DNA of 64,000 nucleotides from Candidatus Thiodictyon syntrophicum (GTDB taxonomy: Bacteria; Pseudomonadota; Gammaproteobacteria; Chromatiales; Chromatiaceae): contig NZ_CP020370.1 of the NCBI RefSeq assembly GCF_002813775.1, forward strand, positions 3,683,501 to 3,747,500. Direction: 5' to 3'. The translations under genes were made by a program, and so were the position numbers. This document shows, in pieces, positions 1 through 64,000 of the stretch (position 1 is its first letter; each line of letters begins with the position of its first letter). The notes below the pieces were generated by a model. That model saw nothing but the letters and a program-made list of their open reading frames with translations, ran no database searches and was not told where the DNA came from.

Positions 1-14
1 CCGGAGCCGAGGCC

Positions 15-850
15 ATGAGCAACCTGTTCCTTCCGGCCCGCTTCTCGGAGCGCATCCACCGCCTGGCCCTGGGGGTGGAGCCGCTGGACGCTGCCGGCGG
101 TGCCCGGCTGGGTCACCCCATCCAGATCCTGGTCGAACCGCCCGCCCCCGGCCTGCCCCGCCCACGGCTGGTGCGGCACCTCTCCGGGCTCTTCGTGATG
201 GTCCAGGACCCCGGGGTCCCGACGACCTTGACCCTGCGCCTCTGCGACCTGGGCGCACCGAAGGATGTCCCCGGCTTCCAGGCCCGGACCAACCGCCGCC
301 GGCTGGTCCCGCGTCGGCTGCGCGTTACGATCCCGGCGGCGGACCTGGCCGATACCCTGCCGCTCGCGCAACGGGCGCGCCGCCCCGCGCTCTTCCCCGG
401 CGCTGCCTATGCGGTGACGGACTCGGTGACCGGCCTGCGCGGGCGCGTGGAGCGCGCCGGGGTGCCGGTGCGCTGGGCGCGGGTGGAGGCCAGACGCCCC
501 GGCGCGGGCCCGGCGGACCCGCCGGTGGGCCGCGCCCATGGCGACGACCGCGGCGAGTTCCTGCTGCTGGTGGAGTCCAATGCCGCGCCCATGACCACCC
601 TGGAGCGTCCCTTTGAACTGGACCTGGTGGCCTACCCGCCCATCCCCCCGGCCCCCTGCCGCCGCGGCCCGTGCGCGACACGGACGGGCTCTGGGACCTG
701 CCGGTGGAGACCCTGTCCGCGCCCGGTGCCCCGGACCCGGTGGCCGCGGGCGCCTTTCCACCCGCGGGCTGGGGCGCCGCCGCGCCCCCGGTGCGCGTCG
801 TGCTGGTCTACGGCCGGCTGCTGACCGGCCTGGCACCACTCACCCTATGA
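15..850 (+). CDS. eCIS operon protein with carboxypeptidase-regulatory-like domain, frameshifted
   Basis: The frame opened by the ATG at 15 is convincing up to about 640. It includes a beta-sandwich stretch of carboxypeptidase-regulatory type around residues 130-195, ending in the motif GDDRGEFLL. Downstream, the frame beginning near 671 (VRDTDGLWDLPVE) reads well to the TGA at 848-850. The two halves are joined only by a one- or two-base shift in the C-rich run at about 640-670. This is either a sequencing indel or a true frameshift. The ATG overlaps a TGA at 16-18 that ends an upstream frame (last residues PEPRP), so a preceding gene of the same operon probably lies left of the window. From known eCIS gene orders I infer that to be the Pvc16/DUF4255 type. 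Function in the particle is unknown. Confidence 0.6.
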
Positions 851-919
851 ATACCGCCTTGATCACCGCCTTGATCACCGCCCGGATCACCCAAGAGGAC
901 CGACCAATGGAGGCCACCG

Positions 920-2812
920 ATGCCTGAATATCTCGCCCCCGGCGTCTACGTCGAGGAAGTCAGCTTCCGCTCCAAATCGATCGAGGGCGTGCCCACCAGC
1001 ACGACCGGTATGGTCGGCCTGGCCCACTTCGGCCCGACCTGGTTCGCCGGCGGACCGCTCGCCGTGGAGCCGCGTCTGGTGACGAGCTACACCGAGTTCG
1101 AGCGCATCTACGGCGGACTGGAGCGGCTTCAGGTGTCCGACTCCCGCGACCGGGAGTGCTACCTGGCCCACGCGGTGCGCGCCTTCTTTGCCAACGGCGG
1201 CAAGCGGGTCTATGTCGCGCGCGTCTTCAGCGCCAACGCCGTCAACGACTCGGGGGTCGCCTCCGTTACCGTCAACGTGCCCGGCAGCGACCCCGCCACC
1301 TGGCGGGCGCGCTGGCCGGGCGCCATGGGCAACGTGCACGTACAGACCCTGGTGCGGCGCAGCAAGAATCTGGCCGTCAACTTTCCCGACCTTTACCCCG
1401 CGCCCGACCCGCGTCAGACCTGGGGCATCCAGGCGCCCCGGGTACGTGCCGGGGCGCTGGTGGAGGTCATCCCCAACGGCGATCCCATCCCGCTGGGCAA
1501 TGCACCGCTGGCGCTCGGCCGGCTCGCGGTGGTGGAGGTGGACCAGGACGGGCGCCAGACCTTCCGCGGCGACGGGGCCGCTGTAAACCCCGCGGCCGGG
1601 GACACCATCGCACTCATCGAACTCCAGGTGCAGGTGCGGGTGAGCGCGGACCGGATCGATGTCTACGACGAGCTGGCCACGGACCCGGGGCAGAAGCGCT
1701 ACATCGGCCGCATCCTGCACCCGGCGGACCCCGAGGACGAAAACGCCGTGGTGTGGCTGGACTGGGATCCGGCGCCGGCTGCGGCCACCGTGGATCAACG
1801 CCGCTTCCTGCCCGCCCGCCTGGCCGTGGCGCTGCAGGCCAACCAGACCCCGCGCCTCACCAACGGCAACGACGGACGCATGCCCGGGGTCGACGGGGGC
1901 CGCGACAGCCTGGAGGGGATGGAGGCCCACCCCGACCATGTGGAACTCAAGGCCACCGGCATCTTCGCCCTGGACGAGATCGACGACATCGCCATCGTCG
2001 CCATGCCGGACGGGGCCACCCTGGAGGACCCGGACGCGCGCTTCGTCGCCATGTCGCGCCTGATCCAGCACTGCGAGCAGCTGCACTACCGCATCGCCGT
2101 GGTGGACGGCCCGCTCAACAGCTCCATGACCGAGATCCGCGAGTTCCGCGGCAAGTTCGACAGCAAATACGGGGCCCTCTACCACCCCTGGATCGAGATC
2201 CTGGACCCCAACGAGCGGGCCGCCCAGGGCGCCCCCCAGCGGCGCATCCTGCTCCCGCCCTCGGGCTTCGTCGCCGGTATCTATGCCCGCAGCGATATCG
2301 AGCGCGGCGTCCACAAGGCCCCCGCCAACGAGGTGGTCCAGGGGCTCACCCGGTTCGAGATCAACATCAACAAGGGCCGCCAGGACGTGCTGAACCCGGA
2401 GGGGATCAATGCCCTGCGCTTCTTCGAGGGGCGCGGCAACCGGGTCTGGGGCGCCCGCTGCATGACCTCGGACCCGGAATGGAAGTATGTCAACGTCCGC
2501 CGGCTCTTCATCTTCGTGGGGCACTCCATCGACAAGGGCTCCCAGTGGGCGGTCTTCGAGCCCAACGGACCCCGGCTCTGGGCCAACATCCGGCGCATGG
2601 TCGAGGACTTCCTGCTGGTGCTGTGGCGCGACGGCGCCCTCCTGGGCGACAAGCCGGAGGACGCCTATTTCGTGCGCTGCGACCGCACCACCATGACCCA
2701 GAACGACCTGGACAACGGCCGGATGATCTGCCTGATCGGCATGGCACCGGTGAAGCCCGCTGAGTTCGTGATCTTCCGCGTCGGTCAGTGGACCGCGGAT
2801 TCCAAGGCGTAA
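920..2812 (+). CDS. Contractile tail sheath protein 1 (eCIS)
   Basis: This 630-residue protein is a phage tail sheath family member, the equivalent of Afp2/Pvc2. It opens with the typical PEYLAPGVYVEEV start. It ends with the conserved sheath C-terminal domain: a QWAVFEPN motif near residue 542, then YFVRCD and a beta strand ending FVIFRVGQW. Sheath subunits assemble around the inner tube and contract to drive it into a target. The start is fixed by the good upstream AGG-rich site and the family-typical N-terminus. It lies 12 bases before the tube gene, so the two are surely co-transcribed. Confidence 0.95.
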   Translation: MPEYLAPGVYVEEVSFRSKSIEGVPTSTTGMVGLAHFGPTWFAGGPLAVEPRLVTSYTEFERIYGGLERLQVSDSRDRECYLAHAVRAFFANGGKRVYVARVFSANAVNDSGVASVTVNVPGSDPATWRARWPGAMGNVHVQTLVRRSKNLAVNFPDLYPAPDPRQTWGIQAPRVRAGALVEVIPNGDPIPLGNAPLALGRLAVVEVDQDGRQTFRGDGAAVNPAAGDTIALIELQVQVRVSADRIDVYDELATDPGQKRYIGRILHPADPEDENAVVWLDWDPAPAAATVDQRRFLPARLAVALQANQTPRLTNGNDGRMPGVDGGRDSLEGMEAHPDHVELKATGIFALDEIDDIAIVAMPDGATLEDPDARFVAMSRLIQHCEQLHYRIAVVDGPLNSSMTEIREFRGKFDSKYGALYHPWIEILDPNERAAQGAPQRRILLPPSGFVAGIYARSDIERGVHKAPANEVVQGLTRFEININKGRQDVLNPEGINALRFFEGRGNRVWGARCMTSDPEWKYVNVRRLFIFVGHSIDKGSQWAVFEPNGPRLWANIRRMVEDFLLVLWRDGALLGDKPEDAYFVRCDRTTMTQNDLDNGRMICLIGMAPVKPAEFVIFRVGQWTADSKA

Positions 2813-2824
2813 CCGGAGGCAGCA

Positions 2825-3286
2825 ATGGCAACTTACCGCGACAACCCCTACGGCGCCTTCAATTTCCTGGTCTCCCTGGGCGGCCGGCAGGGGTCCGGGG
2901 ACCCCGGCGTCATCATCGGCGGCTTCTCGGACGCCAGCGGGCTCGGCTTCGATATCAGCTATTCCGAGTACCGCAACGGTAACGAGAAGTTCAACACCGT
3001 GCGCAAGGTCCCCAACACCCACAAGGTGGACGACGTGACGCTCAAGCGCGGGCTGGTCGGCTCCACCGACATCTTCGAGTGGATCAAAGGGGTGCGCGAC
3101 GGTGTCGCCGACCCCCGGCAGGTCACCATCACCCTGCTCGACGAGGCGCGCCAAGAGGTGGCGACCTTCGCCTTGCGTAATGCCCAGCCCAAGAAATACA
3201 CCGGCCCCACCCTGGCGGCCAAGGGCGGGGGCGAGGTCGCCATGGAAGAACTGCACCTGGTCCACGAAGGCATCGAGTACCAGTAG
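2825..3286 (+). CDS. Inner tube protein 1 (T4 gp19 / Afp1-5 family)
   Basis: At 153 residues it has the usual size of gp19-like tail tube subunits. Recognisable features are the N-terminal FNFLVSLGG strand, the central DASGLGFDISYSEYRNG segment, and the TLKRGLVGSTDIFEWI block. The C-terminal EEL..VHEG end is that of the family. It forms the hexameric rings of the rigid tube inside the sheath. It follows the sheath gene with an AGGAGG-like ribosome site (ccggaggcagca) directly before the ATG. Confidence 0.95.
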   Translation: MATYRDNPYGAFNFLVSLGGRQGSGDPGVIIGGFSDASGLGFDISYSEYRNGNEKFNTVRKVPNTHKVDDVTLKRGLVGSTDIFEWIKGVRDGVADPRQVTITLLDEARQEVATFALRNAQPKKYTGPTLAAKGGGEVAMEELHLVHEGIEYQ

Positions 3287-3299
3287 GCGGACCACGGCC

Positions 3300-5339
3300 A
3301 TGTCGGCACTCGCCCGCCTCCCGCTCGGTGCCCCCGGGGTCTACCCCTACCCGGGGCCCGCCCTGCGCAGCCTCACCGGGGTGCGCCTGGATCTGTGCGC
3401 CTTCGCCGGCGTCGCCCCGCGGGGGCCGGCGCGGGTGCCGGTGGTGGAGGACGAGGCCGACGGGCACTTCTGGCGCGGCGATGTCCCCTGGGTGGAGCCG
3501 CAGCGCCCGCGGCGGCGCACCGTCGCGGTCCCCATCGAGAGCTTCGAGGATTATCGGCGCATCTTCGGCGGTTTCGAGGGACCGGGGCGGCTCCCCTATG
3601 CGGTGGCCGCCTATTTCGACAACGGCGGGCGGCGCGCCCTGGTGGCGCGCATCGTCCACGACTACGGACCCGGGGACCCGCGCAACGACCAGGGCGTGGC
3701 CCGCGCCCTGCTCGCCGGGGTCAAGCCCGCCATCGGTCTGCGGGCGCGCAGCGAGGGGACCTGGGGGGCGGCCATGACGGCGAGCCTGGTCTTCAGCGCC
3801 AGCCCCGTCGAGCTGACCCCGGAGGCGGGCGGCCTGCGGCTCGGACCCGGGGCGACGCTGGCCGCCGGGGCCCTGCTGCGGGTCGCCAACGGCGACGGGA
3901 CCCGGGTGCTGCGCTTCGTCTCCCAACTGATCGAGGTCCCCGACGGGGACCGCCCGGTCCACAAGACCCTGGCCCTGACCGACTCGCCCCTGCCGCCCGC
4001 CGCCGTCGGGTCGGTGCCCAGTTTCGAGCAAGTAGAGGCGGACCTGACCCTGGACGACGGCGACGGGCGCATCGAGCGGCACACCGGCCTGGGGCTCGCC
4101 TTCGGTCACCCCCGCTGGCTGGCCCAGGTGCTGTGCGACGCCTCGAGCCTCGCCTGGCCGGAGCCGGACTGGGCGCGCGCCCAGGTCGAGCCGCTCGACG
4201 CGGACCTGCGCCCGCCCCCAATGGTGCGCTTCGACGCGGGCGGCGACCTCAGCGACCGCTGGGCGGACATCGACCACGAGGACTTTTTCGACCCCAGTTG
4301 GGCCCCCGAGTCCGGTGAGCCCGGCAGCGGCGTCTGCTGCTTCGCCGGAGCACGGGAAGCGGCGGGCCACGCGGGGCTGCGGCCCGCCTCGCTGGTGGTG
4401 CCGGACCTCTATTCGCATCGGCCCTTGATCGTTGCCGAGCCGGTCGCGCCGGTGGTGACCCTCGCCGGCGCCGGCTTCGCCCGTTGCGTGCGGGTCGACG
4501 CACCCGCGAGCCAGGAGCCGGCCGCCAACGACCTGCCCGGGCTGCACCTGGACCCGCTCCTGGACCTGGATCAGATCCTGGGGCTGCAGCAGCGCCTGAT
4601 CGGATTCGCCGAGTCGCTGCGCGACCTGGTCGTCCTGCTCGACGTGCCCCCCGGGCTCGACCCCGCGCGCACCCGCCGTTGGCGCGGTGCGCTGGCGTCG
4701 TCCTACGCCGCCGCCTATCACCCCTGGCTTGCGGTCGCCCGCCTGGACGACGCGCGCGACGCCCTGATCGAGGTGCCGCCCGCGGCCCTGGCGGCCGGCA
4801 TCCTGGCCGGCCGGGAGCTGACCTTCGGCGTCCCCCACGGACCGGCCAATCAACTGGCCGTCGGGGCTGTGAGCGCGCTGGCCGCCCTCTCCCCGGATTT
4901 GCACGGGCAACTGCACCAGGCCGGGATCAACTGCTATGTGCGCGACCGCGACGGCCTGCGGCTCACCGGGGCGCGCACCCTGTCCGCGGACCCGGCCTAC
5001 CGCCAGTTGAGCGTCCGGCGGCTCATGATCCTGCTGCGCCGGGTGCTGCTCGAACAGATGCAGTGGGCGGTCTTCGAGCCCAACGGCCCGGCCCTGTGGC
5101 GTGAGGTCCGGCTGCTGCTCGACGCCTATCTGCGCCAGCTCTACCAGCACGGTGCCTTCCGGGGCGCGACCGAGGAGGAGGCCTGGTTCGTGCGCTGCGA
5201 CGAGGGGCTGAACCCGGCCTTTGAGCGCGACCAGGGCCGCATGACGGCGCAGGTCGGCGTGGCCCCGGCGGAGCCCCTGGAGTTCATCGTGCTGCACCTT
5301 ACCCGCACGGGCGACGGCGTACTGAGCATCAGCGAATGA
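3300..5339 (+). CDS. Contractile tail sheath protein 2 (eCIS)
   Basis: I place the start at ATG 3300, giving 679 residues with the typical GAPGVYPYPGP opening; an upstream in-frame extension overlaps the tube gene and is unlikely. The C-terminal domain closely follows sheath 1 (QWAVFEPNGPALW near residue 588, then WFVRCDEG). The middle is longer and more divergent than in sheath 1, as in Afp3/Afp4-type second sheaths that cap the sheath ends or form a distinct layer. That role is inferred from homology. It overlaps the next tube gene by 4 bases. Confidence 0.93.
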   Translation: MSALARLPLGAPGVYPYPGPALRSLTGVRLDLCAFAGVAPRGPARVPVVEDEADGHFWRGDVPWVEPQRPRRRTVAVPIESFEDYRRIFGGFEGPGRLPYAVAAYFDNGGRRALVARIVHDYGPGDPRNDQGVARALLAGVKPAIGLRARSEGTWGAAMTASLVFSASPVELTPEAGGLRLGPGATLAAGALLRVANGDGTRVLRFVSQLIEVPDGDRPVHKTLALTDSPLPPAAVGSVPSFEQVEADLTLDDGDGRIERHTGLGLAFGHPRWLAQVLCDASSLAWPEPDWARAQVEPLDADLRPPPMVRFDAGGDLSDRWADIDHEDFFDPSWAPESGEPGSGVCCFAGAREAAGHAGLRPASLVVPDLYSHRPLIVAEPVAPVVTLAGAGFARCVRVDAPASQEPAANDLPGLHLDPLLDLDQILGLQQRLIGFAESLRDLVVLLDVPPGLDPARTRRWRGALASSYAAAYHPWLAVARLDDARDALIEVPPAALAAGILAGRELTFGVPHGPANQLAVGAVSALAALSPDLHGQLHQAGINCYVRDRDGLRLTGARTLSADPAYRQLSVRRLMILLRRVLLEQMQWAVFEPNGPALWREVRLLLDAYLRQLYQHGAFRGATEEEAWFVRCDEGLNPAFERDQGRMTAQVGVAPAEPLEFIVLHLTRTGDGVLSISE

Positions 5340-5851
5340 CGGACCAACCCTCACCGTTGCTGCGCGCCTTCCGCTTCCGGGTGCAACTGCGCCTGGCGCC
5401 CCAGGCGGTCTCCGGGGCGCCGGCACCGGCGGGGGCCCCGGCCGGGGCCGCCTTGGGCGACGGGGGCTTTCAGGAGTGCAGCGGGCTGGAGGTGGACATG
5501 GACGTGCAGGAATACCTGGAGGGCGGGCGCAACGACGGGGTCATCCGCCGGGTCGGGCGCGGCAAATACAGCAACCTCGTGCTCAGGCGGGGCATGTTCT
5601 ACGGTGACGGCCGGGTCAACCGGGAACTGTGGACCTGGCTCCAGTCGGTCATCTCCGGGGAGCGGCCGGTGCGCCGCTACAACGGGTCAGTGGAGGTGAT
5701 GAGCGTGCGCGACGAGGTGGTCGCCGTCTGGACCTTCGATCGGGGCCTGCCGGCCAAGATCAAGGGACCCGAACTCAACGCCAAGACCGGGGAGATCGCC
5801 ATTGAGGAATTGACCATCGCCCACGAGGGCCTGCGCTTAGTCAATCCATGA
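5336..5851 (+). CDS. Inner tube protein 2 (gp19-like, Afp5 type)
   Basis: This 171-residue gp19-family paralogue has FQECSGLEVDMDVQEYLEGG, then NLVLRRGMFYGDG and LWTWLQ, and ends in IEELTIAHEGL. It carries an extra Ala/Pro/Gly loop near residues 20-40 that tube 1 lacks. Such second tube proteins normally make the adaptor layer between hub and main tube. The ATG overlaps the stop of sheath 2, so sheath and tube are again paired. The next gene starts only after a 355-base repeat-filled gap, unlike the rest of the operon. Confidence 0.93.
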   Translation: MTDQPSPLLRAFRFRVQLRLAPQAVSGAPAPAGAPAGAALGDGGFQECSGLEVDMDVQEYLEGGRNDGVIRRVGRGKYSNLVLRRGMFYGDGRVNRELWTWLQSVISGERPVRRYNGSVEVMSVRDEVVAVWTFDRGLPAKIKGPELNAKTGEIAIEELTIAHEGLRLVNP

Positions 5852-5870
5852 CCGTAAAAAGGGCAATTGT

Positions 5871-6195
5871 CCACAGATGAACACAGATGAACACAGATAA
5901 TTCATTGACTTACGCCTGGCCGGGGATTCACCTTGGCGGTGATCGTGAGAATAGCGATAAGCGTATGACAACTGAAAGAAAATCTGCATTTATCTGTGTT
6001 CATCTGTGTTCATCTGTGGATTCTTTTTCTGTGTTCATCTGTGTTCATCCGTGGATTCTTTCATCTGTGTTCATCTGTGTTCATCTGTGGATTCTTTCTC
6101 TGTATTCCTCTGCAGATCTTAGGATAAGCGCATGACAATAATCACAGACTCTTCTTTCATTCATGTTCATCTGTGGATTCTTGGATGACAAGCCG
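5871..6195 (+). repeat. Intergenic repeat element built of ATCTGTGTTC units, with perfect inverted arms
   Basis: Arms at 5871-5900 and 5990-6019 are exact 30-base inverted complements, separated by 89 bases. More copies of the ATCTGTGTTC / ATCTGTGG unit follow on the right to about 6091, and one more stands at about 6163-6181. A second family, GATAAGCG(T/C)ATGACAA, occurs at 5956-5971 and 6123-6138 with one mismatch. The stretch is AT-richer than its surroundings and contains no gene: the open frame across it is made of repeat units. It sits inside the eCIS operon between tube 2 and the adaptor gene and could fold into a long hairpin in the mRNA. Confidence 0.85.
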
Positions 6196-6206
6196 GAGCA
6201 CCTGAT

Positions 6207-7757
6207 ATGCCCACGCTGGAAAAGGCCAAGCTTACCGAGATCAGCGCCGATCCCAAGAATCCGCGCGATCTCTCCGCGCCCATGGACGTGCAGTTCAATC
6301 CCACCACCATGAAGCTCGCACTCTCCAATCAGGCCGAGGGCGGCAGCGCCCAGACGCGGCCCCAGCGCCAATACCTGGGTTCGGGCTCGCGCACCCTGTC
6401 GCTCGACCTGGTGTTCGACACTGCCGACGAGGGCGAGACCGGGGCCCCCCGCTCGGTGCGCGAGCGCACGGCGCTGGTGGAGCGCTTCGCCCTGCCGCGC
6501 AAGCTCGGCGACAACAAACAGGCCCCGCCCAAGGCGCGCTTCGAGTGGGGACCGCTGGTGGTGGAGGGGATCATCGAGGGTGTCAACATCGACCTCGACC
6601 ACTTCGCCGCGGACGGCACCCCCCTGCGCGCCAAGGTCTCGCTGACGCTCAAGGAGCAGGACGCCAGCTTCGAGCTGCTGGAGTCCGGGGCCGGGGCCAA
6701 CCCGGCGGGCAGCGCGCCCACCCCGACCGCCGCCGCGAGCGGGGCGCCCGGCACCTCCGGCAGCGGCACCGAGCGGGTGGGCGTGGCGCTCGCCGGGGAG
6801 AGTGCGGCGGACTTCGCCGTGCGCATGGGGCTGGACCCGGGGGCCTGGCGGGGGCTCGCGGCGGGGCTCGATGCCACCCTGTCCCTGGAGGCAGGACTTC
6901 AGATCGGGTTCAGCGCCTCGCTGGGGGCGGGCCTGGGGGTCGGACTCACGGCCGGTCTGGCGGCCGGGGTCGGCGCCTCGCTCGGCGCGAGCTTCGGGCT
7001 CACGGCGGATCTGAATCTGGGGCTCGAACTCGCGGCCGGCGGCCAGTTCGGCGCCCAGGTCGGGACCGACCTGGGCGGCGGTCGCGCCGCGGCCGGTCAA
7101 CCCGGGACCGCGGCGGCGGTCGCGAATGGTGGGCGCCCGCCCGCCGCCGGGTTCAGCCTGGCCGCCGCCGGCGGACTGGGAGCGGCCATCGAGTCGGTCA
7201 AGTCGGCCCAGGCGGACGCCGGCCAGCGGGCCGCCCGGGCCGCCTTCGCGGACCCGGCGGGCAGCGGCGGCGCCTCGGCTACGACTGCCGCGGCCGGGAC
7301 CACTACCGGCAGTGCCGGGCGCGGCCCGGGGACCGGACTCGCCCGCGGCATGACCGGCACCGGCCAGTCCGCCAGCCCGCTCGCCACCAGCGCCGCCCCG
7401 GGTACCGCGCCCGCGCCGGTGCGCCCCGGGATGCCCCAACAACCCCGTCCGCCCCTGACCCAGACCGGGTTCCCGACCCCCGGGACCCGGGCGGGCGCCG
7501 CCCCGCCCGCGCCCCAGGCGGACCCCCGCGCAGCCGGCTTCGGCCGCGGGGTGCCGCTGCGGCCCACCTACGGGGAGGCGGCGCGCCGCCGCGCCCAGGG
7601 CGACCTGGGCCTGCCCCCGACCACGGACGACCCGCAGGTGCCGCGCTGGCGCGCGCTGGCCGTCGTCGGCAGCGCCCCAGGGTTCGCGCCCGGCGGCGCC
7701 GGGACGGGCGGCTGCGCCTGTGCCTGCCGGCCGCGCGTTTCCCGAACCGGACGCTAA
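6207..7757 (+). CDS. CIS tube/adaptor protein (Afp7-like N-terminus) with long low-complexity tail
   Basis: The first about 160 residues match the N-terminal domain of Afp7-type proteins that sit between tube and baseplate: KAKLTEI, then VQFNPTTMKLALSN, RTLSLDLVFDTADEGE, and a strand ending VSLTLKEQDASFELL. The family usually ends in a LysM domain. Here the remaining about 350 residues are Gly/Ala/Pro-rich without any LysM pattern. The tail may be a disordered extension; its phase looks coding, but its composition makes this hard to judge. It overlaps nothing upstream, because the repeat element intervenes, and is followed 4 bases later by a small gene. Confidence 0.8.
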   Translation: MPTLEKAKLTEISADPKNPRDLSAPMDVQFNPTTMKLALSNQAEGGSAQTRPQRQYLGSGSRTLSLDLVFDTADEGETGAPRSVRERTALVERFALPRKLGDNKQAPPKARFEWGPLVVEGIIEGVNIDLDHFAADGTPLRAKVSLTLKEQDASFELLESGAGANPAGSAPTPTAAASGAPGTSGSGTERVGVALAGESAADFAVRMGLDPGAWRGLAAGLDATLSLEAGLQIGFSASLGAGLGVGLTAGLAAGVGASLGASFGLTADLNLGLELAAGGQFGAQVGTDLGGGRAAAGQPGTAAAVANGGRPPAAGFSLAAAGGLGAAIESVKSAQADAGQRAARAAFADPAGSGGASATTAAAGTTTGSAGRGPGTGLARGMTGTGQSASPLATSAAPGTAPAPVRPGMPQQPRPPLTQTGFPTPGTRAGAAPPAPQADPRAAGFGRGVPLRPTYGEAARRRAQGDLGLPPTTDDPQVPRWRALAVVGSAPGFAPGGAGTGGCACACRPRVSRTGR

Positions 7758-7761
7758 GACC

Positions 7762-7935
7762 ATGGGCACCCATGTGGACGAGTTGACCAGCGAGGTCTCG
7801 GTCGAGCCCGCACCCGACCAGGGTCCGGCCGCCGGTCCGCTGCCGGAATGGGAGGCCCTGGCGCGCCTGCGCGAGCAGCGCCGCCGCCTGGATCAGGATC
7901 AGTGGCGCACGGCGGCGGAGGGGTTCGATGACTGA
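7762..7935 (+). CDS. Small conserved eCIS-operon protein
   Basis: This 57-residue protein starts at ATG 7762 (MGTHVDELTSEV) and ends in a charged helix with the terminal motif RTAAEGFDD. Its stop lies inside the next gene, an 8-base overlap, which argues for translation as part of the operon. Short proteins at this position, between the adaptor and the hub, are common in eCIS loci; their role is not established. An extended start at 7720 would overlap the previous gene and is less likely. Confidence 0.65.
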   Translation: MGTHVDELTSEVSVEPAPDQGPAAGPLPEWEALARLREQRRRLDQDQWRTAAEGFDD

Positions 7936-9022
7936 GTCGCTCTTCACCGCCACGGTCCCGGTCTTCAAGGTCGACGGCCAGGTCCACGGGGAACTGGCCC
8001 GGGACCTGCTGCGCCTGGAGATCGCCGAGGACAGCAGCGGGCTCAAGACCTGCGCGGCGCGGTTCATCGCCCAGGGTCCGATCCCCGGCGGGGAGGACCA
8101 GGGCCTGCTGTATCTGGACGGCAAGGTGCTGGACTTCGGCAAGGGATTCGAGGTCTCCATCGGCCCGGCGTCGAATGACCGCACGGTCTTCACGGGGTCG
8201 GTGAGCGCCATCGAGGCCTGCTTCCGCGAGGAGGGCGAGCCGCAGGTGCTGGTCCTGGCGGAGGACCGGCTCATGGACCTGCGCATGACCCGGCGCATGA
8301 AGACCTACGAGGAGCAGAGCGACGCGGACATCGCCCGGGCCATCGCCGCCGAGCACGGTATCCCGGTCGAGGCGCAGGCCCAGGGTCCGACCTACGACCG
8401 GGTCCAGCAATGGAACCAGAGCGATCTGGCCTTCCTGCGCGAGCGCGCCCGGCTGATCCGGGCGGAGGTCTGGATCGCGGACGGCACCCTGCACTTCAAG
8501 ACCCGCGACCAGCGCACCGGCACCGAGCTCACCCTGGTGCGCGGCAACCGGCTGCTGTCGCTGGACGCCCGCGCCGACCTGGCCCATCAGCGCACCAAGG
8601 TCAAGGTCAGCGGCTACGACGCCGCCGCCCGCGACACGATCGACGAAGAGGCCACCGGCGACGCCATCCAGGCCGAGATCGCCGGGGGCCGCACCGGCCC
8701 CGAGATCCTGGCCCAGGCCTTCGGGGAGCGGGTCTCCTACCGGGTGCGCGAGGCGCCGCTCAAGAGCGCGGAGGCGACCGACTGGGCGCGCGCCGAACTG
8801 CTGCGGCGTGCCCGCGGATTCGTCCAGGTACGGGGGGTCACGGACGGCGCCGCGGACCTGATCGTGGGTTCCAGGCTGTGCCTGGAGCGGGTGGGCAATC
8901 CCTTCGAGGGGGGCGGCTATTACGTGACCCAGGTCTGTCACACCTACGACCTGACCGAGGGCTTTCGCACCCGGTTCGCCGCCGAGCGCCCCACCGTCGG
9001 CAACGCGGTGGCCAGGCCATGA
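7928..9022 (+). CDS. Baseplate hub protein, gp27/GpD-like (first half of an Afp8/VgrG-type spike)
   Basis: This 364-residue protein fits the phage late control D / gp27 hub fold: an N-terminal beta barrel (residues 1-110), the VLAEDRLMDLRMTRRMKTY segment, a YDRVQQWNQSDLAFLRERA helix, then the second barrel ending YYVTQVCHTYDLTEGFRTRF. Hubs form the trimeric centre of the baseplate on which the tube is built. In Afp8 and VgrG, hub and spike tip are one polypeptide. Here the tip is a separate gene starting at 9019 with an ATGA overlap. Confidence 0.9.
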   Translation: MTESLFTATVPVFKVDGQVHGELARDLLRLEIAEDSSGLKTCAARFIAQGPIPGGEDQGLLYLDGKVLDFGKGFEVSIGPASNDRTVFTGSVSAIEACFREEGEPQVLVLAEDRLMDLRMTRRMKTYEEQSDADIARAIAAEHGIPVEAQAQGPTYDRVQQWNQSDLAFLRERARLIRAEVWIADGTLHFKTRDQRTGTELTLVRGNRLLSLDARADLAHQRTKVKVSGYDAAARDTIDEEATGDAIQAEIAGGRTGPEILAQAFGERVSYRVREAPLKSAEATDWARAELLRRARGFVQVRGVTDGAADLIVGSRLCLERVGNPFEGGGYYVTQVCHTYDLTEGFRTRFAAERPTVGNAVARP

Positions 9023-9681
9023 GCAACGATTTTCGCCCGGACGGGGACGCCCCGCGCTATTTCGGCCTCTACCCGGCCATCGTCACCAACCTGGTGGACC
9101 AGGACGGTCTGGGCCGTATCGAGGTCAGCTTCCCCTGGCTGGGGGCGGACGGCGCCACGGTGCGCGCCTGGGCCACGCTGCTCTCACCCTACGCCGACCA
9201 GGATCAGGGGTTCCAGGTGCTGCCGGAGCGCGACACCCAGGTGGTGGTGGGCTTCGAGGCCGGGAGCCTGCGCCGTCCCTATATCGTCGGCAGCGCCTGG
9301 AACGGCAAGGAGTCCCTGCCGGTGAGCCCGGAGAAGGCCAACAACAAGCGCATCATCAAGACCCGCTCCGGCTCCATCCTGGAGTTCGACGACACCGGCG
9401 GCGCGGTCAAGGTGACCCTGTCCACCAAGAGCGGGCACAAGCTGATCCTGAAGGACAGTCCCCAGGAGGTCAGCCTGGAACATCAGAACGGCTGCAAGAT
9501 CACCATGAACGCCGCGGGCCAGGTGAAGATCGATGCCACCAGCACGGTGGATATCACCGCCTCCGTCATGAACGTGCACGCGCCCATGGCGCTCTTCGAC
9601 GGCACCATCAAGTGCACCACACTGATCACGACCTCGGTCGTGTCGTCCTCCTATACACCCGGCGCGGGGAACATCTGGTGA
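9019..9681 (+). CDS. Spike tip protein, gp5/baseplate-assembly V-like (second half of an Afp8/VgrG-type spike)
   Basis: The 220-residue product begins with an OB-fold: YFGLYPAIVTNLVDQDGLGRIEV, FPWL, and VRAWATLLSPYADQDQGF. This is followed by RDTQVVVGFEAGSLRRPYIVGSAWN. The rest is the repetitive beta-helical needle (KRIIKTRSGSILEFDD, then repeated short strands). This is the usual architecture of gpV/gp5 and the C-terminal half of VgrG. The start at 9019 shares bases with the hub stop. No PAAR gene was seen in the window. Confidence 0.9.
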   Translation: MSNDFRPDGDAPRYFGLYPAIVTNLVDQDGLGRIEVSFPWLGADGATVRAWATLLSPYADQDQGFQVLPERDTQVVVGFEAGSLRRPYIVGSAWNGKESLPVSPEKANNKRIIKTRSGSILEFDDTGGAVKVTLSTKSGHKLILKDSPQEVSLEHQNGCKITMNAAGQVKIDATSTVDITASVMNVHAPMALFDGTIKCTTLITTSVVSSSYTPGAGNIW

Positions 9682-11420
9682 GCGCACATCCCTGGGTATT
9701 GGTCGCCCCCTGGTACCGCTGGGACCGCCCCGCGGTGCCCGGCGCCGGGCGCGGCACCGCGCCGGCCTTCCAGAAGTTCTCCTCGGACACCTATGTCCTG
9801 GATTTCTTGGCCAACCCCCAGCGCTCACTGCGCTTCGAGCCCGGGGTGGACGAAGTCCAGGAACTGCACTACACGGCGGCGCCCAAGATCCTGCCGCCCG
9901 CGGCCCTGGCCGGGAAGATCACCAGCCTCTTCCCCACCGGCAAGAAGGGGCAGCCCGGCCCTTTCCTGACCAGTCTGCGCCCCACCGGTCTGCGCAAGAT
10001 TTATCTCGACACCCACAGCCGTCACTATCTGGTGGTGTGCGAGCTGCACTGCGATCTCGCCGGATTCCCCTCCCCGGACGCCCGCGAGGTCTGCCAGGCG
10101 GGCCTGGTGGTGCGCCGCCGACACCTGTCCTATCCGGATTCGGCCCGGGCCGAGGCCCAGGCGATCGTCAAGGACCTGGTGGCAGTGGACCGCGCCATCG
10201 CCGCACTGCGCGGCGCGGCCCCGGGCGCGGACTGCGGCTGCGGCCCCAGTCGCAATCAGACCTTGGCGACGCGGCTGCGCTCACTGTTCAAGACCGCGGC
10301 GCCGGGGCTCCCGGCCTTGGAGGAGACGCGCGCCGGGCTCAATGCCAGGCTCGCCGCCTGGCGGGGCCGCGCCGGCGCCCACTGGCTGCTCGAGGGCTGG
10401 ATCCCCGGGGACCGGGACCGGATCGGGGCCTGGGGCCTGGTGGAGGACGAGCCGCAGGACCTGGTGGAGGCCTGGTCGCCCATGTGGGCACTGTTCGCGG
10501 ACCCGGCCCGGCCCGACCACGATGCCGCCGGGCGGACCATCTTCTACGGGGTCCTGCCGAGCGCGAGCTTCGACACCGACCTGGCCGGCAAGGCGCGCTT
10601 CGACGACCACACCACCTACGAGGTCCGCTGCTTCGTGCGCCGGCACGACCCCCGCTGCCCGCGGGGCGCGGCCCCGGACTGCCGCGGCGAGCTGGTGTGG
10701 AGCCGCGCAAGCGAACGCTACCGGCTGGCCGCCCCGTTCGACCTGCTGGGGACCTCCAACAGGCCCGTCACCATCCAACTGCCGAACCTGGCCGAGCTGG
10801 CCGCCCAGGCGACCCAACTGCCCATCGGCAAGTTCTCGCCGGTCAAGATCATCCAGCCCCAGAGCCTGAGCCCGAAGGTGAAGGATGGGGTCTGCACGTC
10901 CGGCACCATGGGCGGCCCGGCCATCTGTTTCATCTCCATCCCCCTGATCACCATCGTCGCCTATTTCGTCTTCAGCATCTTTCTGCCGATCGTGGTGTTC
11001 GTCTTCGGGCTCTGGTTCCTGCTCGCATTCAAGTTCTGCATCCCCCCGCAAATCGATTTCGACGTCGGTCTGGAGCTCAAGCTCGAGGCCGTGGGTGAGT
11101 TGGGGCTGGATCTGGATGCGGACTTCAGTATCAACGTCGAGGTCGCGGGGGTGCTGACACCGGTGAGCGCCGCCTCCCTCAACGCGGAACTCAAGACGAC
11201 GCTCGCCGGCGGCTTCGCCGACGCCTACGGGTTCGACCCCGGGGACGTCGGGGACGGGCTCGCCGACTTCTCCAGCACACCGCTCAAGGGGCTGGCGGAC
11301 CTGGGCCTGGAGATCGAGGCCCTGCCGGGCGACGTCGCCGCCGACCCCCCGGTGCGCGGCAACATCGAGGCGGATGTGCACTTCGAGACCCCGGTGACAC
11401 GCATGGGTACACCCGCATGA
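9678..11420 (+). CDS. Operon-encoded membrane protein of unknown function
   Basis: I place the start at GTG 9678, which shares bases with the spike stop; the ATG at 9612 would lie inside the spike gene. The 580-residue product has an N-terminal soluble part rich in Trp and Arg. It includes a Cys cluster near residue 180 (DCGCGP). Residues about 415-457 form a strongly hydrophobic stretch long enough for two transmembrane helices, ending FKFCIPP. The acidic, amphipathic C-terminus is rich in alternating hydrophobic residues. I do not recognise a family. A membrane protein in the baseplate cluster could anchor the particle to a membrane or trigger it, but that is inference. Confidence 0.75.
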   Translation: MSAHPWVLVAPWYRWDRPAVPGAGRGTAPAFQKFSSDTYVLDFLANPQRSLRFEPGVDEVQELHYTAAPKILPPAALAGKITSLFPTGKKGQPGPFLTSLRPTGLRKIYLDTHSRHYLVVCELHCDLAGFPSPDAREVCQAGLVVRRRHLSYPDSARAEAQAIVKDLVAVDRAIAALRGAAPGADCGCGPSRNQTLATRLRSLFKTAAPGLPALEETRAGLNARLAAWRGRAGAHWLLEGWIPGDRDRIGAWGLVEDEPQDLVEAWSPMWALFADPARPDHDAAGRTIFYGVLPSASFDTDLAGKARFDDHTTYEVRCFVRRHDPRCPRGAAPDCRGELVWSRASERYRLAAPFDLLGTSNRPVTIQLPNLAELAAQATQLPIGKFSPVKIIQPQSLSPKVKDGVCTSGTMGGPAICFISIPLITIVAYFVFSIFLPIVVFVFGLWFLLAFKFCIPPQIDFDVGLELKLEAVGELGLDLDADFSINVEVAGVLTPVSAASLNAELKTTLAGGFADAYGFDPGDVGDGLADFSSTPLKGLADLGLEIEALPGDVAADPPVRGNIEADVHFETPVTRMGTPA

Positions 11421-11806
11421 TCGACACCCGCAAACTCCTGGGGCGCGGCTGGTCCCTGCCCCTGGCCCCGGATCGCACCGGCCGGCTCGTTTATGAGGAT
11501 GGTCCGGAGAAGGTCCGTCAGGCGATCGGCATCGTCCTGCAGACCGAGCCCGGGGAGCGCCTGATGCGCCCGGACTTCGGCTGCGGGCTGCGCCGCTTCC
11601 TGATGAAGCCCAACACCACCGCCACCCGCGCCCTGATCCAGCGTGAGGTGGAGCGCGCCCTGGCCAACTGGGAGCCGCGCATCCGGCTCGAGTCCGTGGG
11701 CGTGACCCCCGGGGAGGACCCGGCCCTGGTCCTGGTAACCATCGCCTATGTCCAGGTCCTGGACGGGCGTCGCGACAACCTCGTCTATCCCTTCTACCTG
11801 GAGTGA
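11417..11806 (+). CDS. Baseplate wedge protein gp25-like (Afp9)
   Basis: At 129 residues this is a normal-sized gp25/GPW family protein. It contains RQAIGIVLQTEPGERLMRPDFGCGLRRFL, which includes the family-defining TxPGERxMxPxFG motif. It ends with strands VLVTIAYVQV and DNLVYPFYLE. gp25 proteins bind the sheath and the baseplate wedge and start sheath polymerisation. It overlaps the membrane protein gene by 4 bases. Confidence 0.95.
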   Translation: MIDTRKLLGRGWSLPLAPDRTGRLVYEDGPEKVRQAIGIVLQTEPGERLMRPDFGCGLRRFLMKPNTTATRALIQREVERALANWEPRIRLESVGVTPGEDPALVLVTIAYVQVLDGRRDNLVYPFYLE

Positions 11807-11810
11807 TGTC

Positions 11811-14009
11811 ATGCCGTTGCCCAGCCCCATCCTGGATGACCGCTCCTATGCGCAGTTGCGCGACGAACTGGTCCGGCGCATCCCGGTCTATACGCCGGAG
11901 TGGACGGACCACAACGCGAGCGACCCCGGCATCACGCTCCTGGAGCTCTTCGCCTTCCTGGGCGAGAACCTGCTCTATCGGTTCAACCAGATCCCCGAGG
12001 CGACCAAGCTCGAGTTTCTGCGCCGACTGGACGTCCCGCTGCGCCCGGCACTGCCCGCCCAGGGGCTGCTGCGCCTGAGCACCGAGCGCCCCGCCGGGGT
12101 CCTGGCCCCCATCGGCACCGAGGCGCGCGCCGGCGACCTCGCCTTCGAGACCCTGACCGAGACCCTGGTCTGGCCGCTGTCCGCCATCGGCGCCGGCCGG
12201 GTGCGCACTGCGGCGCCGGACCAGGCCAGCGAGCCCGAGGTCTACGACCTGGCCGTGCGGGCCGCCCAGGCCCTGGACGACCTGCCGGCGGGGGCCAGGC
12301 TCGACTATTACCGCACCGAGTTGATCCCCACCGCGGCCGACGGGGTCCCCGCGGACCTGCCGGGTACGGTTGACAGCACCCTGTGGATCGCGCTGGTCAG
12401 GGAGAAGGGGTTCGACGCCGCCAGACTCGGGGGCGCCGTCCTCAACCTGGCCTTTGTCCCGGCGACCGACTATCCGTCCGCGCAGTCGGTCCCGGCCTGT
12501 CCCGGTGAGGGCCCGGTACCCCGCGGGCCCGCGATCGAGTGGCAGATATCGCAGACCGCACTGCTTGGCGGCGAGCCCGACTACCGGCCCGTCCAGGTGG
12601 TTGGCGACAGCAGCTCCGGACTCTCCCGGGAGGGCGTGGTGCGCCTGCGCCTGCCCAAAGACCTGGCCCCCGTGGGTCCGCCGCAACTCCCCGACCCGGA
12701 CCGCGCCGGGACCGGGTCGCGCCCCCCCACCCTGGATGAGGAGACCCAGGCGCGGGTCTTCTGTTGGCTGCGCGCCTTCCGCGTCGACCAGGGCGACCTG
12801 CCGCGCTGCGCCCTCCTGGTCGCCAACGCCGCCCAGGCGCGCCAGTGCGTGCGCGCCCGACCCGAATATCTGGGCACCGGGACCGGCCAGGCGGGGCAGC
12901 GCTATGCGTTGGTCAAGCGGCCGGTGCTGGCCGGCAGCGCCCGGATCGAGGTGGAGGAGCCCGCGGGCTGGACCGCCTGGACCGAGATCGACGGATTTCA
13001 CTTGAGCGGCCCGGACGACCGCCACTTCCGCTGCGACCCGGAGACCGGCGAGGTCCGTTTCGGCAACGGGGAACAGGGTCGGCCGCCCCAGATCGGGGAG
13101 CGCATCCGCGCCCTGGAGTACCGCTACGGCGGCGGCACCCGCGGCAACCTGCCGCCCGGGAGCCTCTCCAAGGTCCTGCTGGACGGACTCAAGGTGGACA
13201 ATCCGCTGCGCACCCGCGGCGGCGCCGACCCCGAGCCCATCGAGCGCGCCCTGGAGCGCATCCCCGGCGAACTGCGCCGCCGTGACCGGGCGGTCACCGC
13301 CGCCGACTTCAAGGAACTGGCCCTGGCCACCCCGGGCGCCGGGGTGGGCCGCGCCGAGTGTCTGCCCCGTTTCCATGCACCCAGCCTGACCCCGGGGCGG
13401 GCCGGGGTGGTCACGGTGGTGGTGTGGCCGACCGAGGACCCCCGGCAACCGGAGGCCCCGCTGCCGGATCGCTATCTCGTGGCGCAGGTCTGCGCCTGGC
13501 TCGACGAGCGTCGGCTGGTGACCACCGAGCTCTATGTCGTCCCGCCCACCTATCATCAGGTCGCGGTCTCGGTCGCCCTGGCGGTCAAACCCGGCTACGG
13601 GATCGAGGCGGTGCGCCGCTGGGTGGAACTGTTGCTGCGCCAATATCTGGCCCCCCTGCCCCCCTACGGCCCCACCGGCGAGGGCTGGCCGCTCGGTCGG
13701 CGCGTGCACGGACCCGAGTTGGAGGCGGCGGCGCTCCAGGTCGAGGGGGTGGAATACCTGGAGGGCCTAGCCCTGGCCGGTCGCGACCCCAAGACTGGGC
13801 TCTGGTCCGCCACGGTAACCACGGTCACGCTGGAACCCTATGAGGTCCCCTGGCTGACCGATATCCTGGTGGTCGCGGACCTGCCCCTGCCGCCCCCGCG
13901 GACGGCCTTGACGCCGGCGCCCGGCGGCACGCCGGAGGGGCCGGGTGGGCCCGAAACGCCGGAAGTGCCAGTGCCGGTGCCGCTGCCCATCGAGCGGGAG
14001 CGCTGCTGA
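11811..14009 (+). CDS. Baseplate assembly protein J-like (Afp11)
   Basis: Start ATG 11811 gives 732 residues opening PLPSPILDDRSYAQL, then WTDHNASDPGITLLELFAFL, the hallmark start of large J/gp6-like baseplate proteins of eCIS. Later segments include FGNGEQGRPPQIGERIRALEYRYGGG and RAVTAADFKELALATPG, both typical. The final about 35 residues are Pro-rich. The protein forms the wedge ring that holds the hub and changes shape on firing. It is followed by an overlapping start (TGATG) of the next gene. Confidence 0.93.
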   Translation: MPLPSPILDDRSYAQLRDELVRRIPVYTPEWTDHNASDPGITLLELFAFLGENLLYRFNQIPEATKLEFLRRLDVPLRPALPAQGLLRLSTERPAGVLAPIGTEARAGDLAFETLTETLVWPLSAIGAGRVRTAAPDQASEPEVYDLAVRAAQALDDLPAGARLDYYRTELIPTAADGVPADLPGTVDSTLWIALVREKGFDAARLGGAVLNLAFVPATDYPSAQSVPACPGEGPVPRGPAIEWQISQTALLGGEPDYRPVQVVGDSSSGLSREGVVRLRLPKDLAPVGPPQLPDPDRAGTGSRPPTLDEETQARVFCWLRAFRVDQGDLPRCALLVANAAQARQCVRARPEYLGTGTGQAGQRYALVKRPVLAGSARIEVEEPAGWTAWTEIDGFHLSGPDDRHFRCDPETGEVRFGNGEQGRPPQIGERIRALEYRYGGGTRGNLPPGSLSKVLLDGLKVDNPLRTRGGADPEPIERALERIPGELRRRDRAVTAADFKELALATPGAGVGRAECLPRFHAPSLTPGRAGVVTVVVWPTEDPRQPEAPLPDRYLVAQVCAWLDERRLVTTELYVVPPTYHQVAVSVALAVKPGYGIEAVRRWVELLLRQYLAPLPPYGPTGEGWPLGRRVHGPELEAAALQVEGVEYLEGLALAGRDPKTGLWSATVTTVTLEPYEVPWLTDILVVADLPLPPPRTALTPAPGGTPEGPGGPETPEVPVPVPLPIERERC

Positions 14010-16306
14010 TGGCCATCCTGCCCGCCGCCGCGGCCCTGGACCCCGGCTTCGCGCTGGTGCGCGGCGCGGATCAATGGGTGCGGGCATCCTTCGCCGACTG
14101 CGCCCTGGTCGCGGGCGCCGTCCAACTCGCCTGGGAGGACGTGCCGGAGGGGGGCCAGGTGCCGGGCGCGGCGCCGCCGCGCGGGGCCGGTCTCGCTTTC
14201 GACGGGCAGTGCCGGCTCTACCACAGCCGGCCGGACGCGGGCAGCGTGGAGCGCCTGCCCTGGGCCGCCCAGGACGCGCTGCGCCCCGCCCAGCCCGGGC
14301 CGGCCCCCACCCCGCTCTTCGCCGCCGTCGCGCAGACCTTCGGCGACTTCGCGCCACGGCAGGCCGCCCTGCCCCTGGCCGCCCCGCGCGGACTCGCGGT
14401 GGACGCCGAGGACCGGCTCTTCATCGCGGCTCACGGCTCCCGCACCTTGCTGGTCCTCGAGGGCCAGGGTGAGCGGCGCGGCCGGCGTATCCTGCGCCGG
14501 GCGGTCTTCCCCGGCCGTCCGCTGGATCTCGCGACGGACCCGAGCGGCCAGGGTCGCGAGGTCCTGGTGGTCACCGAGTCCCCCCTGGCGCTCTACCGCA
14601 TGACCGCGCGCGGGACCCCGAGGCCGCTGGAACTGCCGGCCGGGGTCCAGGCCCCAGCCCGGCTGGCGGTCAGCCCCGCCGGGGCGTGCGTGCTGCTGAG
14701 CGCGGCCGGCAGTGCCGCCGCCCGGGTGCTTGAACTCGCGGCGCCCCAGCGGGACCGCGCCGTTCCCTGGGCGACCGACATCGCCTTCTACAGCCCCACT
14801 GCGACCGTCCACGGCGACCAGAACCCCGATCCAGGCGCCGCGGGCGGGGACGAGGGTGCGGTCCTGGCCGTGGCCCGCCGGCCGGGGGAACTGTTCCTGC
14901 GCCTGCGCCTCACCGCGGTCGGTCTCGAAGAACTGCCCGGGCTCGCGGCCCCCGGCTATGACGGGCTGGGCATCGTCGCCACGCCCGACCAGCGCATCGC
15001 CTTCTGGAGCGCCCGCGGCCTGCGCTATGCCGTGGCGGCGCGCCGCACCTACCGCCGCACCGGGCAGGTGGTCGGCTTCCGGCTCGACAGCGGTGACTTC
15101 CAGACCCAGTGGGGCCGGCTCTTCGTGGACGCCTGCATCCCCCGGGAGACGGACCTGCGGGTCTACTGCATCGCCGCGGACGAACTGCCCGAGGTCCCGC
15201 TGGTCCCGCGCCTGGCACCGGTCAACCTGCGCGACCCGGGCGCCCCGCCGGCACCCCCACACGACACGCTGTCCCCGCCCTTGCCGGCCCAGGCCTGGGT
15301 GCCGGACCCCGGGACCGCGGCCAGTCGCCTGCACCGGCGCGCCGAGGGCCTCGAACTGCCCTGGGCGCGGCGTGCGCCAAATGATGCCTTCGCCACCTAC
15401 GAGACGCCGACCACGGACCGCCGCGGGCGCTATCTCTGGGTCATCCTGGAACTCGCCGGGAACGGCCGCAACAGCCCCCGGGTGCGGGCCTTGCGCGCCG
15501 GGTATCCGGCCCATGACCTGCTCCAGCGGCTGCCGCGGGTACTCGGCGCGGACGCGGACGCCGAGCGCTTCCTGGGTCGCTTCCTCGCCCCCCTGGCCGG
15601 GCTCACCGGCGACCTGGACGCCCGCGCCCGCTTGCGTCACGCTCTCCTGGACCCGCGCTCGGCCCCGGACGAGGCGCTCCCCTGGCTCGCCGACTTCTTC
15701 GGCTTGGTGTTGGACGAGCGCTGGTCGGCCGCGGTGCGGCGGGCGCTGATTGCCGAGGTCATGGAACTGTTCCGCTACCGCGGGACCCTACGCGGGCTCA
15801 AGCGCTTTCTGCGCATCGTGACCGGGGTGGAACCCATCATCATCGAGCGTTACCGCATGCGCGGCGGGGCTGTGATCGGCGAGCCGACGGCGCGCGGCTC
15901 CCGGGCCGTCCTGGGGGCCGGGATGCGGGTCGGCGGACAGGTGGGGACCAGCGCGCAGACGCCCCTGGGGGCGGGGTCCGCGGCGGACGCCTTCGAGACC
16001 CACGCCCACCGCTTCACGGTCATGCTGCCCGCCCTGCTGTCGGAGGAGACCCTGGCCCTGGCCGCCCGGGTCCTGGAAGTCCACCGCCCGGCGCACACCC
16101 TCTACGACCTCTGCACCGTGACCGCCGGCAGCCGGGTGGGGCGCGGGCTCCATGTCGGTCTGAGCGCGGTCATCGGCCGCGGAAGCGGCTGGGAGCCGCT
16201 GCGGATCGGCTCCAGTACCCTGGGCCGCGGGGGACTCCTGGGTCGACCCGCACCCGGTACCCGCACCGATGGGGCGCGGGTCGGATTGGATACGCGGGTG
16301 GGCTAA
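14009..16306 (+). CDS. Baseplate gpI-like tail protein with N-terminal beta-propeller (Afp12 region)
   Basis: Residues 1 to about 440 contain repeated blade-like units such as GLAVDAEDRLFIA and LAVSPAGACVLL, consistent with an NHL-type propeller. The C-terminal part carries the gpI-like tail domain: LLQRLPRVLGADADAERFLGRFL, PWLADFFGLVLDERW, and YRGTLRGLKRFLRIVTG near residues 500-610. It ends in a Gly-rich segment. gpI-type proteins link wedge to fibres. The propeller fusion is also seen in other phage-tail-like clusters; its ligand is unknown. The length of 765 residues is far above the about 200 of plain gpI. Confidence 0.85.
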   Translation: MAILPAAAALDPGFALVRGADQWVRASFADCALVAGAVQLAWEDVPEGGQVPGAAPPRGAGLAFDGQCRLYHSRPDAGSVERLPWAAQDALRPAQPGPAPTPLFAAVAQTFGDFAPRQAALPLAAPRGLAVDAEDRLFIAAHGSRTLLVLEGQGERRGRRILRRAVFPGRPLDLATDPSGQGREVLVVTESPLALYRMTARGTPRPLELPAGVQAPARLAVSPAGACVLLSAAGSAAARVLELAAPQRDRAVPWATDIAFYSPTATVHGDQNPDPGAAGGDEGAVLAVARRPGELFLRLRLTAVGLEELPGLAAPGYDGLGIVATPDQRIAFWSARGLRYAVAARRTYRRTGQVVGFRLDSGDFQTQWGRLFVDACIPRETDLRVYCIAADELPEVPLVPRLAPVNLRDPGAPPAPPHDTLSPPLPAQAWVPDPGTAASRLHRRAEGLELPWARRAPNDAFATYETPTTDRRGRYLWVILELAGNGRNSPRVRALRAGYPAHDLLQRLPRVLGADADAERFLGRFLAPLAGLTGDLDARARLRHALLDPRSAPDEALPWLADFFGLVLDERWSAAVRRALIAEVMELFRYRGTLRGLKRFLRIVTGVEPIIIERYRMRGGAVIGEPTARGSRAVLGAGMRVGGQVGTSAQTPLGAGSAADAFETHAHRFTVMLPALLSEETLALAARVLEVHRPAHTLYDLCTVTAGSRVGRGLHVGLSAVIGRGSGWEPLRIGSSTLGRGGLLGRPAPGTRTDGARVGLDTRVG

Positions 16307-16322
16307 GGGGCGGATCACTACA

Positions 16323-18243
16323 GTGGAAAACGTGACGATAAAGCGGATGCACATGCGCTACCGACTGCCGGCCCGGGCGGCCGACGGCCTGCTGCGGGCG
16401 CGCCTCACCGCGGTCCAGTCGCTGCTGCTGGACGAGGCCCTGGCGGCGGCCCTGGAGCAGGCCGGCGCCCGCCCCGAGGAGGAGATCTGTGTCCGCCGGC
16501 TGCGGGTGCCGGTGCGGCTGCGCGGCGTACGCGGCGACGCGGCCCTGGCGGCGGACTGGGCGCAGGCGATCGCCGCCGCCCTGACCGAGACCTTGGCCCG
16601 GGACGGACCTGAGCAGGCAGTGCGCTATGGGTCGCGGATGCACGCCTGGATCGATTGCGCCCTGGGTGTCGCCCGCGGCGATCTGGGCCGCGCCTGGGCC
16701 TGGCGCCGGCTGGGCCTGTGGCGGGCCGCCGGGGATCTGGCCCCCGCGGATGGCGCCGCCGAGCTGGTGCGGGGCCTGGCCTTCGCCCCGGACGCGGTGG
16801 TGCCGGTGCTGCTGGGGCTCGCCGCGCAGGGGGCCCTGAGCCCGTTGGCCCGGCGGCTGGATCTACCCTCCTGGACCCTGCTGGCGGCCGCCGCCCTGGA
16901 CGCCCATGCGGCACCGCGGGAGCTCCTGGAGCGGCCCGCACCACCCGACGGGGCTGTCCCGGCGACGGCCCCTGGCGCGACCGCGGCGCCGACGGCCCTT
17001 ACCCACGCGGAGGCGCCCGGCGGCCCAACTGCAACGGCCCCCTGGGACGACTCACCCCTGCTGCCCCTGCGCGAGGTCGCGGCACCCGGCAACGCCCGCG
17101 CGCTCGCCGTGCTGATCCTGCTCGCGGCCGACCCGGCCCTGGGCCGCCGGGGACTCCCGGGGGCCGGCCGCCAGGTCGATGGCCTGGTCCAAGACCTGCT
17201 GGATGCGGCATCCGCCGATCCGGGGCGATCGGAGCGGCCCGCGACCCCCAGGGTCCAAGGGCCGGACTCACCCGGCTCACCCGCGGCGGCCGATCGGCCG
17301 CGGCCGACGGCGGACCCGGCGCCCACACCCGCGACCACGGACCCCCGGGGTTCCGAACCCAACCCGGGGCCCGTCGGCGGCGAGCCGCCCGTGCCCGCGG
17401 CAGACGACGCCGCGACGCCCGCGGCCCCGTCCGGGGCCCGGCCGGAGGAGCGCCACGCGCACGCAGAGCCGGCCGCCGCCCGGCCCCCGAGCGGCCCGGA
17501 CCCATGGCGCGAGAAGGCCGATCGGTCCCGCGGCACCAACCAGACCTTGCCCGGGACCGGCCCCGCCGGGGCCGCTCGCCCGCCCGACCCGGGGTCGACG
17601 CCAGCGGAGCCTGCGCCCGGGTCCGGTCTGCGCCAAGCCACCCCGACGCGGCCGACCGAGCCGGTCGCGGGGGACGACCCACGGGCCGCGAGTGCGCCGG
17701 GCCGGGAGCCGGATCGGGAGCCGGACCGGCAGCCCGCTTCCCCGCTGGTCCTGCGACGGGAGGGCCGCACCGATTGGGGCGGTCTGCTGCTCCTGCTCAA
17801 CGTTCTGGAGCCGGCGGGCCTGCTGGACCCGCAGGCGCCCCTGCCCCCCGGGCGGACTTTGCGCTGGACCCTGCACCACCTGGCCCAGGCACTGGCCCCG
17901 GTGACGGCGGACGACCCGGCGGCGCTGGCCTTCGCCGGGCTGGCCCCGGGCACCCGCCCGCCGTCGCTGCACGGCCCCGCGGCGAGCGGTCCGGAGTGCT
18001 ACGCCATCGCCGAACTGCGCGCCCGGGTCGTGCGCTGCCTGCACCGGGTCCTGGAGGCCGACACGGAGCACCCGGAGGCGGTCCTCACCCGGATCTGCCG
18101 TCGACCCGCCATGATCCTGGCGGACCCGGGCTGGATCGAGGTGCGCTTCGCGCTCGCCTCCCTGTCCACGCAACTGCGCCGCGCCCGGCTGGATCTGAAC
18201 CCAAATTGGCTCCCCTGGTTGGGCACGGTGGTGAGGTTCAGCT

Positions 18244-18251
<8 letters not shown>
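16323..18251 (+). CDS. Probable eCIS tape-measure protein (Afp14/CIS_TMP-like)
   Basis: I chose GTG 16323, which has AAGGGG about 12 bases upstream; ATG 16347 is an alternative. The N-terminus (VENVTIKRMHMRYRLPA, then QSLLLDEALAAALEQ and EEICVRRLRVPVRLR) resembles the start of the CIS tape-measure family. Near residue 480 a conserved-looking WGGLLLLLNVLEPAGLLD fits the family block that precedes the C-terminal helices. About 200 residues between are Pro/Ala/Gly-rich and probably disordered. Tape-measure proteins set tube length. The assignment rests on pattern and position, just before the ATPase gene as in known loci. Confidence 0.6.
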
Positions 18252-20271
<2,020 letters not shown>

Positions 20272-20327
20272 CCCAACCCAGCCACTGTAACCGAACGCCC
20301 AACCACGCGACCCAGGAGCCCATCACC

Positions 20328-21689
20328 ATGGCCGACCCAACCACCCTCAAGGACCTCGCGCATGCCAACCTGACCGCCTGGCAGGACCGGGCCGCCGCTG
20401 CCCGTGCCGACGCGACCACCGCGCAGGCCGCGGTGAGCACCGCCGTCACCCGCCTGGCCGACGCCACCCAGGCACTCGCCACCGCCAGGTCCGAAGGTCA
20501 GCGCATCCGCACCGCGCTGGCGGCCGTCCCCACCACCGCGGACGCGGACCCGCTCCTGCGGCAGCTCGACACGGCCACCATCGCCCAACGGGCGGCGGAG
20601 GCGGGCATCCTCGCGCAGGAGCGGCAACTGGCCCGGGCCCGCGCCCAGCTGGACCGCGCGGCGCTCACCCTGCGCTCCACCGAGACCGCCCGGCTGCGCG
20701 CCCAGGCCGAGTCGAATGCCGCCGACCTGGAGGCGGCGCGGGTCGCGGCCCTGGTCGCCGCCCTGGCCCAACCGCCCCTGCACACCTTGGACCAGGACGC
20801 GAGCGATCTGCTCGGCTCGACCCTCACCGCCGCGGCCCAGACCGCGGCGGAAAAGGACATCCCGGCCCCCCTGCTGCAGCGGGCCACGGAGCGCCGGGAC
20901 CTCGCCCGCGAGCGCATCGAGGGTGCCGCGGCTGACCGCAAGACCCTCGCCGACCTGATCCAGGCCCAGGTCCTGGCCACCGGCAACACCGAGGACCGGC
21001 TCCTGGTGCCCCGGACCGCCTATGCCGCCGCCCTTGGCGCGCTGGAGTCCTATGTCAGCGGCGCCAAACAGCGACTGGATCGCGCCCAGGGTGCACTGAC
21101 CCGGCTCGCCGACCCGGCCCGCAAGACGCTGCTCACCGAGGCCCAGAAGAAGCGCCTCAACACGCCCACCCCGGCCACTCTGACCACGGAACGGGAGACT
21201 GCAGCCGGTCACGAGAAGGCGCTGGACGAGGCGCGATGGGCGCTGGAGCAGGCCGAACAGAAACGCGATCTGGCGCAGGTCAAGGAGACGGTCGGGGCCG
21301 GGGCGCCCGGCGGCTTGGCCGCAGCCGCGGCGGCCCTGGTTACCGCGGCCGGCAAGGAGACGGCGGCGGACACGGCTTATCCGCCGAGCGAGCGCACCCT
21401 GTTGAGCGAATGGGAGGCGGCGCTACCGGACGCGATCTGGGCGGACCTGGCCGACTACCTGGACGCCAAGACCAGCCTGACCGACCTGGCGGGGACCCCG
21501 ACCGGCACCCTGGAGACGACCCTGGACACGGCCGAGGAAACGCTGGTGCACGACCTGGTCGCACTGGGCAAGGAGCAGGCGGCCCGCGACCTCTACGCCG
21601 CCGAACTCGCCGGTCGCACCGCCGCCGCCGAGTTCGCCGCCGGGGCCGCGGGACGCATCGTCTTTTCCGCGTTGCGCGGCGACGCCTAG
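20328..21689 (+). CDS. Coiled-coil protein of the eCIS operon, unknown function
   Basis: From ATG 20328 (preceded by CAGGAGCC) the frame encodes 453 residues, almost entirely helical and rich in Ala, Gln, Arg and Thr. Heptad-like runs lie at residues 20-140 and 230-310. No known domain is visible. It has no signal peptide or membrane segment. Its place between the ATPase and the two large accessory proteins suggests either an assembly chaperone or a lumenal or structural part of the device. The 56-base gap upstream holds only the ribosome site. Confidence 0.7.
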   Translation: MADPTTLKDLAHANLTAWQDRAAAARADATTAQAAVSTAVTRLADATQALATARSEGQRIRTALAAVPTTADADPLLRQLDTATIAQRAAEAGILAQERQLARARAQLDRAALTLRSTETARLRAQAESNAADLEAARVAALVAALAQPPLHTLDQDASDLLGSTLTAAAQTAAEKDIPAPLLQRATERRDLARERIEGAAADRKTLADLIQAQVLATGNTEDRLLVPRTAYAAALGALESYVSGAKQRLDRAQGALTRLADPARKTLLTEAQKKRLNTPTPATLTTERETAAGHEKALDEARWALEQAEQKRDLAQVKETVGAGAPGGLAAAAAALVTAAGKETAADTAYPPSERTLLSEWEAALPDAIWADLADYLDAKTSLTDLAGTPTGTLETTLDTAEETLVHDLVALGKEQAARDLYAAELAGRTAAAEFAAGAAGRIVFSALRGDA

Positions 21690-21741
21690 GACGGCGCCCA
21701 CGGGAGCCGCGATCACCACGAACCCACCTTAAGGAGTCCCC

Positions 21742-23142
21742 ATGGCCGACACCCCCACCCTGGCAAACTGCGCCGGCGTAACCGCTGACCAGGCCGGTTG
21801 CGCCGCCGACGCCCTGCTGCCGGTCAGCCCCTTCTATGCGCTGAATTACCACTTCGGCATGCTCCTCGGGGTCGAGGACTTCGACACCGAGCAGGCCTAC
21901 CACCGGGGCAAGTCCAGGCTGCACAACGCCTGGCTGCATCGTGAGGGGGTCCTGTGGGGCCTGGCGGTGGTCGTGGACCCCGAACACGACGAGATCCGCG
22001 TGACCCGCGGCCTGGCCCTGGACCCGGCCGGGCGGGAGCTGCACCTGGACGAGGACCTGTGCCTGAGCCTGCCGGCCTGGCTCGCCGCGCTCCCGGCGGA
22101 AGAGCGTGTGCGTCTGGCCGGGGCGGACGGCACCACGCCCTTCGCGGCCCATTGCACGATCCGCCACCGCGCCTGTCTGAGCCGCCAGGTACCGGCCCTG
22201 ATGGAGCCGTGCGACGGGTCCGGGCGCGATACCGCCTATTCCCGGGTCTTCGAGACGGTGGAGATCCGGCTCCTGCCCGGGTTGGCCCCGGCGCCCCCGG
22301 TCCCACCCTATCACCGGGTGCGCCTGCTCCTGGGGCTGGCGGCCGCCCGCACCGAGGCCGCCGACGGCAAGCCGGCCGCGCAGGAGGACGCCGCGATCCT
22401 CAAGGCGCGCGACGACCTGCTCGCCAAACCCCGGCCGGAGCGCCTGACCCTGGCCTTGGAGCGGCTGCGCGATTGCGCCGCCTGGGACACGGCGGAGCTT
22501 ACACCCCCCAAGACCGCCGCCGGCGAGGACTGGCTGCTCTTCCCCGGTCCGGACGCTGCCGGCCTGGTGCTGGCGAACCTGGAGGGACTGACCTTGACCC
22601 GGTCCGGCGAGGCGCTGCACCTGAGGTCCGGGACCCCGAACTACGCCCCCCGCCCCTCCCACCTGGCGACCCGTACCATCCAGGAACTGGCCGCGGCGGC
22701 CTTCTTCTGCTGCACCGCACCCGCCGCCGCGTCCGGCCCGGAATCCGCCACCAGCGTGGCGGCTGCGTCGGCGCCGGCCACGCCGGGCGGACCCCAGGCC
22801 GACCCGCGACAAGTCATCTTCGACGGCCAGCAGGTGCGCTTGCAGGTCACCGCCGACCTGCACCCGGACAGCGTCAAACCCGCGGCCTTCACCGTCTCGG
22901 GTTTCACCGCCGGGTTCGGCTGGAAGGTCCACAAGGTGTCCGATGCGCTCTTCGAGCCATCGGACCGCTCCGTCACCCTGTCGCTGTCGACCAAGGTCAC
23001 CGGCGAGCTCTTGCGCTTGGTCGCACTGGGTACGGGTCCAACCCCGCTCCTGGGGGCGGACCTGAAGCCCTTTGCGGGCGCCGTCGGCGACCCGCCGGCG
23101 CCCACCGGGCGTGACTTTGTCCACATGCAGAAGGGGAGCTGA
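21742..23142 (+). CDS. Phage-tail-like locus accessory protein, short paralogue
   Basis: The 466-residue product carries an N-terminal domain that recurs in many tail-like clusters: NYHFGMLLGVEDFDTEQAYH, then LHNAWLHREGVLWGLAV, then GLALDPAGRELHL (residues 30-110). The same pattern opens the next gene, so the two are paralogues. The C-terminal part from about residue 350 looks like an Ig-like strand-rich domain. There are Cys pairs (FFCC near residue 325). The function is not established. Position at the end of the structural operon would suit a fibre or surface component. Confidence 0.7.
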   Translation: MADTPTLANCAGVTADQAGCAADALLPVSPFYALNYHFGMLLGVEDFDTEQAYHRGKSRLHNAWLHREGVLWGLAVVVDPEHDEIRVTRGLALDPAGRELHLDEDLCLSLPAWLAALPAEERVRLAGADGTTPFAAHCTIRHRACLSRQVPALMEPCDGSGRDTAYSRVFETVEIRLLPGLAPAPPVPPYHRVRLLLGLAAARTEAADGKPAAQEDAAILKARDDLLAKPRPERLTLALERLRDCAAWDTAELTPPKTAAGEDWLLFPGPDAAGLVLANLEGLTLTRSGEALHLRSGTPNYAPRPSHLATRTIQELAAAAFFCCTAPAAASGPESATSVAAASAPATPGGPQADPRQVIFDGQQVRLQVTADLHPDSVKPAAFTVSGFTAGFGWKVHKVSDALFEPSDRSVTLSLSTKVTGELLRLVALGTGPTPLLGADLKPFAGAVGDPPAPTGRDFVHMQKGS

Positions 23143-23144
23143 CC

Positions 23145-26100
23145 ATGGCCGTGCCCACTAACTCCACGAGCCCCCTGGTGCTGATCACCGGCGCCGACGG
23201 CATCAACCTGATCCCGGCCGCGACCCCACTCACCCGGCTCAACTATTTCGACGGCAAGTTCCTGCGTGCCCAGGACCTGGAGTCCGAGCAGCGCTACCTG
23301 CGCCAGTTGACGGCGCTGGGCAACCAGGCCGGCGGGGCCGGGGTGGTGCATGGCCTGGAACTGCGCCTCATCGGCGGGGACCAGCTCCAGGTCCTGCCCG
23401 GGCTCGCCATCGACCCGGCCGGCCGGGTGCTGCTGCTGCCCCAGGACTATGCCCTGTCGGTCTCCGCCCTGATCGAGGCCTCGCGCGGCCTGGCGGCGAC
23501 CGGGGCGGCGACGGCCGCCGGGAGCGCCGCTTTCAATCCCTGCGCCAAGACGGCCGTCGGCACCGCGACCGTGGTCCCCGAGCGGTCCTGGTACCTGATA
23601 ACCATCGGCTTCGCCGAGGCCCTGTGCGGGGAGGAGGACGTCTACGGCGCCCTGTGCGAACAGGCCTGCGTCACCACGACCGACCGACCCTACAAGGTCG
23701 AGGGCGTGGTCCTGCGGGCACGTCCGCTGACCCTGTCCACCCCGCTGCCGACCGCCGCGGCGCTCGCCCTGACCGGTGTCCACCTGCGCTCACGGCTCGC
23801 CAGCGCCTGGTTTGCGGACGAGGCCCTGGGGCTCGGCGAGCCGATCTCCGCCGATCGCCTGCGCGCCGCCCTGTGGTGCGGGGGCGCGGTGGGGTCCGGC
23901 GCGGGCGAGGTCCCGCTCGGCATCCTGGTGCGCGAGGGCACCGTAAGCCGCTTCGTGGACCAGTGGACGGCGCGGCGCGAGCGCATGGAGACCCCGCCCA
24001 AGCGCTACTGGCAGTGGCAACTGGCCATGCGCCCCTGGGCCGTCTTCATGGCCCAGATCCTCCAGTTCCAGTGCCAGCTCCGGGACAGCGTGAGCGGCAT
24101 CCCGGCCGGCGGCGGGGCGACGGACGACCCCTGCAGTCAGGCCAAGGCCCTGATGGCGGAGGCGGTGGATCAGGTGGAGCGGATCGCGGTCTTCTACAAA
24201 GAGACCACGGCAGGCCTTGCCGCCCTGACGGCCGAGACCCGCAAGTCGATTTTGACCGCCAAGCCGGATTTGGCCGAACTCACCCGCTTCCAGGACCGGC
24301 TCAAGACGGCGCAGGCGGTCTTCTCCCTCCTGCCCCAGGAGCGTCAACTCATCCATTGGGGCCTGGTCGAGCTGCCGAGCGCCGGTTATCTCCCGGTGGT
24401 CCCGGGCGACAGCCTCTCGGTCAACGCCCAGGTGCGCCGACTCTTGGGCGAGGGGCTGGACCTGCGCTTCTGCATCGTGCGCCCGGACTTCGTGCCCCAT
24501 GCACTGGAGGAGGCCCAGCACATGGAGCGGATCTCGCTCCTGGAGGGGCTGGATCACCCGGAGCGCAAACCGCGGGTCGATATCCTGGTGCCCAACGGGC
24601 GCGTCGCCCCCGGCCGCGATGAGACCGGGCGCTATTACGAGATGCGTGTCAACCTGATCCCGGACAACTTCACCGCGCTCGCGGTCTCCGCCGCCCTGGG
24701 CGAGCGGTTGGAGCAATCCAAATTGGCTCTGCTGGACGCGGGCAAGGGGCAGACCAAGGCGACCCTGGCCAACCAGCTCGACCCCGCGATCTTCGAGCGG
24801 ACGGGCGAGACCTACCACTATCAGGGCGTGGGGCGCGGCGAGGCGATCCCCGGCCGGGGCCTCGCCTTCCACTACGCGGGCCTCACCGACACCTTTGAAT
24901 TGGAGCCGGTCAAGCCCGCGGCGGCGACCGCAGTCGCCAACGTGGCCGCGGAAGACGCGCAGGCCAACCTCCACCTGCTGCGCGACACCCCGGCGGCCGA
25001 GACCGCCGACCCCGCGGCGACCCCGAAGGCCGAGCTGTCCGGCGCGGTGGGTATCGAGACCGGGGGCGTGCGGCTCGATGACACCCTCTACACCATGGAC
25101 CCACGGCGTTACTGGATCGGCGAGCGGGAGCGGGTCACGGGGCTGCGCTCCTCACTGTGGGTGTCGCTGACCCTGGCGGAGGACCCGACCGGGCTTGCCC
25201 GCGGCGCCCAGACGCGGGCCACTGGGGAGGTCTATCTGCTGGTGGTGCGGCCGGAGAAGGTCGCGGCCACCCGGCCGACCAAGGCCGAGACCCTCGGCAC
25301 CAGCCGCCTGCTGCTGCGCGCCACCTTCACCGGGGACCTGCGGGTGGACAAGGTCCTGGCGCGGGGCGCCGGGTCCGAGACCATCCAGGTGGACGGGGAG
25401 CTCGCCGGCGAGGTCTCGATCACCATGCAGGTGGGGACCAGCGAGCAAGTGGGTAAGGTCTCGGAGGTGGTGAGCCTGCACCTCTCGGAGGCGGTCAGCA
25501 TCCTGCGGTCCCCCACGGCGTTGGGGCCGACCTACCTGATCGAACTGAAATCACCCGCGGCCCTGGGACCGCTGGTCGCCGAGGTCCAGGTGCAACGGGA
25601 ATGGACCGCAGCCGACACCGCCGAGGTGCGCGGCACCGTCGCCCTGCGGATGCCGACCGGCCGCAGCGCGGGGCAGACCAAGGCGGAGGCCTTGGACCTC
25701 GCGCGCGCCATGAACATCAACACCAATGTCGGCGCGGCAGCGGCCACCAAAGTTCAGGATCGCCAACTCTGGCGCGCCTGGCAGACCGTCAATGCCGCGG
25801 TGGCGCAGCCCGCCCACCCGGCGCACGAGCGCGCCATCCGCGCCATTCGGGCGATCGGCACCGCGCTCGGCGGTACCCGCTTCGCGGACCTGAAGGCCGC
25901 CGCGCTCTTCCCGCCGCCGCCGCCCACGACCGACGGGCTCACCGTGCTCGGGTCCCTGGACTGGGTGCTGTTCCACCGGCGGCGCGACAAGACCTGCCGG
26001 GACGACACCCCGGCCGCCCCGGTGGCGACCCGCGGTTACGCCCTCTACCAGGTCACCCTGGAGAACGCGGAGCAGGTCAACGAGGTTCAGCGGGCCATGG

Positions 26101-27278
26101 CGGCCAACGCGACGGCGACCCTTGAGCGGCTGAAACCCGACTTTCTCCAGGTGGTGGAGTTCGCGGCCGGGGTCCAGAGCCTGCTCACGCCCCAGACGCA
26201 GGTCCGCGCCACCTGGCGCCAGGACGTAGGCGCGGCGGCCGGCCCTATCGTCGGCGGTGCCATCGCAAGCAGCGGGCCAGCCGTCGCTGAAGGTGAGGCG
26301 CTGGCCCTGGAGCGCCTGGAGTCCCTGGTCGACGTGGTGCGACCCGAGTCCGGGCTCACTGCGGCCCCCGATTATGTCGCCCTGGAGCGGGTGCCCGACC
26401 TGTTCGGCAGCGCGCGGCAGGATGGGGCCATCCTGCTGATGACGGTCCCGGTCAAGGTAGAGACGACCTGCCATCGGGTCTATTGGCTGACGCCGATCCC
26501 CAGCAAGAACCTCGACGGGCAACTCGCTGCCGGCAACCTGGCAGGGCTGCCTGGGATCGATGGCTGGGTCCCGCCGGTGACCCATGTAGTGCAACTGGTG
26601 GTCAAACCACTCGGCACCCTGAGCTTCCAGGGCGAGGACCCACAGGTCATTGTCGGCACGGAGTCGGCGACGGTCCTGACCAACTGGATGGCCCTGGCCC
26701 CGGACTGCCCGCCGGCCCAGGTCTGGAGCTTCCGGCGCGCGGACGCGAGCGCGACGGGAGACGCCTTGATCGGTCAACGTGGCCTTGCCATTGCCGGGCT
26801 CCTGGGCACCGATGATCTTGAATCCAAGGTGGCCATCAGCAGCGATATCCCAGGAATCTGCCCGGTCATCACCCTCGTGCGACCGCTCGCGGTCTGCCTC
26901 CAGGCACGCCGGCTGCTGGGCAACCTGGAGCAGATCCTCGAGATGATCCGCAAGCCGGACATCGGCGGCCTGGTGCTGGGGCCGGACTCCACCCGGCTCG
27001 GGAACCTGATGGTTTGCCTGAAATCCGGCAAGGTCTTCGGCGAATCAGTCGAGGCACTTGGCCCGAACGCCTTGCCCGCGGGCATCTGGTTCGCGGTCAA
27101 ACCAGGCGACAAGCGGGTCCCGGCGGGGCTGGCCGAGGCCGTCATCAAGGACGCACTGATCGATAGGCTGGGCCCCGCGGCCGCGGGGATCGACGTGACT
27201 GAACTGCATCCGGAAACCGCCGCGGACTGGCCGAGTGACTGCCCCATCCTGGCATTTGTCGTGCTCCGGGAGGGTTGA
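23145..27278 (+). CDS. Phage-tail-like locus accessory protein, giant paralogue
   Basis: This 1377-residue protein begins two bases after the previous stop and repeats its N-terminal domain (NYFDGKFLRAQDLESEQRYL, GAGVVHGLEL, GLAIDPAGRVLLL). About 1200 further residues have mixed beta-rich and helical parts, with no recognised catalytic motif and no membrane segment. By size and location it is the best candidate in the window for a host-contact or fibre-like protein. That is inference: no trimeric fibre repeats were seen. It closes the tightly linked structural operon. The next coding start is about 100 bases on. Confidence 0.7.
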   Translation: MAVPTNSTSPLVLITGADGINLIPAATPLTRLNYFDGKFLRAQDLESEQRYLRQLTALGNQAGGAGVVHGLELRLIGGDQLQVLPGLAIDPAGRVLLLPQDYALSVSALIEASRGLAATGAATAAGSAAFNPCAKTAVGTATVVPERSWYLITIGFAEALCGEEDVYGALCEQACVTTTDRPYKVEGVVLRARPLTLSTPLPTAAALALTGVHLRSRLASAWFADEALGLGEPISADRLRAALWCGGAVGSGAGEVPLGILVREGTVSRFVDQWTARRERMETPPKRYWQWQLAMRPWAVFMAQILQFQCQLRDSVSGIPAGGGATDDPCSQAKALMAEAVDQVERIAVFYKETTAGLAALTAETRKSILTAKPDLAELTRFQDRLKTAQAVFSLLPQERQLIHWGLVELPSAGYLPVVPGDSLSVNAQVRRLLGEGLDLRFCIVRPDFVPHALEEAQHMERISLLEGLDHPERKPRVDILVPNGRVAPGRDETGRYYEMRVNLIPDNFTALAVSAALGERLEQSKLALLDAGKGQTKATLANQLDPAIFERTGETYHYQGVGRGEAIPGRGLAFHYAGLTDTFELEPVKPAAATAVANVAAEDAQANLHLLRDTPAAETADPAATPKAELSGAVGIETGGVRLDDTLYTMDPRRYWIGERERVTGLRSSLWVSLTLAEDPTGLARGAQTRATGEVYLLVVRPEKVAATRPTKAETLGTSRLLLRATFTGDLRVDKVLARGAGSETIQVDGELAGEVSITMQVGTSEQVGKVSEVVSLHLSEAVSILRSPTALGPTYLIELKSPAALGPLVAEVQVQREWTAADTAEVRGTVALRMPTGRSAGQTKAEALDLARAMNINTNVGAAAATKVQDRQLWRAWQTVNAAVAQPAHPAHERAIRAIRAIGTALGGTRFADLKAAALFPPPPPTTDGLTVLGSLDWVLFHRRRDKTCRDDTPAAPVATRGYALYQVTLENAEQVNEVQRAMAANATATLERLKPDFLQVVEFAAGVQSLLTPQTQVRATWRQDVGAAAGPIVGGAIASSGPAVAEGEALALERLESLVDVVRPESGLTAAPDYVALERVPDLFGSARQDGAILLMTVPVKVETTCHRVYWLTPIPSKNLDGQLAAGNLAGLPGIDGWVPPVTHVVQLVVKPLGTLSFQGEDPQVIVGTESATVLTNWMALAPDCPPAQVWSFRRADASATGDALIGQRGLAIAGLLGTDDLESKVAISSDIPGICPVITLVRPLAVCLQARRLLGNLEQILEMIRKPDIGGLVLGPDSTRLGNLMVCLKSGKVFGESVEALGPNALPAGIWFAVKPGDKRVPAGLAEAVIKDALIDRLGPAAAGIDVTELHPETAADWPSDCPILAFVVLREG

Positions 27279-27379
27279 CCGGTGTGAGACGCATTGACCG
27301 GTCCGGCAAACGAGCGGTTCACGCGATTGAGACACCCGGTTGCCCCCCAAGGCCGCCGATGGCGAAGGAGGCAAGACCA

Positions 27380-27448
27380 ATGAGCGTGAGACAGGCAGCG
27401 AAGGCGGCCCCGGCCGTCGACGGGCCAGAGCCGGAGTTCAGGCCATGA
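27380..27448 (+). CDS. Short upstream frame coupled to the first DUF4157 gene
   Basis: A 22-codon frame starts at ATG 27380, with a near-perfect AAGGAGG 8 bases upstream. Its TGA (27446-27448) overlaps the ATG of the DUF4157 gene (27445). The peptide (MSVRQAAKAAPAVDG and so on) resembles the Ala/Pro-rich N-termini of DUF4157 proteins. It may therefore be a leader that couples translation, or the true N-terminus separated from the rest by a frameshift. The strong ribosome site here and the lack of one at 27445 favour coupling. Confidence 0.45.
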   Translation: MSVRQAAKAAPAVDGPEPEFRP

Positions 27449-30400
27449 AGGCCGTCGCCGGCCAGGTTGCCGTTGCGCCCAAGTCCGTCGCGCCCGTCGA
27501 CCAGCGCAGCCGCTCGGCCGGGCACACGGTGTCGGCGGCACCGCTCAATCCGCTCTGGCAGCGACTGGCCACGCGCGTGGGCGAGCGCCCCGGCCCGGCC
27601 CGGCCCCCGGCGGCCCGTCCGGTCGCGTCCCTGACCCAAGGGTTTGGCATTCAGCGCCGGTGCGAGGCCTGCGCGCAGGAGTCGGCCGACGACGAACGAC
27701 TGAGGGTTCAGGCGAAGCTCAGCATCGGCCCGGCCGACGATCTGTTCGAGCGCGAGGCCGACGCGGTCGCCGAACGGGTGATGGGGATTCCTGAGGGGCC
27801 GCAGACCGCGGCGCCCCCCGAGGGAGGCGGGACCCGGTCGGCACGAATGGGCCTGGACTTGAGCCGCCGCCCGGTCGCGTCGATCGCGGCCGGCCGCGTC
27901 CAACGCGATCCGCAGGCCGACACCGAGGAGGAGCAAGCGCAGGACGCCGAGCGCGAGAGCGTCGTGCAGCGTGCGCCCGTCATGACGGCCGCGGACGCCG
28001 GGGCCGACGAAGACGACGCGGATGAGTTGGACGCGACGGTGCAGCCTAAGGCGGAAAACGGCCGCGCCGGCGCAGATGCAAGCGGCATCGAGTCGCGGAT
28101 ACTGGGCCTGCGGGGCACCGGCCAGCCGCTCCCGGACGCCTCCCGGTCCTTCTTCGAGACCCGCTTTGGTCATGACTTCGGCCAGGTGCGGGTCCACCAC
28201 GGGGACACCGCGGCACAGACCGCGCACGCACTCGGCGCACGCGCCTACACCCTCGGCCACGACGTCGTCTTCGGCGCGGGTCAGTATGCGCCGGACCGCG
28301 CGGAGGGCAGACGGCTCATCGCCCACGAACTGACCCACGTCGTCCAACAGGGCGCGGCACCCCCGGCAAGGACGGCCGGCGGATCACTCCAGGCCCAATT
28401 CCTACCCCGGATCGGTGCCCGCGGCGCCCCCGGTCTGGTGCAGCGTGCCCCCCTCAAGGAGGGCGGGACCTACCTCATCCAAACGCCCAAGGGCGGCAAT
28501 CTGCGCCTGCGGGTGCAGCCGTCGCACGCGCTGGACCTCAAGGGCCGCGACACCTGCGGCGGTCAGGCCGACACCTGCCCGAACAGCGTCGGCAACGTGG
28601 CCTCCGGCACCAAGGTCGTCATCAAGGAGGTCCGGCTCTTCGATTGGTACGTGGTCGAGGCCCCGATGGTGGAAGGCGGCACCCGGATCGGCTTCGTCCA
28701 CCAGGATCATCTCAAGGAGGTACCGCCGCCCCCCGCCGGGTCGGCGGCGGCGCCGTCGGCGGCCGTGCCCGCGGCGCCGGAGCCGCCGATCCCGGTCGAG
28801 GAGCCGGACACCCCGGTCTTTGAGACCGGCACCGCGACAATCGAGACCATGGAGGAAGGTGCCCCGGTCGAGCAGCTCGGCGTCGTCCAGACCGAGGACG
28901 GGACCAAGCTATGGCCCGCGGCCAACCGCGACCAGCCGGAACTGGGCCTGTTGCCGCTCAACACCCGCGTCTTTGTCGATCGCAATCTGACCGGCGGTTG
29001 GTCATCGGTCTATGTGGACCGCCACCAGCAGGGAAGCTCGCTTCCGGTCGGCGAGGGCACCCACGGCTATGTCGCCACGGGCCGCGTCAGCACCGATATG
29101 CCGGACCCGGATGCCCGGCTGCACCGGATCACGCAGGAGGGACAGGGTGCCCTGGCGTTGGCCGGCGAGCTCTATCCCAACTACAACGTACAGTGCGCCG
29201 CCGTTGCCTTTGCCTGCCGGGACTATCGCTATCTGGTGAACGTGCTCGTCGCCGTCAATGAGGCGAAGGGCCGTAAGTTCATCTACAAGGAGCACCCTGA
29301 CGACGCCTGGGACAAGGCGAAGACGATGAAGGCATCCAAGTCCGGGGCGGGCGCGGTCGGCGGCCAGATCTGGGTACCGGGCATGGCCCTGGTCAAGGCC
29401 CTGGAGGGTCAGGTCAGCTCCGGCTCCATCAGCCTGGCGATTCTGTCGACGCTCGCGGATGTCACGATCGGCGTCGCCGCCTTCATCGTCGGTCTGCTGC
29501 ACGGCGCCGTGATGTCGGTCGTCGATGTGCTGATCGGTCTGGTGGACCTGGTCAAGCTCGTCGTCTCACTGGTCGAGAAACTGATCAATGGGACACTGCT
29601 TGCGGATGCCAAGGCGTTCTGGGAGGACATCAGCAACATCAAGCTGAGCGACATCAAGGAGATGATCAGCGCCAAATGGAACCATGCGAACACCTGGGAC
29701 CGCTGGCACTTTCGCGGCTATGCGATCGGCTACGCGATCGTCGAGATCCTGATGCTGATCTTCTCCGGGGGGGCCGCGACCGCGGTCAAGTGGGCGGGCA
29801 AGGTCGGCAAGTTCGGTAAGCTCGGTGAGTACCTGGGTAAGCTGCCCAAGGTCGCCAAGCTGATCGAGTCCGCCAAGGCGCTCAAGGGCGAGGGCGTCGC
29901 CAAGCTGAGGACGGCCCTGAAGGGCGCCCTGGCACTCTCCGAGAGTCATGTCTGGGCGGCCCAGGTGCTGCGTATCCCGCTCGGGATATTGAAGCTGCTG
30001 GAGAAGGCCCAGATCGACGAGTTGAAGAAGCTGCCGCAATGGCTGAAGGAGCGCTTCGCGCGCCTGTCCGAGGCGGTGATGAAGCGGTTGCTGCGGTGCA
30101 GCTCGCCGTGCCAGGTCGACGTCCACAAGATCGCCGAGGCCCTGAAGCTCGCCGGGAAGGGCGGTACCGTGCTCAACGACGCAGCGGACGTGCTGCGGGT
30201 CCTCAAGGTCCTGGCTCCCAACCTGAAGACCGCCAAGATCTCGCGCAAGCTGCGCAAGGCCGACTCGGCCCTGATGACGGTGATCAAGGAGGCCAAGCTG
30301 ACCGATACCGACTTCGCGAAGCTCGCCGATTACTTGGAAAACGTGGAGAGCCCAGCCCAGGCCTACAAGACCTTCGTGCGCTACCTGTCGAGCGTCGTGC

Positions 30401-30867
30401 CGGCAAAAACGGGACCGGACATCAAGTCGCTCAACGCGATCCTGAGCAAGATGATGGCCGCCGAGCGGGGGCGCGGCGCGGCCCTCAAGGGGCCGATGTT
30501 CGAGCAATGGGCCGCCTTGCATGTCCCGCAGCTCTCCTCGCGCACCTTCAGCCGGACCACCTTCGACGTGAAGAAGCTGCTGGGCAAGAAGAGCCCGCCG
30601 TTCAAACGCCAGGTCGACACCTGGGTCCCGGACAAGGGCGAGATCTGGGACATGAAGCACCGCTTCGGCAAGGTCGACCCGGACCAGGCCGCCGACTACA
30701 GCAAGCTGATCGGCCAAGCGGCACCCGACGGCAAGGCGGTGCAGACGATCAACTATCTGTTCCCCAACCAGACCGCGGCGGAGCTCAACCGGCACCTGCG
30801 GACGACCTATAAGTTCGGCGTCTACTACATCGACGAAGCAACCAATACGATGAAGCTGCTGCCTTAA
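27445..30867 (+). CDS. DUF4157 (eCIS core) cargo protein with C-terminal PD-(D/E)xK-like nuclease
   Basis: From ATG 27445 the product has 1140 residues. The DUF4157 domain spans about 210-300: LRGTGQPLPDASRSFFETRFG, VRVHHG, then HELTH at 294-298 followed by VVQQG. Two SH3-like beta segments follow (about 340-430 and 460-560). A LysM-like region and hydrophobic helices lie at about 660-715. The C-terminus has VDTWVPDKGEIWDMKHRFG with D1058, E1066, D1069 and K1071, then a QAADYSKLI helix, as in restriction-endonuclease-fold toxins. DUF4157 is the known mark of eCIS cargo. I infer a DNA- or RNA-cleaving effector loaded into the device. Confidence 0.8.
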   Translation: MKAVAGQVAVAPKSVAPVDQRSRSAGHTVSAAPLNPLWQRLATRVGERPGPARPPAARPVASLTQGFGIQRRCEACAQESADDERLRVQAKLSIGPADDLFEREADAVAERVMGIPEGPQTAAPPEGGGTRSARMGLDLSRRPVASIAAGRVQRDPQADTEEEQAQDAERESVVQRAPVMTAADAGADEDDADELDATVQPKAENGRAGADASGIESRILGLRGTGQPLPDASRSFFETRFGHDFGQVRVHHGDTAAQTAHALGARAYTLGHDVVFGAGQYAPDRAEGRRLIAHELTHVVQQGAAPPARTAGGSLQAQFLPRIGARGAPGLVQRAPLKEGGTYLIQTPKGGNLRLRVQPSHALDLKGRDTCGGQADTCPNSVGNVASGTKVVIKEVRLFDWYVVEAPMVEGGTRIGFVHQDHLKEVPPPPAGSAAAPSAAVPAAPEPPIPVEEPDTPVFETGTATIETMEEGAPVEQLGVVQTEDGTKLWPAANRDQPELGLLPLNTRVFVDRNLTGGWSSVYVDRHQQGSSLPVGEGTHGYVATGRVSTDMPDPDARLHRITQEGQGALALAGELYPNYNVQCAAVAFACRDYRYLVNVLVAVNEAKGRKFIYKEHPDDAWDKAKTMKASKSGAGAVGGQIWVPGMALVKALEGQVSSGSISLAILSTLADVTIGVAAFIVGLLHGAVMSVVDVLIGLVDLVKLVVSLVEKLINGTLLADAKAFWEDISNIKLSDIKEMISAKWNHANTWDRWHFRGYAIGYAIVEILMLIFSGGAATAVKWAGKVGKFGKLGEYLGKLPKVAKLIESAKALKGEGVAKLRTALKGALALSESHVWAAQVLRIPLGILKLLEKAQIDELKKLPQWLKERFARLSEAVMKRLLRCSSPCQVDVHKIAEALKLAGKGGTVLNDAADVLRVLKVLAPNLKTAKISRKLRKADSALMTVIKEAKLTDTDFAKLADYLENVESPAQAYKTFVRYLSSVVPAKTGPDIKSLNAILSKMMAAERGRGAALKGPMFEQWAALHVPQLSSRTFSRTTFDVKKLLGKKSPPFKRQVDTWVPDKGEIWDMKHRFGKVDPDQAADYSKLIGQAAPDGKAVQTINYLFPNQTAAELNRHLRTTYKFGVYYIDEATNTMKLLP

Positions 30868-30913
30868 TGAACTTGTTTGACTTACTGAACCGCTCCCTAA
30901 GTACGTAAGAACG

Positions 30914-31648
30914 ATGGTGGCACCTATGAACCTCCTCTGGAGTGCGGCGACCCGTCACCACGATTGGCTTGCCGAGGATCGGGCCGTCGCCCGCCGTCTG
31001 GTCGCGCAGGTCAAGGCGGCGGGACTGATCGGCGAGGCGTCCTGGTACTCGATCGGCGATGCCGACCGCCGGGTGCCCAAGCCCGGCATGGACGTACTGC
31101 GGCACCTCCTGGACCAACCGATCAAGCGCCGCTTGCCGTTGGTGTTGGGTGCCGGCGGCGACTCGCCCTTTGCGTGGGAGCTGGCGATGCTCCTGTCCCC
31201 GCCGGACGACGATGGCGAGGTGCGCGGTCACAACCGGCTGAACCTCTGGACGCCCATTGAGCCATTTGCCGGTCGGTCGGGCTCGGACCGGTTGGTCGCC
31301 CTGTTTCGCGGGATTCATGGCCCGGCCGAGACCGAGTTCGCCTACCTGCATCCCCACCCGCGCAGTTCGCAGCTCGAAGACGTGATCGACGGCGCCTATG
31401 GTGCGCCCTTGACCTACGGGACCATGTTCACGGGGGTCTTCTGGGCGACCCTCCTGGGCAAGGATCACCTCGCCCTGTTCGATCTCGCCCGACTCCAGGG
31501 GCTCGACGCCTATCGGGTCGAATGGACTGGGGACGAGGCCCTCTTGCTGCAGGTGTCCGCGGATGTGGCGGACGCGACGACCGCCGCGGTGGAGTCCCGG
31601 ATGCTCCGGCTGACCGAGGTCTTTCGCGCGGCGCGGCTGCCGCCCTGA
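30914..31648 (+). CDS. Candidate immunity protein for the nuclease cargo
   Basis: This 244-residue soluble protein lies 46 bases after the DUF4157 nuclease gene and 7 bases before the next cargo gene. It has no signal peptide or membrane segment and no catalytic motif I recognise. It starts LLWSAATRHHDWLAEDRAVARRLV and has a central YGAPLTYGTMFTG segment. A cytoplasmic protein directly after a polymorphic toxin is the usual layout of toxin-immunity pairs, so I infer protection of the producer. The alternative ATG 30926 would shorten it by four residues. Confidence 0.6.
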   Translation: MVAPMNLLWSAATRHHDWLAEDRAVARRLVAQVKAAGLIGEASWYSIGDADRRVPKPGMDVLRHLLDQPIKRRLPLVLGAGGDSPFAWELAMLLSPPDDDGEVRGHNRLNLWTPIEPFAGRSGSDRLVALFRGIHGPAETEFAYLHPHPRSSQLEDVIDGAYGAPLTYGTMFTGVFWATLLGKDHLALFDLARLQGLDAYRVEWTGDEALLLQVSADVADATTAAVESRMLRLTEVFRAARLPP

Positions 31649-31655
31649 AGACCCG

Positions 31656-34600
31656 GTGAACCCCCCCGCCGCCCAGTCGCCGGCCAAGGCCAAGTCGAAC
31701 GGGTCCGTTCCCACGCGGCCCGGTGCCGCAGAGCCCCCTGAGCGGGCCAGGCCCAATCCGGTCTGGACCCAACTCGCGCTCGCGGGCATCCGCCCCAAGC
31801 TCGCGGTCGGTGCGCCGGATGACCCCTTGGAGCGGGAGGCCGACCAGGTGGCGGAGGCCCTGGCGAGGCCCCCCGCCAAGGCCGGGGTCAGGGTGACGCC
31901 GGTCACCGACCGGGCCCTGCGTCGCGTCGGCACCGGGGACGCCGTCGGCGGTGTCGCGGACGGGGGGCCGCTCGAGGAACGCATCCGCTCCCCGCACGGC
32001 GGCACGCCGCTGCCGCCGGGGTTACGGGCGGACATGGAGGCTGGACTCGGTGCCGATCTCTCGCCGGTGCGGGTGCATGACTCCGGTGCCGACCAGCAGA
32101 CCGCCGCCGACCTGAATGCGCGGGCCTTCACCCATGGGGCGCACATCTGGCTCGGGTCCGGCTCTTCGGTCGCGGACCGCAGGCTGATGGCCCATGAACT
32201 CACCCATGTGGTCCAGCAGGGGGGCGTCGCACGGACCGACGGGGAGGCCGTGGATGACCCGGAGCGCACGCGCCCCGCCAATGACCTGCTCCAGCGATCC
32301 CCCACTCAGGACCAGGCAGCCGACCAGCCGACCCAAACACAGGACCACCCAGGACAGCGCCATCCCGCCCCGGCGGGGTCGGCGCCCGCCGCCGGCCGGG
32401 ACCCGGACCCGGGCCCGGACCAGGCCACCAAGGGTGCTGCCGAACCGGCGCTGCCGTTCGCCACGGCGATCACACTGTCGCCCGAACCCCAGGGTGATGA
32501 CACCCAGGGGCAGGGCCTGACCGCACCGGAGCCGCTCCCGGAAGCGGACCCGGGAGATCACGCCGCGGCCGCGTCTGCGGGAACCGCCGACGACACCGAA
32601 CCCGGCGGGTCCGCCGACGGGGAGGACCAAGCGCTGCCGGACCAGGCAGCGCCCGACACCGAGCCCGCCGCGACCGCAGACCTGGGACCGCCGGCGGGGG
32701 GACCCGCGGGCAGCACTCAGCGGGGTTCAGGTCCGCCCACCCTGGTACAACGCGAGGCAGACGGCTCCCCGGGGCTCCTGGAGCGAGCGGGTGGTTTCGT
32801 GCGCGGCCTGGGCGCTCGCGTCGTCGATGCCGGTACTGACCTGGTCGCGGGGGCACGCGAGCGGATTCACGGGCTGGTTGCGGGTCTGAGCGCCGGGTGG
32901 ACTGGCCTGACCAGTCAGGCCCAGGCCGCATTCGCCTCGCTGCGCGCTGGATTCGGCGGATTCATGAACGGCCTGAGCAGGACGGCGCGCGGCGTCGCGG
33001 CGGCCGTGCAAGGCGGCTGGACCGCCCTGAGTCAGGTCACCCGGCGTCTCACCTCCGGACTGACAGGCCGTCTGACGGGGGTGGTCGGCACCGTGTTCGG
33101 CTCGGCCCGCGCCGTGGCGGCTGCCATCGCACGCCTGGACGCCGAGGGCGCACGGGCCGCCTGGCAACGGCTCATCGGGTCCATTGGCGGGGTGGACCGC
33201 TGGCTGCGTGCCGCGGCCCAGGGGATCGCCGCGCGGCTCGCCGGGCTGTGGCGGCGCCTGGGCGAGCGCTTCGCCAGCCTGTCCGCCCGTCTGGCGGGCC
33301 AGGCGCGCGGGCTCTTCAACCGGCTGCAAAGTGCCGCCGCCGGGTTGCGCAACCGTTTGGCGTCGGCCTGGGATGCACTGCAGCGTCGGGCCTCCGGATT
33401 GAGCACGCTCGTTGCCGGCCTGCCGGGTCCCATCCGGTCCCTGCTTGCCACGCTGGCCTCGTGGGGCCAAGGGATCTGGAACGGGATACGGCAGGGTTGG
33501 CTGCGTCTGTCAGAGACCATCGGCACGGTCGTCGCCGCCATCCGTCAACGGCTCTCCGCGCTGTGGCAACGAGTGCAACAACAGGCAGCCGCCTGGTGGG
33601 GCCGCATCCGCCGATTGTGGGGCGATCTGCAACGCTGGTCGCAGCGGTTGGTGCAACGCCTGACGGATGGCGTGCGTTCGATCTGGGGCCGTCTGCGCAA
33701 TCTGTCGATCGCGACCTTGCTCAGGGGCCTCGCGGCCCTGGCGCAGGTCATCCACTTCGGACGCCGGATCGTCGACGGCTTGCGGGAGTTCCTGTCGCCC
33801 ATTGCCGCCGCGGCTACGAACAGGGTCTACGCGGCCATGCCGAACCGCGCCCTGGGCTACGTCGGGGAGCAGATCGAACGGCTGGGGGGCGCGCGCGCCG
33901 TGGTGGGTCCGCTGCCCGCGGCCGGGGTAGCCGGCACGGCGGCGCCGGTCATCCAGCGCCTGCCGCGCGACACGGTCGGTTGGGCGGACATCAAGACCGG
34001 CGTCTGGGGCGCCTTGAAGGGGATTTGGGAGCGCCTGAGCTGGTCGAGCGTCTTCTCCATGGTCCTGGATGCCCTGCTGGAGCAAGTCGTGCCGGTGGTG
34101 GCCATCTACCGCCAGGGGCGGGACTTCGTGACCCAGGACATTCCGATGATCATCGCCGGCCTGTTCCGGCCGCGCAATCTCCTGACCCATCCGCTTGATG
34201 CGCTGCACGACATCTACAGCAACATACTCAACCTTTTCAACAATTTTTTATTGGCGGTACTGCGCCGGATCGTCAACATCCTCATGGCCTTCATGCTGTG
34301 GATCACCATCATCCTGACGGTGATTGGCCTCGTCGGCGGCAGTGTGGCGGTCGGTATACTGGCGGGCGTCCTGGGCGGCCTGGCCACCTTGGGGATCGGT
34401 GCCGGGCCGGCCGCCGCGGCCGGGGCGGGCGCCGGCGGTGCCGCCGGGGCCGGCGTGGGCTTCGGGGTGGCCGCCCTGGTCAACGAGGCCATCTTCTTCG
34501 CCTTCCTCGCGGTCAATGGCGCGACGATCCTGGCGCTCTTGCTCGGCCTCGCCACCGCCCGTCAAACCGATGAGGAGCGGCGGCATCAGTACGCGCAGGT

Positions 34601-36965
34601 GGCCGAGAGTGGTATCGCGGTAGGCGTCGGCCTCGCGCTCCTGGCCCTGGCCTGGCTGGCCGGGGTGGTCGCCAAGGGGGTGGCGGCACTGCTGCGGCGC
34701 CTGCGCTTAGTGCCGCCGATCGCCCTGCCCCCCCGGTTGTCACGATTCCTGCGCGGCGCGGGCTCAGTGCGCAAGCCAAGACCCGGCGCCGAACCGGTGG
34801 AGTCGGTCGCCGAGCGCCTGGTGGCGGAGCAGCGCCTGGCGCCCCAGGTCGGCGGTGCCCTGGCCGCCCGACTGGTGGCGGAACTGGGCCCGCGCGCCGC
34901 CCTGGAACTCGTCGAGCACTTGGGCGCGAACAACGTCAGGCGGCTGGGCGCGGAGCTCGGACCGCGGGCCATTCAGACCATTGGCCGAAGCCTCGAAGCG
35001 GCCCTGGTGGAACGCCTGCTGGATGCGGGTCTGCGGCCCAGCGCCATCGACACCGCCGTCAGCGCCGGACAGTCCGCCCGGCTGGCGGCGCTCCGCACCC
35101 CCCAGGCGGTCGCCCTGGCCAGTCTCTCCGAGGGCGGCTTCCGCCGCATCATCGGGCTGGCGGAGCCGCAGTATCAGCGCTTCATCGCGTTGGGGCCAGA
35201 GCAGTTGCGCACCTTTGCCGGTATGGATCGGGGCGCCTTCGAGCGCTTCGCCGCCTTGAGCGATACCAGCTTCGAGCGCTTCCGCCCCCTGTCCGCCGAC
35301 AAGCTGCGGGCCTTGGCCGGGGTCAGCGACCAGGCATTCAATCGCTATGCGGTCCTCGCCCCCGCCGATTTCACCAAGTTCGAGGCGTTGGGGGCCGCGG
35401 CATTGGAGCGCTTCGCGGGTCTGGGCGATGCCGCGTTCAACCGCTTCGCCGCGCTGGCCCCCGCGGAGCTTCAGAAATTTGCCACCCTGCCCGGGACGGC
35501 ATTGGAGCGGTTCGGCGTCATGGATCAGGCGCGTTTCGACGTCTTTGCCCGCGAGGCCCAACCCGCCACGATCGCGCGCTTTGCCGCCTTGAGCGACGCG
35601 GCCTTCAACCGCTATGCGGCCATTCGCTATACCGGTGCAGAACTCAACAAGCTCGGTCTGGTCGACGTCGGCGCCCTGCAAAACCTGGCGACCGTGACGA
35701 GCGACGGTCACTTGACCTTCCTCACCAAGCGCCTGGACGCCACGACGCTCGGCAACCTGGGGGGCCTCTCGGGTCCCGAGATCGATGGCCTGGTGACCCG
35801 GGTCGGTACCGATCCGCAGCGCTTGACCACCCTGGGCTCCCTTAGCGCCGGCGAGGTCCGCGGTTTTCTGGCCATTGCCGATGATCCGCTCCTGCAGCGC
35901 TTTGCCGGACTCCCGGCGGGTGAGATTGCCGCATTCCGCGGACTCGCGACGCCGGAGTTGGAGCGTTTCGCGCAGGTGGCGGGCGGCGACCTGCGCAAAT
36001 TCGGGCGACTCGACCCGGCCGCGGTGCGTCGGCTCGCGAGCCTTTCGCCCGACCGACTGGCCAGGTTCGGCACCCTGACCGAGGCGCAACTGGCCGTGTG
36101 GGGCGGCGTTCCACCGGGGACCCTGGCGCGGTTCGCGGCCGAGGACGCACTCACCCTCGGCAAGCTCGCCGACGGGGCCGGCAGCGCGGGTTTGAACCGC
36201 CTGGCGCTGCTGCCCGGTCGTTTCGTCGCCGAATTCGCCCTGCTCGAGGTCGCGGCCATGGACCGTTATCTGCGCCTGCCCGGTGCCCGGTTGGCCAAGT
36301 TCGAGGGGATGACCGCATTCAATATGCAGCAGTTGGCGAATCGCCCGCCGGGCGAGTTGGAGCGGTTGGCGGCGACCCGCAGTCCGGCCGAACTGCTGGC
36401 AGACGCCGGCGACACCGCCGCGGATCGGGCGGCCAATGCCGCCCGCGTTGCCGCCCTCGACGACCCGGCCCGGAACCCACACACCGGCCGGCCCCTGGGA
36501 CATGCCTCGGAGCACTCGGCCGCGATGGCGAGGAGTCCGGCGCCGGGGGTCATGTCCCCGGTGGAGCGGCGGCTGCGCACCGGGGCAGTACCCGCGGCCG
36601 GCGGCGGGGTCATCATCGGGCCGCGCCCGCCGGAGGTCAGCGTCTTTGCCTCCGACGCCGCGCAACTCGAGGCGGTCCGGCTCGGACGGGCGCAATTGCA
36701 GACGGAGATCGCCGCGGGCCGGGCCATCGGTCCCGGGCCGGGCGGGCGCCACAGCTTCGCCACGGCCGACGGCACGGCACCGGCCTTGAGTGGGGCGGGC
36801 TACAGTTACCGCATCGAGGGGGGTACGCTGGATGCCCATGGCAACCTGACGGGGGGCACCCTGGTGCGGCGCCAGGTGGCAGGCTTTAGAATCATCTTCG
36901 ATCCGACGACCGCGCACCCCGGCACCCCGGCGGATTATCGTGTCGTGACCACGTTCCCGGAGTAG
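31656..36965 (+). CDS. Giant DUF4157 cargo protein with 11-residue repeats and possible ribonuclease C-terminus
   Basis: The 1769-residue protein starts at GTG 31656. DUF4157 occupies about 100-185 (HELTH at 180-184). An acidic Pro-rich stretch follows to about 365, then amphipathic Trp/Arg-rich helices (about 370-700). Gly/Ala-rich hydrophobic helices suited to membrane insertion lie at about 852-1015. From about 1155 to 1560 comes an array of 11-residue units of the form xxxxFxRFaxL, for example GDAAFNRFAAL. The last about 170 residues (HASEHS motif near 1611, YRVVTTFPE end) look like BECR/EndoU-type RNase toxins, but weakly. Start, stop and phase are clean throughout. It overlaps no neighbour. 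Confidence 0.75.
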   Translation: MNPPAAQSPAKAKSNGSVPTRPGAAEPPERARPNPVWTQLALAGIRPKLAVGAPDDPLEREADQVAEALARPPAKAGVRVTPVTDRALRRVGTGDAVGGVADGGPLEERIRSPHGGTPLPPGLRADMEAGLGADLSPVRVHDSGADQQTAADLNARAFTHGAHIWLGSGSSVADRRLMAHELTHVVQQGGVARTDGEAVDDPERTRPANDLLQRSPTQDQAADQPTQTQDHPGQRHPAPAGSAPAAGRDPDPGPDQATKGAAEPALPFATAITLSPEPQGDDTQGQGLTAPEPLPEADPGDHAAAASAGTADDTEPGGSADGEDQALPDQAAPDTEPAATADLGPPAGGPAGSTQRGSGPPTLVQREADGSPGLLERAGGFVRGLGARVVDAGTDLVAGARERIHGLVAGLSAGWTGLTSQAQAAFASLRAGFGGFMNGLSRTARGVAAAVQGGWTALSQVTRRLTSGLTGRLTGVVGTVFGSARAVAAAIARLDAEGARAAWQRLIGSIGGVDRWLRAAAQGIAARLAGLWRRLGERFASLSARLAGQARGLFNRLQSAAAGLRNRLASAWDALQRRASGLSTLVAGLPGPIRSLLATLASWGQGIWNGIRQGWLRLSETIGTVVAAIRQRLSALWQRVQQQAAAWWGRIRRLWGDLQRWSQRLVQRLTDGVRSIWGRLRNLSIATLLRGLAALAQVIHFGRRIVDGLREFLSPIAAAATNRVYAAMPNRALGYVGEQIERLGGARAVVGPLPAAGVAGTAAPVIQRLPRDTVGWADIKTGVWGALKGIWERLSWSSVFSMVLDALLEQVVPVVAIYRQGRDFVTQDIPMIIAGLFRPRNLLTHPLDALHDIYSNILNLFNNFLLAVLRRIVNILMAFMLWITIILTVIGLVGGSVAVGILAGVLGGLATLGIGAGPAAAAGAGAGGAAGAGVGFGVAALVNEAIFFAFLAVNGATILALLLGLATARQTDEERRHQYAQVAESGIAVGVGLALLALAWLAGVVAKGVAALLRRLRLVPPIALPPRLSRFLRGAGSVRKPRPGAEPVESVAERLVAEQRLAPQVGGALAARLVAELGPRAALELVEHLGANNVRRLGAELGPRAIQTIGRSLEAALVERLLDAGLRPSAIDTAVSAGQSARLAALRTPQAVALASLSEGGFRRIIGLAEPQYQRFIALGPEQLRTFAGMDRGAFERFAALSDTSFERFRPLSADKLRALAGVSDQAFNRYAVLAPADFTKFEALGAAALERFAGLGDAAFNRFAALAPAELQKFATLPGTALERFGVMDQARFDVFAREAQPATIARFAALSDAAFNRYAAIRYTGAELNKLGLVDVGALQNLATVTSDGHLTFLTKRLDATTLGNLGGLSGPEIDGLVTRVGTDPQRLTTLGSLSAGEVRGFLAIADDPLLQRFAGLPAGEIAAFRGLATPELERFAQVAGGDLRKFGRLDPAAVRRLASLSPDRLARFGTLTEAQLAVWGGVPPGTLARFAAEDALTLGKLADGAGSAGLNRLALLPGRFVAEFALLEVAAMDRYLRLPGARLAKFEGMTAFNMQQLANRPPGELERLAATRSPAELLADAGDTAADRAANAARVAALDDPARNPHTGRPLGHASEHSAAMARSPAPGVMSPVERRLRTGAVPAAGGGVIIGPRPPEVSVFASDAAQLEAVRLGRAQLQTEIAAGRAIGPGPGGRHSFATADGTAPALSGAGYSYRIEGGTLDAHGNLTGGTLVRRQVAGFRIIFDPTTAHPGTPADYRVVTTFPE

Positions 36966-36971
36966 CCGACG

Positions 36972-37973
36972 ATGAGCCCGAGCGACGAACTGGCCGACCT
37001 GTTTACGGCGCTGACCGGCGCGCCCCCCGGCGCCCGGACGCGGGCGGCGTTCGCCGACCTGTGCGTCCTTGCGGGGCGCGAGGACGAGGCCTTCCCGCCG
37101 TACCTCAGGGCCATGGTGCAGGCCTTGCGCGCCGGGCAGCCGCATGGCCCCCGCCCGGTGCCGGAGCGTGATCGCGGCTATTCCTGGCTGTTGCGGGAGC
37201 TTCAGCCCGCCCTGCCGGACAGCGAGTTCATCGCCGCGGGTCACCGTGAGTATCTGGTGCTGCACCGGATCGCGCTGGCGGGGGTGGTCGATCTGCGCGA
37301 CCCCGAGACTTACGCGATCGTGCCCTGGCCCGAACCCTCCGAAGCGGCCACCCGCGTGCTTGGCACCTTCGACCCCACCGACGAGCAGATTCGCCGATGG
37401 GCCTATGCACCGGACCTGCGGCTCACCGATCAGGACGAGCACGCCGCGCTCAGCCAGCCGCGCCTGCTGCCCTTGCTGATCACGCTGGCCGCCGACCCGC
37501 GGTGCCCCAAGCGGGACTATCTGATCGCCATTGTCGACGAGTACGTCAGCGCGGCGCAGCGCGGACGCTACGATCGACAACTCCTGGAACAGGTCCGCGC
37601 CCAGGCCGCCGCCGCGGGCCCGGCGGATCTGCGCGCCTGGGCCAATGATCTTGCGTATCTGCTCGATTATCTGGACGGCCAGGGTCCGGTCTGCCTGGCC
37701 GCCGCCCGCGAGATCGCGCGACTCACCATGTCAGGCCGCTACCGCCCGGGCATCGCGTTGCTTGAAGGCCAGGTCGGCGATTGGTGGGCCTTCACGGCCG
37801 CGTTCACGGCCGACGGTTGGGAGATCGACCACCTTTATATCTATCCGGCAACCGGCGCCCTGCGATGGTCCGGCAAACGTCAATCTGCCAACGAGCTTGC
37901 TGCCTACACGCATCCCGTCAGCCGCGACGACGCGCTGCGCGGCGAGACGCCGGATAGAGGGCCTGCACAATGA
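36972..37973 (+). CDS. Candidate immunity protein for the giant cargo protein
   Basis: The 333-residue product begins 6 bases after the giant cargo gene and ends with a 4-base overlap into the next DUF4157 gene. It is soluble and acidic. The C-terminal WWAFTAAFTADGWEIDHLYIYP segment is rich in aromatic residues, as in many immunity proteins that cap toxin active sites. No enzyme motif is visible. The immunity role is inferred only from position. Confidence 0.55.
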   Translation: MSPSDELADLFTALTGAPPGARTRAAFADLCVLAGREDEAFPPYLRAMVQALRAGQPHGPRPVPERDRGYSWLLRELQPALPDSEFIAAGHREYLVLHRIALAGVVDLRDPETYAIVPWPEPSEAATRVLGTFDPTDEQIRRWAYAPDLRLTDQDEHAALSQPRLLPLLITLAADPRCPKRDYLIAIVDEYVSAAQRGRYDRQLLEQVRAQAAAAGPADLRAWANDLAYLLDYLDGQGPVCLAAAREIARLTMSGRYRPGIALLEGQVGDWWAFTAAFTADGWEIDHLYIYPATGALRWSGKRQSANELAAYTHPVSRDDALRGETPDRGPAQ

Positions 37974-39673
37974 TCGCTCCGGCTCGCAAAGAGACAACCA
38001 GCGTCAAGACGGGAGGCACCCGCGCCCCGGTCGCCGCGCCGCGCCCTGCCGTTGGTGTTGGCGTCCGGTCCAGGTCGGCCGTGCTCCCGACCCGGAATCC
38101 CCAGTGGGAGCGGTTGGCGCTGCGCCCGGCGACGACTGGGGTACCCGCGATTCAGGCGCGCCTCGCGGTGGGGCGCACCGACGACCCCCTGGAGCGGGAG
38201 GCGGACGCGGCCGCGCAGCGGCTGCTGCGGATGCCGGACCCGGCAACGCCGGTCGCCGCCCCGGCGCCCTCCCCGCCCATTGTGCGCCGGGTCTGCGACG
38301 ACTGCGCCCGGGAGGACGAGACGGTGCGGCGCCGGACCCCGGACGGCGACGCGCCAGGGGTCGACTCACGGGAGGCCCCGCCGGGCGTCCACGCCGTCCT
38401 GAACGCGCCCGGACAGCCCTTGGACCGCGGGGCCCGGGCCTTCTTCGAGTCCCGGCTCGACCGCGACCTGGGCGAGGTGCGCATCCACACGGACGGTGCG
38501 GCCGGTCGGTCGGCCCTGGCGGTCGGCGCCCAGGCCTATGCCGTCGGGCGGCATATCGCCTTCGCCCCCGGCCGCTATGCCCCGAACACCCAGGCCGGCC
38601 GGTACCTCCTGGGCCATGAACTGCCCCACACCATCCAGCAGGGGACCAACCCCCGGACCCTGCGCCGCGCCCCGCCGCCGACACCAGCGACCCAGCCGGC
38701 GACGGTCCCGACCCCGGGGCCGACGGACTGTCGGTGCGCGCAGTGTGGAGGTCCTGGTCGGCGCCGCGGCACCGAGCACGGTGAACTGTGCGGCCACCAA
38801 TGGGCTGGGCGCCCTGGTCAACCCGCCCACCCAGCCCTGCCCGACGATGGACCCGGCCACCGAGACCGCCTTCCAGGATGGGCTCACGGTCGCCAAGGAC
38901 GCCATGGCCCGTATCGAGACGGCCGTCACCGGCACGCCGAACGCCACCGATGCCCCCGTCATCGACCGCTTTTTCGGCAACCATTCGGCCGCGACCCTGA
39001 CCACCCTGCGCACCAACATCGGCAACCTCAAGGCCCATGTCGACGGCCTCGCGGCCGTGACCCAGTGCGGGGGCCAGTGCGACGTCGGCGGCTGTGCAGA
39101 AGGTCCCATCGCCTACAACTCGGGGGTTGGTCTGGCCGCCCCCATGACCCTGTGCGTCCCGGTCTTCCGCGGGCTGCACCTCAACGACCGCGCCCGCAAC
39201 CTGATCCATGAGAGCGCCCACGGCACCTCCCCCCTGGGCGGTGCCGCCGGGACCGGGACCCGCGACCTGGCCTACCGCCATGAGCGCATGCTCTTTCACC
39301 TGTCGACCGCGGACCGCCTGCGTAACTCCGACAACTATGCCCTCTTCGCCCTGTTCCTGCGGGAGGTCCAGACCAGCGGCAATGCGGCGGCGGTGCCCGC
39401 CGGTATCTCCACGCCGGCCACCGATACCCTCACCGGCTTCTCCGCCACCGAGCGACCCGTCCTGGAGTTGGCCCTGGCCAAGCTGGAAAAGCGGCTCACC
39501 TGGGCCAACGACTGGGTCGGGCAGCTCTATGGCGAGGCCCAGGGGGTACGCAGCGGCACCACCACTTGGGCCGCCTCCTGGGCCGAGGACCTGATGAAGG
39601 TGGCCGCCAAGGGCTTCCCGCTGACCGCTCCGCCCGCGGCGCCGACCCTGACCGACCAGGCCAAAACCCATGA
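37970..39673 (+). pseudogene. DUF4157 cargo protein with M35-type HExxH peptidase domain, frameshifted
   Basis: The frame from ATG 37970 gives a DUF4157 domain (about residues 95-225), with HELPH at 216-220 where HELTH is usual. Coding then moves to another frame between about 38715 and 38760. That second frame encodes IHESAHGT (HExxH, His codon at 39207), GTRDLAYRHERML and a SDNYALF segment, the layout of lysine-specific M35/aspzincin peptidases. The second frame has no stop until 40769, inside the next gene. The first frame has a TGA at 39671-39673 overlapping the next ATG, so a second compensating shift near the end is likely. Sequencing indels or real decay are both possible. Confidence 0.65.
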
Positions 39674-40662
39674 GTACCCTGGCACCGCTCGCCATGCACG
39701 CCGTCCTGGCGTCCGCGACCCCCTGGCTGGTCCCGGCCGGGGTCATTCCACTCCCCGCGGCCGTGGAGAGTGCCGCGTTCACGGTGGCGGACCCAGAGGA
39801 TCTGCGCGTGTTCATCAATCGGCCGGGGACGGGGCGCACCCTCCAGTTGCGTATCGGGTCCGACCGGTTGCCGCGGGAGTTGCCGAGCCTGCCGCTGGTG
39901 GCCGCGGGGGCGACGACCTGCGGGCCCCTGGTGCTGGTGACCGGCGCCGACCCCGCCGGCGCCCCGTTGGCGGTGGCGCTGGATGCGCAGGGGGCCATCG
40001 CCTGGCAAACCCCCATCAGCGGTCCGCCGCCCAGCCGCTGGCCGTTGCCGGGCTGCCTGGACGGGCCCATGGCGCTCTGGCAGACGCGGCCCGGCACGCT
40101 GGAGGTCGCCGACCTGGGACCCGCGGGCCTGACCGGACAACGGTCCTTCCCGGTCGGCGGACCGCCCCTGGAGCTGGCCGTCGGGGGGGGCGCCGCCTGG
40201 GCGCTCTGGACCGCTTCCGGGGCCCCGCACGGGCTCGCCGTGCGGGGTGCCCAGGCGGCGCCCTTCGCCCTGCCGGTCGGCCGCGCCGATTCAGTGGCGA
40301 TCGGGGCCTGGACCGGGGGGGCGGCGGTGGCCTGGGTCCTGGGGTCCACCGCCGCCCTGGCACCGCTGGACCCGGCGACCGGCCGGGTGGGGGCGGTCGA
40401 GGAGACCGACCTGGGCGATACGGCCGGGGGCACCCTCGCGCTGGTACCCGGTCCGCGACCCCTGCTGTGGGCCCAGCGGCGGCGGGGGGACGAGGGCGAG
40501 GCGGTATCCTGGACCTCCCGCCTGAGCGGCCCGGCGGGCAGGACCATCACCATCGACGGCCTGGTGTACGACATCACCTGGTGGGAGGACCTCCTGGCGG
40601 TGCTGGGGACCAGCGAGCTGTGGCTGCTCCGAGCGGCCGGGGGCGGCGGCAGCAGTCCCTAG
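39670..40662 (+). CDS. Strand-rich, possibly propeller-like protein after the peptidase cargo
   Basis: The 330-residue protein starts with an ATGA overlap and consists of repeated short beta-strand units (VFINRPGTGRTLQLRIG, GPLVLVTGADPAG, VAWVLGSTAALAPLDP, LLWAQRRRG). These suggest a six- or seven-bladed propeller. It has no clear signal peptide. As the gene directly after a cargo peptidase it could be the inhibitor or immunity protein of that peptidase, or a loading factor. Neither is shown by the sequence. It is the last gene of the cargo block. Confidence 0.6.
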   Translation: MSTLAPLAMHAVLASATPWLVPAGVIPLPAAVESAAFTVADPEDLRVFINRPGTGRTLQLRIGSDRLPRELPSLPLVAAGATTCGPLVLVTGADPAGAPLAVALDAQGAIAWQTPISGPPPSRWPLPGCLDGPMALWQTRPGTLEVADLGPAGLTGQRSFPVGGPPLELAVGGGAAWALWTASGAPHGLAVRGAQAAPFALPVGRADSVAIGAWTGGAAVAWVLGSTAALAPLDPATGRVGAVEETDLGDTAGGTLALVPGPRPLLWAQRRRGDEGEAVSWTSRLSGPAGRTITIDGLVYDITWWEDLLAVLGTSELWLLRAAGGGGSSP

Positions 40663-40891
40663 TACCACATCATCGCCCTGTTCAAGGAGAACGAGCAGTT
40701 TCGCCAGACCCGTGGCCTGATCGAACGCGTCGCACAACACGAATCAAACCAAGTAAACGTCAAGCCTGACGGGGCTGTCACGCCGAGAGCGCAAAGGTGT
40801 GATCACGGTCAGGTCCATGCAATGCCGAAACTACCGGCATCTTTCGCCCTGGTGTACCCTGACCATCCCGCGTTTGCCGGGACCGCACCGG
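40663..40891 (+). other. Intergenic region with possible gene remnant
   Basis: Directly after the TAG at 40660-40662 the same frame continues with a plausible coding stretch (HIIALFKENEQF, then GLIERVAQHE) of about 30 codons. It has no start, and the sequence then becomes non-descript. It may be the tail of a lost gene. No terminator with a T-run was seen. The long frame of the next gene is open from 40799, but its family-typical start is at 40892. Confidence 0.3.
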
Positions 40892-43800
40892 ATGCCAAGC
40901 CCTGACACCGACCGCCCCATCCGCCTGTTGCACCTGTCGGATATCCACTTCCGTGCCGGTCAGGCGTGGGACTCAGACCCCGTCTTGCGCGCCTTGGTGC
41001 GGTTCATCGGCGAGGAAGTCCAAGGCGGGCTCAGTCCTGACTTGGTGGTCATCACCGGTGACCTAGCCTTCGCCGGCAAGGCCGATGAGTACCAACTCGC
41101 GCGTACCTGGCTGTTGGATCGGCTGTGGCCCGCCCTGTCGCCGGCCGCACCCCGAGCACTGCCGCGGGACGCGTTGCTGTTGGTACCCGGCAACCATGAC
41201 GTGGACCGCGGCGAGGTCGATGATGTGGCCAGCATGGTTCAGGAGGGTCTACTGACCAAGGCTGATCAGAACCGAATCGCCGCCGTCCTCAGCCACCCTG
41301 GCCAGCGCGCGGCCCTGACCAAGCGCCACGTCCCCTTTCTGGCCTTCTATGGGGACTGGCTCGGCGAGGCACCGCCCCTACCCTGGTGGCAGCGTAGCAT
41401 CTCGATTAACGGCCAGCGACTACACATCGCCGGGCTCGATTCCGCTTGGATAGCTTGCGGCGATCATGACCGCGGTAACCTCCTGCTCGGTAGCTACCAG
41501 CTCAGTCAGACGGTGCTTCACCCGGACGCCGACGGCGCCGACTGGCGCCTCGCCCTGCTGCACCACCCCTGGGACTACCTGGCGGAGTTCGACTGCGCCG
41601 AGGCGCGCCAGAGCATCCACCTGCACCGGGACCTGGTCCTGCGCGGCCACCTGCACGCGGGTGAGGCCGCCTTCATCCGGCCCCCGGACCCGGCCCGCGC
41701 CTGCCTGGAACTGGCCGCCGGCTGCGTCTACGACGGTAGCCGCCATCCCAACGCCTTCCAGTGGATCGAGTTGTGGCCCGACCCCAAGCGGGTGCGGGTG
41801 CAGTTGCGCGCCTGGGTCAAGGGCGCCTGGCAGATCGATCGGAACCAACCGGGCTGTGAAGATGGCGGGGCGGAGTTTCTCCTCGCCCCGCCCGATTCCG
41901 GGACCGCAGCGGGTGCAGCGCTGCCGCCCCCCGTCGATCCCCGCAAGTACCTGGCCGACCTCTGGACCGAGACCGCCCACCTCGCTATCCGCGGGCTGGT
42001 CACGGGCGGCGCCAAAGCCCACCGCTTTCCCATCGCCGACCTCTACATTGAACTCCAGGCAACCGGCGCGGCAACCGGGCCAGACCGCGAGCGCCAAGAC
42101 CCACACCTTAGCGCCCGTGCCGACCACCCCCTGCGCGCCGCCCTGGTCAACCCGCGGCTCGTCATCGTCGGCGACCCCGGCTGCGGCAAGACCACCTTCC
42201 TGCGTTGGGTCGCCCACTGCCTGGCCGCCGACCGGCTCGGCCGCGACCCGGGCGCCGCCGCCCAGCGCCTGGGCCTGGCACCCGGTCCGACCGGGGTTCG
42301 CCTGCCGCTCTTGGTCCCCATCGTCGACTGGCTCGACTTCATGGAGCGGGCCAAGGCCCGGCACCAGGGACCGCCGCTGGCCGAGTGCGCCGACTGGCTC
42401 CCGGAGTACCTGGGTTCCCGCGCCGAACACGCCAACCAGGGTCTGACGGCGGACGCCTTCCGCCGCCTGCTGACCGACGGTGAGGCCCTGATCCTACTCG
42501 ACGGACTCGACGAGGCCCCCGACCGACTCCAGCGCCAACAGGCGGCGACCCTGATCGAGCACCTGGCCCTGGCCTACCCGGACTGCCCCCTGGTCGTCAC
42601 CAGCCGCCCCGCCGCCCTCCAAGACACCCCCGTCCTGACCGGCTTCGCCCAGACCACGATCGAGGCCTTGGACCCCGGCGCCATCGACGGCTTCCTCGGG
42701 CGCTGGAGCCGCGCCCTCTTCGCGGACCATCCAGAACGCGCCCAGGCCCATCACGCTGAGCTGACCGCGGCGCTCGCCTCCCGCCCCGAGATCCGCCGCC
42801 TCGCCCGCAACACCGTCATGCTGACCGCGCTCGCCGTGGTGCACTGGAACGACAAGCGCCTGCCCGAGCAGCGCGCCGAGCTCTATGAATCCATCATCCG
42901 GTGGCTGAGCGAGGCCCGCGAGCGGCGCCCCGGGCGGGAAAAGCCGCAGCGCTGCCGCCAACTCCTGGCGGACCTGGCGCTCGCCATGCAGACCGAGGCC
43001 CGGGGCCGCCAGGTCCAGGTCAGCCGCCACTGGGCGGCCGAGCGCCTCGCCCACCGCTTCGGTCTGGCCGACGACGCCGAGGCCCGCGAGCGCGCCGACG
43101 CCTTCCTGGCGGAGGAGGAGATCGACAGTGGCCTCATCGTGCGCCGCGGCCACCAGCTCAAATTCTGGCACCTGACCTTTCAGGAATACCTGGCCGCCCA
43201 GGCCCTGGGCGGGCGCGGGGATGCCGAGCGGACCACGCTGCTCCTGAGCCCCGGCGTTACCGAGGTCCCCGCGCTCTATCGGCCGGAGTGGCGGGAGACG
43301 GTCCTGCTGCTGGGCGGCGTGCTCTGGTTGCAGGGTCAGGACCGGGTCGACGACCTGGTCGCCGCCGTCCTCCAGTCCTTGGGCGAGACCCCCACCCGGG
43401 CCGAACAGGCGCGCGCTGCTGGGCTCCTGGGCGCCCTGGTGCGGGATCTGGCCCCCTTCAGCTACCGCCCGGCGGACCCACGCTACGGCCAGTGCCTGAA
43501 TGCCGCAGTGGCCGTCTTCGACCCGGCACAGGCCGGCGCCATCCCGCTCGCCGATCGCATCGCCGCCGCCGACGCGCTCGCCCAGGCGGGCGACCCGCGA
43601 CTGGGCTGGACCCAACCCGGGCGCTGGGTGGCACTGCCCGGCGGGCGCTTCGCGATGGGTGCGCAGAGGCAGGACCAGGCGGTGCCGGGCTACGACCCCG
43701 AGGCCGACGACCACGAGGCCCCGGTTCACAGCGTGACCCTCGCCGACTTCCGGATCAGCCGCTTCCCGGTCACCGTTGCCGAGTTTGCCGGGTTTCTGGA

Positions 43801-44446
43801 CGACGAGGACAGCGCCGACCCCCGCTGGTGGCAGGCCGGCGGGGCGGACCAGCCCCCGGAGCCGAACGACTGGGAGTCCCAGCAGGCCTACCCCAGCCGG
43901 CCAGTCGTCAATCTTTCCTGGTATCAGGCCATGGCCTTCTGCGCCTGGCTGACCGGTAAGCTGGCCCGGCCCCAAGGCGCCGAGGGCACCCTCTGGTTGC
44001 CCCCGGGCCTCGCGGTGCGGCTGCCGACCGAGGCGGAGTGGGAATACGCCGCCCGCGGCGAGTCCGGTCGACGCTATCCCTGGGGCGACGCGCCGCCCGA
44101 CGCACAGCGCGCCAATTACGGCGAAACCAAGGTCGGGCACGAGACCCCGGTCGGCATCTTCCCCGGCGATTGCACCCCGGACGGCGTGCTGGACCTGGCC
44201 GGCAATGTCCTGGAGTGGTGCCTTGATGTCTACCGTAAGGAGTTCTATGCCGAGTGTCAGGGCCAAGGCACGGCGGTCGACCCCTGCGCCACTGGCGACG
44301 GCGGGTCGTCGCGCGTGCTGCGCGGCGGTGCTTTCGACGTCAGGGCCGGGGTCCTGCGCTCCTCGTTCCGGAACTGGTTCGAGTCCTGGGGCCGGGTCCA
44401 GGGCGTCGGGTTCCGCTGCGTCCTGGCCGCGCCCCGCCAGCCTTGA
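40892..44446 (+). CDS. Metallophosphoesterase - NACHT NTPase - FGE/C-type-lectin protein (putative DGR target)
   Basis: The 1184-residue protein combines three parts. Residues about 10-300 are a calcineurin-like phosphoesterase (HLSDIH 14-19, GDL near 57, GNHD 100-103, LRGHLH). Residues about 380-700 hold a NACHT-type STAND NTPase (Walker A GDPGCGKT 427-434, Walker B LLDGLDE near 537, TSRP), followed by helical repeats. Residues about 910-1184 are a formylglycine-generating-enzyme-like, C-type-lectin fold (FAMGAQRQ, RLPTEAEWEYAARGE, LRGGAF, GFRC). In this fold the last segment is the ligand-binding face that DGRs diversify. I infer a sensor-type conflict protein: ligand binding by the lectin part, NTP-driven switch, phosphoesterase effector. 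Start chosen at ATG 40892; 40799 is an in-frame alternative. Confidence 0.85.
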   Translation: MPSPDTDRPIRLLHLSDIHFRAGQAWDSDPVLRALVRFIGEEVQGGLSPDLVVITGDLAFAGKADEYQLARTWLLDRLWPALSPAAPRALPRDALLLVPGNHDVDRGEVDDVASMVQEGLLTKADQNRIAAVLSHPGQRAALTKRHVPFLAFYGDWLGEAPPLPWWQRSISINGQRLHIAGLDSAWIACGDHDRGNLLLGSYQLSQTVLHPDADGADWRLALLHHPWDYLAEFDCAEARQSIHLHRDLVLRGHLHAGEAAFIRPPDPARACLELAAGCVYDGSRHPNAFQWIELWPDPKRVRVQLRAWVKGAWQIDRNQPGCEDGGAEFLLAPPDSGTAAGAALPPPVDPRKYLADLWTETAHLAIRGLVTGGAKAHRFPIADLYIELQATGAATGPDRERQDPHLSARADHPLRAALVNPRLVIVGDPGCGKTTFLRWVAHCLAADRLGRDPGAAAQRLGLAPGPTGVRLPLLVPIVDWLDFMERAKARHQGPPLAECADWLPEYLGSRAEHANQGLTADAFRRLLTDGEALILLDGLDEAPDRLQRQQAATLIEHLALAYPDCPLVVTSRPAALQDTPVLTGFAQTTIEALDPGAIDGFLGRWSRALFADHPERAQAHHAELTAALASRPEIRRLARNTVMLTALAVVHWNDKRLPEQRAELYESIIRWLSEARERRPGREKPQRCRQLLADLALAMQTEARGRQVQVSRHWAAERLAHRFGLADDAEARERADAFLAEEEIDSGLIVRRGHQLKFWHLTFQEYLAAQALGGRGDAERTTLLLSPGVTEVPALYRPEWRETVLLLGGVLWLQGQDRVDDLVAAVLQSLGETPTRAEQARAAGLLGALVRDLAPFSYRPADPRYGQCLNAAVAVFDPAQAGAIPLADRIAAADALAQAGDPRLGWTQPGRWVALPGGRFAMGAQRQDQAVPGYDPEADDHEAPVHSVTLADFRISRFPVTVAEFAGFLDDEDSADPRWWQAGGADQPPEPNDWESQQAYPSRPVVNLSWYQAMAFCAWLTGKLARPQGAEGTLWLPPGLAVRLPTEAEWEYAARGESGRRYPWGDAPPDAQRANYGETKVGHETPVGIFPGDCTPDGVLDLAGNVLEWCLDVYRKEFYAECQGQGTAVDPCATGDGGSSRVLRGGAFDVRAGVLRSSFRNWFESWGRVQGVGFRCVLAAPRQP
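44336..44401 (+). other. Putative DGR variable region (VR1) in the FGE domain
   Basis: Codons for residues 1149-1170 lie between the invariant LRGGAF and GVGFRC motifs. Compared with the inverted copy at 45618-45683, 14 of 22 codons differ by 15 substitutions, all at first or second codon positions and none at a third. Flanking bases (18 before, 30 after) are identical. Adenine-directed mutagenesis of AAY-type template codons produces exactly such a pattern. No template repeat or reverse transcriptase is present in the window, so it would have to act from elsewhere. Confidence 0.7.
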
Positions 44447-44474
44447 CCCATGAATCCATTGACCCTTTCTTCAC

Positions 44475-44495
44475 ACGGACCGCGCAGCGGTCCGT
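44475..44495 (+). repeat. Hairpin downstream of VR1
   Basis: A 9-bp perfect stem (ACGGACCGC / GCGGTCCGT) with loop GCA lies 28 bases after the stop of the FGE protein. No T-run follows, so it is not a rho-independent terminator. Stem-loops just downstream of variable regions are known to promote DGR retrohoming. The same hairpin, with loop changed, follows VR2. Confidence 0.75.
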
Positions 44496-44510
44496 TCGCG
44501 ATTGACAATG

Positions 44511-44570
44511 CAATGACACTTTGTCAGTGTAAGTGTCACTGTCAATCACACTGACACGGCCTGTCAGTCC
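44511..44570 (+). repeat. CAGTGTCA/TGACACTG repeat block 1
   Basis: Several copies of TGACACT and its complement AGTGTCA occur within 60 bases, in both orientations, just before the HTH remnant at 44575. A longer related array lies at 45442-45512, next to the second hairpin. They could be operators for the adjacent HTH protein or part of the duplicated module. Confidence 0.6.
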
Positions 44571-44574
44571 TGCC

Positions 44575-44740
44575 ATGCAACTCACCCTCGAACAAGCCGC
44601 GGAACGTCTGGGCAAGTCCGTCCGCCAGGTACGCTACCTGATCCAGAGCGGTGTCCTGCCCGCCGCCAAGACCGGCGGGCGCTGGCTGATCGCCGCCGCG
44701 GCCTTCTCGTTCCCACGCGCAAGCAGCACTGCCGTCAAGT
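44575..44740 (+). pseudogene. Excisionase-like helix-turn-helix protein, 3' end degraded
   Basis: From ATG 44575 the first about 45 residues form a clean HTH_17/excisionase domain (LTLEQAAERLGKSVRQVRYL, then GGRWLI). After that the frame loses all character. A neighbouring frame near 44710 (RSHAQAALPS) looks like the expected continuation, so a frameshift followed by decay is likely. The open frame runs on to 45063 through repeat DNA. Such small DNA-binding proteins often regulate their own operator, and the CAGTGTCA repeats lie directly upstream. Confidence 0.5.
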
Positions 44741-45441
44741 CAAGCCTCACTTCCAGTCCGGCCTGGGGGCGCCGCACCCCAGTGCGGCCCGGCCTATCCG
44801 CAACACGCAACGCCGCGGTCGCTTGCGAGGTCGCGCCGCACTGGGGTGCGGCGCCCCCAGTGCCGGCTCCCGCCTCAGCGTGTGCGCTGTCGCGAGTGCA
44901 TCTGCCTCGTGAACGGCTCCAGCGATGTCACGCAGGTGTCGGGCGCTTCGCGCCCCGCAGCCCGCGGGCGCAGTTGGATCCAAGGCTTCAGCCTTGGCCT
45001 GCCGATCCAAGGCTGAAGCCTTGGACTCCAACTGGCCGGTGCCTCGGCTGGCCGGAACCATGAACACGGCCGCTGCGACGATCGGAGGCCTTCGGTGAAC
45101 GCCGGATGACCTTGTACCCGTGCAAAAAACCGGAGGTCGAGGCTTCAGCCGGATGCGGCGCCACGTCCCCCTGACGGCCATGAGGGGTTAGCCGTCGCCC
45201 CGGACATGGAAGCCCGCGGAGGGCGGAACTCCGCAGGAGGTTCCGCCGATGTCGCTTGGCGCGCAGCCTGTTGGCGTTTCGCGGCATCTGGGGCGCCTTG
45301 GGCGGCTGACCGTAGGGTCCGCTGTGCGGACCGCCGCCCGCAGCGCCGCAGCGCCACGGCGGATTCCGCGGCTCGGGTTGGTCGCGCGGGTCCCCGGTCC
45401 GCACAGCGGACCCTACGCCGGGTGCACAGCGGCGGGAGGCG
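44741..45441 (+). other. Non-coding, palindrome-rich spacer
   Basis: No credible gene. The stretch holds two copies of CCAAGGCT-xx-AGCCTTGG palindromes (about 44980-44997 and 45008-45025) and two GGTCCGC-xxx-GCGGACC palindromes (45316-45332 and 45396-45412). It also has scattered GC-rich decay products. The GGTCCGC type recurs at 62718-62742. They look like chromosomal REP-like elements collected between the two inverted copies of the FGE module. Confidence 0.6.
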
Positions 45442-45512
45442 TTGTCAGTGTCATTCACACTGACAGTGACAGTGACACTGACAGTGACACTGACAAAATG
45501 TCAGTCAGTGTC
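45442..45512. repeat. CAGTGTCA/TGACACTG repeat block 2
   Basis: A dense array of TGACAGTGACACTGACA-type units, largely alternating AGTGACAC and its partners, lies immediately downstream (on the minus strand) of the second hairpin. It is the counterpart of the block at 44511-44570 and has more units. It has short, irregular unit spacing and no spacers, so it is not a CRISPR array. Confidence 0.65.
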
Positions 45513-45519
45513 AAACGCA

Positions 45520-45542
45520 AACGGACCGCTCCGCGGTCCGTT
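45520..45542 (-). repeat. Hairpin downstream of VR2
   Basis: A 10-bp perfect stem (AACGGACCGC / GCGGTCCGTT) with a 3-base loop sits 30 bases downstream of the stop of the minus-strand FGE remnant. Position, stem sequence and distance mirror the hairpin after VR1. No T-run follows. Confidence 0.75.
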
Positions 45543-45572
45543 GGAAGAAGAAAGGGTCGAAGGATCGAAGGG

Positions 45573-46166
45573 TCAAGGCTGGCGGGACGCGGCCAGGACG
45601 CAGCGGAACCCGACGCCCGGGTCCCGGTCCCCGGGCCCGACCCCGCCCCGGACCGAGGAGCGCAGGAACCCGGCCCCGCCGCCGAAAGCACCGCCGCGCA
45701 GGAACCGCGGCGACCCGACCGCCCCCTGGTCCTCAGAATGGACGTCGTCGCACCACTCCCAACAGTTGCCGGCCAGGTCCTCCAGCCCAAGCTGCGCCTG
45801 CGCCGGGTGCAGAACGGTCTGGTTGACCTGGTAGCGGCCAAGCAGCAGGTGCCCGCGGTCCGTGTCGCCGCAGGCCATCCAGGCGGAGTCGAGCCCGGCG
45901 ACGTGCAGGCGTTGACCGCGGATCTCGATCGAGCGCTGCCACCAGGGGAGCTTCTGGGGCTTACCCAGCCAGTCGGCATAGAACTTGAGATAGGCGGCAA
46001 GGCGCTTGAGCAAGACCTTGCGTTGTGCCGGTGCGGCGAGGACCTTGGCCACCTGGTCCTGGTCGGCACCGCGTCCGATCTCGGCGGCGATGAAACGGGC
46101 CAGATCCCGTAACACCGGGTCCGCGTCCCACGCCGTGCCGGCACGGAAGTGGATATCCGAGAGTTT
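45573..46166 (-). pseudogene. Degraded second copy of the phosphoesterase-NACHT-FGE gene
   Basis: Reading the minus strand from about 46166, the frame encodes LSDIHFRAGTAWDADPVLRDL, jumps to LAAPAQRKVLLKRLAAYLKF, continues to LGRYQVNQTVLHP, then jumps to LGLEDLAGNCWEWCDDV and the FGE end with SRQP and stop. Compared with the gene at 40892, the GDL-GNHD block and the entire NACHT part are missing, yet the frame stays open across both joints. The 5' end is lost where the helicase fragment begins. No start codon is evident. Probably not functional, although its variable region is intact. Confidence 0.75.
45618..45683 (-). other. Putative DGR variable region (VR2) in the degraded copy
   Basis: Equivalent of 44336-44401 on the other strand, between LRGGAF and GVGFRC. 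Its variable codons are mostly Gly, Val, Asp and Pro (GGC, GGG, GTC, GAC, CCC), while third positions match VR1 throughout. One further difference, GTG versus TTC seven codons upstream of the first variable codon, does affect a third position and lies outside the core. Confidence 0.65.
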
Positions 46167-46184
46167 GATGCGGACCCTGATCCT

Positions 46185-46604
46185 GCAACGCATCTGTTCC
46201 AGCTCGGGACCCTGATCAACGTGGACCTGCCCTGGAACCCCTCCCGGCTGGAACAGCGCCTCGGCCGGATCAAGCGCTTCGGTCAGGCCCGGCGCAACGT
46301 CGACATGCTGAACCTCGTCTATGCCGAGACCCACGAGAAGGTCTACCGGGTCCTGTCCCGCCGGATGAAAGACAAGTTCGACATCTTCGGCGGACTCCCT
46401 GACACGATCGAAGATGACTGGATCGACAGCGTCGAGAAGCTCGAGGCCATGATGGACGAGTACATCCACCTGCGCCGCAAGGCCCGCGATGTCTTTGAAC
46501 TGCGCTACCAGGCGACGATCGACCCGGACCGCGACCGCTGGGAGCTATGCTCAAGGGTCTTGGCACGACGCGATGTTGTCGAGCGGCTTTCGGTGCCGTG
46601 GTGA
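46185..46604 (+). pseudogene. SNF2/HepA-type helicase, C-terminal fragment
   Basis: The frame contains INVDLPWNPSRLEQRLGRIKRFGQ, split here as INVDLPWNPSRLEQ and GRIKRFGQ, which is helicase motif V-VI with the arginine fingers. YRVLSRRMKDKFDIFGGLP and an ending helix follow. Everything upstream (Walker A, DExH, motif III) is missing. The 5' end runs into the minus-strand FGE remnant. Similar C-termini occur in SNF2-like helicases of anti-phage systems, but the fragment is too short to say which. It is a remnant of a lost gene. Confidence 0.7.
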
Positions 46605-46754
46605 TCCGCCTTCGGCTAACGGCGATGGCGCCCGCGCCACCCCGAAAGATGAAAGTTGCGGGCGCCATGGCCGTTCCCTCACCCGCCCTCTCCCAGAGGG
46701 AGAGGGGGAATTGGAGCGCGCTCCCGGCGCGACTTTCACGGTAAACCCGCCCAC

Positions 46755-46778
46755 AAAAAAGGCGGCTCACGCCGCCTT
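46755..46778 (-). terminator. Rho-independent terminator of the small membrane protein gene
   Basis: On the minus strand an 8-bp stem AAGGCGGC / GCCGCCTT with a GTGA loop is followed by a run of T (six A on the plus strand at 46755-46760). It lies 24 bases after the stop at 46802. Confidence 0.85.
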
Positions 46779-46801
46779 GTTCAGTCCCACAGAGTCCATG
46801 G

Positions 46802-46912
46802 TCAGCCGCCGCCAAAGCCCCCCAGGGCGTAGGGCACGAGGGGCACCAGGCAGATGGCGACAGCCATCCAAAGGGCAGTGTTGGTCTTGGAGCGCAGGGT
46901 TGCATCACTCAT
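46802..46912 (-). CDS. Small single-span membrane protein (36 residues)
   Basis: The minus-strand frame starts MSDATLRSKTNTALW, has one hydrophobic span (MAVAICLVPLVPYALGG) and ends GFGGG. A GAGGT ribosome site sits 7 bases before the ATG and a clean terminator follows, so it is very likely expressed as a single gene. I do not recognise the family. The size and single span suggest a small subunit or regulator of a larger membrane complex. Confidence 0.7.
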   Translation of the reverse strand: MSDATLRSKTNTALWMAVAICLVPLVPYALGGFGGG

Positions 46913-47176
46913 GGCAGTAACCTCAAGTCAGATGTCTGGGCCGTATCTCTGGTTCGTGTAGCAAGCTGGACAAGGGATTAGTGGTCGCTCCGGGAGGATC
47001 AGGACCCCGAAGCCTTGTCGCCTGCCTACGGTTCAAACTATAGGTTGCGCCAGCGGAAAGCTGAAATCGTTATTTCCTACCGTAACGATCAGATATTGAC
47101 GAGGCCGAACCGGATGCAGTAGCCCTTACAGATCTATCGCGGTGCCTGAGCGTGCTGCGGAACACCGGGCGCCGCC

Positions 47177-47704
47177 TCAGGTGCCCTGCCACCGCACCCA
47201 ACGCCGCACCCTCAGCTTGACCGCCCGCCCGGTCCGCCACGCCCAGGACGCCCGCACCCGCGCGAACAACGCCTCCTTCCAGCCGTACCAGCGCCGGTAA
47301 CCCGCGGCGAACCACGGCATCCGCATCAGCGCCGGCTGAGTCAGCGCGAACAGCCACGCCAGCACCGCGGTGCCGATCACCTTTGCCACCACGATCACCA
47401 TCAGTCCGGCCAACGCCGCGCCCTGGGCGATCAGCCACAGCGCGAGCAGCTTGACCGGCACCAGCCCCAGGGTGGGCAGCAGCAACACGACCAGCGCGGC
47501 GGGCGGCGACAGCCGCGCGACCGCGGCCTCGATCCGGCGCATGATCGGGATGCGGCCCAACCAGATCAGCGCACGACGCAGCGGCTCCCAGCCCCATTCC
47601 TCGAACAGGATCAGCAGCGCCAGCAGCCCGACGGCCAGGTGACGGAGCCCGCGGCCGACGACGCGCAGCAGGTCGAGCGCGGCCTGAACGCCTGGGCTTC
47701 TCAC
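47177..47704 (-). CDS. Integral membrane protein, unknown function
   Basis: GTG 47704 overlaps the upstream stop (GTGA) and gives 175 residues; an earlier GTG at 47716 is in frame. Hydrophobic helices lie at about 20-40, 65-90, 95-125 and possibly 125-145. The C-terminus is strongly basic (WRTGRAVKLRVRRWVRW). It forms an operon with the gene at 47701-48222. No transport or enzyme motif is seen. Confidence 0.75.
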   Translation of the reverse strand: MRSPGVQAALDLLRVVGRGLRHLAVGLLALLILFEEWGWEPLRRALIWLGRIPIMRRIEAAVARLSPPAALVVLLLPTLGLVPVKLLALWLIAQGAALAGLMVIVVAKVIGTAVLAWLFALTQPALMRMPWFAAGYRRWYGWKEALFARVRASWAWRTGRAVKLRVRRWVRWQGT

Positions 47705-48222
47705 TCGAACGAGCACTCGATCAACTGCGCGACCTCCTGCGAGACGCGCTGATGCATCGTCAGGGGTAGGTGGAGTCGCTCGTACATCTGGTTCATGTGG
47801 CGCGACAGGAGTTCAACCTGACGGACGATCTCGGCCGGGTCCTCGAACCGCCAGCCGATCATCCCGCCCTGGACCGCCTCGCGGTGGCCGCGGCACAGCA
47901 ACCGCAGCACATGCCAGAAGGTGTCGCCGACCTTCTCCACGAAGTGAAACCAGTAGGGAAACTCGGCCGTCACGTCCAGGAAGTAGGCGCGGATCTCCGG
48001 GATCTCGGCGGTCTCGCGCGGGTCCTGGTCCCAGCCGTCGAAGAAGAAGGTCACCTTGCCCTCCCAGGCGACGGCCGCCTCTCGGGTGGCAGCCAGCGGC
48101 AGGAGCTTGTCTAGCAGGGGCCGGATGTCGTGCGTCACCACCGACTCGCGCATGATGGCGATGGCGAGGATCTCGTCCTTGGCCGGGGACAGGCGGGCGT
48201 GAGGGTACTTGGGCTTGGGCAT
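47701..48222 (-). CDS. Conserved hypothetical soluble protein
   Basis: I place the start at ATG 48222 (MPKPKYPHARLSPAKDE), 173 residues; an upstream ATG at 48267 adds 15 unlikely residues. It is helical and rich in Trp/Phe (FFFDGWDQDP, EFPYWFHFVEKVGDTFWHVLRLL). No domain is recognised. It overlaps the membrane protein gene by a GTGA, which suggests the two work together. Confidence 0.7.
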   Translation of the reverse strand: MPKPKYPHARLSPAKDEILAIAIMRESVVTHDIRPLLDKLLPLAATREAAVAWEGKVTFFFDGWDQDPRETAEIPEIRAYFLDVTAEFPYWFHFVEKVGDTFWHVLRLLCRGHREAVQGGMIGWRFEDPAEIVRQVELLSRHMNQMYERLHLPLTMHQRVSQEVAQLIECSFE

Positions 48223-48302
48223 GGCGTCGGTGGTCCACGGCTGTCGAGGTCTCGGATTATCCGCCAACCCATCCGCGGGTGCCTACCCGATGCTGAACCA
48301 GA

Positions 48303-48473
48303 ATGAAAAATAAACTGACTATCGCGATCGGGCTTCTGGCGGCACTTGCGGCTTCAGCGGCGTTCGCCCTGAAAAAGCAGGTTCAGTACCAGTCTGGCCA
48401 CCTTCTACCGGTATCTGCGCGCAGACGACCAGCGAGTGCGTGCCTGATCAGTCCGTTCGCGGTGGTGTCATAG
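48303..48473 (+). CDS. Short frame with a signal peptide, possibly a remnant
   Basis: ATG 48303 opens MKNKLTIAIGLLAALAASAAFA, a textbook signal peptide with AxA cleavage site, followed by KKQVQYQ. The next about 25 residues look random, and the frame ends inside the convergent activator gene. It is either a truncated secreted-protein gene or a very small exported peptide. Confidence 0.35.
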   Translation: MKNKLTIAIGLLAALAASAAFALKKQVQYQSGHLLPVSARRRPASACLISPFAVVS

Positions 48474-49830
48474 CATATTTCTTCAGCAGCTTGCCCAGGG
48501 CCCGCCGCTCCTTGTCCGCCAGCCGTGCCGCCTGGGAGACGTTGCCCTTGGACTCTTGCATCAACCGGGTCAGGTAGGCGCGCTCGAAGGACTCTATGGC
48601 ATGCGCCTTGGCGTCGGCAAAGTTCCCGGATCCCGGCCCGCCCGCCGCCTCGGGCAGCGCCGCGTCGGCCCCCGCGCTCGCCGCACCCGGCCTCAGGAAC
48701 AGCCGGGGGCCGTCCGCCAGCAAGACCTCGCGATGGACCAGGTTCTCCAACTCCCGGACGTTTCCGGGCCACGGATAGTCGCGCAGCAGCGGCAGGCAGC
48801 GCGGCTCCAGGGATCGGCGGGGCAGCCCGTATTGGCGCGCGTAGAGGTCCGCGAAGTGCGCGGCGAGGACCTCGATGTCCGCCCCGCGGGTACGCAGCGG
48901 GGGGAGTGTGACCCGCAGGATATCCAGGCGAAAATACAGATCCGACCGGAATTCGCGCCGCTCGCCCAGTGCCCGCAGGTCCGCATTGCTGGCGGCGACC
49001 ACCCGGGTATCGGCACGGCGCGCCTGGCGGGCCCCCAGCGGTCGGTATTCCCGATCCTGAAGAAAGCGCAGCAGCGCCGCCTGGGCCTTGGGCGAGAGTG
49101 CCTCCACCTCGTCCAGAAACAGGGTGCCGCCGGCGGCCTCGCCGATCGCCCCGAGCGCGCTGGACTTGGCGTCCGTATAGGCGCCCCGCTCGTGGCCGAA
49201 CAGCTCGTTCTCGACCAGGTGATCGGGCAGTGCACCGCAGTTGACCGGGACGAAGGGACCGGCGGAACGGGCGCCCAGGTAGTGAACGGCGCGTGCCGCC
49301 AACTCCTTCCCGGTCCCGGTCTCGCCCACGATCAACACTGGGGCGTCGCAGCGCACCAGTCGGCGCAGGTCGGCCATCGCCGCAAGGAAGGCCGGGGCGC
49401 GACCGATCAGATTGAGTTCCTCCAGGGTGCGGGCCAGTTCCGGATCAGTCGCGAGCGGCGGGGCGGGCGCCGCCGGGGCACAGAGTCGGCCGAGCCGGAA
49501 ACCCAACTCCGCGGGACCGCAGGGCCACTGGGCACAGTCCCCGCACTGGGCCAGCAGGTCCCGATCCCAACCCGAGTCCCCACCGACGACCAGGGCCAGG
49601 CTGGGCAGCGTCCGCGCGCAATCGATCGCGCTGAGCACCTGTTCGCGCCGGCTCCGCGGCCCGCCCAACAGAAAGACCACCGCCCGCGGCCAGCCGTCCA
49701 TGACACCGGTGCAGACCTGGGCGGACGACAGGACCCGCGGCGTATAGCCGAGCCCGGTCAGGACTGAACCGAGCGCCGCATGGTGATCGGCAGCGTCGAA
49801 AGAAACCAGTGCTAAGGGCGCGACGTTCAC
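48448..49830 (-). CDS. Sigma-54-type AAA+ activator with altered GAFTGA loop
   Basis: GTG 49830 follows GGGGAGG by 5 bases and gives 460 residues. Residues 1-130 resemble a receiver-like domain without a clear phosphoacceptor Asp. The AAA+ core has Walker A GETGTGKE (169-176), Walker B GTLFLDEV, and RFRSDLYFRLD-type sensor elements. The C-terminus has an HTH (GNVSQAARLADKERRALGKLLKKY). The GAFTGA loop that contacts sigma-54 reads GAYTDA (216-221). Loss of the second Gly may weaken sigma-54 contact. It stands alone; no target operon or -24/-12 promoter was found nearby. Confidence 0.85.
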   Translation of the reverse strand: MNVAPLALVSFDAADHHAALGSVLTGLGYTPRVLSSAQVCTGVMDGWPRAVVFLLGGPRSRREQVLSAIDCARTLPSLALVVGGDSGWDRDLLAQCGDCAQWPCGPAELGFRLGRLCAPAAPAPPLATDPELARTLEELNLIGRAPAFLAAMADLRRLVRCDAPVLIVGETGTGKELAARAVHYLGARSAGPFVPVNCGALPDHLVENELFGHERGAYTDAKSSALGAIGEAAGGTLFLDEVEALSPKAQAALLRFLQDREYRPLGARQARRADTRVVAASNADLRALGERREFRSDLYFRLDILRVTLPPLRTRGADIEVLAAHFADLYARQYGLPRRSLEPRCLPLLRDYPWPGNVRELENLVHREVLLADGPRLFLRPGAASAGADAALPEAAGGPGSGNFADAKAHAIESFERAYLTRLMQESKGNVSQAARLADKERRALGKLLKKYAMTPPRTD

Positions 49831-50276
49831 GCGAGCCTCCCCGTGATCACAATTTGGACTGCCGCCCGGCCTGACCTCCGGGATCGGAGGGCCGGGCACC
49901 GCCGACGGTCAGGGGACCGCCGTGCCCTGGGGTACGTCCGCGCTCTCCAGCCTGGCGGGGCTGCGAGGCGCTGGTTTCGGGTCCGCGCCTTCTGCGGGCG
50001 GGTTCAAGGACGGCGATGGAGGCAGATCCTGCCTGGGGCACCTTGTTGTTGAGCGCCACGGTAGGGCAAAGATAGCAGAACCGGCGGCAACCGGTACCGG
50101 GTCAATTGGGAGGATGAGGGTAGGAAAACTCTGACGAACATGTGCGCGCGATCCGCGCCAAACAGGACCACCAGGGTGAGCGCCTGGACCGCATCGAGCT
50201 GCGCCCGCGCGTCATCGAGCAAACCGGCGTAGAAGCGGCCCCCTGGCCGCGACGGGTTGCCGCAAGGGCGCCTGGC
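49831..50276. other. Intergenic region without a supported gene
   Basis: GC-rich sequence between the activator and the small gene at 50277. A plus-strand stretch near 50142-50225 (HVRAIRAKQDHQGERLDRIE) looks like a coiled-coil remnant in phase, but has no ribosome site and no sensible end. Nothing else was recognised. Confidence 0.4.
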
Positions 50277-50483
50277 CTACCGAAGGCGCTTGAGTCTGCG
50301 CAACTCGAGGATGCCCTCGGGCGTGATCTCGTAGCGCTCGTCACGCATCACCACATACAGGTTCCACACGAGGATACGCAGTGCCTCGCGCAGGGCGGCT
50401 GGCCAGGTGGCCGTCTCACTGACGGTGGTATCGCCGCCGTCGGTCAGCTTCTGCAGGATGACAGATTGATTGTGCTCCAACAT
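50277..50483 (-). CDS. Small conserved-looking protein (68 residues)
   Basis: The minus-strand ATG at 50483 is preceded by GAGGTG about 5 bases away. The product (MLEHNQSVILQKLTDGG, then EALRILVWNLYVVMRDERYEI) is balanced in composition, with helix and short strand parts and a basic C-terminus. Unlike shadows in this GC-rich DNA, it uses Ile, Asn and Tyr normally. Function unknown. Confidence 0.6.
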   Translation of the reverse strand: MLEHNQSVILQKLTDGGDTTVSETATWPAALREALRILVWNLYVVMRDERYEITPEGILELRRLKRLR

Positions 50484-50614
50484 TGAACACCTCGTTTCCT
50501 TCGTTTGTGGCTGGAACGGCTAGCTGTCGGCGGTTGCGACGCCATCGGCCCGGCGCTTGACCCGGTGCCACACCTGGGCTAGCGTTTCTCGGGAAACCAC
50601 CAGGAGCGACGCCA

Positions 50615-50904
50615 ATGACCGCCATCCCCTTCGATACCCTCAAGTATGCCGATCGCCTGGAAGCCGCGGGCGTGCCGCGCGCCCAAGCCAGGATTCAGGC
50701 CGAGGCCCTCTCGGAGGTGTTCGATCTGTCTGAACTGGTCACGCGCGACGACCCACGCGCGACTACATGGACCTGCGCCTGGAGGCGGTGAAGGCTGCCA
50801 CCACCATCATTGTCGAGACGGCCAAGGCCGACACCATCAAGTGGGTGGCGGGGCTGCTGATCGCGCAGGCGGCCCTGATCGCGGCCCTGGTCAAGCTACT
50901 CTGA
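50615..50904 (+). pseudogene. DUF1640 (CCDC90-like) protein, frameshifted
   Basis: From ATG 50615 (AGGAG 8 bases upstream) the frame gives MTAIPFDTLKYADRLEAAGVP and ends early. From 50761 another frame gives DYMDLRLEAVKAATTIIVETAKADTIKW and the C-terminal membrane anchor AGLLIAQAALIAALVKLL. Together they match the usual DUF1640 layout (helix, coiled coil, C-terminal span) with a one-base shift and probably lost coiled-coil turns at about 50755. Its tail overlaps, on the opposite strand, that of the paralogue at 50896. Confidence 0.75.
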
Positions 50905-51219
50905 GAGCTGGAAGAACGACTTGATAATGATTGAGGCGACCCCCGCCAGCAACAGCCCGAGCATCCATTGCAGCAGGGTGAACTTGCCCGTCAGGTCGCT
51001 GCGCAGCAGGTCGATCTGCTCCTTGAGGCGCTGTTCGGTCTCCTGCAAGGCGTGCCGCAGGTCGGTGCCGTGGGCGGCGAGGTCGGTCCTGGTGACCGGG
51101 TCGGCCTCGACCTGGGCCGCCCGGAAGGCCTCGGCGATCGCCTCCGCCTGGTTCTCCGGCACACCGGACTCCTTGATGGTGCGGAGGAACTTGTGGGTGT
51201 CAAAGGCGATGGTGGTCAT
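50896..51219 (-). CDS. DUF1640 (CCDC90-like) coiled-coil membrane-anchored protein
   Basis: This is an intact 107-residue member: FDTHKFLRTIKESGVPENQAEAIAEAF, then a coiled coil (TDLRHALQETEQRLKEQIDLL), then the C-terminal span LLQWMLGLLLAGVASIIIKSF. The family is related to mitochondrial MCU regulators. The bacterial role is unknown. It faces its damaged paralogue tail to tail. Confidence 0.85.
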   Translation of the reverse strand: MTTIAFDTHKFLRTIKESGVPENQAEAIAEAFRAAQVEADPVTRTDLAAHGTDLRHALQETEQRLKEQIDLLRSDLTGKFTLLQWMLGLLLAGVASIIIKSFFQLSE

Positions 51220-51301
51220 GGGGTGCTCCGCCTAGCTGCCCGGGAGACTGGACCCGGGCAGGCGCCGCGGTCAAGGCCAGTTTCACGCCCGCCGTAAACA
51301 C

Positions 51302-51326
51302 AAAAAGAAGCCGCTCGTAAGCGGCT
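51302..51326 (-). terminator. Terminator of the tRNA-Val gene
   Basis: On the minus strand, a 7-bp stem AGCCGCT / AGCGGCT with TACG loop (51309-51326) is followed by TTCTTTTTG. It lies 17 bases after the 3' end of the tRNA. Confidence 0.85.
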
Positions 51327-51343
51327 CTCAACAGTACGTTTTT

Positions 51344-51418
51344 TGGTGGGCGCGGGAGGGATCGAACCTCCTACCCTCCCCGTGTGAAGGGGATGCTCTA
51401 CCGGTGAGCTACGCGCCC
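51344..51418 (-). tRNA. tRNA-Val (anticodon CAC)
   Basis: Minus strand, 75 bases. All parts are present: a 7-bp acceptor stem GGGCGCG / CGCGCCC, D-arm GCTC/GAGC, and anticodon stem TCCCC/GGGGA with loop TTCACAC (anticodon CAC). The T-arm GGAGG/CCTCC carries loop TTCGATC. The CCA end is encoded. It reads GUG valine codons. Confidence 0.95.
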
Positions 51419-51599
51419 GTCGAGATGAGAGATAGTAGCCGCAGGGCCCTTGTCCGTCAAATCGGGGCGCACGGCGGGTGCGATCTACATAGCGACGGTA
51501 AGCCCGCCCCGGGGCGTCCGCAGCGGGCGCCGTGCGCCGTCGAGCTCCAGGATCACACGACACTGCGCCTCGGCCGACGGCCCGGCGCGGTGCAATTGC

Positions 51600-51656
51600 G
51601 TGATCACGATCACGATCGCGATCAGGATCAGGATTAGCATTGCGATTACGATCACG
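51600..51656 (+). repeat. Degenerate GATCAC hexamer repeat
   Basis: About nine imperfect tandem units of GATCAC, GATCGC, GATCAG or GATTAG/GATTAC occur in 57 bases, between the tRNA and the M6 protease gene. No gene is present in 51420-51756. Confidence 0.65.
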
Positions 51657-52524
51657 GCCGACTTGGCCGCACGCCGGGGGCGTCCGCCCCCCTGGCGCCT
51701 TGCCATGCGCGGGGCAGCGGGGGTGCGCAAGCTGCTTAACTGCAATCGGAGTCACAATGAAAACTGGACTGAGGCTGTTGCTGAGCCGTCGCGGCAGGTC
51801 GGCGGTGGTCCTGGGGTTCCTCGCCGTCATCGGTCTTGGGACCTGTGTCACGCCGGCGTCGGCGGCGCCCGCGAGTCGTCGGCCGGCCATCGCCGAACAG
51901 CCGGACGGCCGCCAGTTCGTCATCAGGGGCCAAGGTGACGAATGGAACAACTGGATCGAGACCGAGGCCGGTTACACCATCGCCCGGGATGCGCAGGGCG
52001 TCTGGCAGTACGTCACCGGCTTCGAGCGGTCGCTCGTTGCGGACGGCCTCGGTGCCGAGCCGTTCCCGGTCGAGCGGCCGGTGCTGAGCGGCGTCGCTGC
52101 GACCGCGCCCCCGCCGTCCGGAATCCTGCCGCACCTGCATGCGACAACCACGCGACCGGTCTCGCCAGCCGGCAGCCTGGGCGCCACCACGGCAGTACCC
52201 GGCGCACTCCCGGTTGCCGCCGATGCCGTCGCCACCCGCAAGCTGCTGTTCATTCTCGCCGAGTTCAGCGATCGGAAGGGGACCACCGCACAGACGGCCT
52301 GGGCCTCAGTAAGAGCAGATATCACCGTCTGGTGGCCAGGGCGGCGATGATCGAGGCCACTCCCTATATCGACTGGGCGCAGTACGACTATGACAACGAC
52401 GGTTCGGTGACCGCCGACGAACTGGCGGTGTTGGTGGTCGTTGCCGGCTTTGAAGCCGCGGTAACCGGTGCGCCGGAGCCGTCGATCTATGCCAACGTGG
52501 GGGATATCCTGAGCGAGGATGGGG

Positions 52525-53909
52525 GGGTGCGGCCTTGACATGATGTGCCTTTGAGGAGTATTTCGTAACCTTCTGTGACTAGACGAGAAGGTGCAGTCGT
52601 GGCGAAGGTAGTCAGGATCTCGGGTGACGAGGTGACGGTCGAGGTAACGGTGCGGCTCAGCGGTAGCCTGCTGGACATGGAAGGAGCCATCCAGGAGGCC
52701 ACCAACGCGGTGGGGCGCTGCGCCACCGAGGAGGCGCTGCAGCGTTTCGACACCGACGGCAGTGCGATCCGTGTCGGCGCGATCAAGCTGACCGCGCGCG
52801 GGCGCGATCCGAAGGAGTACCAGACGCCTTACGGGCCGGTCGAGGTCGAGCGTTATGTCTACCAAAGCTCGCGCGGCGGGCGGATCTACTGTCCGCTCGA
52901 GCACCAGGCGCGGATCGTGCGCGGGGCGACCCCCCGATTCGCCAGTCAACTCAGCCACAAGTATGCGCAGCTCAACGTGCGCGCGGTGCAGACTGACCTT
53001 GAGCAGAACCACGGTCGGACGATCGCTACCTCGTATATTCAAAATGTTGCGGAGTGGGTAGGCACCATCGCCACGGCCAAAGAGGAGGACTGGGAGTACG
53101 CGATGCCGGCGCTTGAGACGCCCATCGCGACCGTCGTGGTCAGCCTCGACGGCGCCATGATCCCCATGGCCGACAGTGCGGGCTGGCGCGAAGCCATGGT
53201 CGGAACCCTCTCGCTTTACGACGGCGAGGGCGAGCGCCAGCACACCATCTACCTCGCTGCGGCACCCGAGTACGGCAAGCAGGAGTTCCGGCAACGCATG
53301 GAGCGCGAGATCCAACGCGTCAAGCGGCACCTCCCCGAGGCACTGTACCTGGGCATCGCCGACGGGGCGGCAAGCAACTGGCGGTTCCTCGAGCAACACA
53401 CCGACCGCCAGTTGATCGATTTTTTCCATGCAACGGAATACGTGGGCAAAATCGCCCAAGCGACCCATCCGCAGCGCCACGCCGAGGGCCCGCGCGCGCA
53501 GTGGCAGAGCGCGCACTGCACGACGCTCAAGCACGACCCCGCCGCCCTTGACCTGCTCATCGGCGAGGCCGCGCGCCTGTCGCAGCGGCACACCCTCTCG
53601 CAGACGCTGCGCGACGACGTTCTCAGCGCTTGGACCTACTTCACCAACCATCGCCATCAAATGGACTACCCGGGCTTCGTCGCCGCGGGACTGCCGATCG
53701 GATCGGGCGTCACCGAGGCCGCCTGCAAGACCTTGGTCAAGCAACGGCTATGTGCCTCCGGGATGCGCTGGAAGAACAAAGGGGCCAAGATTGTGCTCAG
53801 CCTACGCGCACTGACGCAGACCACCGGACGATGGGCACAGTTCTGGCAGAAGATCGACCAGTTTGGGGCTGAGTGCTACGGTTAGGCACATTATTCGGAG
53901 GCCGCACCC
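52525..53909 (+). mobile_element. ISKra4-like insertion sequence with 8-bp target duplication
   Basis: Terminal inverted repeats at 52525-52550 and 53884-53909 share GGGTGCGGCCT at the ends and ATGTGCCT inside, with mismatches between. The flanks carry an 8-bp direct repeat GGATGGGG (52517-52524 and 53910-53917). The exact border is uncertain by a few bases because of the G-run. Removing the element plus one repeat restores the reading frame of the M6 gene (SEDGGELLLKGK). The target repeat is intact, suggesting a recent insertion. Confidence 0.85.
52599..53885 (+). CDS. ISKra4-family transposase
   Basis: GTG 52599 follows GAGAAGG and gives 428 residues; GTG 52575 is an alternative. Characteristic segments are VVVSLDGAMIPM (first catalytic Asp), LGIADGAASNWRFLEQ, DFFHATEYVGKIA and PIGSGVTEAACKTLVKQRL (final Glu region). 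The ISKra4 group has this DDE layout. The frame is intact, so the element may still be active. Confidence 0.9.
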   Translation: MAKVVRISGDEVTVEVTVRLSGSLLDMEGAIQEATNAVGRCATEEALQRFDTDGSAIRVGAIKLTARGRDPKEYQTPYGPVEVERYVYQSSRGGRIYCPLEHQARIVRGATPRFASQLSHKYAQLNVRAVQTDLEQNHGRTIATSYIQNVAEWVGTIATAKEEDWEYAMPALETPIATVVVSLDGAMIPMADSAGWREAMVGTLSLYDGEGERQHTIYLAAAPEYGKQEFRQRMEREIQRVKRHLPEALYLGIADGAASNWRFLEQHTDRQLIDFFHATEYVGKIAQATHPQRHAEGPRAQWQSAHCTTLKHDPAALDLLIGEAARLSQRHTLSQTLRDDVLSAWTYFTNHRHQMDYPGFVAAGLPIGSGVTEAACKTLVKQRLCASGMRWKNKGAKIVLSLRALTQTTGRWAQFWQKIDQFGAECYG

Positions 53910-54812
53910 GGATGGGGGGGAGTTGCTGCTGAAGGGCAAGCGACTCGGCGTCGGGGCGGCACGGACCGGACTGGTGCTGGGGCCCATGCAGGCCACCGGT
54001 GGTTATGGAATGTTCGGCGAGCAAGGTCAGGAGAAAACTACACCCTACCAACTTCCTATCGGGACCCCGCTCCACGAGTTGGGGCATTCGGTGTTCGCCC
54101 TGCCCGATCTCTATGAAGTCAATGCGTCCACCACCTGTCCGGACGACTATCCCAATCGCGGTATCGGGGCCTGGAGCCTGATGGCCGCGGGGTCCGATGG
54201 TTACCGGGTGACGCCCGAAGAGTACCCCGGGACCACCCCGGTGCCATTGGATGCCTGGTCCAAACTGATGCTCGGCTGGGTCAATCCGATTGTATCGCGC
54301 GAGCGGGCCGAGCTGACGGCCGGGGGTGATGCGGGGGCGACGGCCGACAACACGGTCTACAAGGTCGTGGTGAACGACACTGGAACCGAATATTTCCTGA
54401 TCGAGAACCGGCAGAACTCCGGCTTCGACCAGGGGCTACAGTGGCCGCTCGGCGCTGATTTCGCCGGTGGCATCCTCGTCTATCATATCGACGACAGCAT
54501 CGATTGCGCCGAAAACAAATGCAATACGAGGGCCGTGGGCCGCCATCCGCGTGTCCATCTGGAGACGGGCGGCCGGGCCTGCATCTCGAAGGAGACCGGC
54601 TGGGCGCTGGGCAGTGATGCCTACCGTAAAGGTTCCAAGGGGTCTGCGGTTACCGTCTTTCTGAACGCCACCAGCACCCCGAGCAACAGTCGCCGCTGGC
54701 TTTTAAAGACCCAGGATAAGGGATTGTCGAGCGGTGTCACGATCAAGGATATCAGCGCCGCGGGACCGGTCATGCGGGTGCGGGTGATCAAACCGTGACC
54801 AAGCGGTGGTGA

Positions 54813-55220
54813 GTGTCGGGTGCAACCAGGGGGCGGAAGGTGCCGGGTGATGCCGGTCCGTCCCGCGGGGAGCCCGGTCGGCAGGTAACCCTTTACTCCT
54901 CCTCACATGATGTCGTCAATAACGACGAGGAGAGTTCGGGTGACAGTGCCTATATGGAGGTCTTCGGGCCCGGCGGCCTGTTGGCGACTATCGACAGCAC
55001 GGAGATTGGGTTTCCCGGTTTTCAGACCTTATCCTACCGCCTCGCGACTCCCGGGATCAGTTCTATCAGGGTGTCGAGCGAGGAGACTGGGGACTACGGT
55101 CTCGATCGGTTGCAATACGAGGTCCCGCTGCCGACGACCCTGACCCTGCTCGTGCCTGGCCTGGTGGGCCTCGGTCTGCGGGGGCGCCGGGCGGCGCGAG
55201 GCCGGGCCGCGCCTTGCTGA
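54813..55220 (+). pseudogene. PEP-CTERM-type exported protein, N-terminus missing
   Basis: The C-terminus has the PEP-CTERM-like sorting tail: Pro-rich PLPTTLTLL, a hydrophobic span (VPGLVGLGL) and basic RGRRAARGRA. Upstream is a beta-sandwich part (YMEVFGPGGLLATIDSTEIGF, YRLATPGISSIRVSSEETGDYG). There is no signal peptide, and the first about 20 codons look random, so the 5' part is lost. Such tails are cut by exosortase at the inner membrane. Confidence 0.6.
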
Positions 55221-55462
55221 GCGACTTTCCTGCTCGCTGAAGCCTGCTGGGCCACATCAGTACCGCTCGCACCCCCGCGCGGCCGGGTGCGATCCGGACT
55301 GATGGGGTCACGCGAATGCCGCAGGATGGGCGAAGCCCGCGCGCGATGATTCGCACCTGTCGTGGCGTCGCTCGGGCGTGCCTATCCGGGCCGCGTCGGG
55401 GTCTCGGGGATGGGCACGCTGCGCTTTGCCCATCCTACAATCGACGATCAAGCCGACCCACA

Positions 55463-55795
55463 TCAGTCAGGCGGCCCGCCGTAGTCGATGCTGAGTTCCT
55501 CCCCGACCGCGATCGGGCGGCGGGCGTAGAGGTCGAAGCCGTCGAATTCGGCATTGGGGTCCGCGCTATGGTTGAGCCAGCGCAGCAGATTGTCCCCGCG
55601 GCGGGCGCAGAGCACCCCGCCCGCGGCATCGTAGACCCACAGGACATGGGGCCCGTCGGCCGTGACCGCCGGCCCCTCGAAGGTGCCGATGCGCTCCCCG
55701 GTCGCGAAGGGGACCCGCGCGAAGCAGCCGCTGCCGTGGATCGGCGAGCGGTCCTTGCGGACCCGCGCCGCGAGCGGCAAGGGTCGCACCGGCAC
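55463..55795 (-). CDS. SET-domain protein
   Basis: The frame begins at GTG 55795, just after the SPFH gene stop, and encodes 110 residues. SET motifs: KDRSPIHGSGCFARVPF (N-SET, GxG), LLRWLNHSADPNAEF (RxxNHSC-like, Ser in place of the usual Cys) and EELSIDYGG (EELxxDY). SET proteins methylate lysines using S-adenosylmethionine. Short bacterial ones are common and their substrates unknown. Last gene of the 57816-55463 operon. Confidence 0.8.
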   Translation of the reverse strand: MPVRPLPLAARVRKDRSPIHGSGCFARVPFATGERIGTFEGPAVTADGPHVLWVYDAAGGVLCARRGDNLLRWLNHSADPNAEFDGFDLYARRPIAVGEELSIDYGGPPD

Positions 55796-55800
55796 CGCGC

Positions 55801-56772
55801 TCAGCCGGCGTAGGGTCCGAGCCGCGACAGGTCGGCCGCCGCCTTCAGGGCGGCCGCCGCGGGGTGGGCGGGCGTCGATCCCTGGCCGCCGCCGCCGAGC
55901 TGCAGCAGCACCGGGCAATCGCGCGGCAGCACGTCCACCTCCGCCCCGGAGGCGATCAGTTGCTCGTTCTCCAGGATGTCGAGCACGGCGTTCAGGACCT
56001 CCGGGTCCTGCCGGGCGATGGCGTTGAGGGCCTCGCCCACCACCGCGGGACGGGCGGCGGCCGCCTCGGCCATCCGCTGCGAGACCTTGAAGGCGGTCTG
56101 GCTGCGGATCAGGCCGACCCGGTTCTCGCCGTCCTGCTTCATCGCGCTGGTGACCTGGACCAGACGCTTGACGACCTTCTCGGTGATGTTGTCCACCATC
56201 TGCCGGTCCGTGAAGGCGACCTTGCGGATGTAGACCGACCCGAGCTGGTAGCCCCACTTCTCCGACAGGGGCGAGACGGTGGCCCGCACCTCGCGGCTCA
56301 ACTGGTGGCGGTCCTCCAGCATCTTGTCCATCTCCAGGTTGCTGAGGGTCGAGATGGTGGAACTGGCGACATTGGCCTGGAGCGAACCGTCCGGGTTGGC
56401 GTTGCGGAACAGAAAGGCCTCGGGGTTACTCACCCGCATCTCGTACCAGATGCCCACCCCCATGGGCGTGCCCTCCTCCGAGTTGACCATCTGGTCGCGC
56501 AGATAGTATTGACGCAGCGCCGTGTCCACCAGATAGCGCTTGCCGAAGAAGGGCGTCAAGAGCGCCGGGAACCCGAAGTGCAGGAGCGGAAAGCGCAGCC
56601 CGGCCTCGTCCAGGACCCCCAGGACCCGGCCGAACAGGGTGTAGACCTGGGCCTCACGCTCCTTGACGATGGTGTAGAGCCCGAGTCGGCTGGTGGCCGC
56701 GAGCACCAGCGGGATGAAGATCAGGCCCATGATGAGGGCGATGACGGGGGCGATGGCTTCGTCGATGGGCAT
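55801..56772 (-). CDS. SPFH/band-7 membrane protein B
   Basis: The 323-residue protein has an N-terminal membrane span (IAPVIALIMGLIFIPLVL), then the band-7 domain (LYTIVKEREAQVYTLFGRVLGVLDEAGLRF) and a long helical part ending in a Gly-rich tail. Such proteins form large membrane-associated cage-like assemblies, as in HflK/HflC and stomatins. It starts 12 bases after a second SPFH gene, so the pair probably makes a hetero-oligomer. Confidence 0.88.
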   Translation of the reverse strand: MPIDEAIAPVIALIMGLIFIPLVLAATSRLGLYTIVKEREAQVYTLFGRVLGVLDEAGLRFPLLHFGFPALLTPFFGKRYLVDTALRQYYLRDQMVNSEEGTPMGVGIWYEMRVSNPEAFLFRNANPDGSLQANVASSTISTLSNLEMDKMLEDRHQLSREVRATVSPLSEKWGYQLGSVYIRKVAFTDRQMVDNITEKVVKRLVQVTSAMKQDGENRVGLIRSQTAFKVSQRMAEAAAARPAVVGEALNAIARQDPEVLNAVLDILENEQLIASGAEVDVLPRDCPVLLQLGGGGQGSTPAHPAAAALKAAADLSRLGPYAG

Positions 56773-56784
56773 GGCGGGTCTCCT

Positions 56785-57816
56785 TCAGGTCCGGTTGGGC
56801 GTCGGGTTGCCGGTGGTCTGCACGATGCGCCGGGCGCGCCTGAGCAGCGGGATGCGCATGTTGCGCACATAGGCGGCGAGCGCCGCGCTGCCCCCCTCCC
56901 CCTTGATGCCGACCAGGGTCTGCGCCAGTTCCTTGAGCGGCGCCACCTCCGCCTGCGCGGTATTGGTGGCGATGTCGACCGCCCGCTTGCTCATGGTGAT
57001 CTGCTGTTCGGCATCGGCGCGTGCCGTGCTGATGTCCGCGGCGACCTGGTTGCGGGTGCTGTTGATGGCGGACAGGGCCCGGTCCACCTCCAGCGGCGGG
57101 TCGATCTGGGTGATCAGGGCCGCCTCCAACTCGATCCCGTAGCGGCTGCCGGTGGTCAGGCACTGCTGCTCCATGAACGCGTTCAACAGCGGCAGGTTCT
57201 TGCGCAGGTCATTGATGGAGACCCCCTCCGAGAGGTCCGGTCCGGCGCCGTCGCCCAGGGCCTCGGAGGCCGGCGCGGCCGCCGTCTGGGCGTCGGCCGG
57301 AGCCAGCGTAAGCAGCCCCTGGCCCTTGGGGTCCGAAAAGTTGGCGATGCGCTCGCGCAGCACCGAGATGAAATAGCCCATGACGTGCTGGAGCGGGTCC
57401 GCGACCCCGAAGACGAAGGGGTAGAGGTTGTCCTCCGCCACCCGAAAGCGGACCTGGCCGTTGACCCCGGTGGTCAGATTGTCCTTGGTCACGGCCTCGA
57501 TCGTGTCCTGGCGCTTGGTCGGGTCCCAGGTCAGGTCGAGCGCCTGGGTGGCCACATCGACCTTGTGGACATCCTGCCAGGGCCACTTGAAGTAGGGTCC
57601 GCCGGGGCCGATGACGTGCAGGCGCGGGAAGCGGTAGCGCGCCCGCTCCTCCTCGGTCATGCGCGGGTCCTCCACCCGCTGGTCGCCGAAGCGCTGGGCG
57701 CGCCCGAAGGAGGTCAGCACCGCCCGTTCATTGGGCTTGACGGTGTAAAAGGCGCGGATCACGACCCGATAGATCGAATAGAGGGCAAGGCCGGACAGGA
57801 AGGCGGTGAGCAACAT
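56785..57816 (-). CDS. SPFH/band-7 membrane protein A
   Basis: ATG 57816 follows GGAG by 7 bases and gives 343 residues, with the N-terminal span LLTAFLSGLALYSIYRVVIRAFY. Band-7 segments: VKPNERAVLTSFGRAQ, FKWPWQDVHKVDVATQALDL, TKDNLTTGVNGQVRFRVAED. Helical segments follow (ADAEQQITMSKRAVDIA). Partner of the downstream SPFH gene by operon position and size. Confidence 0.88.
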   Translation of the reverse strand: MLLTAFLSGLALYSIYRVVIRAFYTVKPNERAVLTSFGRAQRFGDQRVEDPRMTEEERARYRFPRLHVIGPGGPYFKWPWQDVHKVDVATQALDLTWDPTKRQDTIEAVTKDNLTTGVNGQVRFRVAEDNLYPFVFGVADPLQHVMGYFISVLRERIANFSDPKGQGLLTLAPADAQTAAAPASEALGDGAGPDLSEGVSINDLRKNLPLLNAFMEQQCLTTGSRYGIELEAALITQIDPPLEVDRALSAINSTRNQVAADISTARADAEQQITMSKRAVDIATNTAQAEVAPLKELAQTLVGIKGEGGSAALAAYVRNMRIPLLRRARRIVQTTGNPTPNRT

Positions 57817-58203
57817 GGGGCACTCCGATCGCGTTGGTGCAGCGCCCGGGCGGGACTCGAGGCCCCGCGCCCGGGCTGCCGGGGGTGGCACGCTAACCAT
57901 AGCACCAAGACGGCCATCCGGGGGGGTTCCGGTCGATTTTGGGAACGCGGCTGGCCGAAATCCGGCCGGCGCCCGAACACCCCTGGGCCACCGCAGGGCG
58001 ACGCTTTAGCGGGCCGTCATCCCGCTGAAGCCGCGCCCCCGGTCGTCCGCGGCGCCGACCGCCGCGTGCCTGACCTTGCGGTAACAGGGCAGCCGCCTGG
58101 CCCCAACAGCATCCTCGGGCGGTGGTGCCAGCGCCGTGTGGCGGCGGCTTGCAGCCGCGCTGCGGCACCGCGCTAACCTGCGACGGCAGGAAGGTCTCAT
58201 GGC
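57817..58203. other. Intergenic region, nothing recognised
   Basis: 387 bases between the SPFH operon and the decarboxylase gene. I see no gene, no clear terminator and no obvious promoter. Open frames here are chance frames in GC-rich DNA. Confidence 0.5.
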
Positions 58204-59892
58204 CTAGGCCACCGCCGACACACTGCCCGGTGTCGCGGTCTTGTAGACCCGATCCTGGAGCGCGGGCGGCAAGGGTTCGCTCTCCAGCCGCGGAATCATG
58301 ACCTCGATATAGGCGGCATCGGCGTGCGACTGGGCGTCGGCGATGGCCCGCTCGAGTTCGGCGACCGTGGCGGCCTTGACCGTCAACCAGTGATCGCAGC
58401 CCATGGCCGACGGGACCTGATGATAATTCCAGGCCGCCAGGTCGTCATAGGTATGACCACGCGCATTGAGCACGTCCTCAGCCCCGTAGATGCCGTTATT
58501 CAGGACGAAGATGATGGGCGCGATGCCGTAGCGGCCCATGACGCCGAGCTCGTTGGCCGTCAATTGATGGGCGCCGTCACCCGTCACGAGGATGGTCCGG
58601 CCGCCGTGCCTGGCCATGCACACCCCCATGGCGGCGGGGGTGGCCCAGCCGATGGAGCCCCACAGGGTTTGCGATTCGTATCCGACCCCATCCGGCAATA
58701 GCATCCCCGCGGCGTGCATCATGCAGGTGCCGGTTTCGATGACCAGACAATCCCCGCCGCGCAGCATCCGCTGCAGGCGTGGATAGAAGGATGCGGAGGA
58801 CAGCATCTCGTCGCCGCTCCCAAGCAGCGGCAGGGGTGCGAGCGCGGTTGCCGGCGACGGGGGACTGAATTGGGGTGTCACCGGCGTCAGACCGGTCAGC
58901 ATATCGCGCAACATGACATTGGCGAAAATGGTTTCACCCATCCTGACGAAACGATCGCCCAGCGTCAGCAGCCGCCGCGGGTCGATCCCCTGGGACCACA
59001 GGGAGGTGTTGAAATCTTCGAACAAGACGCCGCCGATATCCAGAATCAGATCGGCCTCTTCGACGATTTGCTGCACCCCGACGGGACTCGATCCCTGACC
59101 GCTGTAGCAACCGCGATAATTGGGGTGGGCCTCGCTGACCACCGCTTTGTCCATCGGTGTGACGGCAAACGCCATCCCGGACCTGTCCAGGAACGCCAGC
59201 AACGGCTCCACCAGGCCGTAACGCGCCACCAGCTGGCTCGACAGGGCCACCGGATGCTGCGCCGCTCGCAGCTGTTCGAGGACAAACGCGAGGGCAGCCG
59301 CGAGTTCTTGTTCGCTGCTCGCACTTCTCTTGATGCTGGATAAATGAACTCCGGTGACCGGGGACCCGACGATCGGCATCTTGGCCAGATCCATGGGCAC
59401 CGTGATATAGGCGGGGGCGCTCAACCGGAAGGCCTCGCGAATGACCCGTTCCAGTTCGTCGACCACATTGTCCGGGGTCAGCTCAGCGCTTACGCAGGCC
59501 GCCGCGGCCGACAAGGCCTGAAAATTGCCGAAGACACCGTCACCCAGGGTGTGGTGAGTGGATAGACGCTGCCGTTGAATGCGGGTGCTGGGCCCCCCGA
59601 CGAGGTGGAAAACCGGCAGGCGCTGCGCCTTCGCTCCCATCACCCCATTGAGGGCGCTCAATTCTCCCACGCCATAGGTGGTCGACAGGATGGCGGCGCC
59701 CTTGATCCGCGCATAGCCGTCCGCGGCATAGGCGGCGTTCAGCTCGTTGGCACAGAGGATCCACGCCAGACGCTCGCTCGCGTCGATGGCGTCATCGCAG
59801 GGGAAGGCGTAATCACCGGGGACCCCAAAGACGCGGTCGATACCCAGGTCGGCGAGACGGGCGAGGACATAGTCGGCAACGGTAGGCGGCAT
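58204..59892 (-). CDS. Thiamine-diphosphate 2-keto acid decarboxylase (pyruvate/indolepyruvate decarboxylase type)
   Basis: The 562-residue enzyme has the catalytic Glu50 (CANELNAAYAADGYAR) and the adjacent His113-His114 pair (STHHTLGDG) that mark pyruvate and indolepyruvate decarboxylases. It also has the ThDP site GDGAHQLTANEL...LNNGIYGAE. The reaction is decarboxylation of a 2-keto acid to an aldehyde. Whether pyruvate, phenylpyruvate or indolepyruvate is preferred cannot be read from the sequence. Single gene, no obvious operon partner. Confidence 0.9.
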   Translation of the reverse strand: MPPTVADYVLARLADLGIDRVFGVPGDYAFPCDDAIDASERLAWILCANELNAAYAADGYARIKGAAILSTTYGVGELSALNGVMGAKAQRLPVFHLVGGPSTRIQRQRLSTHHTLGDGVFGNFQALSAAAACVSAELTPDNVVDELERVIREAFRLSAPAYITVPMDLAKMPIVGSPVTGVHLSSIKRSASSEQELAAALAFVLEQLRAAQHPVALSSQLVARYGLVEPLLAFLDRSGMAFAVTPMDKAVVSEAHPNYRGCYSGQGSSPVGVQQIVEEADLILDIGGVLFEDFNTSLWSQGIDPRRLLTLGDRFVRMGETIFANVMLRDMLTGLTPVTPQFSPPSPATALAPLPLLGSGDEMLSSASFYPRLQRMLRGGDCLVIETGTCMMHAAGMLLPDGVGYESQTLWGSIGWATPAAMGVCMARHGGRTILVTGDGAHQLTANELGVMGRYGIAPIIFVLNNGIYGAEDVLNARGHTYDDLAAWNYHQVPSAMGCDHWLTVKAATVAELERAIADAQSHADAAYIEVMIPRLESEPLPPALQDRVYKTATPGSVSAVA

Positions 59893-59955
59893 GTTCTTGG
59901 TCCTTTTGATTCAGAGAGTAGCATTTCACGTTCCTAAGTACCGGCAACGCGGGGC

Positions 59956-61701
59956 TCAGGCAACGTAGGTCGGCTTGCCGCCCATCCAGGTCTGCGCCAC
60001 GGCGATGTGGATGATCTCCATCGGCGCGACCTGGGTGGGGTCCTGATCCAGGATCACGAAATCGGCGCACTTGCCCGGTTCGATCGAGCCCACGATGTCG
60101 TCCATATGACATTGCCAGGCCGCGTCCAGGGTCACGGCCCGGATCGCCTCCAGCGGGGTAATCGCCTCGGCCGGGTTCAATTGCTTGTCGGTGCCGCGCA
60201 GATTGCGCGTGACGGCGTTGTGGATGTAGCGGATGGGCTCCAGCGGCTCGCAGTTGTAATCGCTGTGCAGGGAAATGCGCAAGCCCTTGGCCAGGGCCGA
60301 GCGGCAGGGATCGATCAGGTTGGCGCGCCCCTCGCCGAAGATCGTGTCACAAAACACGCTGCCATAAAAATAGACATGGCCGATCAGGAAGCTGGGCGAC
60401 ACCCCGAGTTTCTTCATGCGCTCGAGTTGCTCCTGGTGGCAGGCCGAGGAGTGCTCCACGCGGTGACGCAGGTGGTGCTTGGGATGCTTCTCTGCGGCTA
60501 ATTCGAAGGCAGTGAGCGCCATGTCGATCGCGGCATCCCCGTTGACATGAACGCCGACCTGCCACCCGGCGTCTTGCGCCCTCCGGACGACCGCGTTCAG
60601 TGCCTCCTGGCTGTAATTGGGCGTACCCTTACCCCAGGCCGCGATCAGATAGGGTTCGCGCTGATAGCCCGAACCACCCTGGTTGCTGCCGTCGACCCAG
60701 GCCTTGACGCCGTTGATGCGCAGCAATTCGCCGGTGTTGCCGGGCTTCAGGCCCAATTCCTGCCAAGTGTCCATTGCCGTGGACGCGAGGTAGGCGGCGA
60801 CGCGGACCGGCGGCTGGTTTGCAACCGCAGCCTGCAAGACCGCCAGATCCCCCTTGGGGTCAATCATGCCGATGCCGCAATCGTGCACCGCGGTGCAGCC
60901 CTTTGATGCCGCCATGGCAAACAGCTTGCCGACGTTGGTCACATATTGCTCGTCGCTGATATGCGGCGCCTTAAGGGCGAACGGGACGATGGCCGGCGGT
61001 TCCTGGATCTCGCCCGTCAGATTGTCGGCGGCGTCGCGGACATAGCGTCCATGAGGCGGGTCCGCGGTGTCCTTGGTGACCCCGGCCGCGGCGAAGGCCG
61101 CGGAGTTCGCATGGGCCACATGCGCATTGGCCTCCAAAATAAACAAGGGAATGGTCGGCGACAGCGCGTCCAGTGCCTGGATCGACAAATCCAATCGACC
61201 AGGGGTGATGGTGGGATCCAAGAGCTGACCCAGCACCCAATCGCCCGGCTGCGCCGCGACGACCGCCATGATGAGCTTTGCCTTCACCTCGTCCATCGAC
61301 TGGTTGACGAAGGGGCCGAGATCCAGCCAACTGTCGAAAAAGGCCGCGGTGAAATGCATGTGCGGCTCGACAAAGCCCGGGAGCATCGTCTTGCCCGCCA
61401 GATCGACGACCTTGGTGTCCGGTCCTCGGTGCCGCTCCAGGTCCTTGAGCGTACCGAGCGCCAGGATCCGGCCGCTGTGCACGGCCACCGCCTCGACCCG
61501 CGGGTGCTGGTCATCCATCGTGATGATGGTGCCGTTGGTGAACAGGGTGTCGGCGGGCCCGCTGGCTTGCTCGGCCCCCCTGACTGAATCCGGCAGCAGG
61601 GCAATGGCGGCAAGGGCGCCGCCCAGTTTAAGGAACTCACGGCGCGATGCCGCGCCGCGTTCCAGGAACGGCACCAGGCCGGGTTGGCAAGCGATACACA
61701 T
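59956..61701 (-). CDS. Tat-exported amidohydrolase (YtcJ-like, amidohydrolase 3 family)
   Basis: 581 residues with a twin-arginine signal (SRREFLKLGGALAAIALL, Arg20-Arg21). Metal-site motifs include PGFVEPHMHF (HxH), GVHVNGDAAIDMAL and HRVEHSS, and the late LHSDYN. The family removes acyl or amide groups using one or two metal ions; the substrate is unknown. A periplasmic location is expected. It lies 116 bases after a truncated Ntn amide hydrolase on the same strand. Confidence 0.88.
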   Translation of the reverse strand: MCIACQPGLVPFLERGAASRREFLKLGGALAAIALLPDSVRGAEQASGPADTLFTNGTIITMDDQHPRVEAVAVHSGRILALGTLKDLERHRGPDTKVVDLAGKTMLPGFVEPHMHFTAAFFDSWLDLGPFVNQSMDEVKAKLIMAVVAAQPGDWVLGQLLDPTITPGRLDLSIQALDALSPTIPLFILEANAHVAHANSAAFAAAGVTKDTADPPHGRYVRDAADNLTGEIQEPPAIVPFALKAPHISDEQYVTNVGKLFAMAASKGCTAVHDCGIGMIDPKGDLAVLQAAVANQPPVRVAAYLASTAMDTWQELGLKPGNTGELLRINGVKAWVDGSNQGGSGYQREPYLIAAWGKGTPNYSQEALNAVVRRAQDAGWQVGVHVNGDAAIDMALTAFELAAEKHPKHHLRHRVEHSSACHQEQLERMKKLGVSPSFLIGHVYFYGSVFCDTIFGEGRANLIDPCRSALAKGLRISLHSDYNCEPLEPIRYIHNAVTRNLRGTDKQLNPAEAITPLEAIRAVTLDAAWQCHMDDIVGSIEPGKCADFVILDQDPTQVAPMEIIHIAVAQTWMGGKPTYVA

Positions 61702-61817
61702 GAAGCGATCCTCCTGAATGGAAGTCGATGGTTGGCGGGACCGGCCCTGGTCGGCAGCACCGCGTCCCCGGAAGCAGTCGGGCGCAATTGCGGATATTCC
61801 CCATCCCGCCCGGATGC

Positions 61818-62669
61818 CTATTGCGTCGCCGTCGGCGTCACGTCCTTGACCTCCATCACCGTCGGCATCGCAACGTGCTGGATCGCCTTGCCGTCGAAGT
61901 CGACGCGCTTTAGTTCCACCTTGCGGAGGTCGAGATTACCGTAGGTTCGGAAATAGCTGATCCGGTTCTTGAGATCATGGACCGTCGCCCACTGGGTCTG
62001 CTCATAAGCCAGCGTCGGCGCACCGCCGGTCTTTGACGGCACCTTCTCGGCTACCGCGCCAATGGGGATGTCGACCGCGTTCAGGATATGAAACGCAAGA
62101 TTGACCCCCTCGCTGGCCGTCGCCACGGGGACCGCCGAGTAGGCGAGCGCGACGGCTTTCAGGAACCGGCTGGGCGGGGTGTAATCGCCGGGCAGCCCGA
62201 GCAGGCCCGTGCCTTGACCGAGCGGCGGGACTTCCACTGTCCCAAGTTTGAGCCCATCGACGTTGATATTCGTCAGGTTGATATGCGCGCGCAGATTCGT
62301 CAGGTGCCAGTCGAACGGTGGGGCATTGGTCATGACGCCGATCGGATTGTCATGGACGCTCAGCTTGCCGCCGACGTACTCGACCACGATCGCGCCCCCC
62401 TGCGCATCGGCGATGGCCCAGTGCAGGGCCTGCGGGCCGAGCGGCGGCAGGGTGAGATCGTAGACCACGATGCGGGAGAGCGCCGCGCGCACCTCCTCCA
62501 CCGTAGCGAACTGGCTGAGCGCCCAGTTCGAGAAGTCCAGGTTCGAAACCGCGTGCTTCCCGTCGGCCGGAAACGGCTGGTACCCCGCGAATCCGGGGAA
62601 GTAGAGCGTGCCCACCGACAGCCCCGCCTCACTCATCCCATCGGTCGAGAGGTCCTCGACTTTGGCCAT
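61818..62669 (-). pseudogene. Choloylglycine hydrolase / penicillin V acylase family, 5'-truncated
   Basis: The 283 residues match the C-terminal part of linear amide C-N hydrolases: STDGMSEAGLSVGTLYFPGF, the central HWAIADAQGGAIVVEY, IGVMTNAPPFDWHLTNL, and FRTYGNLDLRKVEL. The family's catalytic N-terminal Cys and first about 70 residues are missing, replaced by a hairpin region next to a transposase gene. It must be inactive unless a distant part supplies the rest. Confidence 0.8.
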
Positions 62670-62717
62670 TTTAGGCGCATCCGCTCATCGTGCCAGCCGC
62701 GACCGGCAATCGCGGGG

Positions 62718-62742
62718 CCAGGGTCCGCACGGCGGACCCTGG
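62718..62742. repeat. Long palindrome at the break of the truncated hydrolase
   Basis: An 11-bp perfect stem CCAGGGTCCGC / GCGGACCCTGG with loop ACG lies between the truncated gene and the transposase. The core GGTCCGC-xxx-GCGGACC also occurs at 45316-45332 and 45396-45412. Confidence 0.7.
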
Positions 62743-62813
62743 GGGACCACGGAGCCAACCCGTCAGGCCCGCTCCGCGGCGGCGCGGCGGCGCGGCACGC
62801 CGCGCGACGCGGC

Positions 62814-64000
62814 TCAGGCGGTCGCGGCCAGTTGCGCGAGCACGCGCTCCCAGGCGGGGCGGGAAATTACCACCTGATCCTGATCCGCAAGCGAGTTGAC
62901 GTAATTCCCCTCGGCCCAGATGGTGCGGCGCACCAGCGCCAGGCAATCGGAAAAGGTGGCCTGCGGCTTGAAGTACCAAGCGGTCGAGCGCGGCAAGGAC
63001 GCCCAGTGCTCACGCAGCCGATGCACCATCAAGCAGACGATGGAAAACAGCGCCAGCAATGCCGGCGTGGTGCGGGCGATGGCCTTGGCGGCCCATTGGC
63101 GCTGGGTCTCGACGCCCAGGTGGCGACGGACCTCGGCGAAGGTGACTTCGATCGACCAGCGCAAGACGAACCATTCGATGACGCGTACCGACGGCACGGT
63201 CAGGTCAGTGGTGAAGAACGCCTCGGCGGCCAGCGGGTCGGCCGGATCGACGACCAATACCCAGCGGATCGGCAGGGGCGGCCACCCCGGGGTATGCCAG
63301 AGACAGACCCCGCTGAGCAGACGCAGCGTCTTGGTCTCGCCGCGATACCACTGAACCGTGGTCTCGGTGCCGTGCGTACGCGCCTCCTCCAGGCGTGTGG
63401 CCAACTTGGCCAGGGGTGGGCCTTTCTTCGGCTTGGGGCCACGCCGTCCCGGCGGCACCGGTGCGGGCGGCCCGAACAAGCGTGCATCCAGGCGCAGGCG
63501 CGAAATCAGGGCCGCCTGCGCGCTGAGGCACTCCCAGCCCAGGCGCACACAGGAGTAGCTGCCGTCCCCAACGAGGACCCAGCGGCGGCGCGTGAGCCCG
63601 CGCGCCACCAGCCGGACCATGACGAGGGTCCAGTCGATCACGGTCCGATGGGCCTTGCCAGCCGCGACGTTGGCCCGTTGCGAGGGCGCCAGCAACGTCA
63701 GGAACGGCAATGCCCAGGGCCGCCGACTCCACGGCAAGGGGACGATCAACGCCATGCAGATCCATTGCAGGCCCAGACAGGTCACCACGCGACTTTTGCT
63801 CGAGCGCACGGCATCGCGGTACATCCCCTTGGCAGCAATGCGCGCGCCCTTGCGCCGCTCCAGGGTCTCGTCCACGACGATCAGCAACGGCCAGCCGGGC
63901 GGCAGCAGCGCGATCAGCAGCCCCAGCAGGATCTGCGACCCCTGCACCCCCGACCAGCGCCCGCGACTCAGCACCCGGTGGTAACGCTCGAACCGGGGCG
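62814..64000 (-). CDS. DDE transposase (IS701/IS4-like), 5' end outside the window
   Basis: The frame covers at least 395 residues and is still open at the right edge (ERYHRVLSRGRWSG reads in from 64000). Motifs: LLIVVDETLERRKG (first Asp), RRWVLVGDGSYSCVRL (second Asp), VLRWSIEVTFAEVRRHLGVET (final Glu with YREK-like spacing). The frame has no stop or shift. The left IS end was not identified. The element probably removed the start of the neighbouring hydrolase. Confidence 0.85.
   Translation of the reverse strand, partial: PRFERYHRVLSRGRWSGVQGSQILLGLLIALLPPGWPLLIVVDETLERRKGARIAAKGMYRDAVRSSKSRVVTCLGLQWICMALIVPLPWSRRPWALPFLTLLAPSQRANVAAGKAHRTVIDWTLVMVRLVARGLTRRRWVLVGDGSYSCVRLGWECLSAQAALISRLRLDARLFGPPAPVPPGRRGPKPKKGPPLAKLATRLEEARTHGTETTVQWYRGETKTLRLLSGVCLWHTPGWPPLPIRWVLVVDPADPLAAEAFFTTDLTVPSVRVIEWFVLRWSIEVTFAEVRRHLGVETQRQWAAKAIARTTPALLALFSIVCLMVHRLREHWASLPRSTAWYFKPQATFSDCLALVRRTIWAEGNYVNSLADQDQVVISRPAWERVLAQLAATA

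Follow-up and report, generated by a model that had tools for sequence, protein, structure and literature searches.

The window analyzed here, a 64,000-nt stretch of the genome of Candidatus Thiodictyon syntrophicum Cad16T, very probably (we put the probability at about 0.88) carries the scar of a diversity-generating retroelement (DGR) cassette, made up of an HTH gene, an Avd-like gene, a template repeat (TR) and a reverse transcriptase (RT), that was lost from between two target genes facing each other, the variable repeats (VRs) of which have been unchanging since. The two window stretches designated VR1 and VR2 (Table 1) are VRs of a DGR. Since its enzyme and template seem to be missing from this genome, the variable segments now look frozen.

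When we compared 44336–44401 with the reverse complement of 45618–45683, we counted 15 substitutions in 14 of the 22 codons, all of them at codon positions 1 or 2, exactly as the first-pass annotation had stated; were 15 random changes spread over these 66 sites (22 of them third positions), third positions would be avoided with a probability of 8.6e-4. The flanks, described in that annotation as identical, are close to identical but not fully so, the inverted repeat spanning 171 nt at 85% identity, and a comparison of VR1 with VR2 along their whole 142 nt adds two third-position differences, located in the first 16 nt. Between targets 1 and 2, 23 of 43 third positions differ upstream, as opposed to none in the final 35 codons (Fisher P=3.0e-8), a contrast that upholds the annotation's reading of the pattern as the hallmark of a DGR. 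A comparison of target gene 1 with its best relative, found in a sister genome (the uncultured Lamprocystis bin-0833, G006; locus G006:C480), revealed 181, 169 and 377 differences at codon positions 1, 2 and 3, respectively, across 1157 non-VR codons, vs. 11, 10 and 3 across 47 VR codons.

The product of target gene 1 contains a calcineurin-like phosphoesterase domain (aa 41–287), a NACHT domain (best stretch 559–622) and an FGE-sulfatase/C-type-lectin-type domain (942–1208); these domain profile matches agree with the C-type-lectin/FGE type that the first-pass annotation gives for DGR targets, and this last domain further resembles T. denticola variable protein 1 (2y3c, E=3.3e-14). With its phosphoesterase–NACHT–FGE architecture, the protein probably acts as an anti-phage sensor whose binding face is frozen. 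Within the genus, and leaving itself aside, the gene is most similar to the cis target carried by the intact G006:C480 cassette (80% DNA identity, query 118–3503 of 3503). In target gene 2, which is broken, a phosphoesterase stretch leads in frame to the final third of the FGE domain, of which only profile positions 165–254 of 255 are matched, and a domain profile search of this gene gave no NACHT match.

Table 1. Features of the degenerate DGR locus (positions are those of the window).
Feature	Coordinates	Strand	Description
Target gene 1	40799..44446	+	1215 aa, reading frame open
VR1	44302..44443	+	142-nt variable repeat at 3' end of target gene 1
Hairpin after target 1	44475..44495	+	28 nt past stop; 9-bp stem, loop GCA; DGR target-site-like
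HTH_17 gene remnant	44575..44736	+	Residues 1-54 of 184; 70% identity to L143 HTH protein
MITE/REP-like repeat	44763..44866	.	Inverted-repeat arms 44763-44795 / 44828-44860
Second dispersed repeat	44968..45066	.	Partly self-complementary
DGR reverse transcriptase remnant	45199..45309	+	36 residues and a stop codon; alignment covers RT residues 292-331
Third dispersed repeat	45310..45417	.	Inverted ends; directly 3' of RT remnant
Hairpin after target 2 stop	45520..45542	-	10-bp stem, loop GGA
VR2	45576..45717	-	142-nt variable repeat at 3' end of target gene 2
Target gene 2, broken copy	45573..46170	-	Likeness to targets ends at about 46170

Between the two targets lie the remains of a cassette. 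An ORF at 44533–45063 carries an HTH_17 match (E=5.8e-10), and the MITE/REP-like repeat, which has dozens of copies in the genome, occupies the place expected for the HTH gene, the Avd-like gene and the TR. All that remains of an RT gene is the stump listed in Table 1 (62% over 42 columns, E=1e-6), within which 45212–45255 matches C3:404744–404787 at 95%. (Note that the stump is small, 36 residues at 62%.) A 29-nt match to the start of the RT at 45129–45157 was rejected as an RT remnant because the same stretch of G006 also matches L042, L045 and L144. The window contained no adenine-biased repeat pair, and hence no template repeat at this locus, and 43.5–46.5 kb gave no match to the Avd-like protein of G006 at E<=0.01. 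What is retained, namely HTH residues 1–54, RT residues 292–331 and both targets in the order and on the strands seen in G006:C480, is the picture of a degenerate DGR locus.

The intact G006:C480 cassette consists of a target, an HTH gene, an Avd-like gene, an adenine-rich TR, an RT and an opposed second target, and the mismatches of its TR to its two VRs fall at adenines in 19 of 19 and 16 of 17 cases. Its RT is a 340-aa open frame with YMDD (RVT_1, 48.9 bits; cut-off 29.6) belonging to a lineage that groups inside DGR-type RTs in a tree; its HTH_17 gene scores 32.6 bits (cut-off 27), and its Avd-like gene misses the curated threshold of either model (45.2 of 80 bits and 39.8 of 40). This cassette and that of the uncultured proteobacterium A14_bin-2326 (L217) share with the window the layout of target, TR, RT and opposed second target but, unlike the window locus, still have the TR and the RT; L217 gave no match to the HTH or Avd-like protein of G006. 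Both RTs carry the motif LGGYLSHW rather than the usual (I/V/L)GxxxSQ, which we dropped as a candidate new motif, SH at those two residues being already among the DiGReF variants (15 of 155 elements, as given in that paper, PMC3521204). A scan of genome contigs with a degenerate VR pattern returned 17 stretches, six of which were compared with the probe; nine came from Lamprocystis/Thiodictyon records or L217, and several of the others (Streptomyces, Pseudomonas, Eremiobacterota etc.) look like chance matches or distant FGE genes.

VR1 aligns with the G006 TR along 142 nt at 77%, and the codons of the inferred template, AAC/AGG, are present in an actual TR of a relative. With the TRs of relatives as stand-ins for an own template, 11 of the 15 core substitutions fall at an A in the G006 TR and 11 in the L217 TR (P=7e-4 and 4e-4), and 12 in either; a relative's template lacking A was thus not what we found, although the match is imperfect. 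The remaining three positions (44384, 44387 and 44400) are A in neither known template, which is why the own template is inferred and not in hand. Among the six copies described below, 25 of the 28 A columns of the G006 TR vary, and all 15 own VR pairs are enriched, though not exclusively, for differences at these columns (P 6.6e-4 to 8.8e-14), the best pair (C1:1.16M/C1:2.16M) having 17 of 18 differences there. A further 29 variable columns are not A in the G006 TR, 20 of them through the plasmid copies alone. Could the same pattern have arisen if FGE paralogs had undergone gene conversion or a recent duplication and a binding face had then come under diversifying selection? The copies are indeed paralogs with VR ends almost identical save for the variable codons, and the two opposed copies form an inverted repeat in which recombination could occur. 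However, gene conversion should level the variable codons too, yet these differ while wobble sites agree; moreover, the variable columns fall on the adenines of a template from another genome, and in G006 that template sits outside both target genes, adjoining the RT and the Avd-like gene. On these grounds we rejected this explanation as scarcely credible.

Consistent with the expectation of several targets, the genome contains six copies of this VR class at 78–100% identity, along with two more distant VR-like copies (70–73%) at C1:5.44 Mb, among the matches listed. The four chromosomal copies show no third-position difference in the last 35 codons in any of their six pairs; over the same codons each differs from C3:408 kb at one third position, and pairs with the plasmid copy C3:403 kb show 6–7. 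In the window pair and the chromosomal copies, variation in the C-type-lectin/FGE domain keeps to codon positions 1 and 2; in the plasmid copies this restriction is weaker. Outside the variable codons, the VR ends of the paralogs are almost the same. Four of the six target frames exceed 1100 aa, and a fifth is 851 aa.

Genome searches with VR1 and with the inferred template yielded the six VRs, both of the distant VR-like ends and a single TR, which belongs to another DGR, among the matches listed, and no template of the six-copy class among the candidates scored (40 of 128 and 40 of 54). After the six VRs, the best match to the inferred template was that other TR (C1:3498850–3498940; 76% over 91 of 126 nt), the 3' part of which differs. 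The first-pass annotation had held that an active or recent DGR acts on several targets with its RT and template elsewhere; these searches do not support an active DGR of that kind. DGR-type RTs are present, as part of a total of four other TR–VR loci, none of which fits as a template source for the six-copy class; no full RT of the cognate lineage was found in the genome, which is published as closed, the RTs being 30–41% identical to that lineage save for a 106-residue fragment at C1:1163168–1163485 (1.163 Mb), the only match above 41%. A DGR acting in trans, with the window VRs still being rewritten by an RT and a template located elsewhere in the cell, would be in keeping with those four loci, with the absence of third-position change in the last 35 codons of the chromosomal VRs, and with the trans action argued for those Thiohalocapsa PB-PSB1 targets that have VRs agreeing with the TR of a different locus at every non-A site. 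Nevertheless, because no match scored acts as a class template, the best candidate belongs to another DGR, and the RTs, apart from the fragment, are 30–41% identical to the cognate lineage, we consider such rewriting very unlikely. Comparison with G006 would instead place the cognate RT and TR between the two VRs, since lost.

Hairpins were present downstream of both window VRs. Across relatives, a similar hairpin lies 3' of most VRs and not beside the two TRs examined: a perfect stem of at least 7 bp with a GNA loop was found at 15 of 26 VRs, 20–57 nt past the stop, and at neither of the two TRs, and 5 of the 26 VRs lack a stem over 5 bp. The stems resemble the BPP-1 target hairpin, a GC-rich 7–10 bp stem 3' of the VR (described by Guo et al. 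2011, PMC3240598), whereas the BPP-1 loop is a 4-nt GRNA and the loop here a 3-nt GNA. Alternatively, the hairpin could be a terminator.

Taken together, our favored reading is that a cassette of HTH gene, Avd-like gene, TR and RT once lay between two target genes pointing at each other. Before its loss, RT and Avd would have turned the adenine-rich TR RNA into cDNA that carried errors at A, and this cDNA would have overwritten both cis targets at their 3' ends and, probably, four further targets as well (two chromosomal, two on one plasmid), the hairpin past the stop codon presumably marking the homing site. A later deletion, together with dispersed MITE-like repeats, would then have removed the TR and the RT, and the VRs would therefore have stopped changing. 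We infer this removal from the layout in the sister genome; the sequence of events is undated.

A variation on loss is a dimorphic locus, not a dead one, with the sequenced variant existing side by side with cells that retain an intact cassette. Intact and degenerate forms of DGR 3 and DGR 7 coexist in PB-PSB1 (main text of PMC10907252), and by analogy an intact copy could reside in another cell line of the same species; furthermore, the four chromosomal VRs show no third-position change, from which a recent halt to homing would follow. Against this, the Cad16T genome paper (PMC5944118) presents a type strain whose replicons are circular, and RT stumps of differing extent are spread over several loci of Cad16T, L. 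purpurea and G006, which has the look of repeated permanent loss. We therefore regard a dimorphic locus as unlikely. A speculative and rather unlikely idea is "diversify, then lock", in which the cassette is repeatedly lost in the genus while most target frames are kept and loss fixes a useful repertoire of sensors; if true, such lock-in would resemble the ending of hypermutation after selection and not mere decay.

Degenerate DGR loci are already known (Doré et al. 2024, PMC10907252); the unusual feature here is that an entire VR class seems to have lost its machinery. Among the freely available papers searched, that paper is the only one to bring together DGRs and Chromatiaceae, and none of the literature matches listed reports a DGR for Lamprocystis or Thiodictyon; the main text of Doré et al. 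does not mention either genus, and that of the Cad16T genome paper (PMC5944118) never uses the terms retroelement, reverse transcriptase or DGR. With its six diversified sensor genes, for which neither template nor enzyme was found, and with an intact cassette in a sister genome, this cultured genome offers a clean test case for whether DGR targets that outlive their machinery decay, freeze under selection or are re-armed by a new cassette. The VRs were recognisable, and the lost template inferable, using paralogs alone, so genes of this kind would escape any DGR count that takes an RT or TR as its starting point.

Among known systems, Pseudogulbenkiania sp. NH8B is similar to the window in that VRs lie near a strongly mutated RT gene after DGR duplication, as described in the DiGReF paper (PMC3521204), but there the TR of the surviving DGR still agrees with the distal VRs, whereas the six-copy VRs of Cad16T match no template found. 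The closer parallel, according to the main text of Doré et al., is Thiohalocapsa PB-PSB1 with its degenerate DGR loci, although one complete locus is kept there per DGR class, whereas for the six-VR class of Cad16T neither a TR nor a full RT was found. Like Cad16T, PB-PSB1 belongs to the purple sulfur bacteria, has a genome of about 8 Mb and carries several DGRs; its variable positions are nearly all first or second codon positions, its CLec/FGE targets also carry NACHT and phosphodiesterase domains, and MITE-like arrays stand in place of the RT or TR, as they do at the window locus.

In the comparison of 44336-44401 with the complement of 45618-45683, the first-pass annotation had described changes confined to non-wobble codon positions, and this pattern is borne out: 14 of 22 codons differ by 15 substitutions, none at a third position. 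Both stretches are the 3' ends of FGE-domain genes that face one another (targets 1 and 2), and belong to the variable repeats VR1 and VR2. Pure chance would spare all third positions with a probability of 8.6e-4, but the contrast between the VRs and their surroundings is far stronger evidence. In particular, the 43 aligned upstream codons of the two genes differ 23, 22 and 23 times at positions 1, 2 and 3, whereas the last 35 codons differ 9, 6 and 0 times (third-position contrast, P=3e-8); over the full 142 nt of the VRs there are two third-position differences, both within the first 16 nt. Relative to its counterpart in the sister genome G006 (an uncultured Lamprocystis), target 1 outside the VR has the profile usual for genes under purifying selection, with 181, 169 and 377 differences at positions 1, 2 and 3 of 1157 codons and 76% identity in amino acids; the VR itself reverses this ratio (11, 10 and 3).

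The suggestion that several targets are served also stood, since VR1 finds six copies of ~140 nt in its own genome, at 78-100% identity, two of them in the window, together with a more distant pair of ends at C1:5.44 Mb (70-73%; best 40 of 128 candidates). These last ends, C1:5444732-5445839 (L081), are opposed, FGE-type and VR-like and resemble the window class at ~70%; neither an adenine-biased template repeat (TR) nor an HTH or reverse transcriptase (RT) remnant was detected there, and they are possibly a second orphan class. The 7.7-Mb genome holds 68 FGE-sulfatase (PF03781) matches. In all 6 pairs of the four chromosomal copies the last 35 codons lack any third-position difference, and just upstream 14-28 third positions differ among 43-59. 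The plasmid copy at C3:408 kb has one such difference from each chromosomal copy, and that at C3:403 kb has six, and seven from C3:408 kb; these less clean copies reflect rewriting that ended longer ago or the use of another template. Among the copies, LRGGAF and GFRC residues are fixed around codons of the types NNC, NGG and NNG, which argues for AAC, AGG and similar codons in the template. Frames of >1100 aa are kept in four of the six targets; a fifth, of 851 aa, starts near the end of the phosphoesterase match (C1:1160405) and may be split.

The template and cognate RT had been expected elsewhere in the genome, and neither was recovered. There are 11 RVT_1 matches; an adenine-bias test found a TR-VR pair at four RT loci and, with 3-4 kb loci, flagged none of the other seven, and none of the four pairs serves the window class (best 40 of 54 candidates). 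The RT of the G006 cassette has nine matches in the genome, none full and close: the best is a 106-residue piece (C1:1163168-1163485, 79%), and the other eight are RTs of 30-41% identity. At E<=1e-60 this lineage occurs in 4 of 210 genomes of the wider family, all of this genus. The test flagged nothing in the 64-kb window (219 sources, many overlapping; 662 repeat pairs in that run), 6 of 15 loci in another run, and none of L078, L081, L147, L148, L149, L151 and L152, which are opposed-VR loci; it is imperfect, because it also missed L227, where an RT of this lineage is present. The assembly should lack little, since the chromosome and two plasmids of Thiodictyon syntrophicum Cad16T are circular as published (PMC5944118). 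One of the four TR-VR loci, L046 (C1:5500000-5519000), has an SQ-motif RT and a non-FGE target, a 266-aa ORF that contains the VR in its C-terminal part; as VR and TR, read by eye, are in different frames, this target may also be broken.

With a probe carrying A at the variable positions, 7 of the 8 genomes in the genus gave a match at E<=0.001, as did 25 of 194 in the family sample, where up to four candidates were scored per genome and weak matches are not necessarily of the window class. The best match, G006:C480:17280-17405, is a template repeat rather than a gene end and has A at most of the expected positions. It adjoins an RT, an HTH_17 gene and an Avd-like gene (NF033474, E=9.2e-12; bAvd, E=6.8e-10; under the curated cut-offs of both), and 19 of 19 and 16 of 17 changes in its two flanking VRs fall at adenines. 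In the direction of the RT strand, a target is followed by HTH, Avd, TR, RT and an opposite-strand second target. Target, TR, RT and opposed target follow one another likewise in L217 (an uncultured proteobacterium) and in the sister lineage G003:C311, where 9 of 9 and 16 of 16 changes are at adenines. One TR between opposite-strand VRs, which therefore form a long inverted repeat, was seen in these three loci and in G003:C152, with more than one RT lineage. Of the A columns of the G006 TR, 25 of 28 vary among the six copies, as do 29 non-A columns, 20 of them owing only to the plasmid copies. The proposal that a relative's template has A wherever VR1 and VR2 differ held for 11 of 15 positions in the G006 TR, 11 of 15 in the L217 TR and 12 of 15 in either; 44384, 44387 and 44400 are A in neither. 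Because several copies vary at 44387 and 44400, the lost template probably had A there; at 44384 VR1 alone deviates, perhaps through a plain mutation.

To judge from sequence, the window holds the same locus as the G006 cassette with its middle lost. Apart from itself, the closest match to target 1 in the genus is that cassette's cis target (80%), and HTH and RT stumps keep the G006 order and orientation between the window VRs, where matching to the cassette found no Avd, TR or remaining RT. At least three dispersed repeats occupy the gap, and the first (44763-44866) has at least ~35 other genomic places (best 40 of 741 candidates); in Thiohalocapsa PB-PSB1, Doré et al. (PMC10907252) describe RT or TR replaced by MITE-like arrays. 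A 23-nt piece of the third repeat (45310-45332) recurs in five copies at ~50-nt spacing at C1:4643811-4644032, beside two FGE genes. Target 2 is itself broken; its FGE match covers profile positions 165-254 of 255 only, and a phosphoesterase piece is joined directly, in frame, to the FGE-domain end. The excisionase-type HTH_17 gene of G006 (L143:9816-10370, -), whose start survives in the window, lies between target and Avd-like gene; its C-terminal part has no Pfam match, and it may be a cassette regulator.

Coordinates of cassette remnants, VR copies and TR-VR loci
Feature	Location	Orientation	Details
HTH protein remnant, residues 1-54	window 44575-44736	as in G006	70% identity
RT stump, 36 residues then stop	window 45199-45309	as in G006	RT residues 292-331, 62%, E=1e-6
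RT stump	G006:C472		residues 148-331
RT stump	G002:C1		residues 1-125 and 297-331
RT stump	G002:C157		residues 272-331
RT stump	G002:C179		residues 303-331
RT stump	C1:1.163 Mb		residues 226-331
VR1	window 44302-44443	+	search query
VR2	window 45576-45717	-	found with VR1
VR copy	C1:1162762		found with VR1
VR copy	C1:2158994		found with VR1
VR copy	C3:403287		found with VR1
VR copy	C3:407947		found with VR1
TR-VR locus	C1:3.50 Mb		adenine changes 12/12
TR-VR locus	C1:2.97 Mb		A fraction 0.88
TR-VR locus	C1:2.23 Mb		two VRs, A fraction 0.81 and 0.82
TR-VR locus L046	C1:5.51 Mb		64 nt, A fraction 0.88
L046 RT	L046:8496-10400	-	634-aa ORF
L046 TR	L046:10130-10067	-	
L046 VR	L046:11043-10980	-	

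RT stumps of this lineage, differing in extent, occur at six loci of the genus including that of the window, which looks like repeated loss. Among the G006-RT matches that of G006:C480 is whole, the G003:C311 frame is open over 347 aa (54%), and the G004:C20 RT (49-52%) is in two pieces. Lamprocystis purpurea DSM 4197 (G002; draft, ~210 contigs) has two opposed VR pairs, two single VR matches and one partial RVT_1 match. The 18 DGR-type RTs in a 24-RT tree are set apart from six group-II-like or other RTs (100/100). Within the 18, the RTs of G006, L217 and Holophagales, whose motif 4 is LGGYLSHW or LGSYLSHW, make up one group (94/93, not starred); DiGReF (PMC3521204) already lists the SH variant. 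The window holds a real, well-resolved diversity-generating retroelement (DGR) locus that is dead or dormant. Its kind is ordinary; what is unusual is that a whole six-copy class appears to be orphaned.

Target 1 comprises phosphoesterase, NACHT and FGE domains. Its N-terminal phosphoesterase part matches the NCBIfam anti-phage DS8 family (E=1.6e-27, far under the cut-off), and for its FGE domain there is also a match to T. denticola variable protein 1 (E=3.3e-14). The likeliest role would be that of a phage sensor, by analogy with Doré et al., according to whose abstract (PMC10907252) this is still to be tested.

Of 26 VRs, 15 are followed past the stop codon by a perfect 7-10 bp stem with a GNA loop, typically AACGGACCGC-GNA-GCGGTCCGTT; the C3:403 kb and G6B VRs have the same hairpin with one pair broken (by eye), two G178 VRs a different stem with loop GCG, two further VRs another hairpin with loop AAC, and five no stem >5 bp. 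The GNA-loop hairpin was absent from both TRs examined. It might alternatively be a terminator. In BPP-1, such a hairpin is required for efficient homing, and stem structure counts more than stem sequence (Guo et al., PMC3240598); the BPP-1 loop is a 4-nt GRNA, whereas that of the VRs described here is GNA.
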